Shown: positions 1-64,000 of the stretch, one piece after another
How positions within the stretch are numbered: position 1 is the first letter of the stretch
Layout: each line of letters starts with the position of its first letter
Virus record (IMG/VR): IMGVR_UViG_3300035156_000206
Location: 1 to 64,000 of that record
DNA from: a virus
Length of the DNA: 64,000 nucleotides
Strand: one strand, 5' to 3'
Program-made: the position numbers and the translations under genes
The notes under the pieces: model-generated
Database searches by the model: none
Told to the model about the DNA's origin: nothing
What the model saw: only the letters and a program-made list of their open reading frames with translations

Positions 1-180
1 CCAGGGGGGTCGGGGCCCGGGGGGGTCGGGCGGTAGTTATTATGGGGCGGGTCGGGGTCGGGGGATGTACCGGAAGTTGGTGGTCGGGAAGGGGGGTCGG
101 GTCGGGGCCTTGTTGACCGGGGTCGGGTCGGGGGCTGGAGTTCCAATGACCAGTCGGGGTCGGGGGGGTCGGACAGTGAA
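1..180 (+). repeat. G-rich GGGTCGGG repeat tract
   Basis: About eleven copies of a GGGTCGGG-type motif crowd the first 180 bases, nearly all in the same orientation on the plus strand. They overlap the 3' end of the first minus-strand gene, where they encode its proline-rich tail. The motif recurs at 18.46-18.54 kb and 20.8-21.6 kb. The runs of four or more Gs could form G-quadruplexes. Function unknown. Confidence 0.8.
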
Positions 181-426
181 GCTATTCATCCCACAGACGG
201 CTAACATGAACCTCAACTCGCCGAGTGTGATCTCATTGCCACCATCGGGCTCGGCATCGTACAGGAAGCGATAGACCTCTTCCTTATCTTCTTGTGTGGC
301 TTTGAAGTCTGTGAAGACATAGAGGATGTCTTCAAGAGCATGGTTAGGAAGTTGGTAAAGCTTCATGCTGTTGGAAAGAAGCTCACCAATCTTCTGGGAC
401 ATCAACGCAATGCGATGAGTGGTCAT
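40..426 (-). CDS. early protein with proline-rich C-terminal tail
   Basis: A 128-residue protein of unknown function. Residues 1-80 look globular and acidic. From about residue 85 the chain becomes low-complexity and rich in Pro, Arg and Thr (PRPRL, PAPDPTP, RPPFP, PRPRPAP), encoded by the G-rich repeat. A GGAG ribosome site precedes the ATG, and a sigma70-type promoter lies at 454-482. The tail may have grown by slippage or recombination of the repeat, so its length may vary between relatives. Confidence 0.8.
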   Translation of the reverse strand: MTTHRIALMSQKIGELLSNSMKLYQLPNHALEDILYVFTDFKATQEDKEEVYRFLYDAEPDGGNEITLGELRFMLAVCGMNSFTVRPPRPRLVIGTPAPDPTPVNKAPTRPPFPTTNFRYIPRPRPAP

Positions 427-453
427 GTTAATCTCCAGGGTGATGGTGAGCTT

Positions 454-482
454 ATTATACTGACTTTATTTTAGAAAGTCAA
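454..482 (-). promoter_or_regulatory. early promoter
   Basis: -35 TTGACT and -10 TATAAT with a 17-bp spacer, reading into the gene at 40-426. Confidence 0.85.
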
Positions 483-488
483 CGAGGG

Positions 489-743
489 CTAGTCGACGTA
501 CCTGAGGATGCAGCAGAAGGGGACGCTGATGATGCCCATTTCATTTTCAGGAACCCGGAACTCTGGATCGAGACGAATCATGGCCCAGTCTGCATCACCC
601 GGTTCTTCATCGTACTCCATCAAGAGACGAACAGCAGTTACGGTCCCGATCTGCTCAGGGTAGACTTCCCAGACCTTCTCTGGGTCAATGGGGGTACCAA
701 TGACCACTTTCTTGCCGGTGTCTTGTTGCGTGAGCTTCAGCAT
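489..743 (-). CDS. hypothetical protein
   Basis: An 84-residue acidic protein with no recognised motif. The N-terminal part (VIGTPIDPEKVWEVYPEQIGTV) resembles a small beta-barrel in character, but this is only an impression. AGGA sits nine bases before the ATG. It overlaps the end of the upstream gene by seven bases, so the two are probably translated together from the promoter at 1355-1382. Confidence 0.75.
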   Translation of the reverse strand: MLKLTQQDTGKKVVIGTPIDPEKVWEVYPEQIGTVTAVRLLMEYDEEPGDADWAMIRLDPEFRVPENEMGIISVPFCCILRYVD

Positions 744-925
744 GGGATGTGTCCTAACATATCAGCGAGGTCTTGTTTGATTTCGTCCTTGGTCTTGCAC
801 CCTTCATCGCCCTGGAGGTGAGGGATGAATGTCCCCTCATACCAGTCTGAGAAGTCCTGCTTGAACAGCATCTTGTAGATGGCCTCGTCCACGTCGCCAA
901 TATCAAGAGCCACGATAGCTCCCAT
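737..925 (-). CDS. hypothetical protein
   Basis: A 62-residue acidic protein, unrecognised. Its ATG lies 23 bases inside the upstream gene, an unusually deep overlap, and the ribosome site is weak. A GTG six codons downstream (VALDIGD) is an alternative start. It is the middle gene of a three-gene early operon. Confidence 0.6.
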   Translation of the reverse strand: MGAIVALDIGDVDEAIYKMLFKQDFSDWYEGTFIPHLQGDEGCKTKDEIKQDLADMLGHIPC

Positions 926-1325
926 CAGCCACTGCCTTCAAGGCTGCATAGTAAGCTTGGAGGGCACCTGCTTTTGCAGGACGGGTAAAAGAGGAACCAT
1001 CAATCTGGTAGGCTGTGACCACGCCTTCGATGTAGGCTTCTTCATCTTCAGTGCAGCGCTCTTGCACCACAACATTGTCGATGACGAGTGAGCGCTCACT
1101 GGCACAATCGAAGTAGGAGAAGTTGCCGCCTGGAGAAGCGATCACGAACGCCTCGATGTTGTAGACGTCCGATTCGAGACCAACGTACCACAATTCGAGG
1201 TCGCCGTCTTCACCCATCTTGTGGCACTGGTTGTGGCTGTGAATGGACAGGTCAATGTCACCATCGAACTTCATCACGGTGAACAGTGCTGCCAGGTTGG
1301 ATGCTGCTGTGATTGCGTTAATCAT
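903..1325 (-). CDS. hypothetical early protein
   Basis: A 140-residue acidic protein with no domain I recognise, first gene of a three-gene operon. The start is clear: the promoter at 1355-1382 is followed by ACTGACGAAGGAG and the ATG. Confidence 0.8.
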   Translation of the reverse strand: MINAITAASNLAALFTVMKFDGDIDLSIHSHNQCHKMGEDGDLELWYVGLESDVYNIEAFVIASPGGNFSYFDCASERSLVIDNVVVQERCTEDEEAYIEGVVTAYQIDGSSFTRPAKAGALQAYYAALKAVADGSYRGS

Positions 1326-1354
1326 TTTGTACTCCTTCGTCAGTTGATGTAATC

Positions 1355-1382
1355 ATTATACTGACTTTTGGAAGAAAGTCAA
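1355..1382 (-). promoter_or_regulatory. early promoter
   Basis: TTGACT and TATAAT with a 16-bp spacer carrying the AAAAGTCA half-site; the 5' leader ATCAACTGACGAAGGAG is shared with many promoters in this window. Confidence 0.9.
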
Positions 1383-1390
1383 CTGCAATG

Positions 1391-1413
1391 CAAAAAGGAC
1401 CCGAAGGTCCTTT
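1391..1413 (-). terminator. rho-independent terminator
   Basis: AAAGGACC, tetraloop and GGTCCTTT followed by a T-run on the minus strand, just past the gene at 1416-1988. The same GGACC hairpin recurs at 2564 and 5171. Confidence 0.85.
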
Positions 1414-1415
1414 GC

Positions 1416-1988
1416 TTAATCGTACAGCGAACGATTGCTTGGTGCTTTAGGCTTTTTGGCTTTGGTCACACCCATCTTGATCAGCCATGCTTCGAAGTCA
1501 ACCAAGGTCATCATGATTGGGCCCAGATTGATGTCATCGTCTTGATGTCCGGTGCCTTCTCTGAACTGGTTGTATGGGAGGCAGTGGCCATCATCCTGCA
1601 ACTGGATAGAGTTCTTCCACTTGATGTATGTGAGCTGGTAGAACTCAGTGGGCTTCAGGCGGCACGACAGTTGCTTGCAGATGTACTTGATGATGTCTTC
1701 ATCAGGGAGAACCACATCCTTGACTGCACCAAGGTTGGCCTTGGCCAGGAATGCATCCAGCTCATCGATCGAGGTGAAGGTCTGGCGCTTCTTGACGTTG
1801 ACAACCTCGACGTTGACAACCTCGACGTTGTATTCCTTCTTGCCCGTCAACCAGTTCTTGTCGATGTCGAGATCAATCAGAAACTGACCCTTTGGAGTCG
1901 AGGCCCGAAACACCTGCATGTCCGGAGCATCGTGATACTTAGCGCGGCGTACCAGATTGTACTTCGCTTTGAGTTCTGTGAGTGTCAT
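1416..1988 (-). CDS. hypothetical early protein with VEVVN repeat
   Basis: A 190-residue protein of unknown function. Near residue 55 it carries a perfect tandem duplication, VEVVNVEVVN, matching a 15-bp DNA repeat at about 1793-1827. That suggests a recent slippage event. The C-terminus is basic (KAKKPKAPSNR). It has its own promoter at 2021-2048 and terminator at 1391-1413, so it is a single-gene unit. Confidence 0.85.
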   Translation of the reverse strand: MTLTELKAKYNLVRRAKYHDAPDMQVFRASTPKGQFLIDLDIDKNWLTGKKEYNVEVVNVEVVNVKKRQTFTSIDELDAFLAKANLGAVKDVVLPDEDIIKYICKQLSCRLKPTEFYQLTYIKWKNSIQLQDDGHCLPYNQFREGTGHQDDDINLGPIMMTLVDFEAWLIKMGVTKAKKPKAPSNRSLYD

Positions 1989-2020
1989 TTGGTTTCTCCA
2001 TTTCGTCAGTCGATGTAATC

Positions 2021-2048
2021 ATTATACTGACTTTTGGAAAAATGTCAA
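2021..2048 (-). promoter_or_regulatory. early promoter
   Basis: TTGACA and TATAAT, 16-bp spacer, for the gene at 1416-1988. Confidence 0.9.
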
Positions 2049-2051
2049 CGG

Positions 2052-2414
2052 TTACAAAATGGGGCCACGTTGTGCATACGAGTAGTTGTTGACCATATCG
2101 GATTCCATCAACTCAACAAGGGACAAGTCCTTGGCGGCGTATCCACAGTACATGTCCGTCACATCCCCTGTGATATCAAACAGGCGACCGTTGATCCTGG
2201 ACAGGATATGACAATTATTGGTCAAGCAGACAGGCTGGGCATCAAAGGCCAATGCCAACATGATGGCAAGGTTGCCGCAATTACCTTTTGAGAATATCTC
2301 GGTGATGATATTCTTGGCGCAATCATCTGGATCAAGACCAGGACACCAACTTGCATCCTGGCTCCGAAGAGCAGATAAGAACAACTGCACCTCGGCTAAA
2401 TTTATCTGTTTCAT
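2052..2414 (-). CDS. hypothetical early protein
   Basis: A 120-residue protein, unrecognised. It contains a KGNCGNLAIMLALAFD stretch. A Cys in a GNCG turn before a helix recalls papain-fold active sites, but no matching His/Asp can be assigned, so no enzyme is claimed. GGAG ribosome site and a promoter at 2446-2473. Confidence 0.8.
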   Translation of the reverse strand: MKQINLAEVQLFLSALRSQDASWCPGLDPDDCAKNIITEIFSKGNCGNLAIMLALAFDAQPVCLTNNCHILSRINGRLFDITGDVTDMYCGYAAKDLSLVELMESDMVNNYSYAQRGPIL

Positions 2415-2445
2415 TCAATCTCCAAATTCGTCAGTCGATGTAATC

Positions 2446-2473
2446 ATTATACTGACTTTTGGAAATTTGTCAA
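2446..2473 (-). promoter_or_regulatory. early promoter
   Basis: TTGACA and TATAAT, 16-bp spacer; starts immediately downstream of the CCA end of the tRNA at 2477. Confidence 0.9.
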
Positions 2474-2476
2474 CTG

Positions 2477-2553
2477 TGGTAGGCCGTACTGGACTCGAAC
2501 CAGTGACCAATCCATTATGAGTGAACTGCTCTAACCAACTGAGCTAACGGCCC
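2477..2553 (-). tRNA. tRNA-Met/Ile2 (CAU)
   Basis: A complete cloverleaf: GGGCCGT/ACGGCCT acceptor stem, GCTC/GAGC D-stem, GTTCA-CTCATAA-TGGAT anticodon arm, ACTGG-TTCGAGT-CCAGT T-arm, encoded CCA. The anticodon CAT cannot separate elongator Met from lysidine-modified Ile2. The TTGGTC variable region resembles Ile2, while other positions resemble Met. Confidence 0.93.
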
Positions 2554-2563
2554 CACATACAAC

Positions 2564-2586
2564 AAAGGACCCGAAGGTCCTTTTTA
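2564..2586 (-). terminator. terminator-like hairpin
   Basis: AAAGGACC/GGTCCTTT hairpin directly after the gene at 2587-2841. The T-run is longer on the plus side, so on the minus strand it may act as an attenuator, letting some transcripts continue into the tRNA at 2477-2553. Confidence 0.65.
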
Positions 2587-2841
2587 TTACGCAGTACGCT
2601 TCTGTGCGTACTTACTGCCTTTGTTGCCCTTGCCTTCAGGCGCTTTCGACTTCGGACGCTGGGCATCGCGTTCTGCTGCCAGCGTTTCGGCTTCACGCTT
2701 GATACGCTCCAGGGCACGAACGGTCTTCACCTTGCCGTGGATCGCCTTGGTCTGAGCCGGGCCTTTTTGACCTGCCAGGTGTAGGGCCGTGAACTGCTTG
2801 GCGATGATCTTCTTCTGTACTGCTTTGTTCTGACGAGTCAT
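2587..2841 (-). CDS. small basic protein
   Basis: An 84-residue, very lysine- and arginine-rich protein (KAVQKKIIAKQ, RALERIKREAE, KGNKGSKYAQKRTA), probably helical in the middle and disordered at the C-terminus. The charge suggests nucleic-acid binding, but no family is recognised. It ends an operon starting with the pilin-like peptide and three tRNAs. Confidence 0.75.
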   Translation of the reverse strand: MTRQNKAVQKKIIAKQFTALHLAGQKGPAQTKAIHGKVKTVRALERIKREAETLAAERDAQRPKSKAPEGKGNKGSKYAQKRTA

Positions 2842-2877
2842 GTATCTCTTTCTGACGAGTGGAACTACTAAGGAAAC

Positions 2878-2952
2878 TGGATGCGGGAGGACGAATCGAA
2901 CGTCCGGGGCTTGGCTTATGAGACCTAGTTTGCCACCAACGACATTCCCGCA
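2878..2952 (-). tRNA. tRNA-Met (CAU)
   Basis: TGCGGGA/TCCCGCA acceptor stem, GGACG-TTCGATT-CGTCC T-arm and encoded CCA. The anticodon loop CTCATAA gives CAT. The anticodon stem has one mismatch and the D-stem is TGTC/GGCA, so the molecule is slightly degenerate. Elongator Met, initiator or Ile2 identity cannot be told from sequence alone. Confidence 0.85.
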
Positions 2953-2960
2953 CTGAAACT

Positions 2961-3036
2961 TGGTGCCCTCAGCAGGATTCGAACCCGCGACCCCCTGATT
3001 ACAAATCAGGTGCTCTACCAGCTGAGCTATAAGGGC
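2961..3036 (-). tRNA. tRNA-Thr (UGU)
   Basis: Standard cloverleaf with CCTGA-TTTGTAA-TCAGG anticodon arm (anticodon TGT), GCGGG-TTCGAAT-CCTGC T-arm and encoded CCA. Confidence 0.95.
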
Positions 3037-3052
3037 GAAACTTGTATTACTT

Positions 3053-3129
3053 TGGTGCCACGAGAGGGACTCGAACCCCCAACCTCCGGCTTCGTAGGCC
3101 AGCGCTCTATCCAGTTGAGCTATCGAGGC
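3053..3129 (-). tRNA. tRNA-Arg (ACG)
   Basis: CTGGC-CTACGAA-GCCGG anticodon arm (anticodon ACG), GGGGG-TTCGAGT-CCCTC T-arm, encoded CCA, and one mismatch in the acceptor stem. Reading all CGN-type codons with A34 would need deamination by host TadA. Confidence 0.93.
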
Positions 3130-3146
3130 AGACTGCTATTTAGTGC

Positions 3147-3269
3147 TTACCACAACTTAGCAACAAAATGGGTCACAATCCATATCACAGCAATTGCACC
3201 AACAATGGCAGTACCACCCGCAATCACAATCACCATCTCAATTGCAGTAAAGCCGTTTTGCTGATTCAT
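3147..3269 (-). CDS. type IV pilin-like mini-peptide
   Basis: A 40-residue peptide that looks like the N-terminus of a type IV prepilin and nothing else. It has a short polar leader MNQQNG, a Gly before Phe, Glu at position +5 (GFTAIEMVIVIAGG), then one continuous hydrophobic helix ending VTHFVAKLW. Known prepilins are cut by PilD after that Gly and assemble through this helix; the pilin head domain is absent here. It is the first gene after the promoter at 3302-3330 and precedes three tRNAs. Inference: it could enter the host pilin pool and block pilus assembly. Confidence 0.75.
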   Translation of the reverse strand: MNQQNGFTAIEMVIVIAGGTAIVGAIAVIWIVTHFVAKLW

Positions 3270-3301
3270 CTTGCTCTCGCTGTTTGTTAACCGATGAAGA
3301 C

Positions 3302-3330
3302 AGTATACGGTGGCTTCATCAGTTAGTCAA
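3302..3330 (-). promoter_or_regulatory. promoter of the pilin-like/tRNA operon
   Basis: TTGACT and TATACT with a 17-bp spacer. It drives the mini-pilin gene, tRNA-Arg, tRNA-Thr, tRNA-Met and the small basic protein. Confidence 0.85.
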
Positions 3331-3339
3331 CAGTTTTCT

Positions 3340-3609
3340 CTACAGCTTCACCCACTCATTGTAGATCTCTTCTGCCTCTGCCTTGATGGAGGCATCAATG
3401 TCCTCGTCCGTCATATCTGCAGTTCGGTCATCGTCCCAGATGGAGTACAGCTCAGTAGCAATAGTGTTCAAAGCTGTCAGCTTCGCATCCGGATCTTTGA
3501 TGTTGATGGCCAGCTCAGGCATATCACGAAGAGTATCTTCTTCACAGCTCTGGTTGTGAACTGCACCAATCAGTGCAGACTTGAACACGCGGAATGTACT
3601 GTTTGCCAT
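3340..3609 (-). CDS. hypothetical acidic protein
   Basis: An 89-residue acidic protein (MANSTFRVFKS start), unrecognised. An upstream in-frame ATG lies at the promoter -10 itself, so the ATG after GAGGAG at 3609 is chosen. Confidence 0.8.
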   Translation of the reverse strand: MANSTFRVFKSALIGAVHNQSCEEDTLRDMPELAINIKDPDAKLTALNTIATELYSIWDDDRTADMTDEDIDASIKAEAEEIYNEWVKL

Positions 3610-3637
3610 TTCATTCTCCTCATCAGTTAATACATTC

Positions 3638-3665
3638 ATTATACTGACTTTTGGAAAAATGTCAA
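3638..3665 (-). promoter_or_regulatory. early promoter
   Basis: TTGACA and TATAAT, 16-bp spacer, overlapping the stop codon of the gene at 3666-4397. Confidence 0.9.
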
Positions 3666-4397
3666 CTAGGCTTTACGCATCACAAACAGAGTCATCGTCT
3701 TGTCTGGAATCTGTTGCAGTTTGTCCTGCTTCAGTTTCCATTGCTCCATGCCGGCAGGCGTCAGGCCCGAAGGTGCTGTACGAGGCAGGGGACGTGCAGA
3801 CCACAACTTGTCATCTGGCAGGTTGCTACCGTTGTAGACGAACGGTTTGCCATTTGCGTCTGGCATTGGGACACCATCAACAATCACATTGATGACATAG
3901 CCACGTGCACCAGCGGCGAGCTTCTTCCACAACTCAGCACCACCTTGGTATTGGGTGTTGTCGCTGATGATCGTCAAGCCCATCTCAACGAGGGCAACGT
4001 ACAGCATCGCACCGTAGCCACCACGAGCCATCTTCGGATCATTTGCAACGACGAGGTCGACCTGCACCGCACCTGGCAATTTAAGGCCCGGATTGCTGTT
4101 GCTGATCATCTGCTCTTTAAAGTCCAGCGTCACGTAGACGGCTGCACCAGCGACATTGTCTGCAGGACGAGTACCGCGCTTACCAATGAATGCTCCGCTG
4201 TGGTCTTGGCGAATGTAGACGACGTAGTTCGGGTCGTCCTTCACCAGCTTGAATTCATCGGCCAAGGTCCGATCGCTAAAGAAGTGATCGAAGCTGCTGG
4301 TATCCATTTGGAGCTTTTTTGGTTTGCCATCGGCATCTTCAGGGGCGTATGGCATCTCTTTGAGCAGGTTCTCGTTAAGTATTTGGTCTAATCGCAT
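3666..4397 (-). CDS. GNAT-like protein with capsid-targeting-type N-terminus
   Basis: A 243-residue protein. The N-terminus MRLDQILNE resembles the T4 capsid-targeting sequence cut by the prohead protease after an (L/I)xE motif. The centre, ARGGYGAMLYVALVEMGLT followed by SDNTQYQGGAELWKKLA, matches the pattern of phage GNAT-type acetyltransferase domains (Gly-rich turn, then a D-x-Q-Y-x-G-A-x-x-W-x-K-L helix). If both readings hold, it would be packaged in the head and injected. AAGGAA ribosome site; CTAAATAAG, a weak late-promoter match, lies just upstream at about 4419. Confidence 0.75.
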   Translation of the reverse strand: MRLDQILNENLLKEMPYAPEDADGKPKKLQMDTSSFDHFFSDRTLADEFKLVKDDPNYVVYIRQDHSGAFIGKRGTRPADNVAGAAVYVTLDFKEQMISNSNPGLKLPGAVQVDLVVANDPKMARGGYGAMLYVALVEMGLTIISDNTQYQGGAELWKKLAAGARGYVINVIVDGVPMPDANGKPFVYNGSNLPDDKLWSARPLPRTAPSGLTPAGMEQWKLKQDKLQQIPDKTMTLFVMRKA

Positions 4398-4418
4398 TTG
4401 GGTTCCTTTGTTATGGGC

Positions 4419-4718
4419 TTATTTAGCCTCGAACTGAGACAAGAACTCCAGGCAGTCCTTCAAGCCATCACGGCCGACGAACACAATATGATCTTGATCT
4501 TCGGGGCCATAGACAACGAGGATGTTGCATTCGTCCATGTCGAGGCTCTGGCGACCATTACGATCCCCGTACACCCAGTGGCGACCATAGGCACCTGCTT
4601 TGGTGTTGATGAGCTCTTTGATCTCGTCATCATCGTATACCTTGTCCTGCGAGCCATGCGTGACGGCACCGAACACTTTAACCTCAGACAATGGAGGTGG
4701 GCTGTAGATGGTAATCAT
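4419..4718 (-). CDS. hypothetical early protein
   Basis: A 99-residue protein starting MITIYSPPPLSEVKVFG, chosen because it follows GACGAAAGGCATTCA. The longer frame would start inside the promoter. No domain recognised. Confidence 0.8.
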   Translation of the reverse strand: MITIYSPPPLSEVKVFGAVTHGSQDKVYDDDEIKELINTKAGAYGRHWVYGDRNGRQSLDMDECNILVVYGPEDQDHIVFVGRDGLKDCLEFLSQFEAK

Positions 4719-4746
4719 TGAATGCCTTTCGTCAGTTGATATTCCT

Positions 4747-4775
4747 ATTATACTGACTTTCTTACAAAAAGTCAA
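4747..4775 (-). promoter_or_regulatory. early promoter
   Basis: TTGACT and TATAAT, 17-bp spacer, for the gene at 4419-4718. Confidence 0.9.
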
Positions 4776-4793
4776 CTGACGTAGGCTTAAAAG

Positions 4794-5087
4794 TTATGTC
4801 GCATCCGATGTGCGTCTTTGTGGCATTCTTGAGACCAGTTCTTCGAACCAGCCTGGGACGCGCTTGTAGTTGATGTACGCGGCAATGTGCTTGGGATAAA
4901 CTTGCTCCAGCTTTGCCAGGTCATCTGCATCAGCAATCCAGATCAACTCCCAGAGGGCGTTGTTGAATTTGTCTGCTGTGCCGTAGTGCTTGCATTTGAT
5001 TAGGGATAACTCTCCCTCGTCCAGATCGATGTCTGGCTTAGCATCCTCAGGACGCTGCTCTTCCTTAGGATCACCAATAATGTACAT
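4794..5087 (-). CDS. hypothetical early protein
   Basis: A 97-residue acidic protein (DIDLDEGELSLIKCKHYGTADKF), unrecognised. A perfect GGAGG lies before the ATG. Confidence 0.8.
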   Translation of the reverse strand: MYIIGDPKEEQRPEDAKPDIDLDEGELSLIKCKHYGTADKFNNALWELIWIADADDLAKLEQVYPKHIAAYINYKRVPGWFEELVSRMPQRRTSDAT

Positions 5088-5119
5088 CTTGATACCTCCG
5101 TTGTGAGTGTCAGTAAGTC

Positions 5120-5148
5120 ACTATACTGTGTTACGGAGGAAATGTCAA
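5120..5148 (-). promoter_or_regulatory. early promoter
   Basis: TTGACA and TATAGT, 17-bp spacer. The spacer lacks the AAAAGTCA half-site, so it is a different class from most promoters here. Confidence 0.85.
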
Positions 5149-5164
5149 CGATCACATCGCAAAA

Positions 5165-5188
5165 GGAAAAGGACCCGAAGGTCCTTGT
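5165..5188 (-). terminator. terminator hairpin
   Basis: GGACC-CGAA-GGTCC hairpin with an A/T-rich flank after the gene at 5192-5368. Confidence 0.75.
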
Positions 5189-5191
5189 CTC

Positions 5192-5368
5192 TCAATCCAT
5201 TTCAGACTGAGTCAGTTTATCGATTGCTTGGTTGTAGCTTCGGCGCATCGCACGCATGAAAGCTTTGCGTCCTTTACGGCCGCTTGGTGCACAGCATGAG
5301 CAGTGCAAACCTCCACCACCGAGCTTGGCATGGCAGGTTTTGAGAAAGTGTTTCTTTTCGCGAATCAT
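5192..5368 (-). CDS. small Cys-rich basic protein
   Basis: A 58-residue basic protein starting MIREKKHFLKTCHAKLGG. CHAKLGGGGLHCSCC could bind a zinc ion through three or four Cys/His residues, and an Arg/Lys-rich helix follows. A longer frame upstream only reads through tRNA sequence; AAGGAG before 5368 fixes the start. It is the last gene of the tRNA-Ser/Lys transcript. Confidence 0.8.
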   Translation of the reverse strand: MIREKKHFLKTCHAKLGGGGLHCSCCAPSGRKGRKAFMRAMRRSYNQAIDKLTQSEMD

Positions 5369-5420
5369 GGTTAGGGTCTCCTTATAATAACCTAATGCAT
5401 GGTACGCTCCTTTCTTTTGT

Positions 5421-5617
5421 TGGGCAGGACTAGATGGAATCGCACCACCGACCTCTTGGTTAAATACCAAGCGCTCTACCATCACGGCCGTTGGTTGGAG
5501 CACCCAGGTAACGTTACCTCCCGGGCGAGTCTGACGTCGTTTCGTGATGTTGGACATTCACATTAACGAGGAGGCCTCCCCGTCGCAGCCGCAGTCCACA
5601 AACTGAGCTATAGTCCC
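5421..5617 (-). tRNA. tRNA-Lys (UUU) split by an insertion in the D-arm
   Basis: Two halves of one tRNA in the right order. The 5' half (5617 to about 5596) has acceptor GGGACTA and D-stem GCTC. The 3' half (about 5481 to 5421) has D-stem GAGC, a perfect CTTGG-TATTTAA-CCAAG anticodon arm (TTT), a GGTGG/CCATC T-stem, and TAGTCCT pairing with the 5' acceptor strand. Between them are about 117 extra bases, flanked by a TGG direct repeat and holding palindromic GGAGGCCTCC and AGGTAACGTTACCT. The T-loop has G instead of T at position 55, so the gene may be decaying. Too short for a group I intron. Confidence 0.6.
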
Positions 5618-5629
5618 ATTGATCTGTAA

Positions 5630-5719
5630 TGGCGGAAACGGTGGGATTCGAACCCACGGGCCCTGTTACGGGCCGCCGGTTTAGCAAACCGGTGCCTTAA
5701 GCCTCTCAGCCACATTTCC
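5630..5719 (-). tRNA. tRNA-Ser (GCU)
   Basis: Class II tRNA with CCGGT-TTGCTAA-ACCGG anticodon arm, a long GGCCCGTAACAGGGCC variable arm, GTGGG-TTCGAAT-CCCAC T-arm and encoded CCA. Confidence 0.95.
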
Positions 5720-5736
5720 GAACAACTATTTATTCG

Positions 5737-5827
5737 TGGCGGAAGCGGTGGGATTCGAACCCACGGAGCCCTTTCGGACTCGGCAGTTTTCAAGACTGCT
5801 GCCTTAAACCAGCTCGGCCACGCTTCC
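5737..5827 (-). tRNA. tRNA-Ser (UGA)
   Basis: Class II tRNA with GCAGT-CTTGAAA-ACTGC anticodon arm, GAGTCCGAAAGGGCTC variable arm and encoded CCA. Together with the GCU isoacceptor it covers AGY and UCA codons. Confidence 0.95.
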
Positions 5828-5998
5828 TTAGTTAAGCACTACGTTACCCGGAGGGAACTAGACGGATCTCCACTCTGACTGCCTTTCGGCACCTGGCGAT
5901 TTCCAAAGAGTCCGAACCTACCCTAGCCGATAACTGGGAGAAATTGTTGCCATCTCCTTCAATAAATCAGAGGCCTACGCAGCGCTTCACTAATGACA
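5828..5998 (-). other. transcribed leader of the tRNA-Ser/Lys operon
   Basis: No open frame. On the minus strand it holds a GGAGA...TCTCC hairpin and GTGCCGAAAGGCA. A TCTAGTTCC stretch recalls the 3' end of the neighbouring tRNA-Lys, but no cloverleaf can be drawn; it may be a tRNA relic. Confidence 0.4.
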
Positions 5999-6026
5999 AT
6001 TATACGCATTGCTACGTAAATGTCAA
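5999..6026 (-). promoter_or_regulatory. tRNA operon promoter
   Basis: TTGACA and TATAAT, 16-bp spacer. Drives both tRNA-Ser genes, the split tRNA-Lys and probably the gene at 5192-5368. Confidence 0.9.
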
Positions 6027-6029
6027 CAG

Positions 6030-6116
6030 TTACTTTTCTGGATCGAGCCTACATACGATCCAGATCACAATGAGCTTGATCACTGTAACCAAGCTCACAA
6101 TTTCGAAGAACGTCAT
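6030..6116 (-). CDS. 28-aa membrane peptide
   Basis: A single-helix peptide (FFEIVSLVTVIKLIVIWIVC, then RLDPEK). Its ATG overlaps the stop codon of the gene at 6116-6862 (TAATG), the coupling used throughout this genome. No family recognised. Confidence 0.6.
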   Translation of the reverse strand: MTFFEIVSLVTVIKLIVIWIVCRLDPEK

Positions 6117-6862
6117 TACAGACCGTGCTTGATGATCAGGCCGAACACTTCGTCCAGGGACGAGACCTCATTCACCTTGATGCTGACCTGGCGTCCGCCG
6201 GCCATCGGGAACGTCATTTCGTAGCGCGGGATGTGCGTGGCTTCGCCGATGCGATCCATGTGGTTGGGCAACTGTTGAACCGGTGCCTTTGCAACAGGAG
6301 CAGCATGCGCGCCAGAGATGGTTTCCTTGTTCTCGGCCTTGCGAGCGAGACGTTCAGCCTTCTTCGATGCCGATTCAGCTTCTTCGGCCGAGCGGTGCAT
6401 ATTCTTCTGGTACGACACTTTGCTCTTGGCCGATGTGATGGCGCGCTGATGAGTGCCGAGTTGTTCTGGCGACATGTCAGCCGTTGGAATCGCTTGCAGT
6501 GCCAGCAGGGCCGTTTGTGCTGCTTCCATCTTCGGCTTGATCTCTGCTGCGGTGGTTGTTTTGCGTGCCATGGTATTTCCTTTCGTCATTTGAGTGGAGT
6601 GTGTCCAACCCGTTGGAGGTGTGTACTCGGTCTCTGTTCCAAGTTCACTATTAATCACGATACCCAATGTATCGCGTACATGCTCCCGCGCCTTTGTCAG
6701 GTTCGGGAAAGGCTGATCGTCTACCGTCCAGCGCTTCTCCGGATGAGGCATACGTACCCCATCCGAAGTCTCCCCACGAACAATGAACTGGTCAATGTCC
6801 GGGAAGGAGCCATAGCGCTTATTGGGAAACAACCTTATTGCTGTAGTCGCACTGTTCTTCAA
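6116..6862 (-). CDS. hypothetical protein with possible internal second start
   Basis: A 248-residue open frame from a TTG that follows GAGGGG, about 48 bases below the promoter -10. Residues 1-95 look like a separate domain (FPNLTKAREHVRDTLG). At residue 98 an ATG preceded by AAAGGAAATACC would give a 151-residue alanine- and lysine-rich hel­ical protein (KKAERLARKAENKE) starting at 6571. Both products may be made. No family recognised. Confidence 0.7.
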   Translation of the reverse strand: MKNSATTAIRLFPNKRYGSFPDIDQFIVRGETSDGVRMPHPEKRWTVDDQPFPNLTKAREHVRDTLGIVINSELGTETEYTPPTGWTHSTQMTKGNTMARKTTTAAEIKPKMEAAQTALLALQAIPTADMSPEQLGTHQRAITSAKSKVSYQKNMHRSAEEAESASKKAERLARKAENKETISGAHAAPVAKAPVQQLPNHMDRIGEATHIPRYEMTFPMAGGRQVSIKVNEVSSLDEVFGLIIKHGL

Positions 6863-6909
6863 TATATCCCCTCGTCAGCTATTTTGATCAACGCTTAGTT
6901 GATAAGGCT

Positions 6910-6937
6910 ATTATACTGAAATTTGGAAATTAATCAA
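6910..6937 (-). promoter_or_regulatory. early promoter
   Basis: TTGATT and TATAAT, 16-bp spacer, overlapping the stop of the SprT-like gene. Confidence 0.8.
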
Positions 6938-7620
6938 CTCTTTTTTGTAAGATTGTGGTAATAGGTAGACGCACCAGCTTCTGTCAATCCTGCATCACGA
7001 ACTAGCTTCTTGATGACTGTCTTGCGGCTGCGGTCTTTGTTGCGCTTGATGATCCAGATGGCTTTGTCCTTCTTGGTACCAAATGCAATCTTCTCAGGCA
7101 TAGAGGTAGGAACATGGACTGGCTCCGAAGGAACGAGTCTGGTTTTGCAAGCAACACATTGGTACTTGTCCAACATGATCTTGCGGCGCATGATGCTGGC
7201 GTAGACGTGACTATCGTCGTTGCAAGCACAAAGGAACTTGTAGGTGGTGAACTGACGTTTGCTGATGTTCGTATCCAACCCATGACACCGATCAGGCTTC
7301 AGCCCCATCAGGATCATAATTGCCTTCCATTCCTTACCATGCGCTTGGGTATCATGTCCGTGAATGTGCTCTGTGATGACGTGAGCAACCTCATGAGGTA
7401 CAATTTGGTATAGGAACGCAGAAGGGTACGCACTCAGCAATATGGGATCGAAATTGACATGGTAGTGGATACCACGAGCCCAGCCAGCAGTCGTGTAGCT
7501 ACGCTGGTAGGTGATGATAAGAGGAGGAAGGTTTAAATCAGGATACACTGCCTCCACGCGTGCGATTGAGTCGAGGACGACAGCACGAACTTGGTTGTGG
7601 AGGTCAGGAGGGATGTTCAT
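6934..7620 (-). CDS. SprT-like zinc metalloprotease with C-terminal TYYxN domain
   Basis: A 228-residue SprT/Spartan-type protease. Zincin core HEVAH at 76-80 with a third ligand in HGKEW (His94), then a zinc ribbon with C131/C133 and C155/C158. Spartan proteases cut DNA-protein crosslinks; SprT homologues are common in phages. Residues about 199-224 (RKTVIKKLVRDAGLTEAGAS, then TYYHN) carry the same domain found as stand-alone proteins at 12131, 17392 and 18709. The ATG at 7620 follows AGGG; a TTG six codons upstream is possible. Confidence 0.88.
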   Translation of the reverse strand: MNIPPDLHNQVRAVVLDSIARVEAVYPDLNLPPLIITYQRSYTTAGWARGIHYHVNFDPILLSAYPSAFLYQIVPHEVAHVITEHIHGHDTQAHGKEWKAIMILMGLKPDRCHGLDTNISKRQFTTYKFLCACNDDSHVYASIMRRKIMLDKYQCVACKTRLVPSEPVHVPTSMPEKIAFGTKKDKAIWIIKRNKDRSRKTVIKKLVRDAGLTEAGASTYYHNLTKKS

Positions 7621-7645
7621 GTCCCTATTTATGGGCAACTAATGC

Positions 7646-7751
7646 CATATGGGGTGAGTTGTGGGCCCGTAATTCGCGCTTCATCGCTAGCGCCGCCAAA
7701 GGCGGCAAAGCTTGGTTCGCACTTTTCTGTTTGCACAACCCACCCCATATG
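7646..7751 (-). ncRNA. candidate structured RNA C (long hairpin)
   Basis: An 18-bp inverted repeat (CATATGGGGTGAGTTGTG at 7646-7663, its near-perfect complement at 7734-7751, one mismatch) encloses about 70 bases with an inner GCCGCC-AAA-GGCGGC hairpin. No coding frame. It lies between RNA B and the SprT-like gene and could be part of that gene's leader. Confidence 0.5.
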
Positions 7752-7758
7752 ACACTAT

Positions 7759-7898
7759 GTAGATGACTAAAGGGTGGCCACCGAAGGCGCCTGCGAGAAG
7801 GGAAGCCTGACGAAAGGAGGAGGTCTCAGCCCGCCTTGGGGGGAAGGTGGATCTCTACTTTACGCAAGCGGCCTCGGCGCCACTCTTTAATCGACTAC
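7759..7898 (-). ncRNA. candidate small RNA B
   Basis: About 140 bases closed by a long end-to-end stem: GTAG..GATTAAAGAGTGGC at the 5' end pairs with GCCACCCTTTAGTC..CTAC at the 3' end. The expected transcription start of the promoter at 7905-7933 falls at the first base of that stem. No coding frame and no known family recognised; the rod shape is 6S-like in outline only. Confidence 0.55.
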
Positions 7899-7904
7899 AA
7901 GATC

Positions 7905-7933
7905 ATTTTATCACATACATCGTCAAAAGTCAA
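7905..7933 (-). promoter_or_regulatory. promoter of RNA B
   Basis: TTGACT and TAAAAT, 17-bp spacer, no coding gene immediately downstream. Confidence 0.85.
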
Positions 7934-7949
7934 CGATTAATTCTGGGAT

Positions 7950-8213
7950 GAAGATTCAACTAGAGCTACTGCTGATGCAGGACTTAGGTAGCTACTCCCA
8001 GTCGTACACCAGCCTTCGAGTCCATCTCCGCTGACTCGCGCTCGATCCGGCATCCCCTGTCAGGGCCCTTCAACTGATTGGCTGCATGAGTGGTCTCAGT
8101 GTTCACGAACTGGTGCTCTATGCGCGGCACTCAACGAGCCGCAGAACGCGCGTTCATTAGTACTAAGCCCTACAGGCTGACAGGCCTGTTCACTCACTTC
8201 TAGTTGAACCTTC
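7950..8213 (-). ncRNA. candidate structured RNA A
   Basis: About 264 bases without a coding frame, closed by a 15-bp stem: GAAGGTTCAACTAGA near 8213 pairs with TCTAGTTGAATCTTC near 7950 (14 of 15, one G-U). Upstream, 8214-8260 forms a second hairpin, CTTTATG..GCATG against CATGCTCATAAAG. It is probably transcribed by readthrough from the tmRNA promoter. I do not recognise the family and see no group I intron or RNase P core motif. Confidence 0.5.
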
Positions 8214-8322
8214 TTTATGAGCATGTCTCTATATAATGGCATGCGCATAAAGAAGATCCCTCTTCTTCCTAGTTTCCGTTCTAGGTTATGGGGCACTCCC
8301 CATTCGGTAACTGCAAGTTATT

Positions 8323-8475
8323 TGGTACCGGGGGCAGGCCTCGAACCTGCAAAAAAGCAAACTCAACACGGCCGTGCCTTGTTCGCCCTTACAACCCATG
8401 GCCTCCCCACTCACCTAGTCTAGCTTCACTGAGCAGGTACTAACACAGGGCGTCTACCACTTTCGCCACCCCAGC
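8323..8475 (-). tRNA. tRNA-Leu (CAA) with a 60-nt insertion in the anticodon loop
   Basis: Acceptor GCTGGGG/CCCCGGT, leucine-type D-arm GCGAAAGTGGTAGACGC, T-arm GCAGG-TTCGAGG-CCTGC and encoded CCA. The anticodon stem CTGTG/CACGG encloses 67 bases instead of 7. Removing 60 bases (8382-8441) leaves loop TT-CAA-GG, anticodon CAA, which suits a class II leucine tRNA. The insert shares GGGGAGGCC with the tRNA-Lys insert. The variable arm pairs poorly, so decay is the alternative reading. Confidence 0.6.
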
Positions 8476-8483
8476 ATAACTCT

Positions 8484-8645
8484 TTAGTCGACGAGGTCAC
8501 CCGCGTCAACAAAACTTTCACCCCAACGAACCATCAGGCCAAGCAGGAAGCCAACAACGGCACCGATAACAGGCTCTGCCCAGACATAATGTCCAACGAC
8601 GGCACCGAGAGCAGTACTCAACACCAACAGCAAAAATGTCAACAT
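8484..8645 (-). CDS. 53-aa membrane protein
   Basis: Two hydrophobic segments (LTFLLLVLSTALGAVVGHYV and PVIGAVVGFLLGLMVRW) joined by a short loop, then an acidic tail. A perfect AAGGAG stands before the ATG. It sits between the tmRNA coding piece and the split tRNA-Leu in the same transcript. Function unknown. Confidence 0.75.
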   Translation of the reverse strand: MLTFLLLVLSTALGAVVGHYVWAEPVIGAVVGFLLGLMVRWGESFVDAGDLVD

Positions 8646-8662
8646 GCACTACTCCTTAAAAT

Positions 8663-9059
8663 GGGTCCCCCTTTCGATGACAGGGACTAGTGAACCTTTC
8701 GGCTCAGTAGCGGGGGATTATTTCAACCCTGCAAAGTTAGTTAGGCGTAAGCCGCTACTTTGAATTGTGAGTCGTTTGCATTTACATGCTTGCATCTTTT
8801 CGCCTTACGGCCGAGGATCGCTTCTCGTGTTGTCAACCTACGGTTATCTCACCACGTCGAAACCAGGTCGCCCCCATCAGCTGCACTTTCAGGTCTATGT
8901 CTGGTGTACCAGTCCTGAGAATTGATGTTATCTCATCTTCGAAAGCGCAGTTGGTGGAGGCGGCGGGAATCGAACCCGCGTCCGCAATGCCTTCACTTTG
9001 GCATCTGGATAGGTCTTACCCTACCCCACAACAATGTATCCGTTGATTTCTCAACTGAT
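8663..9059 (-). ncRNA. ssrA: circularly permuted (two-piece) tmRNA
   Basis: The acceptor part comes first: it ends GCGGACGCGGG-TTCGATT-CCCGC-CGCCTCC-ACCA, finishing at 8952. Then come 76 bases (8876-8951) whose ends pair (CTGC.CTTTC/GAAAG.GCAG). The coding piece starts at 8875 with GGGGGCGACCTGG, the conserved GGTTTCGACG follows, and GGGGGCG pairs with CGCCTCC of the acceptor piece. Coding GTAGGTT also pairs with acceptor GACCTAT (P2). The tag reading frame starts at 8779. A CCCCC/GGGGG pseudoknot near 8725 and 8668 closes the coding piece. The order proves permutation; the mature pieces should be about 8663-8875 and 8952 to about 9035. Confidence 0.9.
8741..8779 (-). other. tmRNA tag reading frame ANDSQFKVAAYA
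   Basis: The resume codon GCA follows TGTAAAT and the frame reads ANDSQFKVAAYA then TAA. The AND start is typical of proteobacterial tags. The end AAYA differs from the usual ALAA, whose last residues are what ClpXP and SspB-type degradation recognise. Confidence 0.85.
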
Positions 9060-9065
9060 GAAGCC

Positions 9066-9094
9066 ATTATATAGACTTCTTCAGTTGAAGTCAA
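9066..9094 (-). promoter_or_regulatory. tmRNA promoter
   Basis: TTGACT and TATAAT, 17-bp spacer; expected start near 9059, about 24 bases before the acceptor piece. Confidence 0.9.
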
Positions 9095-9103
9095 CAGTTA
9101 ATT

Positions 9104-9439
9104 TCACAAGAGCTGATCAGCCAGCTTGACCAACTCGGCACGGTCCAGTTCAAACTCCGGACGCAGACGCTCCTGTTTCGACGATTGTGCCTCAGGCCAG
9201 TATGCCAGCTCATGAGGAGTCTTCATGGTCGAATGGTGAATCCCAGCCAAGCGGTTCCACTTCAACTCGGTTGGATGGAAGACCGAGATGATCGCATGCG
9301 ACTGGAAGTCATACGAGTCGCTCTTGATCGAGATGGACAACTTGTGCCCCTTCATTTCGAAAACTTGATGCAGCGTCAATGACTGACGCGCTTTAAGAAT
9401 TTCGTCCTGAATCATTTTGATCTTGGATGCTTTTGCCAT
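9104..9439 (-). CDS. hypothetical early protein
   Basis: A 111-residue protein, helical at both ends with a possible beta-rich centre (LSISIKSDSYDFQSHAIISV). Unrecognised. Single-gene unit behind the promoter at 9476-9503. Confidence 0.8.
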   Translation of the reverse strand: MAKASKIKMIQDEILKARQSLTLHQVFEMKGHKLSISIKSDSYDFQSHAIISVFHPTELKWNRLAGIHHSTMKTPHELAYWPEAQSSKQERLRPEFELDRAELVKLADQLL

Positions 9440-9475
9440 TTTGTTCTCCTTGGGTTTCGTCAGTTGATATAGCTT

Positions 9476-9503
9476 ATTATACTGACTTTTGGAAAAATGT
9501 CAA
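9476..9503 (-). promoter_or_regulatory. early promoter
   Basis: TTGACA and TATAAT, 16-bp spacer, for the gene at 9104-9439. Confidence 0.9.
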
Positions 9504-9955
9504 CTGGCTTTCCAAGGGTTAGCTTTGGGAATCACTTCGCCATTCTTGACCTTGTAGAACTCGCTACCTTCCTGGCGGTACAGTGGACTGACCTTGGCGT
9601 CAGCTATTTCAGCATTCGCTAAATCGTCCCAGAGAGCTTCCAGGTGCTCGTAGTAGTTCTTCCGGTGATGCTTGCGGTACAGCCGGTTGACGTCTTCCAT
9701 CGTGAAGCCGTGCTTCCGCATGTACGGACCCAACTGGTCAATTGGGTCGCCACCGTCGCAGGCGTAGCCGAGGGCATTATCGGCAGCCTGATAGAGAGCC
9801 TGCAACTTCAGGTCATTGATGGCCTTGCGTTCAGCAGCGGTCTGCCTCTTAGGCGCATCATAGCTTTCGCGCCACGCTTCCACTCCCGATTGGTTCAGGT
9901 TGCGGAAGCGTTTGTAGGTGCCCGATTTATTTGGGACTTGAACGGATGAGCTCAT
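9500..9955 (-). CDS. hypothetical protein
   Basis: A 151-residue, mostly helical protein starting MSSSVQVPNKSGTYKRF. The start codon overlaps the stop of the upstream gene (ATGA); a longer frame reads back through that gene. Third gene of the operon from 10753. No family recognised. Confidence 0.8.
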   Translation of the reverse strand: MSSSVQVPNKSGTYKRFRNLNQSGVEAWRESYDAPKRQTAAERKAINDLKLQALYQAADNALGYACDGGDPIDQLGPYMRKHGFTMEDVNRLYRKHHRKNYYEHLEALWDDLANAEIADAKVSPLYRQEGSEFYKVKNGEVIPKANPWKAS

Positions 9956-10146
9956 GGCGCAGTGTAGGTGAACAAGCACATTGCTTGTTGTTGAAGGACG
10001 GAACGACCACGGTCGCAATTGTTGATCTTGGTGACTGCCGCAATGGCAACCAAAGGATCGTCAAACGCGACGGTGATAGTATGGACAGCAACCTGACCAC
10101 CATTTGGGGTCATGGTAGTGGTCACCAGGATTTGGAATTGGCTCAT
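9952..10146 (-). CDS. hypothetical protein
   Basis: A 64-residue, beta-rich protein (FQILVTTTMTPNGGQVAVHT, then VAFDDPLVAIAAV). ATGA overlaps both neighbours, so the three genes are translationally coupled. The pattern resembles a small phage protein predicting one sheet and one helix; function unknown. Confidence 0.8.
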   Translation of the reverse strand: MSQFQILVTTTMTPNGGQVAVHTITVAFDDPLVAIAAVTKINNCDRGRSVLQQQAMCLFTYTAP

Positions 10147-10715
10147 GCCCAGATCCCCTTGCGCAGGTTGTATTCGTACGTCGTCGCACCTGGCTTCGAC
10201 AACTGGAGTTCTTTCATGAACAGCTCGATGATCTGGTGCTTGTCAGGCATGTTCGCAATGTTCTGCTTGTACAGTGCGATACAGCGGTCTTTCTTCGACA
10301 TGCCACTCGAACGAGCGATGCGTGGCTTCTTGGCTGTGGTACCGAGTTCTTCAGCCGCAATGACTGCTTCAGCGTGCTTCTCGGCAATCACGTCAGGATT
10401 GACCCATGGGTTCTTTGCGAGGAACTCACCAGCCTTCTTCTGCGCCAGAGCAATGGCTTGGTCAATCTCCATGTACTCTTTCATGTTGTAGAAGCGGACC
10501 GATTCCTGGATCAGGTAGCCAAACACCAATTCGGCAACCTTAACATCCTTCGTTTCCACATCCTGCTCCGTGAGCTCCTTGATGTAGGCATCGAAGTTGC
10601 ACTTCAGACCTGCAGCACGCTCAATCAGGTTGTCGCGGACGAAGTACTGTGCCGAAACAAAACTGTCAGTTGGAATGCCCATCGCTTTGATACGTTCAAT
10701 GATTACTGGTACCAT
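10143..10715 (-). CDS. protein with C-terminal GATTYEYN (TYYxN-type) domain
   Basis: A 190-residue protein, start MVPVIIERIKAMG set by GAAGGAG. The last 50 residues (DKHQIIELFMKELQLSKPGA, then TTYEYN) belong to the domain family seen at 12131, 17392, 18709 and the SprT C-terminus. The N-terminal 130 residues are helical and unrecognised. The tail is probably a helix-turn-helix-like DNA-binding unit (inference). Confidence 0.8.
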   Translation of the reverse strand: MVPVIIERIKAMGIPTDSFVSAQYFVRDNLIERAAGLKCNFDAYIKELTEQDVETKDVKVAELVFGYLIQESVRFYNMKEYMEIDQAIALAQKKAGEFLAKNPWVNPDVIAEKHAEAVIAAEELGTTAKKPRIARSSGMSKKDRCIALYKQNIANMPDKHQIIELFMKELQLSKPGATTYEYNLRKGIWA

Positions 10716-10752
10716 GATGACTTCTCCTTCGTCGTTGGATTCAATATAGACA

Positions 10753-10780
10753 ATTATACTCACTTTTGGAAAAATGTCAA
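10753..10780 (-). promoter_or_regulatory. early promoter
   Basis: TTGACA and TATAAT, 16-bp spacer, for the three coupled genes at 9500-10715. Confidence 0.9.
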
Positions 10781-10793
10781 CAGTTGCTTTCCA

Positions 10794-10801
10794 AATAAAT
10801 A
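10794..10801 (+). promoter_or_regulatory. possible late promoter AATAAATA
   Basis: One mismatch to the T4 late consensus TATAAATA, 21 bases upstream of the gene at 10822. Confidence 0.45.
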
Positions 10802-10821
10802 AAGCATCATAGGAGCACACA

Positions 10822-11073
10822 ATGGCAATAGAACCATCCGGCATCATATATTTGTTGAAGAAGATCGAGGTAGCGGCAGATATCGAAACGACACTGGCAG
10901 AGATTTATATCAACCTGCCAACATGCATCAATCGCGCAATTGGAACCCTCCAGTGTACTCAATTAGAAAACGAGTACCGAGGGGTCATGCAGAAACTGAA
11001 GGTCGACTTTGAGTTCGACCTTCATCAAGCTTTCAAAGACCAGGTTGGAAAGATCCTGGCCCGTCCACGTTAA
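10822..11073 (+). CDS. hypothetical protein
   Basis: An 83-residue, mainly helical protein (YLLKKIEVAADIETTLAEIY), unrecognised. AGGAG precedes the ATG. It is the first plus-strand gene of the window and its end overlaps the convergent gene at 11070. Confidence 0.75.
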   Translation: MAIEPSGIIYLLKKIEVAADIETTLAEIYINLPTCINRAIGTLQCTQLENEYRGVMQKLKVDFEFDLHQAFKDQVGKILARPR

Positions 11074-11606
11074 TGGACTGTGGTGTTCGGCGGCACTGAA
11101 GCTTCTGGCTCACCATTCTCGGCCCGCTCCTGAGCCGCCCGTCCGGCCATCATCAATGATACGATGGCTGCGACGAGTGGATGCTGCTCGCGCTCCTCTT
11201 CATCATCGTCACCATGAACCATTTGGCAACCAGGGCACCAGCCTTCAGGCTTGTCTTCATCGCCGGCCTTGGTTTTGATCTCGGCCTTCTTGCGAGCCAC
11301 GAATTCGTCAACAGCACCCTTCGTGATGATCTTGTGCTCTTCCAGGATCACGAGCATCTCGCCCATGACTTCGGACACGCCAGCAATCAAGCCAAGTGGC
11401 ATCGCAATTTGTGCGTGCCCGATTTGGTTCATGGTAAGGCCAGGTGGCGCCTGTTCCAGGATGTGTTCCATCGCATCAGCAAACTTCTCATGCAACGCAG
11501 CGGCCCCGGCCGCAACATGCAAGATGCGTTCTTCTTTTGACATACCAGCGAGGAACTCCTCGTGGTCCTTTTTCTGCTCAGCTTGCTTCTCTTTGGTCGT
11601 TGCCAT
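11070..11606 (-). CDS. hypothetical protein with CPGC motif
   Basis: A 178-residue acidic helical protein. Residues about 133-140 read WCPGCQMVHGDDDEEE, a CxxC that may bind a metal. The helix before it repeats a LHEKFADAMEHILE pattern. Unrecognised. Own promoter at 11637-11664. Confidence 0.8.
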   Translation of the reverse strand: MATTKEKQAEQKKDHEEFLAGMSKEERILHVAAGAAALHEKFADAMEHILEQAPPGLTMNQIGHAQIAMPLGLIAGVSEVMGEMLVILEEHKIITKGAVDEFVARKKAEIKTKAGDEDKPEGWCPGCQMVHGDDDEEEREQHPLVAAIVSLMMAGRAAQERAENGEPEASVPPNTTVH

Positions 11607-11636
11607 TTTATTCCCTTTCGTCTAAGTGATGTGTTC

Positions 11637-11664
11637 ATTATAGACAGAATTTGTGTAAAGTCAA
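11637..11664 (-). promoter_or_regulatory. early promoter
   Basis: TTGACT and TATAAT, 16-bp spacer, without the AAAAGTCA half-site. Confidence 0.85.
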
Positions 11665-11737
11665 CAGTAATATTGAGATAGCATTATTAAGCAAAAGCTA
11701 TTATAATGAGGGAACTATACAACTTCGGGAGTTTCCC

Positions 11738-11992
11738 ATGTCGCATGCTCTAGTGACCCTCATTGATGAGGTTTTGAAAGACGCTGAGGTTCATGATGTT
11801 GAGGTGTCAATCCAAGTCGACACCGGATCGAAGACGATGGGTGCATCTTATAAGGACGATGTTGGGATGTGCCGCTACTACGTCAATGATATCGATGCCC
11901 TGTGGTATGAGATCCAGAAGGAACTGGAAGGCGAACAAACCTCAATGATCGACGCTTTTTGGTCAATCTTGAATACCGTATATAAGATTTAA
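11738..11992 (+). CDS. hypothetical protein
   Basis: An 84-residue protein starting MSHALVTLIDEV after CGGGAG. Alternating charged and beta-prone stretches (DVEVSIQVDTGSKTMGASYK). TATAAT at 11702 could be its -10, but no good -35 is spaced correctly. Confidence 0.75.
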   Translation: MSHALVTLIDEVLKDAEVHDVEVSIQVDTGSKTMGASYKDDVGMCRYYVNDIDALWYEIQKELEGEQTSMIDAFWSILNTVYKI

Positions 11993-12036
11993 ATGAAAAA
12001 CCATTGAGAAATCTCAAGGGCCTTAGCAGATTACCG

Positions 12037-12064
12037 TTGATTTCTGATATTTCCACCGTATGAT
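12037..12064 (+). promoter_or_regulatory. promoter
   Basis: TTGATT and TATGAT, 16-bp spacer, for the TYYQN-domain gene at 12131. Confidence 0.75.
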
Positions 12065-12130
12065 TAAGTTATCAACTCTACCGCACTCAATAGTGGGAGC
12101 GGGGAAGTTACTAACCCAAGGAGAATCAAG

Positions 12131-12463
12131 ATGGCAACCTCGAATCGTAATCACGGCTCTAAAGCACCATTGGTCCCTGAGCCACAGCACACCGGCCGCA
12201 ACGCGGAATCGTTCTCGACGCAGCAAGGCAGCAACAAAGCAGCCATTGCCCGCAAAATCTTTAACGAGATCGGTACCGACCAGCCACGCAAGGCCGTCAT
12301 CGAGCGCTTCCAGTCCGAAGCACACCTGACCCCTGCAGGCGCGGCAACCTACTACCAGAACATGAAAAAAGAAGCCGGCCTCGTCGCAGTTGGCGGCCCA
12401 GGCAACACACGCGCGCAAAACAATGCGCCGGCTGAAGGCGGCGCAGCAACGGCCAAGAAATAA
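12131..12463 (+). CDS. stand-alone TYYQN-domain protein (putative nucleoid-type DNA-binding protein)
   Basis: A 110-residue protein with low-complexity ends and a central domain at about 37-82 (KAAIARKIFNEIG, then RKAVIERFQSEAHLTPAGA and TYYQNMKKEAGLV). The same pattern occurs in four other proteins here. AAGGAG precedes the ATG, and a strong promoter and terminator make it a highly expressed single-gene unit. The Lys/Arg content and repeat flanks suggest DNA binding; this is inference. Confidence 0.85.
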   Translation: MATSNRNHGSKAPLVPEPQHTGRNAESFSTQQGSNKAAIARKIFNEIGTDQPRKAVIERFQSEAHLTPAGAATYYQNMKKEAGLVAVGGPGNTRAQNNAPAEGGAATAKK

Positions 12464-12509
12464 TTCACTTACCGGTGATTATCTGGCCCCCTTTATGGTG
12501 GCCATGTTT

Positions 12510-12537
12510 GGGGAGACTTCGGTCTCCCCCTTTTTTA
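12510..12537 (+). terminator. rho-independent terminator
   Basis: GGGGAGAC-TTCG-GTCTCCCC followed by TTTTTT. Confidence 0.95.
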
Positions 12538-12546
12538 TCCCTACTG

Positions 12547-12574
12547 TTGACTTTCTTCCAAATGTCAGTATAAT
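12547..12574 (+). promoter_or_regulatory. early promoter
   Basis: TTGACT and TATAAT, 16-bp spacer. The plus-strand member of the family with the GACTGACGAAAGGGAG leader. Confidence 0.9.
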
Positions 12575-12606
12575 GAAATCATCGACTGACGAAAGGGAGA
12601 TACAAA

Positions 12607-12972
12607 ATGAAATTTAGTGACCTCACAAGCGATGTTGCACGGGTAGATTATCTGAAGGCTCAGCTGACCCAGGATGACCGGTTGATCATGCGTTGCCTAT
12701 TGGCAATCTACAATAACCAGACCTTGGATGAACAAAGCTCCAAGACTGTTAACAAGCACAATGGCATCGGCTTTAAGTCGATGGATGCGAAGATCCTCAC
12801 GGAGTATGTACAGACGGCAGAGCGTCGTCGTGTGACTGAGGCTCTGGAGAACAAGAATGTTGAATTCTGCTTGGAGCGTGTACTGTCCGAGAAGCAGGCA
12901 GCATTCCTGCGCCGTGCAATGCCAAAGTATGCCCGTCAACTTTTGAAGGTAATCAAGGAGAAACAAAAATGA
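12607..12972 (+). CDS. hypothetical early protein
   Basis: A 121-residue helical protein starting MKFSDLTSDVARVDYL, unrecognised; the MKFSDL start is shared with the gene at 19133. First gene of a coupled pair. Confidence 0.8.
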   Translation: MKFSDLTSDVARVDYLKAQLTQDDRLIMRCLLAIYNNQTLDEQSSKTVNKHNGIGFKSMDAKILTEYVQTAERRRVTEALENKNVEFCLERVLSEKQAAFLRRAMPKYARQLLKVIKEKQK

Positions 12973-13250
12973 ACATCACTACCCAGGTAAGTCGTTTGGA
13001 TTCCAAATCTCGCAAAGTTGGTGGCGAGATGCAGCAAAGCACTGCCCACACCATCCAGGTTGATGGCAAAACCTTCCTTCATGGAGGACCTAAGGTAATT
13101 GTGACTGAGTACCCGAATGGGAAGACGACGATCACGGCCACCGAAGCATATGGTCGCATCTACTTGGTAGATGGGAAGGTACATCAATTTGCCTCCGTAC
13201 AAGCAGCAGCAGAAGCGCTGGTTGCAAAGGAGCTGAAACAAACTCCTTGA
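12969..13250 (+). CDS. hypothetical protein
   Basis: A 93-residue, beta-rich protein (HTIQVDGKTFLHGGPKVIVT) ending in an Ala-rich helix. ATGA overlap with the preceding gene. Unrecognised. Confidence 0.8.
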   Translation: MNITTQVSRLDSKSRKVGGEMQQSTAHTIQVDGKTFLHGGPKVIVTEYPNGKTTITATEAYGRIYLVDGKVHQFASVQAAAEALVAKELKQTP

Positions 13251-13293
13251 TCTTCAGGACCTACCTCCTCTACAATGCTCCACTTAGTTCCAT

Positions 13294-13301
13294 TATAAAT
13301 A
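13294..13301 (+). promoter_or_regulatory. late-promoter match TATAAATA
   Basis: Perfect T4-type late -10 with no gene downstream on this strand; it would transcribe the structured gene-free region. Confidence 0.5.
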
Positions 13302-13685
13302 TGGGACTACAGTGGATGTTTGTTTTTCGGGCATTATGTTTCCACTATAAAAACATAAAGAACGACGGGCCTTGGAGTAGAGCCCAATAACTACTAACCA
13401 GGTGGGGGATGTGCGAGCGACCCAATCCAACCGCTGTCGTAGCGGCGATTACAAACAGAAATGGGCAGACGGTTTATACATGATTTAGTTCATGCCGGCG
13501 TGACGGTCTCGACGATACAGAGACATGCTGATAAAACACCTTACGACCAAGATTGATCACTTCCAATCTTGAACTAGTTCTTTAGGACAGATTCCTTCTT
13601 CCAGGTTGAATTAATTTAAATTATTCCTTCCTGTTTTTGAAAAGCTCTGACCGGGTCCTAGGCTCATGTCCTGTACCCCTACGGG

Positions 13686-13714
13686 TTGACAAAAACCTAA
13701 GACTTCAGTATGAT
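13686..13714 (+). promoter_or_regulatory. promoter antisense to the gene at 13720-14085
   Basis: TTGACA and TATGAT, exact 17-bp spacer. Transcription would start at about 13721 and run antisense through the minus-strand gene. Confidence 0.7.
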
Positions 13715-13719
13715 GCAAA

Positions 13720-14085
13720 TCAATCCTCCATGTCCTTCCATACCCCGAACTCCACTACCGAGATAGGTTGGCCGTACTCAGTCGCCGATTTGTGCCAGTG
13801 CTCGATCAGACTAACAGGCACATCAGGATATGCAGCCACTACCTGCTCAATAATCAAACTATCAAACAAGTCCTGACGCATCTGGGTCAGATACAGATTG
13901 GCCGTATCCAGAGCCAATGCCTCATCGTCAAATGCCTCACAGGTGTAACCCTTGGCCTGACCGAATGTGCTGGAGGACGACACACGATATGTGGTCCCAG
14001 CTGCACCCTCATACTTCGTGCAAGTAACATGCATCACGGTGTCACCAAACACGTGACTAAATTGCAACAGGGTTGTGGTTTTCAT
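13720..14085 (-). CDS. hypothetical early protein
   Basis: A 121-residue protein with a beta-rich N-terminal half and a helical C-terminal half, unrecognised. Promoter at 14115-14142; may be opposed by the antisense promoter at 13686. Confidence 0.8.
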   Translation of the reverse strand: MKTTTLLQFSHVFGDTVMHVTCTKYEGAAGTTYRVSSSSTFGQAKGYTCEAFDDEALALDTANLYLTQMRQDLFDSLIIEQVVAAYPDVPVSLIEHWHKSATEYGQPISVVEFGVWKDMED

Positions 14086-14114
14086 CTTTTACTCCTTCGT
14101 CAGTTGATGTAGTC

Positions 14115-14142
14115 ATTATACTGACTTTTGGAAATTTGTCAA
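14115..14142 (-). promoter_or_regulatory. early promoter
   Basis: TTGACA and TATAAT, 17-bp spacer, for the gene at 13720. Confidence 0.9.
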
Positions 14143-14153
14143 CGGGATGGGAA

Positions 14154-14336
14154 TTAGACGTTGTCCGCAGGACCAATGATCTGGAAGCCACCTTCAGATA
14201 CCTCAAACTCACATTCGCCATCTGTCAGGTCATCCGAGTAGCTAATGTAGTTGACCACGGAGTCCAACTCCTCATCCGTGCAACCATCCAACAACGCCTT
14301 CAGCTCACGCAGGGTCTTGAAAGTTCCTTCAGCCAT
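14154..14336 (-). CDS. hypothetical acidic protein
   Basis: A 60-residue acidic protein (LKALLDGCTDEELDSVVNYI) that could fold as a helix followed by a small sheet. Unrecognised single-gene unit. Confidence 0.75.
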   Translation of the reverse strand: MAEGTFKTLRELKALLDGCTDEELDSVVNYISYSDDLTDGECEFEVSEGGFQIIGPADNV

Positions 14337-14362
14337 GATATTCTCCAGTAGTTGATGTAGTC

Positions 14363-14390
14363 ATTATACTGACTTTTGGAAATTTGTCAA
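14363..14390 (-). promoter_or_regulatory. early promoter
   Basis: TTGACA and TATAAT, 16-bp spacer, for the gene at 14154. Confidence 0.9.
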
Positions 14391-14509
14391 CGGGAACAAA
14401 TACCAAACGATTTAAACGCGTTATACGCGATTTGTTTTACAATCGGTAAGCAAATGCGATCGACGAAGGAAAACCGTGCAAACGTTGATCTGAACGGTTT
14501 CCGATGTGT

Positions 14510-14785
14510 TTACGTGAGGAGGACAGATAGCGGATCGATGGTCTCGATGTTCAGCTTTGTGAACACGCGTTCCATGAGCTCATCGGTGAGGTCTGGTTGA
14601 TCGGCTCCCCACATGCGGTACACTGTCCAGAAGCGGCCATTGCTTTCTTTCAGGCCGTTGATCAGCCACTCGCAGATCTGGTGCATCAAGTAGCGAGCTT
14701 CTGGTGTGTACTCTGGTGCACCGATCAGTCCGGTCTGGACATCACGGAACACCGCAATCACGTCGTCCTTGCAAGTGGCGATCAT
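14510..14785 (-). CDS. hypothetical protein
   Basis: A 91-residue helical protein (YLMHQICEWLINGLKESNGR), coupled by ATGA to the upstream gene at 14782. Unrecognised. Confidence 0.8.
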   Translation of the reverse strand: MIATCKDDVIAVFRDVQTGLIGAPEYTPEARYLMHQICEWLINGLKESNGRFWTVYRMWGADQPDLTDELMERVFTKLNIETIDPLSVLLT

Positions 14786-15342
14786 GCTGTTGCCTTATCG
14801 TCTGGGTTGACGTATACTTGCATCAGCAGTTCCCGCGGTTGCATCTTGACCTTTGGGAACAGGGCATTGTGTCCCATGTTGACCACGACCGGCTTGCCAC
14901 AGTGTTCGCCACCAGCAACCACGACGCCGCTTTCGCCAGTATCAATTGTCTTCACGACCATGCCGGCCCACATTGGGAACCGAGGCGGAAGCCACTTGAC
15001 AATATCGGCGGTCCATTCGAACATCTGCAGTGCGGTGATCTTGCCCGCATCATGTGCGTGGAAGTAGTACTCGGCCAGCTCTGGAATGGTGACGCACTCA
15101 TCGACGCCCATGCCATAGTAGCCCATGCCGTACAAGGCATTCAGCCGTTCCGTAACCGATGTGGTCTGGAGGAAGATGTAGGCATCGATTACGTGGAACA
15201 GCTTCTCGTCCGAAAAGAAGTTGCCACGCCACGGCAGACCTTTGATTTGGTCCGAATTGGTGATCACGAGCTCGCCGATTGCATCCAGGCGACGTCGCAT
15301 CTCAGCAGCATTGCCGGTCAGTAGTATGGTCTTGTCAGTCAT
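14782..15342 (-). CDS. hypothetical early protein
   Basis: A 186-residue protein. The N-terminal half is helical; the C-terminal third is beta-rich (MVVKTIDTGESGVVVAGGEH). No family recognised. First gene of a pair behind the promoter at 15375. Confidence 0.8.
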   Translation of the reverse strand: MTDKTILLTGNAAEMRRRLDAIGELVITNSDQIKGLPWRGNFFSDEKLFHVIDAYIFLQTTSVTERLNALYGMGYYGMGVDECVTIPELAEYYFHAHDAGKITALQMFEWTADIVKWLPPRFPMWAGMVVKTIDTGESGVVVAGGEHCGKPVVVNMGHNALFPKVKMQPRELLMQVYVNPDDKATA

Positions 15343-15374
15343 TTTGTATCTCCGTTTCGTCAGTTGATGTAATC

Positions 15375-15402
15375 ATTATACTGCTTTTTCCAAAATAGTC
15401 AA
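15375..15402 (-). promoter_or_regulatory. early promoter
   Basis: TTGACT and TATAAT, 16-bp spacer; back-to-back with the plus-strand promoter at 15406, only 3 bp between the two -35 boxes. Confidence 0.9.
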
Positions 15403-15405
15403 CTG

Positions 15406-15433
15406 TTGACTTTTCTGAGAATCCAAGTATAAT
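15406..15433 (+). promoter_or_regulatory. promoter of short-ORF element A
   Basis: TTGACT and TATAAT, 16-bp spacer, then AGACTTACCG, the leader shared with elements B and C. Confidence 0.9.
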
Positions 15434-15464
15434 AGACTTACCGTGACCATAGGAGAGGGGAGGT

Positions 15465-15524
15465 ATGGCGATACGGTTCGCAACGGGACACAACAAAAGA
15501 GGACCGAAGTCCTCTTTTGGTTAG
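15465..15524 (+). CDS. short peptide of element A (MAIRFATG...)
   Basis: A 19-residue frame, MAIRFATGHNKRGPKSSFG, after GGAGAGGGGAGGT. Its second half is encoded by the terminator hairpin AAAAGAGGAC/GTCCTCTTTT. The leader and start match elements at 16930 and 17845. More likely a leader peptide or a small RNA with a vestigial frame than a free protein. Confidence 0.45.
   Translation: MAIRFATGHNKRGPKSSFG
15495..15518 (+). terminator. bidirectional terminator
   Basis: AAAAGAGGAC-CGAA-GTCCTCTTTT, serving element A and the convergent gene that ends at 15521. Confidence 0.85.
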
Positions 15525-15859
15525 CGGATGATCAGGACCTTCAGGATTGGCTGGTTGCAATATTCTGCAGGCGAATCCAAATCGACCTCCTGGTCTTCGT
15601 CATCCATTGCACCGCGCAGGGCACGTTCAGCTTCTTCGACCTTCTCTTCATCCAGGGTCTGGAACTTCTCTGCGTTCGAGCACCATGCAACTGACTCGAC
15701 CGTAATCTGACCAATCTCCTCAGCCACTTCCGTCCGCCAGTAATCGCCCAGGGGCCGAGCAAAGTGAATTGGATTAGCCAACTCGTCTGGGTCCATTTGG
15801 GCCAACAGATCCATTAGTTGCTTACCGGTGATGGAACCACTTTCGCTGTGACGTGCCAT
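15521..15859 (-). CDS. hypothetical acidic protein
   Basis: A 112-residue protein. The N-terminal SITGKQLMDLLAQMDPDELAN stretch is a pattern seen in many small phage proteins. The middle is a strongly acidic helix (EEKVEEAERALRGAMDDEDQ). Function unknown. Confidence 0.8.
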   Translation of the reverse strand: MARHSESGSITGKQLMDLLAQMDPDELANPIHFARPLGDYWRTEVAEEIGQITVESVAWCSNAEKFQTLDEEKVEEAERALRGAMDDEDQEVDLDSPAEYCNQPILKVLIIR

Positions 15860-15892
15860 TTTAGTTCTCCTGTTTGTTTAGTCAATATAATC

Positions 15893-15920
15893 ATTATACT
15901 GACTTTTGGAAAAATGTCAA
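15893..15920 (-). promoter_or_regulatory. early promoter
   Basis: TTGACA and TATAAT, 16-bp spacer, for the gene at 15521. Confidence 0.9.
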
Positions 15921-15925
15921 CGCTG

Positions 15926-16411
15926 TTACTCTGCGTTCCACGAACTGGTTGGCAGACCCACAAATTCGATTTCGTCGCCAATGCGCATATAGCGTTGGAT
16001 GTGGTATTGGTTCATCATGTGATCAAACCACAGGCAGGTGTTGGTACCAACATCAATACCAACAACTTCAAATTCACGGCTGGCGCCGGCCGAGCGTTGC
16101 AGGAAGTAGTCAAGGTGGTCGAATGACTCCACCCGGCCGAGGTCGTACACATGGTCCCCCTGAGCTTCCAGGGCACAGAAGGTCAGCAGTGGTACAGCAT
16201 CATTCTCGCAGCGGATGACCCCGTGCCAATCCTGAGACAACTCAACCGCGCTGATGCCCCATTCACAACCTGGCACATCATGCCAAAGAATTTGGTTCGT
16301 TTCCTGCTTCACGGCAATAGGTTCCATGCCCGTATAACCAGCAGCTTCGAATGCCTGACCTATCATGGCACAGGTCATTTCCTTTTCTACTTCCAGGCGC
16401 TTGAGTTTCAT
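15926..16411 (-). CDS. hypothetical early protein
   Basis: A 161-residue protein starting MKLKRLEVEKEM after a GAAAGGG leader. Unrecognised, with several Trp, Cys and His residues (HDVPGCEWG, CLWFDHMMNQYHI) but no clear metal site. Confidence 0.8.
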   Translation of the reverse strand: MKLKRLEVEKEMTCAMIGQAFEAAGYTGMEPIAVKQETNQILWHDVPGCEWGISAVELSQDWHGVIRCENDAVPLLTFCALEAQGDHVYDLGRVESFDHLDYFLQRSAGASREFEVVGIDVGTNTCLWFDHMMNQYHIQRYMRIGDEIEFVGLPTSSWNAE

Positions 16412-16440
16412 TTTATTCCCTTTCGTCAGTTGATGCAATC

Positions 16441-16468
16441 ATTATACTGATTTTTCCAAAATTGTCAA
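16441..16468 (-). promoter_or_regulatory. early promoter
   Basis: TTGACA and TATAAT, 16-bp spacer; divergent from the promoter at 16472. Confidence 0.9.
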
Positions 16469-16471
16469 CTG

Positions 16472-16500
16472 TTGACTTTATTGGCAAATTGTATTATAGT
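16472..16500 (+). promoter_or_regulatory. promoter
   Basis: TTGACT and TATAGT, 17-bp spacer, for the gene at 16527. Confidence 0.8.
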
Positions 16501-16526
16501 GTTTACATCAACAATAGGAGATCACA

Positions 16527-16922
16527 ATGCATGTAACAGAACATACGTTGAATGGTGAACGCACCATGACGCCATTCGTCCAGAAGCTGGTTAATGAACT
16601 GGGTGAATGCTGCCGGGAGTACCGCCTCACAGAAGAGGACGACAAGGTCACCTTTGTGTTCCCTTACATGAAGCGTCAGGGCGTGATCATGTACGATGGC
16701 GAGCTGATGTTGCTGGCAGGAGCGTACATCATCAGTTCCGATGACGACACTGAACACTACTTCATCCTTGTTGCTGGCACTATGGACGGGGACTCGTTCT
16801 TGTTCACTCCAGTCGACGAGGTACAAGAAGTCGTTGGGATGGATCTCGGCAACTTGCCTGTCCTCTACATCCAGCAACACGATATCGGCTTCGTCGATAT
16901 GCTGGCTCCACTGGTTAACTAA
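16527..16922 (+). CDS. hypothetical early protein
   Basis: A 131-residue acidic protein of helical N-terminus and beta-rich remainder (KVTFVFPYMKRQGVIMYDGE). AGGAG before the ATG. Unrecognised. Confidence 0.8.
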   Translation: MHVTEHTLNGERTMTPFVQKLVNELGECCREYRLTEEDDKVTFVFPYMKRQGVIMYDGELMLLAGAYIISSDDDTEHYFILVAGTMDGDSFLFTPVDEVQEVVGMDLGNLPVLYIQQHDIGFVDMLAPLVN

Positions 16923-16929
16923 ACCAGCG

Positions 16930-16958
16930 TTGATTATCTCCCTGAAATGGGAGATAAT
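16930..16958 (+). promoter_or_regulatory. promoter of short-ORF element B with operator-like dyad
   Basis: TTGATT and GATAAT, 17-bp spacer. The spacer and -10 carry a perfect dyad TATCTCCC-TGAAAT-GGGAGATA, a likely repressor site. Leader AGACTTACCGGT follows. Confidence 0.8.
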
Positions 16959-16988
16959 AGACTTACCGGTGAGCAGGAGAGTCGAGGT

Positions 16989-17177
16989 ATGGGGATTCGG
17001 TTCACCCCTGGCAACAAGGAGCAACTGCTCCTTGTTGCTTACTTCTCCTGCGTCTCGGTAACGAACCGCCAGCCTTCCAGCTTAGGAAAGCGTTCAAGCG
17101 TCGCATCGGTCGGCTTCAAGTACCAGTCGGTCTGGTTGGCACCATACAGCGCGGTCGGGGGCCGCTTCTCATGCTGA
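16989..17177 (+). CDS. frame of element B (MGIRFTPGN...)
   Basis: Starts MGIRFTPGNK after AGGAGAGTCGAGGT, as in elements A and C. A 12-bp hairpin at 17011-17038 lies inside it, and the rest of the frame only reads antisense to the gene at 17039, so the useful part is probably the first 15 codons. Confidence 0.35.
   Translation: MGIRFTPGNKEQLLLVAYFSCVSVTNRQPSSLGKRSSVASVGFKYQSVWLAPYSAVGGRFSC
17011..17038 (+). terminator. GCAACAAGGAGC hairpin
   Basis: 12-bp perfect hairpin with loop AACT between convergent units; no long T-run, so attenuation rather than strong termination is possible. Confidence 0.55.
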
Positions 17178-17335
17178 TGCACATACCATTCGGTGGTCTG
17201 CCCACCCAGGTCGACAACCTTCAATATCATGTCTGCCGACATATCAATGCCTTCCTGGTCGGCACCAAAGGACCGGACGCGGTGTTTGTGATCTGTACCA
17301 GAAGCAGCAGTGGCAAGGTTGAGTGTCGTGTTCAT
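17039..17335 (-). CDS. hypothetical protein
   Basis: A 98-residue protein (DMILKVVDLGGQTTEWYVHQ), unrecognised. GGAGG before the ATG. No promoter is visible directly upstream, so it may be read through from 17392. Confidence 0.75.
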   Translation of the reverse strand: MNTTLNLATAASGTDHKHRVRSFGADQEGIDMSADMILKVVDLGGQTTEWYVHQHEKRPPTALYGANQTDWYLKPTDATLERFPKLEGWRFVTETQEK

Positions 17336-17351
17336 AGTACCTCCAGCAGAT

Positions 17352-17380
17352 GGAAAAAAGGGAGCCCTCAGGCCCCCTCC
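17352..17380 (-). terminator. terminator
   Basis: On the minus strand GGGGGCC-TGA-GGGCTCCC then TTTTTT, after the gene at 17392. Confidence 0.8.
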
Positions 17381-17391
17381 TTGTTGGCTTA

Positions 17392-17658
17392 TTAGGCCGT
17401 AGCGCCCTGGCCGATCAGACCAGCTTTGCGCTTGAAGTTCTGCAGGTACGTTGCAGCACCTTTCGGGGTCAGGTCCGCAGCTGCAACAACCAGCTCCAGG
17501 ATCGCCGAACGCTTCGGCACTGGCTGCTCGCTGTAAGCCGCCTGGAAGATTTCAGCAGCCTTGGCTGCCTTCGAAACAGCCACCGGGGTGCTGATCACTT
17601 CAGCAGCGGTGCTCACTGCAGCGGTTGCGACGACTGCTTTGTTGGAGTTCTTTTTCAT
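17392..17658 (-). CDS. stand-alone TYYQN-domain protein
   Basis: An 88-residue, Ala/Val-rich protein. Residues about 32-84 (KAAEIFQAAYSEQPVPKRSA, then ADLTPKGAATYLQNFKRKAG) match the domain shared with 12131 and 18709. A repressor or nucleoid role is plausible. The gene lies about 0.6 kb from the iteron region at 18.0-18.4 kb. Confidence 0.8.
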   Translation of the reverse strand: MKKNSNKAVVATAAVSTAAEVISTPVAVSKAAKAAEIFQAAYSEQPVPKRSAILELVVAAADLTPKGAATYLQNFKRKAGLIGQGATA

Positions 17659-17717
17659 GATAGTTTCTCGCTTTCTTGGTTATTCGCATCAGCATTATTG
17701 CTTCAGTCGATATATTC

Positions 17718-17745
17718 ATTATACTTACTTTTCATCTTTTGTCAA
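17718..17745 (-). promoter_or_regulatory. promoter
   Basis: TTGACA and TATAAT, 16-bp spacer, for the gene at 17392. Confidence 0.85.
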
Positions 17746-17803
17746 CAGTTTCTTTTTCGCTGCCACCGGTTCCTGTTAACACTTCTTCCCAACCGATGAG
17801 ATC

Positions 17804-17831
17804 AGTATACTTGCTTTTCAACTAAAGTCAA
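17804..17831 (-). promoter_or_regulatory. second upstream promoter
   Basis: TTGACT and TATACT, 16-bp spacer, in tandem with the one at 17718; the 60 bases between hold no gene. Confidence 0.8.
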
Positions 17832-17844
17832 CGGCATTCCCTTG

Positions 17845-17873
17845 TTGACTTCTATGGGAAGCCTCCGTATAAT
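17845..17873 (+). promoter_or_regulatory. promoter of short-ORF element C
   Basis: TTGACT and TATAAT, 17-bp spacer, leader AGACTTACCGGT as in elements A and B. Divergent from 17804 and pointing into the iteron region. Confidence 0.9.
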
Positions 17874-17903
17874 AGACTTACCGGTCCCTAGGAGAGAGGT
17901 GGT

Positions 17904-17957
17904 ATGGGGATTTGGTTCAGGCGGGGGAACCTGGACCAAGGACCACGGCCTAGGTGA
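17904..17957 (+). CDS. short peptide of element C (MGIWFRRGN...)
   Basis: A 17-residue frame MGIWFRRGNLDQGPRPR after AGGAGAGAGGTGGT. Same start as elements A and B (M-x-I-x-F). The transcript would continue into the repeat region, so the RNA itself may matter. Confidence 0.4.
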   Translation: MGIWFRRGNLDQGPRPR

Positions 17958-18708
17958 GGTTGCACCAGGACCAAGGTGCTGGCCTATGTTCAACCTGAGC
18001 CAGGACCTAGTGGTGCAGGCTCAAACCATGGTCCTCCACAAATGCCCGACCCCCTGGTCCTACCAGAACCAAGATCCACAATTGGGTTTTGACAACCTGA
18101 AACTAGGTCCTCCACAAATGCCCGACCCCCCTGTACCAAACCACAATTGGGATTTTGAAGACCAAACCACAATTGGGAAAACATGGTACATTGCAATTGG
18201 CCAACCCCCTGCACCAAACCACAATTGGTCAAATGGCACAATTCCACAATTGGGATTTTGGTCGATTTCAAATGGGGGTGGACGGACCGGTCGACAATTG
18301 ACAACTGGTTGTTTCAGAACCACAACAGGAGGATGAGGTACAACTAGGGATGGCACGATATGAACGAACCAGATCCACAAATGGGGAATTAGGAAATCAG
18401 AATGGGACACGCAACATGACTTGTGAACCAAGACCATGGTGGTTTGAAACTAGACTGGTAGGGGTCGGGGGGTGAGCCTACTGAAATACAGGGGGGTCGG
18501 GGGGGTACGTAATTGCGCCTAACCACGGGGGTCGGGGGCCTAGTATTTGGTGTTGGTACGAATCACTTGTCTCTTTCAATCTTGTGCTCGTACCAACTTG
18601 ACATCAACACCGACATATTATTCCAATCATCTAGCGGGTGGTAGGTACCGGACATCAGCGCATATTGAATTAACGTGCTGCATCTAGCCCATATGTTGAT
18701 GTCTGGTA
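17958..18708. repeat. iteron-like repeat region (candidate origin or regulatory locus)
   Basis: 750 bases without a credible gene. CCACAATTGG(G) or CCACAAATG occurs at 18036, 18076, 18112, 18141, 18167, 18219, 18244 and 18375. A 25-bp direct repeat beginning GGTCCTCCACAAATG lies at about 18031 and 18104. GGGGTCGGGG tracts fill 18461-18534. Two long inverted repeats follow: TTGGTACGA/TCGTACCAA at 18553-18596, and 18646-18665 against 18691-18708. Short, dense, near-palindromic repeats with a promoter reading in are typical of replication origins or partition/regulator sites. Confidence 0.6.
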
Positions 18709-18942
18709 TTACGCTACTGCCGAGCCACCTTCACGGGAGGTGACCATGCCGGCCTTGCGACGGCAATTCTGGTAGTAGGTCGAAGCACCCTTCTCGGTCA
18801 GGCCAACTTCTTTCTGCAGGCGCGCCAGGACGATCTTGCGACTGAACCCGATGGTATCAGAGAAGATCTTGGCTGCTTTCACAACTTTACTTTCGCCACG
18901 TGGGGTACGGATTGTGGTCGAATTGGTTGTGGGCTTAGTCAT
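18709..18942 (-). CDS. stand-alone TYYQN-domain protein
   Basis: A 77-residue basic protein. Residues about 20-70 (KVVKAAKIFSDTIGFSRKIV, then EVGLTEKGASTYYQNCRRKAG) are the best match to the shared domain. AGTACCACC/GGAGT ribosome site. It borders the iteron region directly, so it is a candidate binder of those repeats. Confidence 0.85.
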   Translation of the reverse strand: MTKPTTNSTTIRTPRGESKVVKAAKIFSDTIGFSRKIVLARLQKEVGLTEKGASTYYQNCRRKAGMVTSREGGSAVA

Positions 18943-19032
18943 GGTGGTACTCCTTCAGGGGTTAAATAACAGGGTTTGGGTTATCTACCAGTGGAGGGAA
19001 CGAACGTGTTCTTCCTCCACCGCTAAGTAACC

Positions 19033-19061
19033 ATTCTACTTACTACAAAAACAAAAGTCAA
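19033..19061 (-). promoter_or_regulatory. promoter
   Basis: TTGACT and TAGAAT, 17-bp spacer, for the gene at 18709. Confidence 0.8.
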
Positions 19062-19132
19062 GGAAAACATCGAGTACCTGTTGATTAAAATCAAAATTTA
19101 CTGTAATAAACATTTCCTCTCGGAAACATCCT

Positions 19133-19582
19133 TCAGGCCATCATACCTTGACGCTTCATGTACTTAGTAACAAGCACAATGTGTTTACACGCACCTGGTA
19201 TTGCATCTCCCGGGTTCAAAGGAGCCCTCTTGGGCCTCTGCCTCAAATGGTCCGGGACAGGCACATACTTCGGTCTGTGCATTCCGAACAGCGCATGCAC
19301 CTTTCGGTTTGCCTCGCTGAACCAGAACCTAAAACTAGGACAATTGCATCGGACCACAACATTGTTCTCCTCACTGACAGGTCCTTCGACCTGGTTGAAT
19401 TGAACAACGACCTTATAGACCTTCTTGTCCGGAGATGCTACCTCCGCCCGAACAATCTTGGTCTTCACACCAAGCATGTCCGTAACATGAAAATCAAATA
19501 TGGCATAATCCTCAATCACCGCCCTATTAAATACTCCAGGCTGCAACGCTTCACCGCCTGCAACAAGATCACTAAACTTCAT
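19133..19582 (-). CDS. SWIM-like zinc-binding protein
   Basis: A 149-residue protein. VRCNCPSFRFWF at about 79-90 and GACKHIVLVTKYM at about 131-143 form the CxC...CxH pattern of SWIM zinc fingers, with a basic insert (RPKYVPVPDHLRQRPKRAP) between. SWIM domains bind DNA or proteins. An equally long plus-strand frame is its shadow. Promoter at 19618. Confidence 0.85.
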   Translation of the reverse strand: MKFSDLVAGGEALQPGVFNRAVIEDYAIFDFHVTDMLGVKTKIVRAEVASPDKKVYKVVVQFNQVEGPVSEENNVVVRCNCPSFRFWFSEANRKVHALFGMHRPKYVPVPDHLRQRPKRAPLNPGDAIPGACKHIVLVTKYMKRQGMMA

Positions 19583-19617
19583 CTGTTCACCTGCTAATGT
19601 AATACACTATGATGATC

Positions 19618-19645
19618 ATTATACTGATTTCTTGCTTAAAGTCAA
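19618..19645 (-). promoter_or_regulatory. promoter
   Basis: TTGACT and TATAAT, 16-bp spacer, for the SWIM-like gene. Confidence 0.85.
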
Positions 19646-19714
19646 CGCTGTTCTCTTAAAAACCTAACTAATATACAATACGAATTCTCAATCGAAATTT
19701 GGAACCATACTATT

Positions 19715-20059
19715 ATGATAACCACCTCCCCGACTACCATCGATCGCTTCACAGCCATTGCAACAGAAGTCATCCAGACACTTACCAACACAGGCGTCCT
19801 CCGACTCCTTAAAGATGCGGCTGGGACCGACCCCCTAGATGCAACATCTGCTGACGGCCAACGCATCATCCGAGCCATGGCCACTAAGATCTATGATGGT
19901 GCAATCAAAGATATGAACCAACATCTCGCCCTGGACCAACCACAACCGTCCGACCCCGATGCAGACCTAATCGCCAAACAAGAACTGGACCGACAGTGGC
20001 AAGAGCAACAAGCACTACTGGGCCCCAAGCCAGGACCGGCGCGCCGGACTATCAGCTAA
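19715..20059 (+). CDS. hypothetical protein
   Basis: A 114-residue helical protein with a Pro/Asp linker (DQPQPSDPDADLIAKQELDR). The ribosome site is weak and no promoter is clear. Codons favour C and A at third positions, opposite to the genes from 22.1 kb. Unrecognised. Confidence 0.6.
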   Translation: MITTSPTTIDRFTAIATEVIQTLTNTGVLRLLKDAAGTDPLDATSADGQRIIRAMATKIYDGAIKDMNQHLALDQPQPSDPDADLIAKQELDRQWQEQQALLGPKPGPARRTIS

Positions 20060-20068
20060 TAAACCTCG

Positions 20069-20098
20069 TTGACAAATCTGTGTAATCCTCTCTATAAT
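20069..20098 (+). promoter_or_regulatory. promoter
   Basis: TTGACA and TATAAT, 18-bp spacer, for the gene at 20141. Confidence 0.8.
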
Positions 20099-20140
20099 AG
20101 AATTAATCGATCGGCGAGATTAATTCCATAGGGACTGACT

Positions 20141-20980
20141 ATGCATCACAATTACGAAGAACCCAGCGTCACAGCGGAACACATTGTTCAGGCCAAAAAC
20201 CTGAACATCCTTCCACTGACCATGGAACAAGCAATTATCATCCAAGGCTTCACAGGCCTCAATATCGTACCACCAGAACTGTTCGACCAGGACAAAGCCG
20301 AGCGCCTGAACGGTGGCATCGAGTTCGACACGACCCAGACACAATACCGAGAAGACTTCCTCCGGCTGGTACGTGGCGTCTACCAGAATGAAATGGACGA
20401 CTACCCAGCACTGACCAAAATGGTCTACCGCCTCATCGAACAGAAAATGGACAACGATCCATTTGCCTGCTGGGACACACGGGTCGACATCCTGATCGCA
20501 ACACACCTGAACCACAAGACCCAGGCATCCCTGCGCGTCTCCATTGAACTGGAACACCAAGGTACTATCGAGTTCACAGAACGCCCAGGGCCAACTCCAC
20601 AAACATGGATTGTGATCAACAGGCCCGATCCTACCGCAGACCAACTGAACGTCGCCATCACCAATGTCGTCGAACAGATGCATGGCGACCAGCCACTGTC
20701 GGGGACATACGAAATGATCCTCCCCATGAGCCTTCCGACCCGGGTGGAACAATCCTTCTCCGACCAGGTAAAGGCCCTGTACAAATTGGACAGCCTCGAG
20801 ATCACCAGGGGTCGGTTCACAAGGCACCAAACCAAGTTGACATTGACCAAGGGGTCGGACCTGGGAATTAACGACGGGGGGTCGGGGGCACTGGAACCAG
20901 CATTCACCGGTACCCTCAATGAGGTGCGCATCGCCTCCCAGGGTCGGGAGCACGATGAGCGAGGTTGGCAGCCTAAGTAA
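20141..20980 (+). CDS. hypothetical protein
   Basis: A 279-residue protein with no family I recognise. The N-terminal 100 residues look helical, and a beta-rich centre (TQASLRVSIELEHQGTIEFT) follows. The 3' end overlaps GGGGTCGG tracts, giving a Gly-rich C-terminus (GSDLGINDGGSGALEP) that may be repeat-derived. It overlaps the convergent gene by eight bases. Confidence 0.8.
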   Translation: MHHNYEEPSVTAEHIVQAKNLNILPLTMEQAIIIQGFTGLNIVPPELFDQDKAERLNGGIEFDTTQTQYREDFLRLVRGVYQNEMDDYPALTKMVYRLIEQKMDNDPFACWDTRVDILIATHLNHKTQASLRVSIELEHQGTIEFTERPGPTPQTWIVINRPDPTADQLNVAITNVVEQMHGDQPLSGTYEMILPMSLPTRVEQSFSDQVKALYKLDSLEITRGRFTRHQTKLTLTKGSDLGINDGGSGALEPAFTGTLNEVRIASQGREHDERGWQPK

Positions 20981-21932
20981 TCATCGGCAGTAGGTTGAAG
21001 AGGTCGGAGAACAGGCCGTGAATGTTCTGGACTATGTACTGTGTGTCGGATCCATGGTACGAGGTACAGTTCATAGCCACGGCCTGTCGGGCCTCCATCC
21101 TAAGGGTCGGGTCGTACTTCCACATTCTGATGATTCGGAAGCCAGACCGTATGGCGATATGGTTCAGCTCCGACTTGCCAAGGTTGCAGATGTCCACCAC
21201 GTACACATTGGCGGGGTCGGACGGGTACTGGGCACAATACATCACAGCAACATTCTCCAACAAACCTGGTAATGGATCGTGACCTAAAAAGATCGACCAA
21301 CCACACCAGTCCGACCCATACACCTCATCAGGCCTCCATGGTAGATCACTATGGGCATAGGTCGCGCGCCACTTCAACCATTCAGGATGGTCCCTCAATC
21401 CCAGGCGCGATACAAACTTCACAGCCTCCATGAACGGCCTGTACCCGACCCCCTTGGGGAACGGAACCAAGTTGTCGATATTTCCCAGGGCCGACGGCCT
21501 ATGTTGCTTCTTCTGTCCCAAGAACTTAACCCAACCTTCCCATTCATCCTTATAGTACCTATCCGGTTGCTTCGGGATCCTATGGGGTCGGGGGGACAGA
21601 TCCTTATGAGCCTCATGGTACTGATCCATGGTCAATAGGTTCAATGGTGCAATAAGGTCCTTAGCCTCTTGGTACGACATAAAGGTTGTACCTAACCAAT
21701 CTGGCCAACCCGTCCACCGCTCCTTATAGGCTAGGTCAGGACGCTTGGGAATGTCCCCAGGCAACTTCGGACCATCACAGAACTGTTCCCAATCCTTTTG
21801 GTTCTCCAGACCTTGCCTGTGCACATATTGTAGGGCGAGCCTATACGAACGGTGCCTAAGTTTTGGTCGTCCCGGACCAGTTTGTTTCTTAGGTCTTCCA
21901 GCCTTAACAATTCGTTCCTTGGTGTTTTCCAC
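20973..21932 (-). CDS. AT-hook protein with phage-integrase repeat units
   Basis: A 319-residue protein. Residues 12-25 hold two AT-hook-like GRPK motifs. Three repeats follow (about 42-81, 100-139 and 175-217), each with P-x-x-P-D-x-x-Y and a W-x-GW-x-x-FLG signature, the pattern of the phage-integrase repeat (INT_rpt). The C-terminal 100 residues (NVAVMYCAQYPSDPANVYVV) are unassigned. No integrase catalytic residues are seen. GTG start after AGGGG. A DNA-binding role is likely. Confidence 0.75.
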   Translation of the reverse strand: MENTKERIVKAGRPKKQTGPGRPKLRHRSYRLALQYVHRQGLENQKDWEQFCDGPKLPGDIPKRPDLAYKERWTGWPDWLGTTFMSYQEAKDLIAPLNLLTMDQYHEAHKDLSPRPHRIPKQPDRYYKDEWEGWVKFLGQKKQHRPSALGNIDNLVPFPKGVGYRPFMEAVKFVSRLGLRDHPEWLKWRATYAHSDLPWRPDEVYGSDWCGWSIFLGHDPLPGLLENVAVMYCAQYPSDPANVYVVDICNLGKSELNHIAIRSGFRIIRMWKYDPTLRMEARQAVAMNCTSYHGSDTQYIVQNIHGLFSDLFNLLPMIT

Positions 21933-22127
21933 TTTTACCCCTGCTACGGTTACTGTTGTACATACGGGCTATTTATTGTGGACAAAATGTCTGGATTTGT
22001 ACTATAATGAACAATGGGTTAGGTTGTCCCCACTATACTGGTTTTTCGGCAACTTTTCAACAAATCTTCTTGACTGGTTGCAGCTATGTGTTGTACGTTA
22101 ATCGTTTTGTCTCTTTTGGGGAGTATC

Positions 22128-22337
22128 ATGGGTTCTGGTTTCTTGGATGGGTTGATGCGTGACTTGTTGATAAGTTTGCTAGCGGTTGTGTTCGCGGTTG
22201 GGTTATTGAGTGCAGGCGGTATGTATCTCTACATGAGGAGTTCTATCGATACGCCAGAGGTAGCTGCTAGTAAGTTGGCTAAGGAGCGTGCTCGTGTTAT
22301 GGAGGAATGTATTAAGGCTCGTATGGTGTGTAAGTAA
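22128..22337 (+). CDS. small membrane protein with ECxKxxxVC tail
   Basis: A 69-residue protein with one helix (LLISLLAVVFAVGLLSAGGM) and a tail RARVMEECIKARMVCK. The ending resembles those at 25790 and 25974. GGGGAG fixes the ATG at 22128; a longer frame starts at 22086. Confidence 0.75.
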   Translation: MGSGFLDGLMRDLLISLLAVVFAVGLLSAGGMYLYMRSSIDTPEVAASKLAKERARVMEECIKARMVCK

Positions 22338-22343
22338 GACTGC

Positions 22344-22373
22344 TTGTCAGCCATGCGGGGGATATTGTATAAT
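22344..22373 (+). promoter_or_regulatory. promoter
   Basis: TTGTCA and TATAAT, 18-bp spacer, for the two genes at 22402-24245. Confidence 0.75.
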
Positions 22374-22401
22374 AAAGAGTTGATCTCAAAGGGAAGCTGA
22401 T

Positions 22402-23370
22402 ATGAACTGGTTGTTTGTAGGTGGTATGTTTGATGATGTAGGTGGTCGTGCTTCTGGTTACTTTGGGAAGTTGTGGCAGGCTGTGGCTGCTCTTTATCCT
22501 GGTGCTAATACGTTCGTGGTCAATGGGGGCAAGTTTAGTAAGTTGGCTGACTTGGCTACTTATAAGGCGACGCATATTGTATGGATGGTTGATGTGTCCA
22601 ATGAGTATGAGAAGTTGTTGCCTTCTATTATGGAGGCTAATCCTGGTGCTGTATTGATTCAGTCCAAATCGAACATTGGTGGGAGGTATAGTAGGGAGCA
22701 GTTGTTTGCGAGAATGCGTGCTTCTGGTGCCGAGATGTTGATTGAGTTTGATCGGGGTTGTGTTGGGCATATTACGGCTGGGTTGTTGTCTGTTAGTGGG
22801 AGGTACATTGGATACTCTGGTAGTGACATTGGGAATCTGGCTGCTGATATTGGTATTGAGGTAGATCGGATTGGGAGTTTGTTGTACCCATTGCGTAGGG
22901 AGAAGAAGTTGTTGCCTGTAAAGGATCATCCTGGTGCGTTTGGTGTTGTGCGGAAGAACCATGTGCATGAGGGGGTTGATTTGTATGGGGAGGTTGGGGA
23001 AAGTGTTGATGCGATGGAGACTGGGATTGTAGTTGGTCTTTATCAGTTCACAGGGGAGGATGTTGGTAGTCCTTGGTGGAATGATACATTTTGTGTTTTG
23101 GTTGCAGGGGAAAGTGGTGTCATCAATTATGGTGAGATACATCCTTGGTCTCCTGATTGGGTTAAGGTTGGTGACACAATTGAGAGGGGTGCGCAAGTTG
23201 GTACATTGCTGAGCGTCTTGAAGAAGGACAAGGGGAAGCCGATGACTATGTTGCATATTGAGAGGTATGTGATTGGGACAAAGCGGCATATTGATTCATG
23301 GGATTTGGACAAGGTGTGGCCGGCGAAGTTGCTGGACCCGACTGTCTTGTTAAGGAGTGCCATGTTATGA
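22402..23370 (+). CDS. protein with C-terminal M23-like peptidase domain
   Basis: A 322-residue protein. Residues about 170-295 look like an M23 (LytM-type) metallopeptidase: H189-E-G-V-D193 matches the HxxxD zinc motif, and LHIE at 284-287 sits where HxH is expected but has Glu. The first 160 residues (NTFVVNGGKFSKLADL, WMVDVSNEYEKLLPS) are a Rossmann-like unknown. The DNA is unusually G+T-rich on the coding strand. Coupled by ATGA to an ArgC-like gene. Catalysis is doubtful because of the missing His. Confidence 0.75.
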   Translation: MNWLFVGGMFDDVGGRASGYFGKLWQAVAALYPGANTFVVNGGKFSKLADLATYKATHIVWMVDVSNEYEKLLPSIMEANPGAVLIQSKSNIGGRYSREQLFARMRASGAEMLIEFDRGCVGHITAGLLSVSGRYIGYSGSDIGNLAADIGIEVDRIGSLLYPLRREKKLLPVKDHPGAFGVVRKNHVHEGVDLYGEVGESVDAMETGIVVGLYQFTGEDVGSPWWNDTFCVLVAGESGVINYGEIHPWSPDWVKVGDTIERGAQVGTLLSVLKKDKGKPMTMLHIERYVIGTKRHIDSWDLDKVWPAKLLDPTVLLRSAML

Positions 23371-24245
23371 AAACTGTAGCTATTATTGGGGCTCGTGGGG
23401 TTGTATCTACGATGTTGCAGGCTAAGTTGGCTGATGACCCGGAAATTGTGGTTGCTGTTGTTGAGACTTCCTTGTTCATGTTGGCTCCCAATCCAAGGAT
23501 GGCATTAGCAGGTGCAGACTTGGTGGTTGTATGTACTGAGGAGGCTTTAAGCAGGGAAGTTGTTGCCAAAATCGATCCTGATATGGCTATTTTGGACATT
23601 AGTCCTGCGTTCAGGTGCGATTCTGAATGGGTATATGGGATGTCTACGTTGATGGGGACGAATCAGCTGATAAATGGGGCGAAGCGAGTGGCGAATCCTG
23701 GTTGTATGGCGACTGCTGCCATCTTGATTCTGCAGCCATTGGTTGAGGAGGAGTTGGTTGGTACATTTGATCCTTTGTATCTGGATGCGATGATTGGTTA
23801 TTCGGCTGGTGGTCGCAAGATGATTGCGAAGTATCAGGCTGGGGTTGCGATGAAGAAGCCACCATTTGAAATCATGACTAGTCTGGTTGAAGCGCACCCC
23901 CATGTTGGTGAGATCAAGCATGTTACTGGGTTGAGGGGTGATGTGGTATTGGCTCCGAAGATTGGTACCTACTTTAGTGGTATTCGGATGTCGATTATGG
24001 TACCAAGGACGTATGCTCCGTTCTTGTTGGGGATGTACAATTTCGCTTATGCTGGTACCGACATTGTGGTTGAGAACGACAACCCGAAGAAGATATGTGC
24101 TGATGAGATGGAGGGGAAGCCTGGAGCGATCATTCGGGTTTATCAGCATGGGGAATCGTGCCTTGTTGTGTGTACCATGGACAATTTGTTTAAGGGTGCA
24201 GTTGACACAGCCTATGAGAACATTGGGTTGATGTTAGGGATGTAA
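23367..24245 (+). CDS. argC: ArgC-like N-acetyl-gamma-glutamyl-phosphate/semialdehyde reductase
   Basis: A 292-residue protein close to the short ArgC type. N-terminal Rossmann motif VAIIGARGVVSTML, active-site NPGCMATAAILILQPL, then YSAGGRKM, and EAHPHVGEI where ArgC enzymes carry the catalytic His region. ArgC reduces an acyl phosphate with NADPH in arginine synthesis; ASD/ArgC relatives act on other acyl phosphates. No other arginine gene is in the window, so the substrate is open. AAGGAG and ATGA overlap with the previous gene. Confidence 0.82.
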   Translation: MKTVAIIGARGVVSTMLQAKLADDPEIVVAVVETSLFMLAPNPRMALAGADLVVVCTEEALSREVVAKIDPDMAILDISPAFRCDSEWVYGMSTLMGTNQLINGAKRVANPGCMATAAILILQPLVEEELVGTFDPLYLDAMIGYSAGGRKMIAKYQAGVAMKKPPFEIMTSLVEAHPHVGEIKHVTGLRGDVVLAPKIGTYFSGIRMSIMVPRTYAPFLLGMYNFAYAGTDIVVENDNPKKICADEMEGKPGAIIRVYQHGESCLVVCTMDNLFKGAVDTAYENIGLMLGM

Positions 24246-24289
24246 GGCTGATGGTGTAGCTGCTACCTCTACCGTTATGGATGTTGTGC

Positions 24290-24297
24290 TATAAATA
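24290..24297 (+). promoter_or_regulatory. late promoter TATAAATA
   Basis: Perfect T4-type late promoter 28 bases before the collagen-like tail gene. Confidence 0.8.
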
Positions 24298-24324
24298 CAC
24301 AACATATAACGTGAGGTAGAACAA

Positions 24325-25428
24325 ATGCCAGGAATTCAATACCATATCAAATACACGGACCCGTCGATTCCAGGAAAGACGCCGTTCGTTATTGAACCAA
24401 ATACAACAAATGGGCCATTGAGCCCAATCACAGCCGTGCCTGACCTGAATGCAACGTCATACAACACGTCTGTTACTTTGCCAGGCATGGGGCTGATCCA
24501 ATATGGTGAGCGTGTTGATGAAGCAATCGTTCACATCCTTGAGAATTTTGCTAGTGCTGGTGTTCCACCTGTTGCCCCAACTGTTGGGCAATTGTGGTTC
24601 GACTATTCTGTTCGTCTTCTGAAGGTGTATTCGCACAACGGGACAACTGGTGTGTGGAACTTCGTAGGTGACAATGGTACTGGTGGTGCTGTTACGGCAG
24701 CCATTGCAGCCAAAGTTGCTCGTGCAGGTGACACCATGACTGGTTTCTTGACACTCAATGCTGATCCAACATCACCACTCCATGCTGCCACAAAGCAGTA
24801 TATCGACAACAAGGCTATGACTCCTGGTCCAGCCGGTCCTCAAGGGCCAGCAGGATTGAATAGTACTGTTCCTGGTCCTCAAGGTCCAGCTGGTGCTAAT
24901 GGGGCGAACGGCGCTAATGGGGCAACTGGTGCAACCGGACCTCAAGGGCCACAGGGACCTCAAGGACCACAAGGCCCGCAGGGACCTCAAGGTGTTACGG
25001 GAGCAACTGGTGCGACTGGTGCAGCATCATTTGTTCCTGGCCCACAAGGTCCTCAGGGAGCAACTGGTGCGACGGGTGCAACCGGAGCAGCTGGTCCTGT
25101 TCCAACTTTGGTTGCTAGTGGATCGATTGCCACCAACTTCAGCTCAACAGCTGCGGCTCGTATTCTGATTGATACCGGCGTCGACATGGGTGGTGCGTGG
25201 AACGATGCATCAACGGAAGTTTGGCATGCAAATGCTACCATCTCTGGTGGTTTTTCGAGTGGTGGTGGTTGCTACGGAGTTGGGCTAGCAAGAATAGGTC
25301 ACTTGGATGGTCTTGGTGCAGGGTATGCGGATGGTCGCATCTACATCGTATTCGAGTGGGCACGATCGGGTGGTAGTGGATCGTTAACAGCAACATCAGT
25401 TTCATGGAAATTAACAAAGGTATCATAA
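24325..25428 (+). CDS. collagen-like tail fibre or appendage protein
   Basis: A 367-residue structural protein. The N-terminal 130 residues resemble phage baseplate or fibre attachment parts ([19 protein letters not shown]). Residues about 170-260 are Gly-X-Y repeats (GPQGPAG, GATGATG, with short breaks), which form a collagen triple helix. A beta-rich tip follows, with [16 protein letters not shown]. Likely trimeric and receptor-facing. The GPQ/GAT DNA repeats invite length change by recombination. Confidence 0.88.
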
Positions 25429-25622
25429 TGAAAGTAGATTACTTTAATATGGATGAAGAGGGAAACATGGTAGTTCGGCACGTTGAGCTACCAGATCACT
25501 TGTTGACGAAGACTTATGCCACAGCGATGTTGGCTAAGTTTGACGATCCTCAAGATGCGTATGAGGCTATGCGCATTGAGCGTGAAGCGGCAATGGTCGA
25601 TGTTGATCCGGTCGTAAAATAG
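25428..25622 (+). CDS. hypothetical protein
   Basis: A 64-residue acidic protein, ATG overlapping the stop of the tail gene (TAATG). Such tiny partners next to fibres can be chaperones or assembly factors, but nothing in the sequence proves it. Confidence 0.7.
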   Translation: MKVDYFNMDEEGNMVVRHVELPDHLLTKTYATAMLAKFDDPQDAYEAMRIEREAAMVDVDPVVK

Positions 25623-25678
25623 TTGTTGACATTGTTGGTGAGAAGTTCGATCATGATGTTTTCCACTAGGAGGTTGTT

Positions 25679-25738
25679 ATGACGTTTCTCATCATCGCTG
25701 GTTTGGTAGGCTACATTGTCTACCTGAAGACCAAGTAA
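25679..25738 (+). CDS. 19-aa membrane peptide
   Basis: MTFLIIAGLVGYIVYLKTK: one short helix with a basic end. A perfect AGGAGG before the ATG and a terminator right after favour a real gene. Confidence 0.6.
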   Translation: MTFLIIAGLVGYIVYLKTK

Positions 25739-25747
25739 TAGCAGGTA

Positions 25748-25771
25748 AGGAGGCCTTGAGCCTCCTTTTTT
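25748..25771 (+). terminator. rho-independent terminator
   Basis: AGGAGGC-CTTGA-GCCTCCT then TTTTTT. Confidence 0.95.
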
Positions 25772-25789
25772 ATGTGTGGAGTTTTAGGA

Positions 25790-25999
25790 ATGTGTCCAAT
25801 GGTAGATAGATACACGCTCTTTGGGTTGGTTTGCATTACTGCCTTGGGCATAACTGGGATATTCGTGATGGACTATGTATCAAATGGTCAACGAACTCGT
25901 GTGGAACGGATCATGGCTATTGCGGTCGAATGTTCAAAACTGGAAATTGTGTGCGTCATTGAGGAGAAGAAGGATGAACAAGGAACAAAAGGAAAATGA
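25790..25999 (+). CDS. small membrane protein with ECSKxxxVC motif
   Basis: A 69-residue protein with one helix (LFGLVCITALGITGIFVMDY) and a tail IAVECSKLEIVCVIEEKKDE. The E-C-x-K-x-x-x-V-C pattern links it to 22128 and 25974. The start at 25790 follows GGAG; ATGs at 25772 and 25799 are alternatives. Confidence 0.7.
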   Translation: MCPMVDRYTLFGLVCITALGITGIFVMDYVSNGQRTRVERIMAIAVECSKLEIVCVIEEKKDEQGTKGK

Positions 26000-26159
26000 G
26001 AACCTAATGGGTACGGTCATTGGCGCTATGTTGGTGGTTGCATTTCTGGCAATAGCCCTTGTGCCTGTTGACAACACTGCAAAGGTGGATACCAAAATGA
26101 AGGTGTTCATGTTGAAGTGCAAAGAGATGAACATGGTCTGTACACCAAAGCCAAAATGA
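25974..26159 (+). CDS. small membrane protein with KCKEMNMVC motif
   Basis: A 61-residue protein: polar start, one helix (GTVIGAMLVVAFLAIALVPV), tail MLKCKEMNMVCTPKPK. Third member of the two-Cys family. It overlaps the previous gene by 26 bases, with GAGGAGAAGAAGG inside that gene. Confidence 0.75.
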   Translation: MNKEQKENENLMGTVIGAMLVVAFLAIALVPVDNTAKVDTKMKVFMLKCKEMNMVCTPKPK

Positions 26160-26443
26160 TCAACCTCACCATCCATGAACTGGAACGCATGTCATACATG
26201 TTTCCAGACAACAAGCAGTTGCAGGAAGCCTTTGCCAACAGGTGCAGAGATATGGTTGAGGATGCACGTTTGGAAGTGTACAACACGCGCCATCAGGTGG
26301 GTTTAATGGCGGAGATCGCTCAGGACCTAGATGATGAACTAACTGAGTTGTATCATGACTCATTAGGGCTGTTCCGTGATCCAGCCTTGACCAAGCAATT
26401 GCAAGAAATCAGGCTGTCGATGTTGGCTAAGTTTGTGGTGTAG
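26156..26443 (+). CDS. hypothetical protein
   Basis: A 95-residue acidic helical protein (QLQEAFANRCRDMVEDARLE), ATGA-coupled. Unrecognised. Confidence 0.75.
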   Translation: MINLTIHELERMSYMFPDNKQLQEAFANRCRDMVEDARLEVYNTRHQVGLMAEIAQDLDDELTELYHDSLGLFRDPALTKQLQEIRLSMLAKFVV

Positions 26444-26474
26444 GATCTGGGAACCAGTAGGATAAATAAAGTTG

Positions 26475-26503
26475 TTGACTGGTTTGTTTTTTGTGTTGAA
26501 TAT
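26475..26503 (+). promoter_or_regulatory. TTGACTGGTTTG-type promoter
   Basis: TTGACT with GAATAT, 17-bp spacer. TTGACTGGTTTG and TGTTGAATATG.ACAACAT are shared with the promoter at 60035. GATAAATA lies just upstream at 26461. Confidence 0.7.
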
Positions 26504-26540
26504 GTACAACATCTTGTACACAACTTTGGATCCCCACCTC

Positions 26541-26726
26541 ATGACCTCGAACCAACACAACCTGTATTTGCTCAAAGAATTACACGAAGAAGCGCTGGCT
26601 AATGTTGGCAGGTTTAAAGGGACGGTGGCAGAGTTGGCTTGGCAGGTAACAGCGAACTTCCTGGACTTAAAAGTCATCAATCTCGAGGCGGACATGGCCG
26701 CAGTCGAGAGGCTAAGGAACAAGTAA
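26541..26726 (+). CDS. hypothetical helical protein
   Basis: A 61-residue helical protein starting MTSNQHNLYLLKELHEEA. The longer frame begins at or before the promoter, so this ATG is preferred although its ribosome site is weak. Confidence 0.65.
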   Translation: MTSNQHNLYLLKELHEEALANVGRFKGTVAELAWQVTANFLDLKVINLEADMAAVERLRNK

Positions 26727-26728
26727 AG

Positions 26729-27133
26729 ATGGACTGGAACAAACTCCCCCCAGGAACGCTGGCAATCAAATTGCCAGAAGCAGATTCACACGAACACACC
26801 CATCAGATTATGAAGGATCTGTTCGCTGTAGCCAAGAAGTACAACATTGTTGTGATTACCCATACCACACACAGGAACAAACCCGTGAACATCAAATTTG
26901 TAACTGTTGAAGACTACATGAAGTTTGTGGCACGATATGACATCTGCCCTAACAAAGCATGGTACCGTTTCGGTCAAGCGTTCTACAACGAAATGGTTGG
27001 TCCTGTTCTTCGTGCTCCAGGCATGCCAGAACACTCGCACCCAGAACTGTTCAATTGCACAGACCGTAAGAAGGCTGAGCAGATCATCTGGGACACATAC
27101 ATCGTTGAAAATGACACCAACTTCAAACCATAA
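26729..27133 (+). CDS. hypothetical protein
   Basis: A 134-residue mixed alpha/beta protein (LFAVAKKYNIVVITHTTHR) with several His residues. Unrecognised. The ATG follows the upstream stop by two bases. Confidence 0.75.
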   Translation: MDWNKLPPGTLAIKLPEADSHEHTHQIMKDLFAVAKKYNIVVITHTTHRNKPVNIKFVTVEDYMKFVARYDICPNKAWYRFGQAFYNEMVGPVLRAPGMPEHSHPELFNCTDRKKAEQIIWDTYIVENDTNFKP

Positions 27134-27402
27134 TGAACTGCACCTGTATTACTGTTGATAATGCTATCATGATGTGGGATAGTGCTTGTCCAAAGCACGC
27201 AATTGGCTCAGCCTCAGAAGAGCCAATTGCGGTTCGTCCATTGACCAGATCCACAATTGAGAGATTGTGGTTGAAGTCGAAGACTGATGCAATGCGCAAC
27301 TTCTACATGGACCGCAATGGTGGTCAGAATCTGGATACCAGGGACTGCTACAAAGCATTTGCGTGGGATATCGAACGGTACATCAAGGGCGAAGACGTAT
27401 GA
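27133..27402 (+). CDS. hypothetical protein
   Basis: An 89-residue protein with an N-terminal Cys cluster (NCTC, SACPKH) that might bind zinc, then a basic helical part. TAATG coupling. The coding DNA includes a CCACAATTG site and a GCCAATTG inverted repeat near 27198-27230. Confidence 0.7.
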   Translation: MNCTCITVDNAIMMWDSACPKHAIGSASEEPIAVRPLTRSTIERLWLKSKTDAMRNFYMDRNGGQNLDTRDCYKAFAWDIERYIKGEDV

Positions 27403-27563
27403 AGTATCGGATTGTGGTGTGGTCTGCCGCTCTGGTTGTTGCGGCCTTGACAGCAATCTTTGTTGGACCCGATGCGGGGCAAGGCTTTGCCATCGGGTTC
27501 TTTGTTCAATATTTCTGCCTCGAAATAGGCGCTTTCATTTATGATCGGGTAAGTAAACAATGA
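27399..27563 (+). CDS. 54-aa membrane protein
   Basis: Two hydrophobic segments (IVVWSAALVVAALTAIFVG and FAIGFFVQYFCLEIGAFIY). ATGA-coupled on both sides. Unknown. Confidence 0.75.
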   Translation: MKYRIVVWSAALVVAALTAIFVGPDAGQGFAIGFFVQYFCLEIGAFIYDRVSKQ

Positions 27564-27916
27564 TCATCTACCGCATTCGTAGTCGCATGACTGGTCTTTT
27601 CTCAGCCGGTGGCCAAGAGCCACGATGGGTCAAAACTGGCAAGATCTGGAAGGGGCTTGGTCCTCTGAAACTGCACTTCAACTCATTGACTCATCGTGGA
27701 CGTAGCATCTACGATAGCCAAGATGCTGAGGTGGTTGAATACGAAGTGATCGAGACAGAAGGCAAAGCAACTGATGCTGATATCTGGATCGCAGATGTTC
27801 TGAAGCGAAAGGCCACCAAGGCGGCCGAAGTACAAGCGTACCGCGACAGCCGGGAAAAGCTGGACCGCGAAGTACTTTTCAAGAAACTGTCCAAAGAGTT
27901 TGGACCAACCAAGTAG
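27560..27916 (+). CDS. hypothetical protein
   Basis: A 118-residue protein: beta-rich N-terminal half (IIYRIRSRMTGLFSAGG) resembling phage KTG..W..-type small proteins, then a charged helix. Unrecognised. Confidence 0.75.
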   Translation: MIIYRIRSRMTGLFSAGGQEPRWVKTGKIWKGLGPLKLHFNSLTHRGRSIYDSQDAEVVEYEVIETEGKATDADIWIADVLKRKATKAAEVQAYRDSREKLDREVLFKKLSKEFGPTK

Positions 27917-27923
27917 GAGCAAC

Positions 27924-28121
27924 ATGTTACTATCAATCAGCAAGGTCACAATTGACACTAGCCACAAGGACTATGATCGGATTGGGTTTCGAGTAGCACT
28001 TCCAGCCCCCGCATCATTTCATGAATGTCCAATGGTGCTTGAGGTGCCAGTAGACAAGGGCGAAGCAGAAGCCTGGATGAAACTACATTACCCATCCATT
28101 GGGTACACTGTGGTAAAATAG
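27924..28121 (+). CDS. hypothetical protein
   Basis: A 65-residue, beta-rich protein (ISKVTIDTSHKDYDRIGFRV), start set by AGGAG. Unrecognised. Confidence 0.7.
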   Translation: MLLSISKVTIDTSHKDYDRIGFRVALPAPASFHECPMVLEVPVDKGEAEAWMKLHYPSIGYTVVK

Positions 28122-28126
28122 GCTCG

Positions 28127-28155
28127 TTGACAATTGGTGAAATCTGCTGTATAAT
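28127..28155 (+). promoter_or_regulatory. promoter
   Basis: TTGACA and TATAAT, 17-bp spacer, for the gene at 28184. Confidence 0.9.
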
Positions 28156-28183
28156 TTTCACATCGACTCGTTAAGGAAGCATC

Positions 28184-28516
28184 ATGGCAAGACCTAAGTG
28201 GGCAAGTGCTGAAGCGAAAGCCAATGCTCTGAAGCTGGAACAGGAGTGGCTCGTGTTGCAGAAGAAGCATGCTTCCAAGCCTGCACCTAAGCGGAACCTC
28301 AAGAAGCCACCTGTCATGGCGTCCAATCCACGAATTGCGGAACTGCGTGCCTTGAAGAGTGTTGACACAGGAGCATCAGGTTCTGATACACCAAAGGCTG
28401 AGCCTCAAGTGTACACTGGGGACAAGATCATTGGCATTGCAACAATGCACAAATCGAACATTGTGCCGATCTTTTCTGATGATGCAGCCAAAGACGTATC
28501 ATCCATGCGTCGATAA
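28184..28516 (+). CDS. small basic protein
   Basis: A 110-residue, Lys/Ala-rich protein (KKHASKPAPKRNLKKPP), largely disordered by appearance, with a conserved-looking C-terminal beta strand (VYTGDKIIGIATMHKSNIVP). Stand-alone unit with its own promoter and terminator. Confidence 0.8.
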   Translation: MARPKWASAEAKANALKLEQEWLVLQKKHASKPAPKRNLKKPPVMASNPRIAELRALKSVDTGASGSDTPKAEPQVYTGDKIIGIATMHKSNIVPIFSDDAAKDVSSMRR

Positions 28517-28534
28517 AGCAAATCGATTTAGACC

Positions 28535-28558
28535 AAAGAGCCTTCGGGCTCTTTTTTA
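28535..28558 (+). terminator. rho-independent terminator
   Basis: AAAGAGCC-TTCG-GGCTCTTT then T-run. Confidence 0.95.
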
Positions 28559-28572
28559 TTTGCACAAACTTG

Positions 28573-28601
28573 TTGTCAATGTTCTTTTCGCGTTGTACAA
28601 T
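28573..28601 (+). promoter_or_regulatory. promoter
   Basis: TTGTCA and TACAAT, 17-bp spacer, for the long operon starting at 28633. Confidence 0.75.
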
Positions 28602-28632
28602 TGTAATATAGAAATATTAATGGCGGTAAATA

Positions 28633-29460
28633 ATGGCTTTTCGTGGAGAATATTGGTCTTGTAGCAAATTTGCAGACAAGATCTGGAAACTGAGTGGTGC
28701 CGATCCGAAGCCATCCAGTGAAACATCTAAAGGATGGCGCGAATGGAGGGAGGATCGCAAGACGAACCACCCGATTGCGTACTGGATCGTCGAGGAAGGA
28801 CTTGGTATGGCACAAGATTTCATCAATTGGCCGATGGACAAGTACAATGACTTCAGGCATTGGTTCCGGCAGCGCTACATCAAGCAAACACACATGGTGC
28901 CAACGTACCTACCAAAAGGTGAGTATGTTGAGTTCGATACACGCCTACTGCACGCTGTGTTTGGCATGCTCCGCGACTTTGTGGAGACTGATATGGCGTA
29001 TGACCAGCTGAGCTGGGGCAGCTTTACGGTGGAAGACGGGGATGTACCTGCTCCAACGAACGAGCCTTGGTGGGTAAAGTCACGCCTGACACATTGGGGC
29101 GTCCTTCGCAGTCGTGAGCTGGGCATGAAGCGGTGCGAATGGCACATCAGCCTCGCAACACGTGCAGAAGATCCAAACGTTCGCCAAGCGGCAATGGGCC
29201 AAGAAATCAAGGACCTCTACCTTTGGTGGATGGATGTTCGTCCTAATCGGAAAGAGCCTGGCGATATCTCTGGATCCAACAAAATGTTCGAAGGCGATAA
29301 CTGGGACAGAATATTCGATGATGATGCCGAAACGCAACCATCTCGAACAGACTACCATGCGGCAATCATGCTGGATGCCGAACTGGAAAAGAAGTACAAA
29401 CAAGAGGACGAGGACATGTTGATCCGAGTCATTAAATTAAGGGAGTCGCTGTGGACGTAA
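28633..29460 (+). CDS. hypothetical phage protein, Trp-rich
   Basis: A 275-residue protein rich in Trp, Arg and acidic residues (KGWREWREDRKTNHP, QDLYLWWMDVRPNRKEPG-like stretch). It has the character of an uncharacterised protein common in large myophages, but I cannot name a family. First gene of a run of about a dozen small coupled genes. Confidence 0.8.
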   Translation: MAFRGEYWSCSKFADKIWKLSGADPKPSSETSKGWREWREDRKTNHPIAYWIVEEGLGMAQDFINWPMDKYNDFRHWFRQRYIKQTHMVPTYLPKGEYVEFDTRLLHAVFGMLRDFVETDMAYDQLSWGSFTVEDGDVPAPTNEPWWVKSRLTHWGVLRSRELGMKRCEWHISLATRAEDPNVRQAAMGQEIKDLYLWWMDVRPNRKEPGDISGSNKMFEGDNWDRIFDDDAETQPSRTDYHAAIMLDAELEKKYKQEDEDMLIRVIKLRESLWT

Positions 29461-29567
29461 ATTGGGAACGCCTGATCAGTTTGGGCGTTATCGTGGTAGT
29501 GTCTGGAGCCATTATCGGCTTCGCGTTTATGACCAAAGTGGGCATTATTGCTCCTTGGGCTCAGTAA
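29451..29567 (+). CDS. 38-aa membrane peptide
   Basis: GTG start after AGGGAG, overlapping the previous gene by ten bases. One helix (LISLGVIVVVSGAIIGFAFM) and a short tail. Confidence 0.65.
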   Translation: MDVNWERLISLGVIVVVSGAIIGFAFMTKVGIIAPWAQ

Positions 29568-29575
29568 AGGAACAA

Positions 29576-29779
29576 ATGAAAAAGTTACTTTTGCTGGCAG
29601 CAATCATACTGATCGCTGGTTGCGATTCGACCACCTACGATTTGAGTAAGCCTGACCTTGATAGGTCACTGTCGTTGTGTTCCGCAAATGGAGGCATCCG
29701 AAAGGTAGCCGTAGGCTTCAGAGCCTATGTTGTGGATTGCAACAATGATGCACGATTCATTCAACAAAAGACCTCATGA
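29576..29779 (+). CDS. small lipoprotein
   Basis: A 67-residue precursor with a lipobox: MKKLLLLAAIILIAGC, then a 52-residue mature part with two Cys (SLCSANGG, VVDCNNDA) that may form a disulphide. Predicted to be lipid-anchored in the periplasm. Start chosen for the signal peptide; the longer frame lacks one. Confidence 0.8.
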   Translation: MKKLLLLAAIILIAGCDSTTYDLSKPDLDRSLSLCSANGGIRKVAVGFRAYVVDCNNDARFIQQKTS

Positions 29780-30078
29780 AAAACCTAATTATCGCAGCCT
29801 TGCTGCTCGCCACAACCCATGCCATGGCCGGAACACAATATGTGTACGTACCAACTCCCATGCCAGTTGGTGCATCGCCTTGCTTCGTCACAGTAGGCAC
29901 TCACCTGATCAATGTAAATTTCATTTCGCGTGTCGCCAAGCACATATACAAGGACAACACGATTACCATTTACATTGCAGGTGACGACAGTGTAGCAATG
30001 ACAATGGCTCCTGGTAAGACGGTGGAGCAATCCATTGCTGACTTCCACAAATACATCCAAGCAAAGTGCCCACGATGA
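29776..30078 (+). CDS. secreted small protein
   Basis: A 100-residue precursor with a signal peptide ending AMA. The mature part has two Cys (SPCF, AKCPR) at its ends and a beta-rich body. It resembles the next gene in layout (Cys near the N-terminus, YxFY/ITIYIA strands, QSIADFHKY helix, terminal Cys), so the two look like tandem duplicates. ATGA-coupled. Confidence 0.8.
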   Translation: MKNLIIAALLLATTHAMAGTQYVYVPTPMPVGASPCFVTVGTHLINVNFISRVAKHIYKDNTITIYIAGDDSVAMTMAPGKTVEQSIADFHKYIQAKCPR

Positions 30079-30332
30079 AAAAGCTCCTGATCATTCTGGC
30101 CTTGATGGCTAGTGCTCCAGTAATGGCGGATGAGCCTTGCTGGTTGAAGATAGAAGACACAACGTTCAATGCAAACCAACTGACTCACATGAGTGGGTAC
30201 AGGAACGGGGTATACTTCTACTTCAACAAGGAATACTTCACCGTCAATGTGCCTAACCTCGCAGCAGGGCAAAAACTGATTGCTCAGGTGGTTGAGAAGC
30301 ACAGAGCGTGCACAGCCCGTAAGGCCAAGTAA
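30075..30332 (+). CDS. secreted small protein, paralogue of previous
   Basis: An 85-residue precursor, signal peptide ending VMA. The mature part reads DEPCWLKIEDTTFNANQLTH, and a C-terminal HRAC gives the second Cys. Periplasmic localisation predicted. Possibly an envelope-active or superinfection factor (inference). Confidence 0.8.
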   Translation: MKKLLIILALMASAPVMADEPCWLKIEDTTFNANQLTHMSGYRNGVYFYFNKEYFTVNVPNLAAGQKLIAQVVEKHRACTARKAK

Positions 30333-30430
30333 TGGACATGCTCGTCCTTGGATTGGCAATTGCGTTCCTGGGCGCAATCTTTGTTGCTGTCCTTGTGGTC
30401 GAAATCAAACAATTGAACCGGAGGCCTTGA
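30332..30430 (+). CDS. 32-aa membrane peptide
   Basis: MDMLVLGLAIAFLGAIFVAV plus VEIKQLNRRP. TAATG and TGATG coupling to both neighbours. Confidence 0.65.
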   Translation: MDMLVLGLAIAFLGAIFVAVLVVEIKQLNRRP

Positions 30431-30612
30431 TGCGCATTCGTATGGTAATCCTTGTGCTAGGACAAATAGTGATCCCTGTTGCTAGTGCAGCTACGTGTTT
30501 GGCTGTGGTAAATTACTACGGCCCGGTAGCCTTCATTTGCGCCACTGCTGTGGTAGCTTATGCTATGGTCAAGTTTGTACCACGTTTTCACAAATGGTGC
30601 GACGAAAAGTAG
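30430..30612 (+). CDS. 60-aa membrane protein
   Basis: Two helices (MVILVLGQIVIPVASAATCL and GPVAFICATAVVAYAMV) and a basic tail. Unknown. Confidence 0.7.
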   Translation: MRIRMVILVLGQIVIPVASAATCLAVVNYYGPVAFICATAVVAYAMVKFVPRFHKWCDEK

Positions 30613-30677
30613 TTGTCTGAATCGAGTGTTTGTTGGAGACTGTTCAGTAACAAGTCTTCAACAACTCTAAGGCAACT

Positions 30678-30725
30678 ATGCAATACCTCTTCCAGCTGTT
30701 CCTCCCTTCGAAGGACCTACCATGA
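30678..30725 (+). CDS. possible 15-aa leader peptide
   Basis: MQYLFQLFLPSKDLP, after TAAGG and ending in ATGA with the next gene. Only the coupling supports it. Confidence 0.3.
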   Translation: MQYLFQLFLPSKDLP

Positions 30726-31021
30726 CTCGTCAAGACATCCTTGAGGGGTTCGTTGACACCACCAAGTTTGTGATCATTGCTACGGCATACTTCATAGTAC
30801 TCATGGTCTGTGGCTTCAGGTGGGCAATTGGCAAACAGGAGATTCACGTGTACGACAAAGTTGGCTTCGTAGTGATGATGGTGCTGGTAATCCCAGCTTG
30901 GTTCGTCCTGTTGTCTGTGCTGTCAACGATGGTGATGGTGGCAATGTTGTCTACCATTGCAGCCATCATTGGTGTATCATTTGCATGCATACCTCTAATC
31001 AGGTGGGTGAACAAGCAATAA
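30722..31021 (+). CDS. membrane protein
   Basis: A 99-residue protein with three hydrophobic segments (FVIIATAYFIVLMVCGF, VGFVVMMVLVIPAWFVLLSV, AMLSTIAAIIGVSFACIPL). Holin-like size and topology, but no specific evidence for lysis. Confidence 0.75.
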   Translation: MTRQDILEGFVDTTKFVIIATAYFIVLMVCGFRWAIGKQEIHVYDKVGFVVMMVLVIPAWFVLLSVLSTMVMVAMLSTIAAIIGVSFACIPLIRWVNKQ

Positions 31022-31197
31022 TGGACCCGATGAAACTACTCGTCAAAGCGTTCCCGATCATACTGACGTTAGTGTTGGTGATTGGGTACTGCCTCAAACC
31101 ACTGGTTGGTCCACATATGTGCTACCCATTCGCACTGATCGTGATCATGATGATTGTATCGTGCCTGCCACCAGACGACCCTGAAGAAGAGACATGA
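31021..31197 (+). CDS. 58-aa membrane protein
   Basis: Two hydrophobic segments and an acidic tail (LPPDDPEEET). TAATG coupling upstream, ATGA overlap with the ATP-grasp gene. Confidence 0.75.
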   Translation: MDPMKLLVKAFPIILTLVLVIGYCLKPLVGPHMCYPFALIVIMMIVSCLPPDDPEEET

Positions 31198-32048
31198 AGA
31201 TTACAACTGGACCATCACAGTTCCGCACTGAGTTCGTGTTGCAGCACAATGGCCTCAAGTGCAGTGAGGTGCAAGCCACCTTGGACGCCATGCAGGGTCT
31301 AACTGGATACAGCTATGGCTTGATCCCATTCTCAAAAGACATAACTGGTCTTGACACAATACCACGTGCAGACTATCCGATGGTAGCACTAGGGTCAACA
31401 AAGTTGGTCCAGATGCACCATGAAGGTCTGCTGCCAGACAACTGGCTGGTCTTTCACGACATGACAACATTCAGCCAGGATTACTATGGACCATTGCTTG
31501 GTTCAGAGCTACTGAACCACAAATCGACATTCATGTCCTTGGAATCAGCAATGAACCTAGGAGCATTTGATGAAATGATGTTCATCAAGCCTGCAGATGA
31601 CCTGAAAATGTTTGCTGGTGGCCTCATGTGCGAAGGTGATTCAGTAGCCAGCATGCTCAGCAACATGCAACACCAAGAGCTGGATATGGAGGCCACGGTG
31701 CTATTGGCACCTTATCAAGAACTATATCGGGAGTACCGCGTATTTGTTGTTGATGGTGTGGCTGTTGGGTTCACGCAGTACAAGGATGAGAACCAAAACA
31801 TCAAGGCAGCAACTGTATCACAAACGACCCGCGATCAGCTGTACTTCAATACGAAGCGGATCGACAAGCACTTCCGTCCTGCAGATGTGTACACAATCGA
31901 TTATGCTGAAGTTGGACCAACGAAGAAACTGAAGGTAGTTGAGTACAATTGTTTTAACTGTTCGGGCATGTACAAGGCAGATCGCAATGCCGTATTGAAG
32001 TACCTTGCAACCTATATCGACTCACTGGAGCTACATTTTGAATATTAA
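31194..32048 (+). CDS. ATP-grasp enzyme
   Basis: A 284-residue protein of the ATP-grasp type found in phages and Ter-associated clusters (DUF4343-like). Late motifs are clear: YREYRVFVVDGVAVGFTQY (Arg/Glu strand), then YTIDYAEVG and LKVVEYNCFNCSGMYKAD, where ATP-grasp folds place the Mg-binding Glu/Asn residues. ATP-grasp enzymes join a carboxylate to an amine or thiol through an acyl phosphate. Partner substrate unknown; the PRTase/HAD pair at 35.2 kb is a possible functional companion. Confidence 0.78.
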   Translation: MKITTGPSQFRTEFVLQHNGLKCSEVQATLDAMQGLTGYSYGLIPFSKDITGLDTIPRADYPMVALGSTKLVQMHHEGLLPDNWLVFHDMTTFSQDYYGPLLGSELLNHKSTFMSLESAMNLGAFDEMMFIKPADDLKMFAGGLMCEGDSVASMLSNMQHQELDMEATVLLAPYQELYREYRVFVVDGVAVGFTQYKDENQNIKAATVSQTTRDQLYFNTKRIDKHFRPADVYTIDYAEVGPTKKLKVVEYNCFNCSGMYKADRNAVLKYLATYIDSLELHFEY

Positions 32049-32331
32049 CCAAATCAATTCCGGCCATTACCATGAAGTACTGGACCGGATTCACTGGATC
32101 AACTGCTTAATCGAGGATGCTGTATTCAAGTCCTTACCAGCTGATCACCACCCAGGCCTCAAAGCAAAGGTGGAAGAAGCAATGACGCTTCTGTCCAATG
32201 CCTACCAAATTTGCGGAGATGCTCTGTGGACCTTGGAGGACAAAGAGAAAGCCATCGAGAAGACTCGCATCATCAAAGAGTGGCACGCCAGCCAACAGTG
32301 CGAGGCAAAAACCATGCTGCCAGTGTTTTAA
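32038..32331 (+). CDS. hypothetical helical protein
   Basis: A 97-residue helical protein. TTG start preceded by GGAG at the right distance, inside the previous gene; no ATG gives as good a site. Unrecognised. Confidence 0.7.
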   Translation: MNINQINSGHYHEVLDRIHWINCLIEDAVFKSLPADHHPGLKAKVEEAMTLLSNAYQICGDALWTLEDKEKAIEKTRIIKEWHASQQCEAKTMLPVF

Positions 32332-32332
32332 C

Positions 32333-32527
32333 ATGACCAACAAACTCGTTCTTACCCTGAAGGCGCCTGATGCGCTAGATTATGGCATCAAGGACTACCT
32401 TGTTGACAATCCAGATGCTGACGAGGACAATATCCGTGATATTGCATCCAACTTTTTCAAGTGGGGCGAATACTGCACCATTGAGATCGATCTCATCAAC
32501 CGTACTGCAAAGGTTCTAACCAAATGA
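32333..32527 (+). CDS. hypothetical protein
   Basis: A 64-residue protein (LTLKAPDALDYGIKDYLVDN) of the kind that recurs in phages as a small alpha/beta unit; unassigned. Confidence 0.72.
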   Translation: MTNKLVLTLKAPDALDYGIKDYLVDNPDADEDNIRDIASNFFKWGEYCTIEIDLINRTAKVLTK

Positions 32528-32841
32528 GCAACATCAACGACAAAATCTGTGTGCCTGGTATCATCGAAACTGCTGGTGATGCTTTGCATGTGGTAGCCAA
32601 ATACCGGGTGGGTACAATTCTGTACTTTGCCAACTTTGTTGCCTCCTCGGTGGCTCGACTGAAGGTAAATGCGGTACAAATCACGATCAGTTCTGATGGC
32701 AAGTATAAGGTAGCATACAGCTGCTCAGACCCGTCTCGCCCGAGCACAACAGCCACGTGGTACGATCAACAGGCACATCTGTACTTGTCCATGGAAGCGG
32801 CTGCTCAGGCCGTCTGGAAATTATCAGACCCTGTCTTGTAA
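32524..32841 (+). CDS. hypothetical protein
   Basis: A 105-residue beta-rich protein (VNAVQITISSDGKYKVAYSC). ATGA-coupled. Unrecognised. Confidence 0.75.
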   Translation: MSNINDKICVPGIIETAGDALHVVAKYRVGTILYFANFVASSVARLKVNAVQITISSDGKYKVAYSCSDPSRPSTTATWYDQQAHLYLSMEAAAQAVWKLSDPVL

Positions 32842-32847
32842 TATATG

Positions 32848-32876
32848 TTGACGTTTGTACAGTTTCAGGTGATACT
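32848..32876 (+). promoter_or_regulatory. promoter
   Basis: TTGACG and GATACT, 17-bp spacer, for the gene at 32908. Confidence 0.65.
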
Positions 32877-32907
32877 GGATGTGTACAATGAGCAAACAAG
32901 GACAGTA

Positions 32908-33282
32908 ATGGAAAGTAAAGAACAGCGGGCGATATTGAAGGCACGTAAGATAGTGCTTGGTATTGTTGACGCACCGAATGGCTCTCTTGCAGACCGCCTC
33001 AAGGCGGCTGAACGAGATGTCAAGGTGCTAGGAGCTGCGATTGCACTCTGGGTCGACAAGACCTCCCTTATGTATCAATATGTGGGCTGTGATCAGGATG
33101 AATGGCGCGAAGACATTCGTGCGTGGTTCGCTGCACAGCAGTTCTACGTCGATGATGACGTTAATGATGGCACAATGTTACGCTGTCATCTCAATAACGT
33201 AGGCTGGGGACGACATGTCATCCTTTCCTTCCGTTTGGGTGGTGCAAAGAAGAAAGGTACAAATCGCAATGAACCTATTTGA
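32908..33282 (+). CDS. hypothetical protein
   Basis: A 124-residue protein starting MESKEQRAILKAR after AAGGA. Helical N-terminal half, then a Trp-containing alpha/beta part. Unrecognised. Confidence 0.75.
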   Translation: MESKEQRAILKARKIVLGIVDAPNGSLADRLKAAERDVKVLGAAIALWVDKTSLMYQYVGCDQDEWREDIRAWFAAQQFYVDDDVNDGTMLRCHLNNVGWGRHVILSFRLGGAKKKGTNRNEPI

Positions 33283-33499
33283 CGAACCAGAGTATCCAAA
33301 GCCAACAGGCTTTCGCAATGTGGCAGTTGAAGCACCAGTTGAGGAACCTGCAGTACCCATGCGAATGACTGTTGACGAGCAGGTTTGGCTTTCAGCATGG
33401 AACTCTGCCACTCTCCGGCCAGACAGCGTCGAGCCGAACTGTGCTGGATGGTGGGCAGACCACTGCCTCGATGAGTTTCACGCACGCTTCCGTAAATAA
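33269..33499 (+). CDS. hypothetical protein
   Basis: A 76-residue protein, Pro/Glu-rich at first (EAPVEEPAVPMRMT), then a Trp-rich helix (GWWADHCLDEFHARF). Unrecognised. Confidence 0.72.
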   Translation: MNLFDEPEYPKPTGFRNVAVEAPVEEPAVPMRMTVDEQVWLSAWNSATLRPDSVEPNCAGWWADHCLDEFHARFRK

Positions 33500-33522
33500 C
33501 CAACAAAAGAAAGGTAGTACCA

Positions 33523-34161
33523 ATGAACGCCAATTTGTTATCCACCCGCTACGAATTCTCACCAGGGTTCCGCCAATACGAGAACGAAACGTTTGTAGCC
33601 ATCCTACAAAGCGCATTCGACCGTGTGTCTCACACTGCTGTGGTGAGCTCGCTACGTGACACAGACCATACCATCCGTCTGGCTGAAGCCCTACGTGAAG
33701 TAAAGAACGAGATCGAGCAGTTCCGTTTTCAGAACAGCTACCGCAAGGACGAAGTGTTCCTGACCACAGACCGCAACCTCGTCATCTCGACACGCAAACT
33801 GCTCCAATCGGCAATCTTCAAGTTCGACAGCCTGTTGAGTGATGTGAAGCTGGCCATTGAAACTCAGCTGTTCCTAATGAAACACACAGGCTCTGCAGAG
33901 TTGAACAGCCAGGTCATCATTGTCAACTCGTTCCAACAGGTAATTGATCCAGAGAACGTACTTCGTGGTGAACTGGCCGTCGACAACCTGAAGGCACTGT
34001 ACCAGTACTTCCTCAGTTTGTCGAAAAGCATGGCAATGCAAACGATCCGGGAGAACCTGGTCGAGCTCAACACCATTCAGCCAACCATCTCATTCGGTTC
34101 GAAGACCAGCAGCTCAGCCACAATGAACGAAGTAGAGTGGCCTGAAGCAGTTAAGTTCTGA
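33523..34161 (+). CDS. hypothetical helical protein
   Basis: A 212-residue, largely helical protein with no recognised family. AAAGG ribosome site. It closes the operon begun at 28633. Confidence 0.8.
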   Translation: MNANLLSTRYEFSPGFRQYENETFVAILQSAFDRVSHTAVVSSLRDTDHTIRLAEALREVKNEIEQFRFQNSYRKDEVFLTTDRNLVISTRKLLQSAIFKFDSLLSDVKLAIETQLFLMKHTGSAELNSQVIIVNSFQQVIDPENVLRGELAVDNLKALYQYFLSLSKSMAMQTIRENLVELNTIQPTISFGSKTSSSATMNEVEWPEAVKF

Positions 34162-34205
34162 TTTCAGCCCTACATCACTTCACCAGATATGTCAACTGAT
34201 ATTCG

Positions 34206-34234
34206 TTGATAAATTTTAAGATTTCCATTATAAT
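34206..34234 (+). promoter_or_regulatory. promoter
   Basis: TTGATA and TATAAT, 17-bp spacer. A 22-codon frame at 34254 (MGMINGGSVVKHVFIGALEL...) with a weak ribosome site lies in the leader. Confidence 0.8.
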
Positions 34235-34346
34235 AATCATATAGAGAAATTCTATGGGAATGATCAACGGTGGAAGCGTGGTTAAACACGTTTTCATCGG
34301 GGCCTTAGAGTTGTTGACTTAATGCAGGGTTGTTGGAGTAGATGTA

Positions 34347-34673
34347 ATGGGCAAAAAGACGAAAGAGGACAAGTTGAAGAACCATGGTGTTAAGAGATTT
34401 GAGGATCTCTATGGCATTGTGCTGACTCAACCACTTCACGAGATGTTGCTTGACAGGATCCGGACAAGGATCAAAGCGGAACACATTGACACCCAGAGTC
34501 ATCGGATTTCAATTTGGGCCATTACAATAACCAAAACTGATGTACCGGCTCTGCCTAAGAAGATCAAGGTGCCGGTGGTGTATGATAAACTGAGAAAGAT
34601 GGTCATCTCGGCATTGCCACCTGAGTGCGTTGACATTCATAACATCGGGAAGCATATCCACGAATGGACATAG
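34347..34673 (+). CDS. hypothetical basic protein
   Basis: A 108-residue basic protein (KKTKEDKLKNHGVKRFEDLY). GGAG before the ATG. Unrecognised. Confidence 0.75.
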   Translation: MGKKTKEDKLKNHGVKRFEDLYGIVLTQPLHEMLLDRIRTRIKAEHIDTQSHRISIWAITITKTDVPALPKKIKVPVVYDKLRKMVISALPPECVDIHNIGKHIHEWT

Positions 34674-34674
34674 T

Positions 34675-34992
34675 GTGAATGAGTTCAAAACGAACATTGA
34701 GATGATTGCGTTTGTACGGGCACAACTTGATGATGCATTGCCAGAGATTCGCTCCCGTGTTGAGAAACACTACCGCAATCGTAACCTGATAGCATTGCAT
34801 CACTCTTTGGGTGCCACGATACGAGACCAATTCGCATTGTGGCACCCAAGGCACCCTGTGTACAAAACCTGGCTTGCTCAAGGCTCTGATCCGGATAGCC
34901 CTTTCCACCCGGACCAGTACTCCATGGACGTAATGGCCCAAGCATGTGTATTAGCATTCGGCTCACTTCCTGAACCAGCATTGATTGACTAA
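34675..34992 (+). CDS. hypothetical protein (DUF6794-like pattern)
   Basis: A 105-residue protein from a GTG two bases after the upstream stop. LGATIRDQFALWHP followed by FHPDQYSMDVM resembles the LG..IRN.F.LW...HPDDMS pattern of a small domain of unknown function. The family name is from memory. Confidence 0.72.
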   Translation: MNEFKTNIEMIAFVRAQLDDALPEIRSRVEKHYRNRNLIALHHSLGATIRDQFALWHPRHPVYKTWLAQGSDPDSPFHPDQYSMDVMAQACVLAFGSLPEPALID

Positions 34993-35014
34993 AAGGCGCT
35001 ACGGCGCCTTTTTT
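34993..35014 (+). terminator. rho-independent terminator
   Basis: AAGGCGC-TACG-GCGCCTT then TTTT, directly after the stop codon. Confidence 0.95.
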
Positions 35015-35022
35015 AATGTCCA

Positions 35023-35046
35023 AAGCACCCACTGGGTGCTTTTTCT
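35023..35046 (+). terminator. second tandem terminator
   Basis: AAGCACCC-ACT-GGGTGCTT then T-run, ending the plus-strand block. Confidence 0.9.
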
Positions 35047-35200
35047 TTTGTGGTTGTGTACTGCAAATAACAGAAGGATATACATTTATAACCACAATTT
35101 AACGCGATTTAACGCGTTTATACGGCGATTACAAATGATAAATGTGAATAGCTAAGAGAAGAAATTGTCAAAGAGGTGGGAATTGACGATAGACAAAAAG
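35047..35200. other. intergenic junction between convergent blocks
   Basis: No gene. It holds AACGCGATTTAACGCG and a nearby TATACGGCGATT at 35100-35135, a motif also present at 14402-14432 and inside the gene at 37080. Confidence 0.5.
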
Positions 35201-35222
35201 AAAGCACCCGAAGGTGCTTTTT
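35201..35222 (-). terminator. terminator of the minus-strand block
   Basis: AAAGCACC-CGAA-GGTGCTTT with T-runs on both strands. Confidence 0.9.
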
Positions 35223-35225
35223 GTG

Positions 35226-36074
35226 TTAGGCTGCTACTGGTAACAACAAGTGCTCATCAACGACTTGGCGCTTGAGAATCTGGAAGTTGGGTTGATATGA
35301 AGGGATCTTATAGTACCCTTCGCCCAAGCAAGCAAAATACAGTTGCTCGCGCCACAGCGGCTGGCTTTGTGTCATCACATGTACAAATTCGGACTCCTCG
35401 AGTGACAACAGGAACTTGATTGGACGAACGATCAAGTGATGGTTCGGTTGCATCGCCAACTTCAGGTAGTCGTTGGTGGTCTTGATACCAGCAAAGTTGA
35501 GTTGCGCTTCAATGTCTGCACTATGGCCTTGGTAGTCGTGTTCAGCGTAGTACAGGAAGAGTGCCTTGTTCGGAAGAGCATTCTCTTCCAGAATCTGCAC
35601 CAACTTGTCTTCGTGAGTGCCAGTGATCTTAACGTCGTCGATGAACAGCAGCACCTTGCCTTCGATGAAGCCTTTGTTCAGGTAGAATTCGTCATTGTCG
35701 ATCAGTGCCCGGCGCTTTTCTTTCGGCAGGAACCCGTAGTCGTTGGTGTAACTGACTTTCCGGTGGATAATACTCCATTCGACGTGCGAGCCGTTAGCGT
35801 GCACCATCAGGTTATTCAGGTGCGAGATGAAGTGCTGTGCCATAACAGTGGCCGCGTTCTTCACGTAGTTGTAGGGACTTGGAATCACCACGCACTCATT
35901 GGCCAGCAAAATTTCGCTGTGCTCTTTGAACACGTGTTCAGCCAATTCGTAACCAAACTGGTGTGCAACCGAGTCTGATCCGAACTTGAGTTTGGAGTAG
36001 GACTCGGCACTGAATGGCAAATCTGCCATGGTGCTAAAGCGATGGACGGCACTGCTGATATGATTTGGGTTCAT
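35226..36074 (-). CDS. phosphoribosyltransferase-fold protein
   Basis: A 282-residue type I PRTase-like protein. VLLFIDDVKITGTHEDKL at about 161-178 is the PRPP-binding loop (two acidic residues then TGT). VVIPSPYNYVKNAATVM upstream fits the fold's first strand and loop. PRTases of this kind pair with HAD phosphatases in Ter-associated clusters; here the HAD gene is four bases upstream. Substrate unknown. Confidence 0.82.
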   Translation of the reverse strand: MNPNHISSAVHRFSTMADLPFSAESYSKLKFGSDSVAHQFGYELAEHVFKEHSEILLANECVVIPSPYNYVKNAATVMAQHFISHLNNLMVHANGSHVEWSIIHRKVSYTNDYGFLPKEKRRALIDNDEFYLNKGFIEGKVLLFIDDVKITGTHEDKLVQILEENALPNKALFLYYAEHDYQGHSADIEAQLNFAGIKTTNDYLKLAMQPNHHLIVRPIKFLLSLEESEFVHVMTQSQPLWREQLYFACLGEGYYKIPSYQPNFQILKRQVVDEHLLLPVAA

Positions 36075-36078
36075 TTTA

Positions 36079-36768
36079 TTATGGCATGAGGAGTTTAACG
36101 GTATCGGCCGGGTCCTTCACATACATTGGCCGCATGGATGCTTTGGTGGCACCGCCAACATCGCATATCTGGTTGTCACCCACGTGCATGACCAAGGCGG
36201 GTGCGATATTGGCCTGAGCACGAGACCTGGCATTTACCAGGATAGCATTGAAGAATGCGGAGCTCGGTTTGCTGTGGCCGAACGCATCGGAATACAGCGC
36301 AAAGTCGAATTGTGTGGGCCACTTGTCAAATAGCACATCTTGCATTGTGGCACCACTGATGAAGTTAGTGTTGCTGGCAATGCTGACATTGTAGCCTGCA
36401 CGCTTCAGTTCACCAATCATCTTTTTGATCTCTGGCAGTACGATGGGTGGGTAACGGCGAAACAGCGCACGAATCCCAGCATGTACTTCAAACATACTGG
36501 CCCTGTCATTGGGACCAATGTAATCGCCAAACTGATCGTAGAGGCGCTTCAGCACTTGTGGTGTTGATGGACCCGTACCTTCAAGTTCAGCTTCCTGGTC
36601 CACTTCTGTCTTGACCTGCGTGTACACCTGCCTGACGGTCTTATTTGTGAGACCGAGTACCATAGCAAGGTATGTGTTCCGCATCTCGGCGTACTCTGGG
36701 TTAGCACTGATCAAAGTGCCCCACACATCAAATGAGATGTGCCTGATACCAGCTAAATTGTAATTCAT
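36079..36768 (-). CDS. HAD-superfamily phosphatase
   Basis: A 229-residue HAD hydrolase. Motif I is FDVWGTLI (14-21), with Trp where many have Phe-Asn-Asp; motif II is ASNTN; motif III lies in GHSKPSSAFF; motif IV is HVGDNQICDVGGA. The order and spacing suit a C1-cap phosphatase acting on a small phosphorylated metabolite. First gene of the pair with the PRTase. Confidence 0.88.
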   Translation of the reverse strand: MNYNLAGIRHISFDVWGTLISANPEYAEMRNTYLAMVLGLTNKTVRQVYTQVKTEVDQEAELEGTGPSTPQVLKRLYDQFGDYIGPNDRASMFEVHAGIRALFRRYPPIVLPEIKKMIGELKRAGYNVSIASNTNFISGATMQDVLFDKWPTQFDFALYSDAFGHSKPSSAFFNAILVNARSRAQANIAPALVMHVGDNQICDVGGATKASMRPMYVKDPADTVKLLMP

Positions 36769-36810
36769 AGTGCTCCACTCACATTATTATAAGTTCCCAA
36801 CAACTTCTTC

Positions 36811-36839
36811 ACTATACGGAAACTTTACAACTTTGTCAA
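36811..36839 (-). promoter_or_regulatory. promoter
   Basis: TTGACA and TATAGT, 17-bp spacer, for the HAD/PRTase pair. Confidence 0.85.
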
Positions 36840-36863
36840 CAGTCCTCAATTAGTTGAGCACAC

Positions 36864-36888
36864 AAAAAAGGCCCTTTCGGGCCTTTTT
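36864..36888 (-). terminator. bidirectional terminator
   Basis: AAGGCCC-TTTC-GGGCCTT with T-runs on both strands. Confidence 0.95.
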
Positions 36889-37078
36889 AGATGATTCTGT
36901 CACAAGCGGCGGAATCCAGAGCCTTCGCATACCCCACTCCGTATCCATGAGAGTAGCCCCGTTCGTAGGCATCTCTGCCTTTTGTCAACAGTTCCTCCTC
37001 CAGCTCAGCAATACGGGCCCGAAGCAATACTGGGTCTTCTTCCAGCTTCTCAACAAACAGGATCCTGAGGCTTTCCAT
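36887..37078 (-). CDS. small coiled-coil protein
   Basis: A 63-residue protein starting MESLRILFVEKLEEDP. A helix with heptad-like leucines (LLRARIAELEEELL) leads into a Gly/Tyr-rich stretch (YERGYSHGYGVGYAKAL) of the kind repeated in many phage small proteins. The start follows GGAG overlapping the upstream stop. Confidence 0.75.
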   Translation of the reverse strand: MESLRILFVEKLEEDPVLLRARIAELEEELLTKGRDAYERGYSHGYGVGYAKALDSAACDRII

Positions 37079-37079
37079 A

Positions 37080-38429
37080 TTACACTCCGAAGTTGTGAGG
37101 GGCGATGTTAACCGAGTCGAACTCTCCACCGAATGATGGTACAGCAACTGAGTAGAACTGCGACTTCACAGAACCGTCTGGCACTTGCTTATCGGGACGA
37201 CTATGCTGACGGTCCAGCAACTGCTGTAACGATGCTGGGATGTACAAGGCAGTAACACGCATCCCACGCTGACGAGCCATATCGATGTAACGCTTTCGAC
37301 GTTTGGCACCAAGGTTGGTGTTATCTACCAAGATGTGCTTGTTGTCTTTGAACACCGCATTGATTGCCTCTGTCACATACGCATCGAACTCTTTCTCATT
37401 CGCTACCGCATATTCATAGGCGCTGTGGTAGTTGAAGCGGTTGCACTCGGGAGAGATCCCTTTCATCACGTCAACGTGGCCTAAAGCAAACTTGTAACGC
37501 AAGTCGTCAAGTGAGAACGGGACGAACCCTGGCAATGCCGCACGCAATGAAGACTTACCAGCACCTGATGGACCAATCATCATGATCATCTCAGGTGTAT
37601 CTTGTTTGTTGTTGATCTGTTCGTTCAGATGAAACACAGTAGCCCCCATGTTCTCCAGAGTAGATTGGCGTTCAGCAATCCAATCCATCATGCGACCGCA
37701 GTTACCAGCGTAGTCGTCCGAATCGCGTCCTTCTGTATCGCCCTTCAGCATGTTGAAGAACACCTCTGGTCCATTAGGCAAGAAGGTCATTACCAACGAC
37801 TTGTCAAGTGCCAGTACTTTGTCCTTGTTCTTCAGGCCGTAAGGCAAGTGATGCTCGATCATCCATGTGATGACATACACGTCCCAGATCGTGATCAGAC
37901 CTTCGAACATCGCCCAGTTGTCGATCACGTAGCCTTCGAACCTGCGGGCAGACTCAGCTTCGTGGCCAGCATATGAACGGTATTCACCACGCTCATCGGA
38001 GATCTTTGTTACTTCCGCTGCAGGCTTGCCTGTATCGTGGAACAGCAAGGCCAGCGATACCAGAACGATGTGGCGACGATTGAACCAGTTGTGCTCTTCT
38101 GCTACCCTGCGTTCACCTGAGGCAGCATTCAATCGTTCGATGTTGCCTGGTGAGAACGTATCCACACACTCCATCTCAAAACGCTTCAGCAATTGCTCAC
38201 GTTCCGAGTCATATTCAACCAGTGTTGGCTTTGGGAAGTGCTTGGCAGCTGCTACCAGAGTCATCTCGGTATGGAAAGCCACATTGGCTTCACGGTGCCA
38301 AGGAGAGTCCTCGACAGTGTTCTGCATCTCTTTCCAAAAATCTGTCAGCTTGAATTCCCCGATTAACGCTTGTAAACGCGTTAAATCGTATTCTAAGCGT
38401 GGTTTTGCTGTGGAATCAGTAGTAGTCAT
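37080..38429 (-). CDS. HD-domain / polynucleotide kinase fusion
   Basis: A 449-residue, two-domain enzyme. N-terminal HD phosphohydrolase: HFPKP.. region, HD at 131-132 (LFHDTGKPA), EHHLPYG near 192. C-terminal P-loop kinase: GPSGAGKSS at 286-294, DNTNLGAKRRKRYI, and an Arg-rich lid (RQHSRPDKQVP), as in T4-type 5' polynucleotide kinases. Joined HD and kinase modules fit RNA or tRNA end repair: the HD part would process 2',3'-cyclic ends or nucleotides and the kinase would phosphorylate 5'-OH. An RlaP-like nucleotidyltransferase is encoded at 54189; no RNA ligase is in the window. Confidence 0.85.
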   Translation of the reverse strand: MTTTDSTAKPRLEYDLTRLQALIGEFKLTDFWKEMQNTVEDSPWHREANVAFHTEMTLVAAAKHFPKPTLVEYDSEREQLLKRFEMECVDTFSPGNIERLNAASGERRVAEEHNWFNRRHIVLVSLALLFHDTGKPAAEVTKISDERGEYRSYAGHEAESARRFEGYVIDNWAMFEGLITIWDVYVITWMIEHHLPYGLKNKDKVLALDKSLVMTFLPNGPEVFFNMLKGDTEGRDSDDYAGNCGRMMDWIAERQSTLENMGATVFHLNEQINNKQDTPEMIMMIGPSGAGKSSLRAALPGFVPFSLDDLRYKFALGHVDVMKGISPECNRFNYHSAYEYAVANEKEFDAYVTEAINAVFKDNKHILVDNTNLGAKRRKRYIDMARQRGMRVTALYIPASLQQLLDRQHSRPDKQVPDGSVKSQFYSVAVPSFGGEFDSVNIAPHNFGV

Positions 38430-38474
38430 TTGAATCCCTATTCTTTATCAATTGGTTGTTGTTTCTTGATGCGA

Positions 38475-38503
38475 ATCATACGCAAACAGAAGCAAGAAGT
38501 CAA
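38475..38503 (-). promoter_or_regulatory. promoter
   Basis: TTGACT and TATGAT, 17-bp spacer, for the HD-kinase gene. Confidence 0.85.
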
Positions 38504-38536
38504 CCGATAAAAACAAGACCAGCACCTACTAGGGAC

Positions 38537-38563
38537 GAAAAAAGAGCCCACCGAAGTGAGCTC
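38537..38563 (-). terminator. terminator
   Basis: GAGCTCAC-TTCG-GTGGGCTC then TTTTTT on the minus strand. Confidence 0.85.
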
Positions 38564-38588
38564 AAGTCCTACTGCGAGAAACTAGGTT

Positions 38589-39656
38589 TTACAGCGCGAT
38601 TTCTACCGCACCAAAGAACGCACGCTCAGGTGAGCTGAATGGTGACTCGGCGATGTTACTGCCGATGTTTTGCACTTGGTCAGAAGCACAGTTGCGACGG
38701 AACACCAGTTCGTTAGCCAGCTTCTGCAAGCCAGCATCCGAGGAGTTGCCAGTTGGTGCGTAGTGAGTACACACTTCCGTGGCGATGTTCCATGCATCCA
38801 TCACAGTCAGATGGCTTGGCAACTGAGCCGCAATGGCACGGTTGTCGAGTGCTTCCATCTTGTAGTGACCCATCAAGTGGGCGTATGGATCAACGATCTT
38901 GTACATCCGATGGAGGCCGATGTTGTCTTGGTCCCCATCAGCCTTTTCCAGGCGGCCAGTAATGTGCTTGTCGAGGATCATCAGATCTGCAACAGACGCA
39001 CGTTGGATGGCCATTTCGCCCAGACGGGTTTGGATCTTGGTGTTGATTTTGTTCTGGAGTTGCAGGTTTGCGATCTCCAGGTGCTCATCCCAACGGTTCA
39101 CCAACGGGATCTGCATGTTGATGAACGGTGCGGTATTCACCATGTCGTTCATGCAGGCCACGCGACTGAGACGGAACACCGAACTCACGTTCTTCGCGAA
39201 CGGGTTCCAGTTGAATGACAGAATGGAGAAGAACTCCCCACCAGTCTTCATCATCGGGATTTCGATTTCGTCCTTGCTCCACACTTTACCGAGGCCGATG
39301 TCTTGGCTTTGGGTTCGGTTGAGCATACGGTGCGTCGCACGGTCCTGCTTGGTGGTGATCTCGGTATAGCCAATGACCTTCATCAGGTTGTCCAGAGCGT
39401 CGTCCGAGTGACTGAACCCAACATAGTTCTGGTCACGGAAGTCGACGAGCTGATCGTCCAGGAAGAAGTAATCACCACCAGTCAGGCGCTTGGCCAATTC
39501 GTTTGGCATGACCAGCTGCAGCTGTTGCGAAATCCGGCTGCTTGCTGAAAACTGGTGTTGATATTCGTCATTGACGGTAATGAGTGCGCAGACACCGGCA
39601 TGGCTGTCTACTGCTTCTACTTGAACATTAGCGTCGCGAATCATGGCATGTTGCAT
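38589..39656 (-). CDS. DUF932-like phage protein
   Basis: A 355-residue protein. The middle stretch VFRLSRVACMNDMV and the general layout match the DUF932 family (phage/plasmid-like proteins of unknown role). FFSILSFNWNPFAKNVSSVF precedes it. Start at M1 after AAAGGGG. Single-gene unit, probably abundant because of its strong promoter. Confidence 0.72.
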   Translation of the reverse strand: MQHAMIRDANVQVEAVDSHAGVCALITVNDEYQHQFSASSRISQQLQLVMPNELAKRLTGGDYFFLDDQLVDFRDQNYVGFSHSDDALDNLMKVIGYTEITTKQDRATHRMLNRTQSQDIGLGKVWSKDEIEIPMMKTGGEFFSILSFNWNPFAKNVSSVFRLSRVACMNDMVNTAPFINMQIPLVNRWDEHLEIANLQLQNKINTKIQTRLGEMAIQRASVADLMILDKHITGRLEKADGDQDNIGLHRMYKIVDPYAHLMGHYKMEALDNRAIAAQLPSHLTVMDAWNIATEVCTHYAPTGNSSDAGLQKLANELVFRRNCASDQVQNIGSNIAESPFSSPERAFFGAVEIAL

Positions 39657-39708
39657 TTGTGTACCCCTTTGTGAAAATCGGAGATCTGAAATGACATCCG
39701 ATTTAGTA

Positions 39709-39736
39709 ATCTTACAGGGTTTTCACAAAAAGTCAA
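39709..39736 (-). promoter_or_regulatory. promoter
   Basis: TTGACT and TAAGAT, 16-bp spacer, for the DUF932-like gene. Confidence 0.85.
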
Positions 39737-40305
39737 CGGAACCTTTTCAAGAGAGCCTTGAATTTTCGCATACCAGCAACCATCGGCCGGATTTTGGCAA
39801 CAGCAGCAGGTTCAGGTGCGCACGGATGCAGGCACGTCTTCGCACCTTCCACGGCTGGCTTTGGTACTTGGTAGTAATCGAACCGGTAGCATGGATAACC
39901 ACTGGACGAATTACAGTACTCGATGATGTGAATCAGAATCAACTTCGGATCATCGAAGTAGTCACGCAGGAAGTTCTGCATCGCCGTCCCGTCGTGGTAG
40001 CTGCTGTTGGCTTGGCGAACGTGTTTGTTCTCGCAGTCTTGGTACTTTTTGTAGTCCCAGGACTGCATACGATCGTGGTATGCCGAGCCATTAGCTTTCA
40101 CCTTGGCACCATAGTGGATGTACTGGACGATTGGGTCATAGCTGTACGGATGAGACTGCTTGGTCCGTTTGGCAACAACACCTTTCTCGTCCGTGTACCC
40201 GATTACCGGTTGGATAGGACCATCCCATTCAACATGGTCAATCATGTTCCCATGCAGATCGAACTTCATGTTGTAGATGTTCGTGTACTTACGTGATGTG
40301 GACAT
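39733..40305 (-). CDS. hypothetical protein
   Basis: A 190-residue protein rich in Tyr and His (SYDPIVQYIHYGAKVKANGS), unrecognised. AAAGGA before the ATG. Third in the operon starting at 41710. Confidence 0.8.
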   Translation of the reverse strand: MSTSRKYTNIYNMKFDLHGNMIDHVEWDGPIQPVIGYTDEKGVVAKRTKQSHPYSYDPIVQYIHYGAKVKANGSAYHDRMQSWDYKKYQDCENKHVRQANSSYHDGTAMQNFLRDYFDDPKLILIHIIEYCNSSSGYPCYRFDYYQVPKPAVEGAKTCLHPCAPEPAAVAKIRPMVAGMRKFKALLKRFR

Positions 40306-40307
40306 GG

Positions 40308-40583
40308 CTATCCTTTCGGGTTCGGCCAGAGTGAATGTTCCGATGCGTAGATGGTTACGCCCTTGCTGTTGTATTCTAGCCGGTGCTTGCCACTCATGGC
40401 TTCGGCTGCATGCCTAGGATCTACCTGCAACATCCCATTGTGGGTCATAACGGCCTGCGTCAAGATACGCGTCATGAACGCGTTCTCGCGTAACAGCATC
40501 CTGTTTGCTTCCAGGATTGCTGTTATGTGGTCAACGCTTTGTTGAAGCTGATCGTTGACCTTGATGATGTCTCCGTGTGCCAT
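40308..40583 (-). CDS. hypothetical protein
   Basis: A 91-residue protein: helical N-terminus (DIIKVNDQLQQSVDHITAIL) and a beta-hairpin-like C-terminus (HRLEYNSKGVTIYASEHS). Unrecognised. Confidence 0.78.
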   Translation of the reverse strand: MAHGDIIKVNDQLQQSVDHITAILEANRMLLRENAFMTRILTQAVMTHNGMLQVDPRHAAEAMSGKHRLEYNSKGVTIYASEHSLWPNPKG

Positions 40584-40591
40584 GTGGTTCC

Positions 40592-41710
40592 TTATTCTGC
40601 GTAGTACAGTTCTTTGGCCTTGGTAATATCAAAGACCGGCGGAATGGAAAGGTCTTCGTTGACGAACAACGAAGACATCTTGGTGCTCGTGCTGTGGAAC
40701 ATGCCCTTGGTCGTCAGGTACTTGATGACGGCCCGGACAGTGATGTATTCTTGAAGCGTTTGTGTCTGGTTAAGCAGTCCCATCAACCACGTAAGACCAT
40801 GCGAAGGCCGGAGGCCGATGCTGAAGGTGGACTTGATCGCTTTGGACAGTGCCGGGATGTTCACGGTAGACAACTGCAACATGATCTCTGGCAACTGCAA
40901 CGGCTCAACAGCATCAAAGCCGAAGATGTTGGAGATCGCTTTCGCACTATTGAGTGTGAAGTTGAGGTTCAGGTTGTAGTTCTTGTCCAGCGAATCGATC
41001 AGGATCGACAGGCGCTCTTCTGTAACTGTGATTGCAGCCGAACCATCAAGATAGTCCTCACGTTCCGAACGCGAATCGGTTTCGACTGTTGCGCTGCTGC
41101 CGATTGCATCCACGTTCTTCCAGATGGGCGGCGTCATGCAGAACGCTTCACCCGAAACGAAAGCCAGCACGCCACGTTCTTCGCTGATGATGCCGGTACG
41201 GAAGACAGGTTTGTTAGCCTCGTACAAGTCCACACAATCGACCTTCATCGTGCGGAACTTGCCATCGCGGCTGATTGGAATTGGGTAGTCGTCACTCTTG
41301 AGGCGGTCAAGTGCGTCTTGCTCGACGTTGTAGACATAGCGACCATCGAAATACCAGGTCTGTTCACCCAGCTTGTTGTCGAGGTGATCGGTTACGAAGG
41401 TTTCGATCTTGGAGGTCCACTTCTGACCTGCTTCTTGGTTCAGGATGCCAGTTGCCAAGTCGCGTTCGATGTTGATTACTTCACCATCGTAACGGAGCAC
41501 GGCAATCTCTACCGGCTTCAGGTACTTGGTGAACTTCGTCTCTGCTACGAACTTCCGCATCACTGCGAATGGAACATCGACTTTGACCAACGCTTCGGTC
41601 CCTGCAGGAGCAGTACGGTCGATGATGTGCATCGAACCCCCAAGAGCCGTAGTGCAGCTCTTGAGCAGTTCGTAGTTGACGGTCAACAGCTCGCGGTTGA
41701 ATGGAAACAT
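40592..41710 (-). CDS. hypothetical phage protein
   Basis: A 372-residue protein, start MFPFNRELLTVNYELLKS set by AAAGGG after the promoter; the longer frame begins upstream of the promoter. Mixed alpha/beta with no motif I can assign. Its size and strong promoter suggest an early function. Confidence 0.82.
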   Translation of the reverse strand: MFPFNRELLTVNYELLKSCTTALGGSMHIIDRTAPAGTEALVKVDVPFAVMRKFVAETKFTKYLKPVEIAVLRYDGEVINIERDLATGILNQEAGQKWTSKIETFVTDHLDNKLGEQTWYFDGRYVYNVEQDALDRLKSDDYPIPISRDGKFRTMKVDCVDLYEANKPVFRTGIISEERGVLAFVSGEAFCMTPPIWKNVDAIGSSATVETDSRSEREDYLDGSAAITVTEERLSILIDSLDKNYNLNLNFTLNSAKAISNIFGFDAVEPLQLPEIMLQLSTVNIPALSKAIKSTFSIGLRPSHGLTWLMGLLNQTQTLQEYITVRAVIKYLTTKGMFHSTSTKMSSLFVNEDLSIPPVFDITKAKELYYAE

Positions 41711-41747
41711 GGTAAACCCTTTCGTCAGTTGTTCAGATATGCTTATC

Positions 41748-41775
41748 ATTATAAACATATTCTCAGAATTGTCAA
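41748..41775 (-). promoter_or_regulatory. early promoter
   Basis: TTGACA and TATAAT, 16-bp spacer, then CTGACGAAAGGG; heads the operon 40592, 40308, 39733. Confidence 0.85.
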
Positions 41776-41796
41776 CGTGTTTTTTGCTGATCAAAT

Positions 41797-42438
41797 TCAG
41801 TCAACTGGGCTCACTTTACCCCACGTACGATGCACTTCTCGTACACGATGTGTGATGTCTTCAAGACGTTCTTGGTATGCATCGACGAGCTTCTTCTTTT
41901 CAGCCCACTTCAGATCTTTGAAGGTCGCCACTTTACGTGGATCGGTTTCAAGTACCGCTCGGTATCGTGCCATCACATCAGCAATATGGTTAGTACGCTG
42001 GTTTGTTTCTGGAGCACGGAAGTCCCCATGGAGGCTGTCTTCCGAGCCGAGCAGTTTGCTACCGAATGCAGTTCCTGCAGCCAGTACCACTGACCACATC
42101 AGATCACAGTACACTGAAGTTTGATGGCTCATGTTCCAGTCCATGAACGTGAACGAAATAGTAGGCCACCATGTATCCAGTTCCGATTGGAAGAACACTG
42201 CATCGATTACAAACAGCAGAATCATGCCCAATACGTACACAATACACCACATCGTAGTGAATTGCATGGCGAAGTACGCTCGTTCCCGAAGCGTAACAGC
42301 ATTCTTGACACGTTTCCAGTACACTGGAAGCAAAGCACCAGCCAAGCCCAGTGTACCAAAGAACACTGCCATCGCGAACAGATTCGATATCAGTGTGATT
42401 GTGTTCAGGAACGGGATCTTGCTTTCTTGATTATGCAT
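41797..42438 (-). CDS. inner-membrane protein
   Basis: A 213-residue protein with about four hydrophobic segments (NLFAMAVFFGTLGLAGALLP, MWCIVYVLGMILLFVIDAVF, MWSVVLAAGTAFGS) and a charged 65-residue C-terminal tail that should face the cytoplasm. Overlaps the helicase gene by eight bases. Unrecognised. Confidence 0.8.
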   Translation of the reverse strand: MHNQESKIPFLNTITLISNLFAMAVFFGTLGLAGALLPVYWKRVKNAVTLRERAYFAMQFTTMWCIVYVLGMILLFVIDAVFFQSELDTWWPTISFTFMDWNMSHQTSVYCDLMWSVVLAAGTAFGSKLLGSEDSLHGDFRAPETNQRTNHIADVMARYRAVLETDPRKVATFKDLKWAEKKKLVDAYQERLEDITHRVREVHRTWGKVSPVD

Positions 42439-43594
42439 GTTGAACCAAACCTTTCCGGTTGCCAGTTTCTGGCATTACATTCGATTGAGCCACGTAAGCA
42501 AACTCGCGCTCTACCCAGTTGCCAACACGCTGGAACAACAACCGATGCGTTTCTGGCGTACCTACGATGACCGTGGTATCTTTGTTCTTACCGGACAGCG
42601 GATTGATCAGTTCCCAGACATTGCAGGCACTGTCTGGACGAGCCGCTCGTCCGATAACCTGATTCAGTTGCGTGTAGCTGCCGTACTGGCGACCCAGCAA
42701 CACATCAGTACAACCTTTTACGTCAACACCTTCGTTGATCTTGTTGCAGTTGACGATGAACTGAATGTTCCCACCTGCTGAGAAATCATCCAGAACTACG
42801 TTGACTGCTGCTTCTGATTGTTTGGAGATCAGAGCACTTTTGTAGCCCAGTTCTGTCAGATACTCGTGAATCTCGGTCGCTTCCTTGACGGTCTTCACAA
42901 AAACCATCGTCTGTCCCATCTCGTGGCCGAAATGAGAAATGACTGATTTGATAATAGTGGCTTTGCTGCCTGTCGTTGGATCAACGATTGAATGCAGACG
43001 CGTTGGAGCCAAGAAGCCTTGTTCAACTGCTTCTTCGCGTGTAATCGGTTCAACAATCTTTTCGAACTTGATGACGCAACCGTCTGCACGCTCGTCCGTA
43101 GCCGTCAGGCCGATGATTGGATAGTCGCCCATCACCATCAGCTGACGCTGGATCGTCATCATTGCTTCGTGGTGTGCTTCATCGATCACGATGATGTCGA
43201 TACCTTCATCGACTACATGTTGTGGGATTGGCGAGAATGCCGATTGGTAGATGACGTCGACGCCGTTCTCTTCTGCAAACGTCCGCTCCGCCTGGGTCAA
43301 CAGGCGATGCTTGTGCGCTACAAACAGAACACGCATGCGACGATCCATTGGAATACCAAGGATGCGATGCAGTTCAGGATTGTTCAGAGTGAACGTGATG
43401 GTGATCGTCTTACCGGTGCCAGTAGGCTGCTTGATCAGGATCCGGCGGAACCCTTGGGAGAAGTACTGAATCGCAGCATTGCATGACGCGATTTGAAACC
43501 AGCGAACTTGTTTCTCGCCGTAGTACACATCCAGGTTGTCTTCGACATTGTCGATCATTTCAACCATGCTGGTGTCGTCGCCTACTGTGCTCAT
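42431..43594 (-). CDS. superfamily 2 DNA/RNA helicase
   Basis: A 387-residue SF2 helicase. Walker A PTGTGKT at 57-63, DEAH box at 138-141 (VIVIDEAHHEA), LTATDERADG (motif III), and motif VI QVIGRAARPD near 315. Length and order fit a DEAH-type translocase of the UvsW/RecG-branch kind without accessory domains. GAGGAG sets the ATG at 43594. Confidence 0.92.
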   Translation of the reverse strand: MSTVGDDTSMVEMIDNVEDNLDVYYGEKQVRWFQIASCNAAIQYFSQGFRRILIKQPTGTGKTITITFTLNNPELHRILGIPMDRRMRVLFVAHKHRLLTQAERTFAEENGVDVIYQSAFSPIPQHVVDEGIDIIVIDEAHHEAMMTIQRQLMVMGDYPIIGLTATDERADGCVIKFEKIVEPITREEAVEQGFLAPTRLHSIVDPTTGSKATIIKSVISHFGHEMGQTMVFVKTVKEATEIHEYLTELGYKSALISKQSEAAVNVVLDDFSAGGNIQFIVNCNKINEGVDVKGCTDVLLGRQYGSYTQLNQVIGRAARPDSACNVWELINPLSGKNKDTTVIVGTPETHRLLFQRVGNWVEREFAYVAQSNVMPETGNRKGLVQHA

Positions 43595-43638
43595 GTAGTT
43601 CTCCTCGTGAAATTTGCATATCAAAATTGAATAACCCC

Positions 43639-43667
43639 ATTGTATAGGGAATATTCAATTTTGTCAA
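43639..43667 (-). promoter_or_regulatory. promoter
   Basis: TTGACA and TACAAT, 17-bp spacer, for the helicase and membrane-protein genes. Confidence 0.85.
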
Positions 43668-43688
43668 CGAGGAATTTTGCGAATCGAT

Positions 43689-44228
43689 TTAGCCCTTTAT
43701 ATGAGGCCTCAGCGTCCGCTCATACAGTTTGATCACCTCACGTGCGAATTTACCTATGGTGTGGACGTTTGCTATCCCAGCCAGGTCAATGGTGACACCA
43801 TTCAATTCAGGGACTTTTGTCAGAGCCACAGCAAGAGCCAGATTGTCATTGAATAGCTTTTGCCCCAAAGAGTCGAGATGCTCTGGGCTAAATGGCACCA
43901 ATGGCTCGGCAAGGACGGGTGCGGGAGCAGGCGTCTTTCTTGGGCGTGGCATTTGCACATTGATCAGTGGGATGGCATTAGGTGGGCCACCAATTGACCA
44001 AATGCAGCTATGCCGAACGCCATTCAACATATACACATTTTCGACTACATGGAGTGAGTTGTGCATCTCAATGGGTTGCATGTGTTCAAGATGCTCTTCC
44101 CACACTACCGTAGCAGCAGCGTCAGATAACTTCGTGTCTACCCACTTACCGAAGATCGAATCCAGTTGGTCTTCCGTAAAGCCACCAGCTGGCACAGCAT
44201 ATGGATTAGGCTTCTGTTCCTTGCTCAT
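43689..44228 (-). CDS. hypothetical protein
   Basis: A 179-residue protein starting MSKEQKPNPYAVPAGG. A central beta-rich part (VVENVYMLNGVRHSCIWSIG) and a helical C-terminus. ATGA overlap with coaD places it in the CoA-gene operon; no function can be read from the sequence. Confidence 0.78.
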   Translation of the reverse strand: MSKEQKPNPYAVPAGGFTEDQLDSIFGKWVDTKLSDAAATVVWEEHLEHMQPIEMHNSLHVVENVYMLNGVRHSCIWSIGGPPNAIPLINVQMPRPRKTPAPAPVLAEPLVPFSPEHLDSLGQKLFNDNLALAVALTKVPELNGVTIDLAGIANVHTIGKFAREVIKLYERTLRPHIKG

Positions 44229-44767
44229 GGTGCCACCTGTGTATAACATTGATTCTTGAAGCTCTGCTTGGCGCGGAGGAGACCAAATGTGTTGTTGTGA
44301 ACGTAAGGACGAACCCGCTCTTCCCAATTAGCCAATCCCACCAAACCACGAATGGCTGAGGAACTGATCTTGGCCACATCAGGAGGTGGCATCAGGAATA
44401 CGGTGCTGATGTGGGGAGCAAAGTCGTTATTGAACTGCTGCATCCCTTGTTCGTACGTGAAGTCTGCCGAATTACGAAGCCCACGGAACATTAAGGTGGC
44501 ACCATGCTTGTCACACAGGTCCACGATCATGCCGTTATCAGCATATACCACAATTACCTTCTTGGCGTCATCCCAAGGCAACTCTTCCTCAATTGCCGAA
44601 TTGACGGTAGCCCAGCGTTCCTTGTCCGTAAAGTAGGGTACGCCCTTGTCTGCATTGCGTGCAATCGCGACATACAAGGTGTCAACCATCTTGACGGCAC
44701 TCTTGATTACGGCCAAGTGACCTTTGGTGATGGGGTCATACGACCCTGATACGAGACCGATAGTCAT
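44225..44767 (-). CDS. coaD: phosphopantetheine adenylyltransferase
   Basis: A 180-residue CoaD: joins 4'-phosphopantetheine with ATP to make dephospho-CoA and pyrophosphate, in the cytoplasm. GSYDPITKGH (8-17) is the nucleotidyltransferase T/HxGH motif, RGLRNSADFTYE (95-106) the conserved pantetheine-site block, and ISSSAIR (134-140) the ATP-side signature. About 20 residues longer than bacterial CoaD at the C-terminus. It overlaps the CoaE-HD gene by four bases, so consecutive pathway steps are translated together. Confidence 0.92.
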   Translation of the reverse strand: MTIGLVSGSYDPITKGHLAVIKSAVKMVDTLYVAIARNADKGVPYFTDKERWATVNSAIEEELPWDDAKKVIVVYADNGMIVDLCDKHGATLMFRGLRNSADFTYEQGMQQFNNDFAPHISTVFLMPPPDVAKISSSAIRGLVGLANWEERVRPYVHNNTFGLLRAKQSFKNQCYTQVAP

Positions 44768-46023
44768 GGTGCTCCTCCATCACGTGCACTGTTCTTGTTA
44801 AGATCAACAACCAGTTTCATGCGTTCCAGGATACCAACAATGTTTGCACGCGCTGGCTCTTCCAGATGTGCGTACGTCTCGGTATGGAACAATTTCGGGC
44901 GGTTCAGGAAGGCTGACATTGCCTGGATGCGACCAGTCGCAAACTGAAGATCGCTGTACTGGCTAAATTCGGCCCTGATCTGTTCATCTGACTCGATAAT
45001 GTCTGCTGTACTGCCCATACCGAGGCCACACAAATCCATATCCAGGAACAGCCCACAATCGTTCAGCAACTCAGGACGACTGAGAATGTAAGGCGACCTG
45101 ATCTGGTGGCCCTTTGTCGCACAGATCATTTCAGCAGCAATCTGTGCCGACCGCTTGGAGTGTTGTGTCAACTGACCATTGTGGTACGCGGTGAGTTGTT
45201 GGAACATCACATGTGCGCTGTCGTACTCACTGAGAGGGTACGATTCAGGATCTGTGCTGTACACGTAATCGTGCCACCAAATGGCAATCTCGACTGCTAG
45301 CGGATCGTGCATCAGCGGCTTGACCTTGTCGAACTGCTCAAAAATGTTGACGAGGTGCATGAGACCGTGGTAATGGCGGTGTTCTTCTGTGTAGGCAGCT
45401 TGGAGTTGCAACCACAAATCATGATTCCCAAATGTATTCAGAAATCGCAGTTCGAGAAGATCCATCTTCACGCCATTAGCAACTTCCGTAGCGTACTCGG
45501 CCATTTGCTCCAACGACTGATTAGTGTCAACAGCAATATCAGCCAAGGCTGCCTTCATTGTGCTGCTAAATTGTTCAGCCATAATGGCCTCAGCCTTTTC
45601 AACGCTGAAGCGGCCACGTTCGGCGATCCGTTCGCGTTGTGTGTCAATATCACAGAATACTGTGACCACAACTGCACCTTGATCGGCAAACATGATTGGG
45701 CCATCATGCTCGAAGTACAGAGGGAAGTCGAAGATGGTGTTATTGCCAATCATGGCATCGTGCATCCGCTGCTGCAGGTATTGCTTGGAGAGCCTTTCCA
45801 GCCATTCGCGGTGGATCTCATTCTTGAACACGAATGTTGAAATCTCGGCGCGGTCCGTGGTGCCAAAGCGGCCTTTCAGGGACTTGCAGAACATGTCGTC
45901 CAAGTACAGCTTGTGAATTTCGGCATCCACATCGAAAAGCTTATAATGTGGAAGACGGTCAGTGAGCATCTTGGTGAAGGTGCTCTTACCACAACCGATG
46001 TTGCCGGTGATAATGATGTTCAT
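44764..46023 (-). CDS. coaE: dephospho-CoA kinase fused to an HD hydrolase domain
   Basis: A 419-residue fusion. Residues 1-195 match CoaE: P-loop GNIGCGKST (7-15), DVDAEIHKLY (31-40), a RERIAERG lid and an AIMAEQFSS helix. This adds the 3' phosphate to dephospho-CoA. Residues 200-400 are an HD-superfamily phosphohydrolase: RHYHGLMHL (216-224) and WWHDYVYS (249-256) with SEYDSA. Bacterial CoaE is about 200 residues with no such extension. The HD part might act on a CoA-derived or nucleotide metabolite (inference). Confidence 0.88.
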   Translation of the reverse strand: MNIIITGNIGCGKSTFTKMLTDRLPHYKLFDVDAEIHKLYLDDMFCKSLKGRFGTTDRAEISTFVFKNEIHREWLERLSKQYLQQRMHDAMIGNNTIFDFPLYFEHDGPIMFADQGAVVVTVFCDIDTQRERIAERGRFSVEKAEAIMAEQFSSTMKAALADIAVDTNQSLEQMAEYATEVANGVKMDLLELRFLNTFGNHDLWLQLQAAYTEEHRHYHGLMHLVNIFEQFDKVKPLMHDPLAVEIAIWWHDYVYSTDPESYPLSEYDSAHVMFQQLTAYHNGQLTQHSKRSAQIAAEMICATKGHQIRSPYILSRPELLNDCGLFLDMDLCGLGMGSTADIIESDEQIRAEFSQYSDLQFATGRIQAMSAFLNRPKLFHTETYAHLEEPARANIVGILERMKLVVDLNKNSARDGGAP

Positions 46024-46024
46024 G

Positions 46025-46624
46025 CTATGCCTTTGGTTCTGGTGGTACATAACCACGGAATGTGAAACTTACTCGTTCGCCACACTGGAACCCTGCTTTA
46101 GGAATCCTGTGGACGTGTGAAATCTGCATCCCTGGCTGCATCAGGCAGAGGCTGCCGTGTTCAAGCTTCAGGGACGTAACGTCCTTCTTGTCTTCATACG
46201 GAGCGAAATGAATCTCGCGTTCCGCACCGAAGGTGATCAACGCGATTGGGCGCGTGTGATCCATGATTGGGCTATTGTCAGCGTGCCAGCCAAGCCAATT
46301 GCGCTCATTCATATAACGATTGAGGAACAATACCTCAAATTGGGTACTGTAGAAATCTTGTACCGCAACTTGTGCACCACGCAAGAATGGTGTCCACTCC
46401 TGCTGTTCGTACGTGCGCTCCCCAACGCCTTCACCATAAGTGTAGGCGCCATCAATGTCAGCCACAAAGTATTCCATCCGTGTTGGAGTGCGGTCAGCCC
46501 AATCCAGTGTACCCAGGTGTGCAATGACGTTGTCACGCGTCACTTCTGGCATCCAAACCACACGGCCGGCTTCATCGAACGCGAAGTCCTTGAAATATTC
46601 AACTGGTACATTAGGGATCAACAT
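46025..46624 (-). CDS. AlkB-like 2-oxoglutarate/Fe(II) dioxygenase
   Basis: A 199-residue protein with the AlkB fold signatures: LGWHADNSPIMD (HxD iron ligands), ITFGAEREIHF, SHVHRIPKA (second iron His), and RVSFTFRGYV, the Arg-x-x-x-T-F-R end that binds 2-oxoglutarate. AlkB enzymes demethylate damaged DNA or RNA bases. Separated from coaE by one base and preceded by its own promoter. Confidence 0.9.
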   Translation of the reverse strand: MLIPNVPVEYFKDFAFDEAGRVVWMPEVTRDNVIAHLGTLDWADRTPTRMEYFVADIDGAYTYGEGVGERTYEQQEWTPFLRGAQVAVQDFYSTQFEVLFLNRYMNERNWLGWHADNSPIMDHTRPIALITFGAEREIHFAPYEDKKDVTSLKLEHGSLCLMQPGMQISHVHRIPKAGFQCGERVSFTFRGYVPPEPKA

Positions 46625-46658
46625 AATTGTTCTTCTTGATTTGTATAGGAATTCTGCG

Positions 46659-46687
46659 ATCTTAATATGTCAGAGTGAAAAAGTCAA
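46659..46687 (-). promoter_or_regulatory. promoter
   Basis: TTGACT and TAAGAT, 17-bp spacer. Heads alkB-like, coaE-HD, coaD and the gene at 43689. Confidence 0.85.
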
Positions 46688-46694
46688 CAAAAAG

Positions 46695-47879
46695 TTAACG
46701 ACCTAACCGTTCGGCAATGTCTGCTATTTCACGAACCACGTTTTGCTGGTTGTGGTCAACGTACTTGATACCTAATTTGAGTGCACATGCTGTGTAATCT
46801 GGAACAAACAATACCGCATGCAACGTGTGCTGCAAATTGCGGCGCATGGTAAAGTCTGGGATCAGCGTCCCGTTCCCCACAGCAACAAGTCGCATGGCTT
46901 GCATATATTGCTCCATCTGAGTTGGATTACCAAGAACAGGTACTCCATAGTACACGCAAGCCGACACCAGACCATGAGCAGCATGAGACACTACCAGATT
47001 ACAGGTAGGCAACAACGCATCGAGGCGTACGGGAGTTGTGTGCAATACCATATTTGGTGAAGCGTACTGCTCCTTGATGTCATCCGGGAGACCTGGAATG
47101 TAACAAATTACATTGAGGTCAATTGCGGTCAGCGCATCGAGTAGGTTGCACACAGACTCATTGTACTGTACATACACAAATACGTTTTTCTGGCCACCTG
47201 CAGGCCACTTCACATCAAGTCCATGCTCCACGTCAAACAGAGGACCAAAATACTTTCCGTCCTGCCGATCAGGGTAGTGGTCAAACTCTGGAAACGTGAG
47301 CAGAGCCTCTTCGTCAGCGCGCATGCACGACGGAAGGTTGCTGAACATTGACCTACCATACATCAGCGCAATGGTATTAAGTATCCCTACTATCTGATCT
47401 TCTCCCAGCTTCAATGCCTCTTTGTTGGCTTTGTGCCGAAAGATTGGATATGTGCGATCCCATTTTGGTGGAATCTCGAAGCCAGTACCAATGTTGAAAG
47501 TAGGAATCCCAGCCATGCGTGCTGCAAAGAGGGCGGCGGGTGAATGGTCAAGCAGTACCACGTCAGGTTCTTCTGCTAGGAATATGTCGATCCAAGCAGC
47601 GATGGTGGGCTCCATCACATCAATCCTGCCGAACCCTTTGGACAACAGGATGTCGCCATAACTGGAAATCTTCCGCCCTGCTGGGCGCTGATCGATCAGC
47701 AAATGTGGAATGGTACCATATTCAAACCTATCCTCTCCTAGCACCGTGTGAGCAATTTCCATATCCTTCAGGAAGAAGATGATGGTATGACCACGTGAAC
47801 GCAACTCACGAGCGATCAGGCGTTGGCGAAGGATGTGGCCTAGATTGGCACCCAGTTCCCACGCAAATAGGAATTTCAC
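46695..47879 (-). CDS. GT-B glycosyltransferase (GT1/MGT-like)
   Basis: A 394-residue GT-B enzyme. The N-terminal GANLGHILRQRLIARELRSR stretch is the acceptor-domain glycine-rich turn. SHAAHGLVSACVYYGVPVLG with NPTQMEQY is the donor-sugar-binding signature of UDP-glycosyltransferases. GTG start one base into the upstream stop. Targets could be phage DNA bases, host surface sugars or a small molecule; nothing in the sequence decides. Confidence 0.85.
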   Translation of the reverse strand: MKFLFAWELGANLGHILRQRLIARELRSRGHTIIFFLKDMEIAHTVLGEDRFEYGTIPHLLIDQRPAGRKISSYGDILLSKGFGRIDVMEPTIAAWIDIFLAEEPDVVLLDHSPAALFAARMAGIPTFNIGTGFEIPPKWDRTYPIFRHKANKEALKLGEDQIVGILNTIALMYGRSMFSNLPSCMRADEEALLTFPEFDHYPDRQDGKYFGPLFDVEHGLDVKWPAGGQKNVFVYVQYNESVCNLLDALTAIDLNVICYIPGLPDDIKEQYASPNMVLHTTPVRLDALLPTCNLVVSHAAHGLVSACVYYGVPVLGNPTQMEQYMQAMRLVAVGNGTLIPDFTMRRNLQHTLHAVLFVPDYTACALKLGIKYVDHNQQNVVREIADIAERLGR

Positions 47880-48058
47880 TAGTAGCCCTCGATTTTGAAG
47901 TACTGCAACATTTTTAAGGTCTCGCTCTCATACTGACTCGACAAGAAGAGCTGTGAGCCATCCAGTAGGTGGAGGAACCAACCACCACTAGGTGCAGGCT
48001 CGAGCCGCATGATTGCGGTTGCAGGAATATAGAAGTGCCCTACACGAATGGCTATCAT
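47879..48058 (-). CDS. hypothetical 59-aa protein
   Basis: Starts MIAIRVGHFYIPATAIMRLE and ends FKIEGY. ATGA overlap upstream and TAGTG overlap downstream with the glycosyltransferase give strong support. Beta-rich; unrecognised. Confidence 0.72.
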   Translation of the reverse strand: MIAIRVGHFYIPATAIMRLEPAPSGGWFLHLLDGSQLFLSSQYESETLKMLQYFKIEGY

Positions 48059-48249
48059 GATACGGACATTGATATCACAAATGGAGCATGGGTGATGCTG
48101 TAGTACAGAATGAATCCACCGATCAAGCCTGGGATGATTGCTAACTTCTCCATGCTACCAAAAGCATGGGACACAAGTAGCATCGTGAAAGACCACCAAC
48201 AGAGGTAGCAGCCAATGAGGATCAGGATAAGGAAACCAAAGATTGCCAT
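48055..48249 (-). CDS. 64-aa membrane protein
   Basis: Two helices (GFLILILIGCYLCWWSFTML and LAIIPGLIGGFILYYSI). First gene of the glycosyltransferase operon; a membrane partner for the transferase is conceivable. Confidence 0.75.
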   Translation of the reverse strand: MAIFGFLILILIGCYLCWWSFTMLLVSHAFGSMEKLAIIPGLIGGFILYYSITHAPFVISMSVS

Positions 48250-48282
48250 GTGAGTCTTTCAATGTTGTGGAGGAATACAACA

Positions 48283-48311
48283 ATCATACACAAACTTATG
48301 TTTGCAGACAA
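48283..48311 (-). promoter_or_regulatory. promoter
   Basis: TTGTCT and TATGAT, 17-bp spacer, for the genes 48055, 47879 and 46695. Confidence 0.75.
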
Positions 48312-48334
48312 CAAAAAACCCGCCGAAGCGGGTT
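48312..48334 (-). terminator. terminator
   Basis: AACCCGC-TTCG-GCGGGTT then TTTT on the minus strand, after the vWA gene. Confidence 0.95.
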
Positions 48335-48356
48335 GGGTGCTGCAGGAGATGACTTG

Positions 48357-49418
48357 TTATACCGTTACTGCCTCATAGAGGAATGTGGTATCACCGATCA
48401 GCTTGCGGTTGTTTGACGTCGATTGGACGAACACCGTATACCGCTCACGGTCAAATGTAGGCTTGATGTCGACGCTTTCGCCTTCTGGGAGACCCAGGAC
48501 TTCGCGTGCGGCACTACCTTGGTACATGTCACCAGTTTCCTTGTCCAGGATGACGATCTCTTTCTTCGCCTGGATAGTTTCTCGCTTGGTGAACTCGTAG
48601 AAGCCACGACCGGTCTTGAATACGAGACCACTCGCCTCTACCAACTGCTTGATCGGTTGATCGTAATCAACCGGGATTTGCTGGAAGCGACCTTCTGCCA
48701 CAGCCTTAGCATCAACCTTGCGGTAGCGACCTTTCGAGTCACGCTTGTTGAGGCTATCGAAGATTGACGACATAGTACGTGTCATGCGCTTCGATGTGGT
48801 TACTTCTTCCTCGTACTTCTGCAAAGCTTCTGGGCTCTGTTGTTGATATACAACTGCCAGGAACATCTCTGTAGCTTCACTAAATTGTGACAGCTTGATG
48901 TGTGCACCGCCTGAGCGGTGGGCAAGTTCAGCATAGAATGCGGTAGCTTGACCTTCATTCAATGCTTGCACACCATGGACCAGAACGCCTTTGGAGGTAA
49001 GCGTGTCCAACTCTTTGCGCCAGTCGAGACGCTTTGGGTTATGTGCAGGAGGGTGGGGAATAGCATCACCGATAACAGCAAGTACTCGCTTGCTATCCGG
49101 GCGCCATTGAACAACAGAGTGGGCTTCATGCAAGACCAGCTCGTAGCACTCAGGCCAATCGCCACCGCCGGTAGACGAGACGTGATTAACGAAGTGCGAT
49201 ACCGCTTCAGGGTCGCTGGTCAATTGCAAGTGTTTGGTAACGTAGGTACTACGCTCATCACAGTAGTCACCGTGGGCGATCAGTCCGATACGTAAATTGG
49301 GAACATCATTGAAGAGGCGCTTGGCCGTTGCTGCGATCTCGCGGCGCACTTGGGCGAGACACGGATACATGGATCCGGTGGTGTCAAAAGAGAATACGAT
49401 GTCAATAGGTTGATTCAT
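48357..49418 (-). CDS. von Willebrand A domain protein
   Basis: A 353-residue protein. Residues 5-190 form a vWA domain with the metal-site DTTGS at 12-16 (FSFDTTGSMYPCL), GDYCDE, and STGGGDWPECYE. The C-terminal 150 residues are charged and unassigned (IVILDKETGDMYQGSAAREV). vWA proteins scaffold complexes; TerY-type vWA proteins sit in Ter systems. Preceded by a late promoter, so possibly structural or late-acting. Confidence 0.88.
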   Translation of the reverse strand: MNQPIDIVFSFDTTGSMYPCLAQVRREIAATAKRLFNDVPNLRIGLIAHGDYCDERSTYVTKHLQLTSDPEAVSHFVNHVSSTGGGDWPECYELVLHEAHSVVQWRPDSKRVLAVIGDAIPHPPAHNPKRLDWRKELDTLTSKGVLVHGVQALNEGQATAFYAELAHRSGGAHIKLSQFSEATEMFLAVVYQQQSPEALQKYEEEVTTSKRMTRTMSSIFDSLNKRDSKGRYRKVDAKAVAEGRFQQIPVDYDQPIKQLVEASGLVFKTGRGFYEFTKRETIQAKKEIVILDKETGDMYQGSAAREVLGLPEGESVDIKPTFDRERYTVFVQSTSNNRKLIGDTTFLYEAVTV

Positions 49419-49496
49419 AATACATTTTCCAGTCTAAAAGGTCTGTTTAAGTTCTAAAATTAGTGTACAACTAGCATGTCGCACACGCTAAGTAAG

Positions 49497-49504
49497 TATT
49501 TATA
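49497..49504 (-). promoter_or_regulatory. late promoter TATAAATA
   Basis: Perfect late-promoter match 79 bases upstream of the vWA gene. Confidence 0.65.
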
Positions 49505-49506
49505 CT

Positions 49507-49543
49507 GAAAAACACCAAGGTTTTGGGGTTCCTTGGTGTTTTA
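49507..49543 (-). terminator. bidirectional terminator
   Basis: AACACCAAGG/CCTTGGTGTT hairpin with T-runs on both strands, after the gene at 49550. Confidence 0.9.
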
Positions 49544-49549
49544 TTTGAA

Positions 49550-49873
49550 TCAATCGCCGCTGTCTATCGATTTTGTTGCTGTGCATTTTGAGCACTTGTA
49601 CTTCGTCATGCCGCTAGCACTCTTTGTGGTTTCCCACTTGTGAGTCCCTGGTGCGCACAGGGCTGCTTTCTCTTTGGCCTTTCGTTCTTCGTTGGCCTTC
49701 CGAGCTGCTGCACCCTTTTCTGCCAGTGCATCATCAATCTTCTTTTGTTCCTCAGCGGTCTTACGCTTTGGTACTTTGCCGTCAGCTTCTGCCCGTGCCC
49801 ACTGATCGGCTAGTGTATCAGGGCGCTTTAGCGACTGACGGTCTTCTTCATTCAAAATTTCGGTGATCTTCAT
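49550..49873 (-). CDS. probable internal head protein with capsid-targeting N-terminus
   Basis: A 107-residue basic protein. MKITEILNE has the hydrophobic-x-x-LNE form of T4 capsid-targeting peptides. The middle is a charged helix (AEEQKKIDDALAEKGAAARK), and the end is a small zinc finger CAPGTHKW...KYKCSKCTATKSI (three Cys and a His). GATAAATA at 49900 supports late expression. Confidence 0.75.
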   Translation of the reverse strand: MKITEILNEEDRQSLKRPDTLADQWARAEADGKVPKRKTAEEQKKIDDALAEKGAAARKANEERKAKEKAALCAPGTHKWETTKSASGMTKYKCSKCTATKSIDSGD

Positions 49874-49899
49874 AGTTACCTCGTAGTTGTTGGGTAGCG

Positions 49900-49907
49900 T
49901 ATTTATC
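49900..49907 (-). promoter_or_regulatory. late promoter GATAAATA
   Basis: 27 bases before the ATG of the gene at 49550. Confidence 0.65.
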
Positions 49908-49923
49908 GCACAGACGGGTAAGG

Positions 49924-50196
49924 TTAGGTTTTGTAGTTGATTTGGTTGTCCAACACAAAAGATATTACCACCTCACAGGTACGAATTGGCGCACTCCCAT
50001 TTAGAACTTCGCAACTATGTGTATTATCGTCGAAGTTATTGCAGTTCTTGCAAGTGGAATCGTGTCCCCAGTATTTGTCCCAATGATCCTGGGCTAGGGA
50101 AACACCACTACACTTACCACCACCAAAGCGGTGCGGGAATCTATACGCCCTGCAATCACAGACGTACTCCCCGGTTCGGCTCTTTCTAGCTTTCAA
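49924..50196 (-). CDS. Cys-rich zinc-binding protein
   Basis: A 90-residue protein with seven Cys and several His (YVCDCRAYRFPHRFGGGKC, STCKNCNNFDDNTHSCEV). CxC...C and CxxC clusters suggest two zinc sites. Unrecognised beyond that. Overlaps its upstream neighbour. Confidence 0.78.
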   Translation of the reverse strand: MKARKSRTGEYVCDCRAYRFPHRFGGGKCSGVSLAQDHWDKYWGHDSTCKNCNNFDDNTHSCEVLNGSAPIRTCEVVISFVLDNQINYKT

Positions 50197-50374
50197 TTGT
50201 GATTAGCTCTACATCAATGTACCGCTGAAAAGTACCAGGGTCCAATTCCACAAAATGTCCAGGTACAGAATCGGTAGGCTGTATCACTAAGTAGTAGTTC
50301 CCACTCTCCGTGAGGAATCGAATGTCCCCTTGCTGTGGCCCAAGCATGAACTTCTGGCCGACTGAATATGGCAT
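50186..50374 (-). CDS. hypothetical protein
   Basis: A 62-residue beta-rich protein starting MPYSVGQKFMLGPQQGDIRF; a longer frame reads back into the upstream gene. Resembles small phage proteins with a barrel-like strand pattern; unassigned. Confidence 0.65.
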   Translation of the reverse strand: MPYSVGQKFMLGPQQGDIRFLTESGNYYLVIQPTDSVPGHFVELDPGTFQRYIDVELITIES

Positions 50375-50378
50375 GGAT

Positions 50379-50951
50379 CTAGCAGTCACAGTGTGATGAT
50401 GGCATTGTGCCACGTGGATCAAACGTCTTGTCAAAGTAGACGGTGTAGAAGTGCTTTGGCTCTTCACCATATTCTTCCATAAATGCATCGATCACTTCCT
50501 GCTCATCCTTTGGATTGAGCACACTGACGCACTCGTGAGTGTACCGAACAGCCGTAGTGATCTGGTTCAGATGTTTCTTCGGAGCAACTGGAGGTGCAGC
50601 CGCTGCACTGTCACCAACGATCCTTATCAGGACCTCGTCGCTCATATCGTCTTGGTCGAACTCCATGTTGGCAAATTGCTCTTGGGTGATCTCTTTGACT
50701 CCCATGTAGCAATGGGCAAACCAGTGAAAGCGTTCCCAGGTGGGTGTGTTGTTTTTGAACATCACGGTATTGAACCGCTTGTTGGGGAATTCTTCGAACG
50801 TCACGGTTGAAGAAGATTGGCTTACGTCAATGCGAGCGACCGTCAGCTCATCGCCCACTTCTAGCAGTAGGTTGGCATTAGTTACGTCGCTGTCGTAACC
50901 ACCTTTACCGGTGTACACTACCTTACCACCAGATGCTGTGTTGATATCCAT
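50379..50951 (-). CDS. hypothetical protein
   Basis: A 190-residue acidic protein starting MDINTASGGKVVYTGKGG after TTGGAG. Its first part (ELTVARIDVSQSSSTVTFEE) is a small sheet typical of phage proteins; the C-terminus (DAFMEEYGEEPKHFYTVYFD) is a separate acidic unit. Unrecognised. Confidence 0.78.
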   Translation of the reverse strand: MDINTASGGKVVYTGKGGYDSDVTNANLLLEVGDELTVARIDVSQSSSTVTFEEFPNKRFNTVMFKNNTPTWERFHWFAHCYMGVKEITQEQFANMEFDQDDMSDEVLIRIVGDSAAAAPPVAPKKHLNQITTAVRYTHECVSVLNPKDEQEVIDAFMEEYGEEPKHFYTVYFDKTFDPRGTMPSSHCDC

Positions 50952-51012
50952 CAGATTCTCCAATTCAAAAACGTCACCCTAGACAAAAAGAAAAACAAAA
51001 ACAACAGTTATT

Positions 51013-51615
51013 TTAGGCCCACCACTTGTCGAGAGACAAGTTAGAGTCAAACACTGTCGATTCGATCTTGGTCTCTAGCACTTCAATATCGATTCCCCGA
51101 GCAGCATTCCTGCCTTTGAGACGATTGGAGTCCTTCATGATCTGGTAGTCAATCCAGCGCACGTCCCCTTTGTAGTAGCGGGCATTGACAAAGACGGTCT
51201 CCATATCGCCCTTCACTTCCATTGGGTTGGAAGATTGGACAAAACCATCTGGCATGAATATCTCTTGTCCCACCTTTTTGCGCACCTTGATATGGCATTC
51301 ACGATACGTAGTTAGCCCCACAGGAAGTGTTGGTAGGGATTCGTGCTCCAGCTTCTGGCGAATCACAGTATGCCCATCGTCTGTTAGAGCTAGCGCTGTG
51401 TTACGCACGCTGTGCATCATACTAGTCACGTCAGGCGTCTTGATAGTATCTGTCACGTAATGGCGGGTGATCATCACGTCTTTCTGCTTCCGGTCGCCTT
51501 TTGCTAACAGGATGATCGTTGTCTTCCAGCCTGGTGGTGCAACGAACTTGTCGTCGTCTGTCAACAGGGTAATGTGGGCATGAAATTTGCCCTTGAGGTC
51601 TGCAACTGCCGTCAT
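51013..51615 (-). CDS. hypothetical protein
   Basis: A 200-residue protein starting MTAVADLKGKFHAHITLL. HAHITLL recalls the HxT motif of 2H phosphoesterases, but a convincing second HxT is missing. The rest is beta-rich with GRNAARGIDIEVLETKIES at the end. A much longer frame overlaps denV and is not used. Confidence 0.75.
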   Translation of the reverse strand: MTAVADLKGKFHAHITLLTDDDKFVAPPGWKTTIILLAKGDRKQKDVMITRHYVTDTIKTPDVTSMMHSVRNTALALTDDGHTVIRQKLEHESLPTLPVGLTTYRECHIKVRKKVGQEIFMPDGFVQSSNPMEVKGDMETVFVNARYYKGDVRWIDYQIMKDSNRLKGRNAARGIDIEVLETKIESTVFDSNLSLDKWWA

Positions 51616-51616
51616 A

Positions 51617-52033
51617 TTATGCTTTCGGTGTGATTGGTTTGCCGTAGTAGCGATACCATCCAGGCTTCTGACTGATACGGAGTTTGATTCGTTCGCGAAC
51701 AACGTTCTTGTCTGCTTCGCTTGCTTCCCAGTTCTTGTACAAATGGTCAGGCCACTTCTCTTTGGGGAATGGGTGCTGGGGTTCAAAGCCACGGGTGCGC
51801 ATCTCAGCAGTGAGACTCTCATACCGCTCGTGCAAGTACAACCCCTTATTATAGAAGAAGTAGCAGTGGCCAGCATTCAGTGTGAACTTCTTGGGAACCT
51901 TCTTCTCAACATACCCAAGGCTACTATCAAGCGTGCGCTGGAGGTTAGCGCAAAGCAGTCGCATTTCCCGGTACTCGGCAATCAGATGCTGATCCATCAG
52001 TTCTTTTGGCTCGACAAGGTTAATTCTGGTCAT
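51617..52033 (-). CDS. denV: pyrimidine dimer DNA glycosylase (endonuclease V)
   Basis: A 138-residue DenV. MTRINLVEPKELMDQHLIAE matches T4 DenV from the catalytic Thr2 (after Met removal) through the substrate-binding EYRE; RPTWYKYYGKAI of T4 appears here as KPGWYRYYGKPI. The enzyme cuts UV pyrimidine dimers by glycosylase/lyase action. Catalytic Glu (T4 Glu23) corresponds to Glu in AEYREMR. Confidence 0.95.
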   Translation of the reverse strand: MTRINLVEPKELMDQHLIAEYREMRLLCANLQRTLDSSLGYVEKKVPKKFTLNAGHCYFFYNKGLYLHERYESLTAEMRTRGFEPQHPFPKEKWPDHLYKNWEASEADKNVVRERIKLRISQKPGWYRYYGKPITPKA

Positions 52034-52063
52034 ACAAACTCCGGTGCATATCAAGATTCAACA

Positions 52064-52091
52064 TTATATACGTCAAAAAATAATCCAACAA
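52064..52091 (-). promoter_or_regulatory. promoter
   Basis: TTGTTG and TATAAT, 16-bp spacer, for denV; divergent from the promoter at 52095. Confidence 0.65.
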
Positions 52092-52094
52092 CTG

Positions 52095-52123
52095 TTGCTT
52101 TTTGTTGGTTCCTTCTGTACAAT
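52095..52123 (+). promoter_or_regulatory. promoter
   Basis: TTGCTT and TACAAT, 17-bp spacer, for the plus-strand operon from 52163. Confidence 0.7.
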
Positions 52124-52162
52124 GAAACACATCATCACAACCCTCAACCATTCTTACGGCAC

Positions 52163-52480
52163 ATGAAACTTACAAACGAGCAACTATTGCAGCAACTGAA
52201 AGACAACATCAACAAGGTAGTATCGGATATGGTCACCTTGAGCCTTCATGATTATGAAACAACAGGGAAGGGACTGATTGTTGGCGACAAGCCACTAGTC
52301 ACACCAGAACTGGTAGTGGATTTGTTTGAGGCTCATGTCAAACGCGTATTCAATCCAGAATATGTCTTGCCCACTCTGAACTCACTGGCAATCTTCCGCT
52401 TGATGAAGTATGATCCTGTGCAAGAAGTGTTGCATTGGAACAAAACCGCCTCTTCAATCTACGTAAAGCAGAACCCATGA
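52163..52480 (+). CDS. hypothetical helical protein
   Basis: A 105-residue helical protein (LTNEQLLQQLKDNINKVVSD). A larger frame in register extends upstream past the divergent promoters and is not credible. ATGA overlap with the next gene. Confidence 0.78.
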   Translation: MKLTNEQLLQQLKDNINKVVSDMVTLSLHDYETTGKGLIVGDKPLVTPELVVDLFEAHVKRVFNPEYVLPTLNSLAIFRLMKYDPVQEVLHWNKTASSIYVKQNP

Positions 52481-53133
52481 AATACAATACCAAAGTCATC
52501 AACATGTTCGGGGGCCCAGGTGCTGGCAAAAGTGTTGCCGCAATGGAGCTGACGGCACGGTTGAAGCGTGCTGGCAAGACTGCAGAATATGTTACAGAAG
52601 TAGCAAAAGATCTTGTTCATGAAGATACGACAGTTTTGTATCGCTACCAAGATTGGATTTCTGCAGAGCAAAATCGTCGTCAGGGCCGTTTAATTGGACA
52701 ATACGAATACATCGTCACAGACAGTCCTCTCCTGCTAGGAATCTTCTACTGTCCTCCAAATTACTATCCATCTTTCAAACAGTTGATTCTGGAGAAATTC
52801 TGGTCTTACGACAACATCAACTTCTACCTGCACCGCAATAGCCCATACGAAGCAATCGGCCGGTATCAAGATGAAAATGGTGCCAAGCGACTGGATCTGC
52901 AAATCCAATCGTACCTACGTCACAACGGCATTCAATTCCAGAACATCACATCGGATGACAACATTGGACAGAACCTAATGGATGCAATGTTCCCACCGGC
53001 TCCTGTTATCGTGCCACCACGATTCAAACCAGAGCACGTAGCAGCAGCTCGGAACATATGTGCCTCGTCCACGATAGAACGACCATGGCCATTCCCGGAG
53101 CCAGCCAAGTTCAAGAGCAACGACGGAGCGTAA
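52477..53133 (+). CDS. P-loop kinase/ATPase, NadR kinase-like (AAA_28 type)
   Basis: A 218-residue protein. Walker A GGPGAGKSV at about 12-20, YVTEVAKDLV and YIVTDSPLLLGIFY (Walker B with Asp-Ser) match the AAA_28 group that includes the ribosylnicotinamide-kinase domain of NadR. EAIGRYQDENGAKRLD fits the lid. Whether it phosphorylates nicotinamide riboside or another nucleoside cannot be read off. The NAD genes lie 8-11 kb downstream. Confidence 0.75.
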   Translation: MKYNTKVINMFGGPGAGKSVAAMELTARLKRAGKTAEYVTEVAKDLVHEDTTVLYRYQDWISAEQNRRQGRLIGQYEYIVTDSPLLLGIFYCPPNYYPSFKQLILEKFWSYDNINFYLHRNSPYEAIGRYQDENGAKRLDLQIQSYLRHNGIQFQNITSDDNIGQNLMDAMFPPAPVIVPPRFKPEHVAAARNICASSTIERPWPFPEPAKFKSNDGA

Positions 53134-53134
53134 G

Positions 53135-53542
53135 ATGACACAATTCTTCTTGGACTTCATCGTCCTACCAATTGCAGTGCTGTTCTATCTTGCGTTCTCC
53201 TGGATCGACTACGCTTTGGCCAAGGTTAAAATAGGCATATTTTATGCTCAGTGCTCCATTGGCTACCATAAGACTGTAGAGTGTGGGCCTCATCGTCAGC
53301 AGTGTTCGTGCTGCAACAAACACTTCGATATTGATTTGATGGCTACAAACCTGGAACAGTCCCGCATTGGCTTCACCGAGCAAACAATTCGCTTGGGTTC
53401 GTGCGGCAAGATCGATGAGCTGCCTTGGGTCAACGAATTGACTGGCGGCAAAGGCAACCTGTTATCTGAACTGTACCGCACATACGACATACTGTGGGTT
53501 ATGTGGCATGATGGGATGCACAACTTTAGGAATGACCAATGA
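53135..53542 (+). CDS. membrane-anchored Cys-rich protein
   Basis: A 135-residue protein with one N-terminal helix (FFLDFIVLPIAVLFYLAFSW), then a soluble domain with HRQQCSCCNKHFD and GSCGKID, a possible zinc site. Unrecognised. Confidence 0.78.
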   Translation: MTQFFLDFIVLPIAVLFYLAFSWIDYALAKVKIGIFYAQCSIGYHKTVECGPHRQQCSCCNKHFDIDLMATNLEQSRIGFTEQTIRLGSCGKIDELPWVNELTGGKGNLLSELYRTYDILWVMWHDGMHNFRNDQ

Positions 53543-54177
53543 TCGATACAACATACCTCTGGATCAACGAATCAATCAGCATATCCATCGAACACTCCCA
53601 GATGGAAATCTACCGCAACAAGTTCGTCCAGTACATTACAGATGGGTGTCTCGTGATTACTGGTACGGGTGGATATCGAATAGGTACTCCAGGTAATGGC
53701 AACATGATGCGGGTGTACGAGATGATCTCCCTTGCTGGGTATGTTGTTGGTGACCAGACATCATTCATGATGGAATTGGCACGCCAAGTAGGCCCGTCTA
53801 ATGAGCACCTGTTGAACTGGGATACCATTGGCCACCAGCTGTTCAAGCTTTTGGCGTCCGATCGAATGGTAGTTCGCGCAATCAAAGACTATGTGGCTGC
53901 TACTCAACGTGAACGTCGTGAGGAGATCATGTTTGCCCAAGGCAGAGTGCAACATCAATTGAGGATGCGTTACGATGACGATTGTGGCATTGAGCCTCAA
54001 TTCATCATCCCTGATGCTAACCCACACCAATTGTACTTCATTGTGGGCTCAGAACTGCGGTATATCCCGGAGGTACGCGGATGGATTCGTGATGGGAGTG
54101 ACGTGACGATCGGAAATATCTCAAATGGTGTTGATCTATCTGTTGCTTCAAAGGAAGATGAATCGGATGAAGAATAA
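53539..54177 (+). CDS. hypothetical protein
   Basis: A 212-residue protein of mixed fold, acidic at the C-terminus (ASKEDESDEE). ATGA-coupled. No motif recognised. Confidence 0.78.
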   Translation: MIDTTYLWINESISISIEHSQMEIYRNKFVQYITDGCLVITGTGGYRIGTPGNGNMMRVYEMISLAGYVVGDQTSFMMELARQVGPSNEHLLNWDTIGHQLFKLLASDRMVVRAIKDYVAATQRERREEIMFAQGRVQHQLRMRYDDDCGIEPQFIIPDANPHQLYFIVGSELRYIPEVRGWIRDGSDVTIGNISNGVDLSVASKEDESDEE

Positions 54178-54188
54178 CAAGGACTAAC

Positions 54189-55205
54189 ATGAACGTTTTA
54201 CTGACAATGCCATTCGGCTCGCGCTTGTATGGCACGTTCGATGAAAACTCGGATTGGGACTGGAAGAAGCTGGTACTTCCTGAGATTGAGGACCTCTTGG
54301 TTGGTGTGCCCATCAAGAACAAGTTCTTCTCCTCGGCTTCGGACACTGTAAAGAATACCTCTGATGATACTGACACAGAGATCATTCACCTGCAGACGTT
54401 CGCTCGTGATGTACTAGCTGGTCAGACGTATGCTCTCGAGATGATGTTTGCTGTCCTCAAGGGCCCGCGTCACATCAAGGGCATGGAACTTCACGATGAT
54501 CGTCTCCAGACTTTCTGTGGTGTGCTGTACGACGAATTCTTGACAAGCAACATCAACGCGATGGTGGGCTATGCTTACCACCAAGCCGAACTGTACAGTG
54601 ATAAGGGCAACCGACTGGATAAGCTGCACCAGTTTGAAGCACTGCTGCGGGAAGCAATGATTAAGGTTCCGATGACCAAGGAGTCGAAGCTGGAAGTGTT
54701 GATCGGTAGACCGGAACTGTGGGAACCAATGGTGGACAAGATGTTCTACCTGACTGAGGCACCGAACCCAGATGGTAGTGTTCAAATCTGTTTCAACTTG
54801 CTGGAGAAGCTGTACCCAGAAGGTATTACAATTCTGGAAGCACAGAAGCGTGTCAATTCGCACATCAGCAAATACGGCCGCCGTGCGAACCAAGCCATGG
54901 AGAACAAAGGGAAAGATTGGAAAGCAATTTCCCACGCTGTCCGTGTCACCATGGAAGCTGTCAGCGTGCTCCAGAACAAATGGATGGAACTACCGTTCTA
55001 CCAAGATGAAATCGAACTGCTCAAGAAGATCAAGTACGGCTTGATGCCTTGGGAAGAAGTCCAACCAATTCTTGTTGGTAACATTGACAAGCTGGCTGTA
55101 CTGCAGCGAGACTGCAACCTGCCTGTTTCAAGCCCCGAACTCAATGCGAAGTTTGAGGCATGGCTCAGGGAAGAAATGATGTACTTTTATGGAGTAAGAA
55201 AATGA
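54189..55205 (+). CDS. RlaP-like nucleotidyltransferase
   Basis: A 338-residue protein of the DNA polymerase beta nucleotidyltransferase superfamily. FGSRLYGTFDENSDWDWK at 9-26 gives the GS...G...SDxD active site, though the family's usual Asp-x-Asp reads D-W-D. The length, the helical C-terminal half and this motif fit the RNA-ligase-associated (RlaP) group proposed for RNA repair. The window's HD-PNK fusion could act in the same process. Confidence 0.82.
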   Translation: MNVLLTMPFGSRLYGTFDENSDWDWKKLVLPEIEDLLVGVPIKNKFFSSASDTVKNTSDDTDTEIIHLQTFARDVLAGQTYALEMMFAVLKGPRHIKGMELHDDRLQTFCGVLYDEFLTSNINAMVGYAYHQAELYSDKGNRLDKLHQFEALLREAMIKVPMTKESKLEVLIGRPELWEPMVDKMFYLTEAPNPDGSVQICFNLLEKLYPEGITILEAQKRVNSHISKYGRRANQAMENKGKDWKAISHAVRVTMEAVSVLQNKWMELPFYQDEIELLKKIKYGLMPWEEVQPILVGNIDKLAVLQRDCNLPVSSPELNAKFEAWLREEMMYFYGVRK

Positions 55206-55375
55206 TTGACCCAACCCGCGTTCAGTTCTACGTAAAGACCCCTTCGGGGGTTCTAGGCCCATTCCCATCCAAGTTTGTGGCCGACATGGCAGTGCTGGCA
55301 CAACCAGCAGATGTCCAATCACAGTGCATCGTCGAAGGTAAGACCGACGACGGCAAAAACATTCTACTGGGATAA
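55202..55375 (+). CDS. hypothetical protein
   Basis: A 57-residue protein, ATGA-coupled, with a beta-strand core (VQFYVKTPSGVLGPFPSKFV) resembling GYF-like or DUF-type 'PSGxxGPF' modules. Unassigned. Confidence 0.7.
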   Translation: MIDPTRVQFYVKTPSGVLGPFPSKFVADMAVLAQPADVQSQCIVEGKTDDGKNILLG

Positions 55376-55377
55376 CC

Positions 55378-55662
55378 ATGGTCACCGTTACCAGCGACGC
55401 TGATTTACCTTGGTACGTTCTTCCACCAAAGGATGATCCTATGCACAATACGGTATTCAAAGCCCTCACAGCATTTGGCGTTGCACAAAGTGCTGGTGAG
55501 GAGTTGGATGCCGAGAACACTCAAGTCCTGGTAACGGCACGGAAGGTGTTCTATCAGCGTGCAGAGCGCCAACTTGATCGCCAGATGCAAGAACAACTTG
55601 CAGCAATGCTGGAAGATGACGGCGATCTGTTGGATGTACTTGAGCTTTACTGGGGCGACTGA
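55378..55662 (+). CDS. hypothetical acidic protein
   Basis: A 94-residue helical, acidic protein (RAERQLDRQMQEQLAAMLED). Unrecognised. Confidence 0.72.
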   Translation: MVTVTSDADLPWYVLPPKDDPMHNTVFKALTAFGVAQSAGEELDAENTQVLVTARKVFYQRAERQLDRQMQEQLAAMLEDDGDLLDVLELYWGD

Positions 55663-55964
55663 TGGACCAAAACATCACACTTCCATTTCCATTGGAACAG
55701 CAAGAGCAGGCTGAGTGGGACGCCTTCACAAAACAAAAGGCTGACGAGCTCGACGAGGAGATAGTACAGGACTTGTTGAAACTTGTCAATGAAGGCAAGG
55801 TATCAGCTTGTGCGTGTATGGGACCTCTCCGTGGGGATCCGTACTGCTTCTGTGAGATGAACCGAAGAGGGCTGACGCCTACTCCGTCTAGCCCTGAAGA
55901 AGACGCACAACTGAAAGCCGCATTGGCCAAAATGTTTGGCTGGGAGGAAGTAAAACGTGGATAA
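55662..55964 (+). CDS. hypothetical protein with Cys cluster
   Basis: A 100-residue acidic helix, then SACACMGPLRGDPYCFCE, a four-Cys zinc-knuckle-like turn, and an acidic tail. TGATG coupling. Confidence 0.75.
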   Translation: MDQNITLPFPLEQQEQAEWDAFTKQKADELDEEIVQDLLKLVNEGKVSACACMGPLRGDPYCFCEMNRRGLTPTPSSPEEDAQLKAALAKMFGWEEVKRG

Positions 55965-56127
55965 TCGAATCGTCCGAGCCTATCACTTGGTAGTATCAAG
56001 TACCCAATCAGGATTGACTGAAGAGGTCAATTTTAGGATTGACCATGGATTTCAACCATTTGGCAGTGGCTATTACAATAGTGCTGGTGGATATTATTGC
56101 CAGCCCATGGTGACATATGAAGATTAG
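55957..56127 (+). CDS. DUF1737-like small protein
   Basis: A 56-residue protein from a GTG preceded by GGAGG, overlapping the previous gene by eight bases. VRAYHLVVSSTQSGLTEEVN, then GFQPFGSGYYN and YYCQPMV match the DUF1737 pattern (Y-x-V-V...L...V-N...G-W/F-Q-P-x-G...Q-x-M-V). Role unknown. Confidence 0.75.
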   Translation: MDNRIVRAYHLVVSSTQSGLTEEVNFRIDHGFQPFGSGYYNSAGGYYCQPMVTYED

Positions 56128-56374
56128 TCCTCATATCACAAGCATTCGATTCTCCTCTGCACCTGAGCGCAAACCCGCTCTCAAGACAGGTACAACTAAG
56201 TTCTTCAAAGGGACTGGTCACAAAAAGGGATGGTATATCTTGAAGCACGAGAAGTACCATAACTTCAGAGGTGAACCGTTAGGGTACGTCAGTAATGGTC
56301 GAGGTGGGCTCAGAACAGAGTGGGTAAAAATGGATCCCCAGCCGGAAGCACCTGTAAATGTCAGCTCAAGTTGA
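56117..56374 (+). CDS. hypothetical basic protein
   Basis: An 85-residue basic, Gly- and Lys-rich protein (TGTTKFFKGTGHKKGWYILK). Overlaps the previous gene by eleven bases. Unrecognised. Confidence 0.72.
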   Translation: MKISPHITSIRFSSAPERKPALKTGTTKFFKGTGHKKGWYILKHEKYHNFRGEPLGYVSNGRGGLRTEWVKMDPQPEAPVNVSSS

Positions 56375-56380
56375 GTAACT

Positions 56381-56388
56381 GATAAATA
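56381..56388 (+). promoter_or_regulatory. late promoter GATAAATA
   Basis: 30 bases before the ATG at 56418. Confidence 0.65.
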
Positions 56389-56417
56389 CCCCTTTAAAAC
56401 AATCCACTGGAGAAAAT

Positions 56418-56927
56418 ATGGACTTCCTTAAAAGCATTCTCGAGACGGCGTCAGAGCTGGATCAAAAGAAACTGTACGAAGCGATCGAAGCTGACATCAC
56501 TGCTGCTTTCGGCAAATGTGTGGAACTGGCTAAGTCACAAAACGAACACCTGGACGAAGAAGTGGCTGACGATGTTGTGTCAACCATGGGCATGGACAAG
56601 CTGGACGAAGTGTCACGTCAAGATGATGAAGGCATCAATCTGAATCTCGGCGAATCTGTTGACGCAGCGTTCCAATCGGATGTAGACTTACTGGAAAGTG
56701 TTTCAGATGCAACTATTGTTGGTATCTACGACATCATGACCGAGACATTCGAGCAAGCTGTACAACGCATCGAGAAGTCAGACCGCAAACTGCGTATGAC
56801 CTCAAAAGATGGCAAAACCAAATACAAGACTCGTCGTCGTGCAGCAGAAGCTTGTGCTGCAGCATCGATGGCTGCTGTATTCGGCAAAAAAGGTGTAAGT
56901 GCCAAAGCGAAGCGCGGCAAGGCCTAA
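56418..56927 (+). CDS. late protein, possible internal head or core protein
   Basis: A 169-residue acidic, helical protein with a basic C-terminal tail (KTKYKTRRRAAEACAAASMA, KAKRGKA). MDFLKSILETASELD has an I-L-E that could serve as a prohead-protease site. Late promoter upstream and terminator after it. No direct homologue recognised. Confidence 0.75.
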   Translation: MDFLKSILETASELDQKKLYEAIEADITAAFGKCVELAKSQNEHLDEEVADDVVSTMGMDKLDEVSRQDDEGINLNLGESVDAAFQSDVDLLESVSDATIVGIYDIMTETFEQAVQRIEKSDRKLRMTSKDGKTKYKTRRRAAEACAAASMAAVFGKKGVSAKAKRGKA

Positions 56928-56940
56928 TTTGTAAACAAAG

Positions 56941-56964
56941 GCACTTGGGAAACCGAGTGCTCTT
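56941..56964 (+). terminator. terminator-like hairpin
   Basis: GCACTTGG-GAAA-CCGAGTGC then TCTTT. Confidence 0.7.
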
Positions 56965-57012
56965 TCGAGAATATATAATGGGACAACTTAGTATGAATAC
57001 CGGAGCAACATT

Positions 57013-57204
57013 GTGAATTCTCAAAAGGAAGACAAGAATACCGTGGCCCAAGATAGTCTCATCAAGAAATTGAAGGTCATGGTGGTAACACTGCAACGGT
57101 CACTCCAAATCAATGATTTAAAGATGCGGAGGCAGGCTCAAGAAATCAGGGAGCTAAAGGCCGAAAACACGTCCTTAAAAGAGAAGGTAAAACGACATGG
57201 GTAA
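57013..57204 (+). CDS. small coiled-coil protein
   Basis: A 63-residue helical protein from a GTG after GGAG. Heptads of Leu/Ile (LIKKLKVMVVTLQRSLQIND, LKAENTSLKEKV) predict a coiled coil. It precedes and overlaps the spanin-like gene. Confidence 0.7.
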   Translation: MNSQKEDKNTVAQDSLIKKLKVMVVTLQRSLQINDLKMRRQAQEIRELKAENTSLKEKVKRHG

Positions 57205-57637
57205 CATTTTTGAAGCAGCAGTACAATCAGCAATGCCTTGGTACGTACGTCACTGGCGTACCATTTTGGTAGTGTTGGCAGCGATCGTAGTTACGGTCTA
57301 TATCAACGTTCTCCAGGGCAAGCTCGATCAACAAGCAATCGAGTTGAAAACCGCAAGTGATGCACTAGTTCGTGCAACTACTCAGTACCAGTCTGATCTA
57401 GCTTACCTGAAGGCTTCGATCTACAAGCAGAACTTAGCCATCACAGAAGCGGAACTGGCCGCAAAACAAGCCAAGACTGAACTTGCTTACGCAGCTACTA
57501 AAAGTAGCACACTGAAAGCGAATGCAGATCGCCAAGTGAATCAGATTCTGCAGCAACCCAAGCCAGCCAACGCCGATGCAGCAATCACATCGCTCGTCGT
57601 TGGTGTGTCTTACTTACAGTGGGATCAAATCAAATGA
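57197..57637 (+). CDS. inner-membrane spanin-like protein (Rz-type)
   Basis: A 146-residue protein: cytoplasmic start, one membrane helix (TILVVLAAIVVTVYINVL), then a long periplasmic helical region (QAIELKTASDALVRATTQYQ). Topology and partner fit an Rz inner-membrane spanin that fuses the two membranes at lysis. A purely structural coiled-coil anchor is the alternative. Confidence 0.7.
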   Translation: MGNIFEAAVQSAMPWYVRHWRTILVVLAAIVVTVYINVLQGKLDQQAIELKTASDALVRATTQYQSDLAYLKASIYKQNLAITEAELAAKQAKTELAYAATKSSTLKANADRQVNQILQQPKPANADAAITSLVVGVSYLQWDQIK

Positions 57638-57954
57638 AACAATACGCCCTCATCCTCGCCGTGTTGCTGACCGGATGTGCTAGTGTGGGAGGTGGTCAAA
57701 ACGTTGTTCCTACACGTGTTGACACCGTTGAAGTCAAGGTGCAGGTTATGGTACCTATTCCAGCACCACCTGTCACAGCTCGGCCTGCACTTGTGATCTT
57801 TGATCTCAAGGAAGCAGACAAGAAAGACCCGGGCAAAGTCGCGCTTGCTTATCAAGCCACAATCAAGCAGCTTCAAGGATATGCGTTACAATTGGAAACG
57901 GTTGTAGAGAGCTATCGCAAGCTATCAAAGGAGAAACCGAATGAAGGTAAATGA
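57634..57954 (+). CDS. outer-membrane spanin-like lipoprotein (Rz1-type)
   Basis: A 106-residue precursor with signal peptide and lipobox (LAVLLTGCASVGG), a Pro-rich middle (MVPIPAPPVTARPALV) and a C-terminal helix. ATGA overlap with the Rz-like gene gives the classic order for a two-component spanin. Confidence 0.75.
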   Translation: MKQYALILAVLLTGCASVGGGQNVVPTRVDTVEVKVQVMVPIPAPPVTARPALVIFDLKEADKKDPGKVALAYQATIKQLQGYALQLETVVESYRKLSKEKPNEGK

Positions 57955-58252
57955 GATTTTCGGTCTCAATGAGGCTGGTCCAGTGGATCAGTCCGAATTG
58001 GATGATACCACTTACGATGCCATCAAGCACGAGCTAGATGTACTATCGAAAGAAGAGGAGCGCGAGTTTCCAACGGCACTTGCCTTGGTACATGCTGCTT
58101 ATGAGGCGACCGATGTTGAACGTCCAACGCCTGCCATGCGAGGTGGTTGGATTCAGTACGAGACATTGATCACCCTAGCTGTACAAATCCTTGCCAAGAA
58201 CCGTCCTGATGGTAATTGGCGTCTGACTACTGCTACATCGAAAGCAAAATAA
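57941..58252 (+). CDS. probable internal head protein (LNE-A N-terminus)
   Basis: A 103-residue protein. MKVNEIFGLNEAGPVDQ has a hydrophobic N-terminal helix ending in LNE-A, the T4 prohead protease site form. A longer acidic helix follows. Confidence 0.7.
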   Translation: MKVNEIFGLNEAGPVDQSELDDTTYDAIKHELDVLSKEEEREFPTALALVHAAYEATDVERPTPAMRGGWIQYETLITLAVQILAKNRPDGNWRLTTATSKAK

Positions 58253-58572
58253 TGGGCTTCATCAGCAAGATCCGCGAACACTTCACAGAGAAGAAGGCAG
58301 AACGAGAATACCTAGAGGCGAAGGCAATGCTTGAAAGCCCAGACCTCTTCTCAAAAGCGCAGCGTGCTGCCCTGTATGAGTTGTTCCCAAAAGCCTGGAC
58401 CCACATGGATAACTTCACTCAAGAAGAGATCTTCCGGATCGCAGTAACAATGGCCTTGTTTGGAATGGCATGTGACACTCCACAAAAGTTGAAAAATGCA
58501 ATGGACCTATTGCTGGTCCAGAAGATTTACTTCGTTGATGGTGGTAATCCAAACGTTCTCAAGCGGGCGTAA
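58252..58572 (+). CDS. hypothetical helical protein
   Basis: A 106-residue helical, basic-then-acidic protein (REHFTEKKAEREYLEAKAML). TAATG coupling. Unrecognised. Confidence 0.75.
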   Translation: MGFISKIREHFTEKKAEREYLEAKAMLESPDLFSKAQRAALYELFPKAWTHMDNFTQEEIFRIAVTMALFGMACDTPQKLKNAMDLLLVQKIYFVDGGNPNVLKRA

Positions 58573-58578
58573 TAAATA
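58571..58578 (+). promoter_or_regulatory. possible late promoter AATAAATA
   Basis: 26 bases before the ATG at 58604. Confidence 0.55.
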
Positions 58579-58603
58579 ACACTAACTATCACTTGGAGTA
58601 ACT

Positions 58604-59128
58604 ATGGATCTCAAACGCATGAAACAACTGGCTGGATTGAACGAAGCCAAAGAAGAAGGTATGCAACCTCTGGAAAAGAGCGATGCAGGTAAGAAGAGTG
58701 CCGTTGAGGCAATCAAAAAAGGTATCCCACCAGGTACTGAGCACGAAACAGAAGACCATGATGTCGTTCTGGACGACCGTGGCAATGTCAAGGTCAGCAA
58801 CGAAAAAGTCATTACCAAAACTGGTGGTGAGCCAGCTAAAGTCACTGCCCCAGGCAAACTGAAGCTGAAAGAAGCATTCTTCGAACTTCTGGAAAACAGC
58901 GTAGCAGCCGCTAAGGCAAAGCGCGATGGTGACCGTAAAGCTGCTGAAGAACTGCACAAGAAGGAAGCTAGCGACCTGAACTTCACGTCGTATGGTGCCT
59001 GGGCTGCTGCAGTTAAGAAGCGTGGCGGGACGATCGATGGTGACTCAGAGAACGCAACTGCCCATGCTGGTGACCACCGCATTGGCGATTGGGATGCTGA
59101 AGATGGTGGTATTGTCCACCGCGTATAA
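58604..59128 (+). CDS. probable internal head protein (LNE-A N-terminus)
   Basis: A 174-residue protein. MDLKRMKQLAGLNEAKEEG again ends in LNE-A. The rest is Lys/Ala/Glu-rich and probably injected with DNA if the head role holds. Confidence 0.7.
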   Translation: MDLKRMKQLAGLNEAKEEGMQPLEKSDAGKKSAVEAIKKGIPPGTEHETEDHDVVLDDRGNVKVSNEKVITKTGGEPAKVTAPGKLKLKEAFFELLENSVAAAKAKRDGDRKAAEELHKKEASDLNFTSYGAWAAAVKKRGGTIDGDSENATAHAGDHRIGDWDAEDGGIVHRV

Positions 59129-59140
59129 CAAAGGAAACAA

Positions 59141-59332
59141 ATGTCAATTCTCATTAGCCTTATTGTGTATCTGATCGTCTTCGGACTGATCTGGTGGCTG
59201 ATCTCATTCCTGCCATTGCCACAACCAGTTGCACAAATCGTTCAGGTGTTGTTTATCATCATCATGATCCTGATTGTGTTGTCTGCATTTGGCTTCATCC
59301 CAGGTGGGCATCTGCCTGCACTACACTTGTAA
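59141..59332 (+). CDS. small membrane protein (Thivi_2564-like)
   Basis: A 63-residue protein with two long hydrophobic stretches joined by PLPQPVAQ. The pattern matches the Thivi_2564 family of small membrane proteins. It could be a holin candidate, being 1.2 kb from the spanins, but this family is not a proven holin. Confidence 0.72.
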   Translation: MSILISLIVYLIVFGLIWWLISFLPLPQPVAQIVQVLFIIIMILIVLSAFGFIPGGHLPALHL

Positions 59333-59360
59333 CTTGCTGTTTGACAGCACCGTAGTTTTG

Positions 59361-59386
59361 AAGGTCCTTCGGGACCTTCCTTTTTA
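59361..59386 (+). terminator. rho-independent terminator
   Basis: AAGGTCC-TTCG-GGACCTT then CCTTTTTA. Confidence 0.9.
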
Positions 59387-59409
59387 TAACCATACCATAT
59401 AGGTACACA

Positions 59410-59703
59410 ATGCCCTTTTTTCGCGTCAAACCAGTAGTAGTTAAAGCCACCCGTTGGAATCACATGGGTGATCATGACTCCGTTGAATACGGCCTTGCCA
59501 CCCCAGAAGGATTGGTAACCGGTCTCGACAATGTAGCAGTTTGGCAAGGCGCTCATGGCGTCACAGAAGTATTCGTGCTCTTCACCCCACAAGGTGCAGC
59601 GTACGTCAACCCAGGCGACTGGATCGTCCGCAATCAAGACGGATCATACAGCGTCTTCAATCCCGAGCAGTTTAACCAGTTGTACGAATTCGCAGCGGAG
59701 TAA
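59410..59703 (+). CDS. hypothetical phage protein
   Basis: A 97-residue, beta-rich protein with the phage-typical C-terminal pattern YVNPGDWIVRNQDGSYSVFN followed by EQFNQLYE. Function unknown. Confidence 0.78.
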   Translation: MPFFRVKPVVVKATRWNHMGDHDSVEYGLATPEGLVTGLDNVAVWQGAHGVTEVFVLFTPQGAAYVNPGDWIVRNQDGSYSVFNPEQFNQLYEFAAE

Positions 59704-59705
59704 CA

Positions 59706-59957
59706 ATGAAAACATCAAACATCAACAAAATGACCCTCAAGGGTGCTGAAGAACTCCTCAAAACACTGAAGGCAAAGCTGACCGCAGATGAAGATATGTG
59801 GGAAGGTGAAGATTGGCGCACCGAGATTGGTTACGAAGATGACCACGACGAGAATTCCATCTACAATCTGAGCAATCTGGTAGACTGTCTGGAAAACTAT
59901 TGTGAAGATGGCGATGAGTTCGGTACAGAGGGCTGGCAACATCGGTACGATTTCTAA
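59706..59957 (+). CDS. hypothetical acidic protein
   Basis: An 83-residue acidic protein (EDMWEGEDWRTEIGYEDDHD). GGAG before the ATG. Unrecognised. Confidence 0.72.
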   Translation: MKTSNINKMTLKGAEELLKTLKAKLTADEDMWEGEDWRTEIGYEDDHDENSIYNLSNLVDCLENYCEDGDEFGTEGWQHRYDF

Positions 59958-59967
59958 GTTCTGCCAG

Positions 59968-59994
59968 GGAGAGGCGTTGAACCCTCTCCTTTCC
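59968..59994 (+). terminator. terminator
   Basis: GGGAGAGG/CCCTCTCC hairpin then TTTCC. Confidence 0.75.
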
Positions 59995-60034
59995 TTGCAC
60001 AAAAGATTCACCTAAATATTTTCATCGAAAGTAG

Positions 60035-60063
60035 TTGACTGGTTTGCTGAAGTTGTTGAATAT
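60035..60063 (+). promoter_or_regulatory. TTGACTGGTTTG-type promoter
   Basis: TTGACT and GAATAT, 17-bp spacer; same geometry and flanks as the promoter at 26475. Confidence 0.7.
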
Positions 60064-60175
60064 GGACAACATTGATGCAAACGACCGGGGATTCCGGTGC
60101 ACAGTAAACACTTCACCCAGTTTTGTAGTACCGTCCAGGATAGACCTGAACGTTTTTATTATAGAGGATTTCTAT

Positions 60176-61387
60176 ATGTCACATGCAACAACTCCCGCCC
60201 TCAAGAAATACGATGTCATCTTTTTCATTTGCCGTGCCCAGCCATTTACAAATGGCCACAAGCACAACATTGATCAAGCGCTTGAACAAGCCAATCGTGT
60301 TGTAGTTGTCCTGGGTTCAGCCCACCGGGCGCGCGATGTCCGCAACCCATTCACATACGAAGAGCGCAAGGCAATGATTCGCGATGTGTATCGTGCTGAA
60401 GGCATCGACCACCGCATTTCGTTCCGCCCGCAACGCGACTATCCATACAGTGATACAATGTGGGCATCGTATATACAGAAGACTGTTAGCGACTACTGCT
60501 CGACTTACCATATGGGCCGAACGGACGTCAAGGTCGGCCTAATCGGCCACATGAAGGAAGACACTTACTACCTGAATCTGTTCCCGCAGTGGGACTTTGT
60601 TCCAGTGCAAGGCATGGGTGACACATCGGATATGAATGCGACGAATGTTCGCAAGGCGTACTTCGAAGAATCTACGTTCCATGGCCGCGAAGGTGCCGAG
60701 TATAGCCTGCTCGACTATATCGAGCAAGTGACCAATCGTGTTCCTGCCCTTGTCAGCTATTTTTTATATGAATTCAAGTACGGCGTGAAGCCAGGTAACA
60801 TCAGCTACGCAGAGCTGACCAAACCACGCACAGACGGACCAACTCCTGTGTGGCCTGCGCCTGAGACACTGACGGATCAGTATCGCAACCTCAAAAATGA
60901 GCACTTCCACATCAAGAAGTACCGTGCAGCATGGGATGCAGCGCCATATGCACCGATGTTTGTTACGTGCGATTGCCTGATCGTGCAAAGTGGTCACGTA
61001 CTGCTGATCCAGCGCAAAGCGGCACCAGGCAAAGGTCTCTGGGCAATCCCAGGTGGCTTCCTAAACCAAGGCGAACGGATCGTTGATGGTATCTTCCGTG
61101 AGCTGAAGGAAGAAACAGTCATCAAGGTACCAATGAAGGTACTTCGTGGTAGCCTGGTTGGCCAACATGTTTACGACCACCCTCAGCGTTCACAGCGCGG
61201 CCGTGTGATTACGCATGCAGGCGTTGTGCACCTCGAAGACGGTCCACTGCCGAAGGTAAAGGGTTCAGACGATGCTGCCAAGGCAAAGTGGTTCCCAATC
61301 AACGAAGTGTACAAGATGCAAGACCAATTCTTCGAAGACCACTTCTTCATCATTGAAGACCTTCTGAACCGTTTCCCAAAGAAGTAA
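60176..61387 (+). CDS. nadM: nicotinamide-nucleotide adenylyltransferase fused to Nudix hydrolase
   Basis: A 403-residue bifunctional protein. Residues 10-200 are a NadM-type NMN adenylyltransferase: CRAQPFTNGHKHNI (19-32) carries the NGH ATP site, and GDTSDMNATNVRKA the SxTxxR-like end. Residues about 270-400 are a Nudix domain whose box GGFLNQGERIVDGIF..RELKEE fits Gx5Ex7REUxEE. NadM converts NMN and ATP to NAD; the Nudix part may remove ADP-ribose or pyrophosphates. AGAGGA sets the start. Confidence 0.92.
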   Translation: MSHATTPALKKYDVIFFICRAQPFTNGHKHNIDQALEQANRVVVVLGSAHRARDVRNPFTYEERKAMIRDVYRAEGIDHRISFRPQRDYPYSDTMWASYIQKTVSDYCSTYHMGRTDVKVGLIGHMKEDTYYLNLFPQWDFVPVQGMGDTSDMNATNVRKAYFEESTFHGREGAEYSLLDYIEQVTNRVPALVSYFLYEFKYGVKPGNISYAELTKPRTDGPTPVWPAPETLTDQYRNLKNEHFHIKKYRAAWDAAPYAPMFVTCDCLIVQSGHVLLIQRKAAPGKGLWAIPGGFLNQGERIVDGIFRELKEETVIKVPMKVLRGSLVGQHVYDHPQRSQRGRVITHAGVVHLEDGPLPKVKGSDDAAKAKWFPINEVYKMQDQFFEDHFFIIEDLLNRFPKK

Positions 61388-61396
61388 GGCACAGCC

Positions 61397-61648
61397 ATGA
61401 AATTCTTACCGACTGAAGTGCTCGATTCAGTATTGGCAAAACACATCCTCCAGATCAACGAGGATTCGACTGTGATGGAGGTGTTTCGCATCTACGACGA
61501 GATTACTCTGATGCGGGACCGGGACCCAGTAGTATCGTACCGCATCATCGCCAAGATCAAGGATTTCCTGGACAAAGCGATGGTTCGTGACAACATGACG
61601 CTCAAAGAGCTGGGTAACCGCGCCATGTGGCGCGATGAAGACAATTAA
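61397..61648 (+). CDS. hypothetical protein
   Basis: An 83-residue helical protein (KIKDFLDKAMVRDNMTLKEL) between the two NAD genes. Unrecognised. Confidence 0.72.
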   Translation: MKFLPTEVLDSVLAKHILQINEDSTVMEVFRIYDEITLMRDRDPVVSYRIIAKIKDFLDKAMVRDNMTLKELGNRAMWRDEDN

Positions 61649-61659
61649 GGAACAGTACC

Positions 61660-61929
61660 ATGGCTACAGAACTTTCGCGCGACGAGCGCATTGACTTGGC
61701 AGTATGTTATTATGGTTGGTACACATTCGGCATGGCTGCAACTGACTCGGAACGATGTGATGAGGACTGTGCCATGGACAATGGAGGAGTACCACGATAT
61801 GCAGATCAACTGACTGAAAAACACATCGAGGTGCTGGATCGATTGAAACGGGTACCAGCCCATCCAATTGAATCCATTGATGCTATATTAGCACGCCACC
61901 CAGAGTGGAAGCTTCCACCTCTCAACTAA
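61660..61929 (+). CDS. hypothetical protein
   Basis: An 89-residue acidic protein with scattered Cys (SERCDEDCAMDNGG). AAGGAA ribosome site. Unrecognised. Confidence 0.72.
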   Translation: MATELSRDERIDLAVCYYGWYTFGMAATDSERCDEDCAMDNGGVPRYADQLTEKHIEVLDRLKRVPAHPIESIDAILARHPEWKLPPLN

Positions 61930-61940
61930 GGAACGTTATC

Positions 61941-62186
61941 ATGGCAATCCAACCAACAACATTTGCACTCGTCGACATGACAGACCATTCGTTCCTCAAC
62001 TGGAACCTACCGTCGTGGAAGGCAGCAATGAACTTCCATGCTGATTACGTGAACAAACACAACATCGGCATTGTAAAGATTCACAACCGTGTGGTTGTGA
62101 CTGAGATGAGCAAGAACGCAAACAGGCCTACACGCAGACAACGCATCAACCTGGCACTTGCTCGTACGAAATACCCTTTGCGATAG
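61941..62186 (+). CDS. hypothetical protein
   Basis: An 81-residue protein starting MAIQPTTFALVDMTDHS after AAGGAA, basic at the C-terminus. Unrecognised. Confidence 0.7.
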   Translation: MAIQPTTFALVDMTDHSFLNWNLPSWKAAMNFHADYVNKHNIGIVKIHNRVVVTEMSKNANRPTRRQRINLALARTKYPLR

Positions 62187-62224
62187 ACGCACTGGGCCTA
62201 CCAATTTGTTAAAGGAGTTTTAAC

Positions 62225-63862
62225 ATGAACACCATCGAAACCAAAATGAACACCATTGCAGCATCAGTCCGTCACGGATTTGAATCCATTCAAGACCAAA
62301 TCCAATCACTGCGCGGTGCATTGACAAGCGACTACAACGTTGCTCTTGATACCGATAGCTACAAACCATCGCACTTCCTGCAGTACCCGCCTAACACGGA
62401 ATACGTGTTCTCGTACGTCGAAGCTCGTGGATCGAGCGACAAGCCGTCGTCGAAGATCATGAAGTCCTTGGAAAACTACCTAACGCCAGAGATGCTGAAG
62501 CTGTTCAAGGCAGAGAATACCACTCAGCCATTCAACTTCACACTGATGTTCGGTCTCCAGTACATCAACAAAATGTACCTGAGCAAGCGCGTCACCAAAG
62601 AAATGGTCGATTACGCTGCCAAGGAATGGAAAGCTCACGGCGAGCCATTCAACTACGACGGTTGGATGTACATTGTCAATGAGCTGGAAGGCAAGTTGCC
62701 AGTTCGCATTCGTGCAGCCAAAGAGGGAGCCATCATCCCTCTCAAGAACGCGCTGATCACAGTTGAGAACACCGATCCCAAATGCTTCTGGCTGACTTCG
62801 TACATTGAGCCAGCAATCCTCCGCGTATGGTATGGCATCACTGTTGGTACACTCAGTTGGACCATCAAGCAGATCATTGCTGCATACCTGCGCAAGAGCT
62901 CAGATACCATGGATGGCCTGCTATTCAAGCTGCACGACTTCGGCTCACGTGGCGTCAGCTCGTACGAAAGTGCGGGCATTGGTGGTGCTGCTCACTTGGT
63001 CAACTTCATGGGCAGTGACACAATGCGTGCCATCCAGGTGCTGAAAGAGATCTACAATGTGGGCGAGGATGAAATGCCTGCATACTCGATCCCAGCTGGT
63101 GAACACAGTTCGTTCACTTCATGGCGCAAGGAATTCGAGAAAGAAGCTTACCGCAACATGATCGTCCAGTTTGGTAAGCCAGGCGCCTTGTTTGCTGCAG
63201 TGTCTGACTCGTACGACATCTTCAATGCAGTCGACAATATCTGGGGCAAAGAGCTGAAAGACGAACTGATTGCATCCGGTGCCACCGCAGTCATTCGCCC
63301 TGACAGTGGCGAACCAAAGGACATCGTCCTCAAAGTTGTGCAACTGCTGGACAAGAACTTCGGTTCGACCATCAACAGCAAGGGATACAAAGTGTTGCAC
63401 CCTTCAGTGCGTGTCATCCAAGGGGATGGCATTAACCTGGATAGCGTTAGCGAAATCTACGACACGCTGCTGGCTGCTGGCTATAGTGCAGACAACGTCG
63501 CCCTGGGAATGGGTGGTGGACTGCTGCAAATGGTCAATCGTGACACATTGCAGTTCGCAATGAAGTGCTCGGCTGCAAAGGTTGCTGGCGAATGGGTTGA
63601 CGTATACAAAGACCCAATCACCGACAGTGGCAAGCGCAGCAAGCGTGGCCGTGTTGGTCTGTTCCAGAACACGGTAACCAGCGAATATGCCACCATTCGC
63701 CTGGATGAAGTCACAGAGCTGAATGGAGAATTCGAGCACAAGGGCGAGATCTACATCGATGCGATGGACACCGTATTTGAGAATGGTGAAGTGCTTGTCG
63801 ATGAAAAGCTGGATGTCATCCGGGCACGATCGAACGATCACTACTTTATCGTCAGCCGTTAA
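62225..63862 (+). CDS. nampt: nicotinamide phosphoribosyltransferase
   Basis: A 545-residue Nampt: makes NMN from nicotinamide and PRPP, the step before NadM. Diagnostic blocks are NVALDTDSYKPSHFLQYP, HDFGSRGVSSYESAGIGG, AGEHSS, IRPDSGEP, and GMGGGLLQMVNRDT. C-terminal KCSAAKVAGEWVDVYKDPIT is typical. It is about 50 residues longer at the N-terminus than the human enzyme (491 residues). Ribosome site AAAGGAG. Closes a two-enzyme NAD salvage route with the gene at 60176. Confidence 0.96.
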   Translation: MNTIETKMNTIAASVRHGFESIQDQIQSLRGALTSDYNVALDTDSYKPSHFLQYPPNTEYVFSYVEARGSSDKPSSKIMKSLENYLTPEMLKLFKAENTTQPFNFTLMFGLQYINKMYLSKRVTKEMVDYAAKEWKAHGEPFNYDGWMYIVNELEGKLPVRIRAAKEGAIIPLKNALITVENTDPKCFWLTSYIEPAILRVWYGITVGTLSWTIKQIIAAYLRKSSDTMDGLLFKLHDFGSRGVSSYESAGIGGAAHLVNFMGSDTMRAIQVLKEIYNVGEDEMPAYSIPAGEHSSFTSWRKEFEKEAYRNMIVQFGKPGALFAAVSDSYDIFNAVDNIWGKELKDELIASGATAVIRPDSGEPKDIVLKVVQLLDKNFGSTINSKGYKVLHPSVRVIQGDGINLDSVSEIYDTLLAAGYSADNVALGMGGGLLQMVNRDTLQFAMKCSAAKVAGEWVDVYKDPITDSGKRSKRGRVGLFQNTVTSEYATIRLDEVTELNGEFEHKGEIYIDAMDTVFENGEVLVDEKLDVIRARSNDHYFIVSR

Positions 63863-63867
63863 GAACC

Positions 63868-63894
63868 AGAGAGCCCGCAAGGGCTCTCTTTTTA
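63868..63894 (+). terminator. rho-independent terminator
   Basis: AGAGAGCCC-GCAA-GGGCTCTCT then TTTT. Confidence 0.95.
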
Positions 63895-63906
63895 TCTGGA
63901 GCTCCC

Positions 63907-64000
63907 ATGCTATCCTTTCTTGGTAATATTGCTGGACTGTTGTGTTTGATGATTTTTATGTTTACAATCTTTCCTGCGATCACTATATTACAGATGACAT
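63907..64000 (+). CDS. membrane protein, cut by the window end
   Basis: Starts MLSFLGNIAGLLCLMIFMFT after GGAG and stays hydrophobic to the last base. Only 31 codons are visible. Confidence 0.65.
   Translation, partial: MLSFLGNIAGLLCLMIFMFTIFPAITILQMT

Follow-up and report, generated by a model that had tools for sequence, protein, structure and literature searches.

A phage-encoded, circularly permuted tmRNA whose tag ends in Tyr-Ala, and the recurrence of related tag endings among phages

A 64,000-nucleotide stretch of a viral record (hereafter the window) carries a circularly permuted gene for tmRNA, which releases stalled ribosomes and tags their incomplete proteins for degradation. The gene is very probably a working one, and its tag ANDSQFKVAAYA ends in AAYA instead of the C-terminal Ala-Ala of canonical ssrA tags. 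Endings of this type, with Asn or Tyr before the final Ala ([N/Y]A), recur in phages and are almost absent from bacterial ssrA, and they provide a direct handle on why phages carry tmRNA. On balance we favor a functional two-piece phage tmRNA that is used with host SmpB and adds a tag that is likely a poorer direct substrate of ClpX, so that viruses may be altering the cell's disposal of tagged proteins.

Identity and anatomy of the tmRNA gene

ARAGORN called a permuted tmRNA on the minus strand of the window (Table 1). An earlier note on this DNA had proposed a phage-encoded, circularly permuted tmRNA, a reading that covariance models, comparative pairing and phage context all bear out. In the covariance search that the note had suggested as a check, the merged permuted Rfam model RF04321 matched with 108.1 bits (E 4e-20), above its curated cut-off of 47. 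RF01850 (beta_tmRNA), the clade model listed for the window gene among the older clade models, matched at 8678-9087 with 79.8 bits, slightly below the family cut-off of 84, and by that cut-off the gene falls outside the betaproteobacterial family; the same model gives scores of 103-147 for seven relatives or other phage tmRNAs.

As the note had described, the 3' tRNA-like piece, with the T-arm and an encoded CCA, precedes the GGGGGCG piece, and the two are separated by exactly 76 nt whose ends are predicted to pair. The 7-bp acceptor stem with a G-U third pair, the P2-like pairing and the GGTTTCGAC core are all present across the split, and a resume site leads into an in-frame tag with its stop codon. 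The intervening segment of the window tmRNA itself contains no ORF. Folding of a 471-nt region gave z = -6.1 relative to shuffled sequences. A chance resemblance to tmRNA was ruled out by the covariance score, this z-score and the covariation described below.

Table 1. Features of the tmRNA locus, in window coordinates
Feature	Position	Strand	Remarks
Permuted tmRNA gene	8650..9044	-	ARAGORN, outer ends approximate; RF04321 match 8747-9011
3' tRNA-like piece: P2-like stem 3' strand, T-arm, acceptor 3' strand, encoded CCA	8952..8990	-	
76-nt intervening segment, 11-bp helix from paired ends	8876..8951	-	Helix from predicted fold; same architecture in 11 family members
5' tRNA-like piece: GGGGGCG acceptor 5' strand, GGTTTCGAC core, P2-like stem 5' strand	8849..8875	-	
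Tag frame ANDSQFKVAAYA and TAA stop	8741..8779	-	Resume codon GCA
Hairpin TGAGCC-GAAA-GGTTCA	8691..8706	-	After tag; predicted fold
Sigma-70-like promoter TTGACT-17 nt-TATAAT	9066..9094	-	Upstream of tmRNA; 11/12 matches
58-nt hairpin	9040..9097	-	Overlaps promoter, upstream of tmRNA; predicted fold

We compared the window gene with eight other permuted tmRNAs bearing [N/Y]A tags. The tRNA-like domains of these nine tmRNAs align without gaps, and the 19 pairs of the acceptor, P2-like and T stems are maintained in 99.4% of cells. Both sides had changed in 10 of the 19 pairs, a count reached by none of 500 shuffles, and no slid register came near the observed pairing. All nine have G-U as the third pair of the acceptor stem, an established alanine identity element. 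Among 11 family members, the intervening segments range from 25 to 209 nt and differ in sequence, with ends that are predicted to pair each time and, in most cases, a short TGAT-like linker after them; such predicted paired-end segments of variable length fit a conserved precursor architecture. An atypical T-loop (GGCAGT-type, not TTCGA) was seen at four loci with [N/Y]A tags (L165, L167, L177 and L178).

These comparisons also bear on whether the gene could be a captured or decaying copy of a host ssrA that has no function in the phage. Although ssrA is an integration site and its fragments occur in prophages (PMC9004378), the window gene has kept all its stems, its CCA, its tag frame and its promoter-like site intact, covarying with its relatives from other phages, and its tag type is nearly absent from bacteria, which makes such an origin highly improbable.

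The phage and the expression of its tmRNA

The source record is linear, 292 kb long and may be incomplete. Genes for nucleotide metabolism and for a tail sheath, baseplate and tape measure identify it as a jumbo myophage. Its tail sheath shares 41-43% identity with the sheaths of XacN1, CM1 and PA5oct-like phages, and no close relative of the whole phage was found among named records. Neither CM1 nor the PA5oct-like phage PAC2 gave an RF04321 match. SmpB and SspB were not detected in the 292-kb record by searches whose bacterial controls were positive, so that host factors would be needed, with the reservation that absence from a linear and maybe incomplete record is not proof. A ribosome-rescue operon around the tmRNA was considered and rejected, as the flanking ORFs encode only a SprT-like protein and unknowns. 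The 18 ORFs neighboring the tmRNA had no homologues in the other loci compared.

A sigma-70-like site lies upstream of the tmRNA (Table 1). The 64-kb window contains 31 near-perfect sites of this kind (at least 11 of 12 matches), against 0.3 expected; the site at the tmRNA is therefore one in a series of phage promoters resembling strong host sigma-70 promoters. These sites span positions 482-43667, mostly within the first 35 kb, and occur on both strands. Judging from the promoter-like sequence, the tmRNA would be expressed early.

Tags ending in [N/Y]A recur among phages

The earlier note had singled out the YA ending as unusual. The ending is real and unusual, but it is not private to the window phage: scans aimed at the tag ending, whose patterns fixed some of the conserved tag positions, returned recurring 12-residue phage tags of the form A-N-D-x-x-[F/Y]-x-x-A-[A/R/S]-[N/Y]-A in 18 distinct DNA sequences (for example, ANDAEFKVAAYA, ANDANFKVAANA, ANDSQFLLAANA, ANDDTYLLAANA, ANDSTYLIAANA and ANDDTFLLASNA). 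Most of these come from uncultured phages, together with Xanthomonas phage X1 and a prophage-like region of Massilia, and a tmRNA core sequence precedes each of the 18. One tag-ending scan placed no constraint on length or on residues 6 and 11, and the permuted tags ending in AAxA that it returned were again 12-mers with an aromatic residue at position 6 and N/Y at position 11; the same scan also returned one-piece tags ending in AAAA. Two scans of viral contigs targeted the tRNA-like sequence instead of the tag and yielded about 30 distinct permuted tags, a tally that includes a few loci obtained in other ways, and most of these tags end in AA. Three divergent phage permuted tmRNAs (L100, L105 and L110) carry tags ending in AAAAGR, which also depart from Ala-Ala.

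The codons of positions 9 to 12 differ synonymously among the [N/Y]A tags, which points to selection on the peptide. The YA of the window was judged to be neither a private mutation nor a sequencing error, since AAYA or AANA occurs in independent contigs with synonymous codon differences. Several [N/Y]A tags read as a 10-residue tag of betaproteobacterial type (such as ANDSQFALAA) followed by N/Y-A. From the codons, AAYA could have arisen in one step through loss of a stop codon, TAA to TAC, and the [N/Y]A ending probably arose more than once. We found no report of this tag family in the open-access literature searched.

[N/Y]A tags are nearly absent from bacteria

The motif was present in 2 of 399 Burkholderiales genomes (a Massilia and G101) and in 1 of 399 Pseudomonadota genomes, the latter being the same Massilia genome. 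The idea of YA as a common host habit is thus unsupported by these two samples, in which G101 is the one native exception. A further match resembling ANDSHQSAAYA, in genome G425, was discarded as it lies outside any tmRNA.

In Massilia eurypsychrophila, the motif belongs to a permuted tmRNA at a contig end, beside phage-type helicase, primase, ParB-like and primosomal genes, whereas the bacterium's own ssrA is one-piece and encodes the tag ANDNSYALAA. The host tmRNA and the phage-type tmRNA (permuted, AAYA) of this genome therefore differ in both gene form and tag. With a one-piece ALAA host gene and a permuted AAYA gene in one genome, Massilia makes host and phage tags comparable, as does the cultured phage X1.

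G101, a member of the Burkholderiales, has a single strong ssrA match, a one-piece gene at C1:1485319-1485710 (L184, L203) near genes for a HAD hydrolase, a methyltransferase and gyrA. Its tag, ANDAFFAQAANA, ends in AANA, and five congeners have the tag ANEDVFAQQPALRAA, ending in LRAA. At least one bacterium can thus use AANA as the end of its native tag.

The window gene could then be an ordinary phage tmRNA in which [N/Y]A is a neutral, equivalent degron, small C-terminal residues being sufficient for host proteases and the phage gaining only extra rescue. The case of G101 speaks for this, as AANA ends its only ssrA tag and may be an ordinary degron there, and the AA ending of most other phage permuted tags indicates that a tmRNA can function without a special ending. 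We nevertheless regard a neutral degron as rather unlikely, because divergent phage tmRNAs share the ending but differ synonymously in its codons, while the sampled bacteria almost lack it, and because recognition by ClpX depends on the terminal Ala-Ala (PMC7652416).

A proposed route for tagging and clearance

The tmRNA anatomy points to tag addition by trans-translation with host SmpB. In the mechanism that we propose, the tmRNA would be transcribed as one precursor from an early sigma-70-type promoter, and tRNA-processing enzymes would cut out the 76-nt intervening hairpin, so that two RNAs would remain, joined through acceptor and P2-like pairing. The tmRNA, having the G-U third pair, would be charged by the host alanyl-tRNA synthetase and carried by host SmpB to stalled ribosomes, where A-ANDSQFKVAAYA would be appended and the ribosomes freed during infection. 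Clearance of the tagged chains would depend mainly on an adaptor or on a different protease.

Phage [N/Y]A tags keep AND and an aromatic residue where the site for SspB would be. With this SspB-like front half (AND-x-x-F) retained and a [Y/N]-A end in place of Ala-Ala, tagged chains are most likely poorer direct substrates of ClpX. In published work, ClpX recognizes the tag mainly through its terminal Ala-Ala, and KM rises when the penultimate Ala is changed (PMC7652416); tags that retain AANDENY but bind ClpX weakly at their end require SspB (PMC8512704), as is also the case for DAS+4 tags (PMC8138137). Taken with the kept AND and aromatic residue, these data lead us to prefer a reading in which ClpXP degradation is slowed or depends on an adaptor to one in which the degron is equivalent. 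The suggestion of the earlier note that the YA ending redirects or slows degradation is plausible by this analogy. We more tentatively suggest that A-N-D-x-x-[F/Y]-x-x-A-A-[N/Y]-A is a tag class evolved by phages, in which adaptor recognition may be kept and direct engagement by ClpX blunted. If so, ribosomes would be rescued while the fate of the tagged chains came under the control of an adaptor or of another protease, and the tags would be a natural counterpart of the engineered DAS+4 tags.

Another outcome would be that the tag routes chains to a different protease such as Lon, or leaves them stable, the RNA serving for rescue only. Lon degrades the ssrA tags of Mesoplasma florum (PMC8138137), and the AAAAGR tags indicate that phage tag ends drift from Ala-Ala; the set nonetheless keeps the AND and aromatic front half that fits the SspB-ClpX route (positions partly fixed by the search patterns), and we consider this outcome improbable. 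The earlier note had also raised competition with host SsrA, for which there is a precedent: a tag-less tmRNA-like RNA of phage DS6A was reported to inhibit endogenous tmRNA in E. coli (PMC11915505).

Comparison with known tmRNAs and tags

A 2022 survey listed 53 two-piece tmRNAs among phage genomes, as suggested by ARAGORN (PMC9004378), and the database of PMC11915505 holds 79 phage tmRNA sequences. Phage permuted tmRNAs being already known, the window gene is of a known kind and its tag is the new part. The window gene agrees with the tmRNAs of RF04321 and RF01850 in gene order and tag frame, in having a CCA, an intervening segment and a resume site, and in the pairing of the acceptor, T and P2-like stems; it differs from them in the YA ending, the score below the beta model cut-off and the jumbo phage carrier. 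Phage Melnitz and related marine phages (PMC9004378) likewise encode permuted tmRNAs; however, the gene of Melnitz is of alphaproteobacterial type with a glutamine riboswitch, whereas that of the window is beta-like with a sigma-70-like promoter.

The Xanthomonas jumbo phage XacN1 resembles the window phage in having a permuted tmRNA and a related tail sheath, but its tag ANANTFDYALAA ends in Ala-Ala (LAA) and its record has two tmRNA copies. These copies lie near both ends of the XacN1 record (L220), with a GOLLD RNA downstream of the permuted tmRNA, at a distance of about 1 kb, and two tRNAs with a CTA anticodon upstream. The cultured Xanthomonas phage X1 (OQ427096.1) has a permuted tmRNA with a YA ending and the same last codons as the window tag, TAC GCC TAA. 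Its tag reads ANDADYSVARYA from a resume codon that we chose, the start given by ARAGORN being two codons earlier. The engineered DAS+4 ssrA tags (PMC8138137), in which the adaptor-binding front is kept and the ClpX-binding end weakened, resemble the window tag in how they work and not by family membership; unlike them, the window tag is natural and tmRNA-encoded, and its adaptor dependence is putative.

Permuted tmRNAs were also seen in other settings. Tunturiibacter phage Tunturi_4 (L003, PP885687.1), which infects an acidobacterium, has a permuted tmRNA with a 33-residue tag that directly adjoins a gene annotated as an RF-1 domain release factor (possibly ArfB-like). The Pandoraea oxalativorans conjugative plasmid pPO70-1 (L164, NZ_CP011518.2) carries one whose tag was called as GKNDAFYYEAA. 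Stenotrophomonas phages (L161, L162, L163 and L232) also have permuted tmRNAs, several of them unannotated in their records. Stenotrophomonas is a gammaproteobacterium, in which a one-piece ssrA is expected.

ORFs within the intervening segments of related phage tmRNA genes

Outside the window, we scanned for tmRNA genes with an ORF-filled segment using the pattern GTCCACCATAAG...TAATG, which returned 30 distinct structures whose acceptor strand matches. In at least 22 phage tmRNA genes, where shuffling would give 0.9, a whole ORF runs from just after the CCA to at most 13 nt before the 5' strand of the acceptor stem. The loci include L176, L177/L180, L240, L242, L245, L248, L252/L275/L286, L257/L273, L259, L260, L266, L278 and L283, among others.

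These segment-filling ORFs have 23-133 codons and comprise more than ten unrelated ORFs, among them one for a thioredoxin (PF00085, 75 bits) and one for a CxxCxxCC protein (PF03692). Published mentions of genes or elements in such segments cover a repetitive element and a tRNA gene, and no protein gene (PMC11915505), and we found no earlier report of protein genes there. The same segment ORF was found with different tags, and many segment ORFs end in VSL-TGA, their last codons coming from the conserved 3' arm of the segment. The presence of ORFs within the segments suggests that permuted tmRNA genes are also a site for cargo genes.
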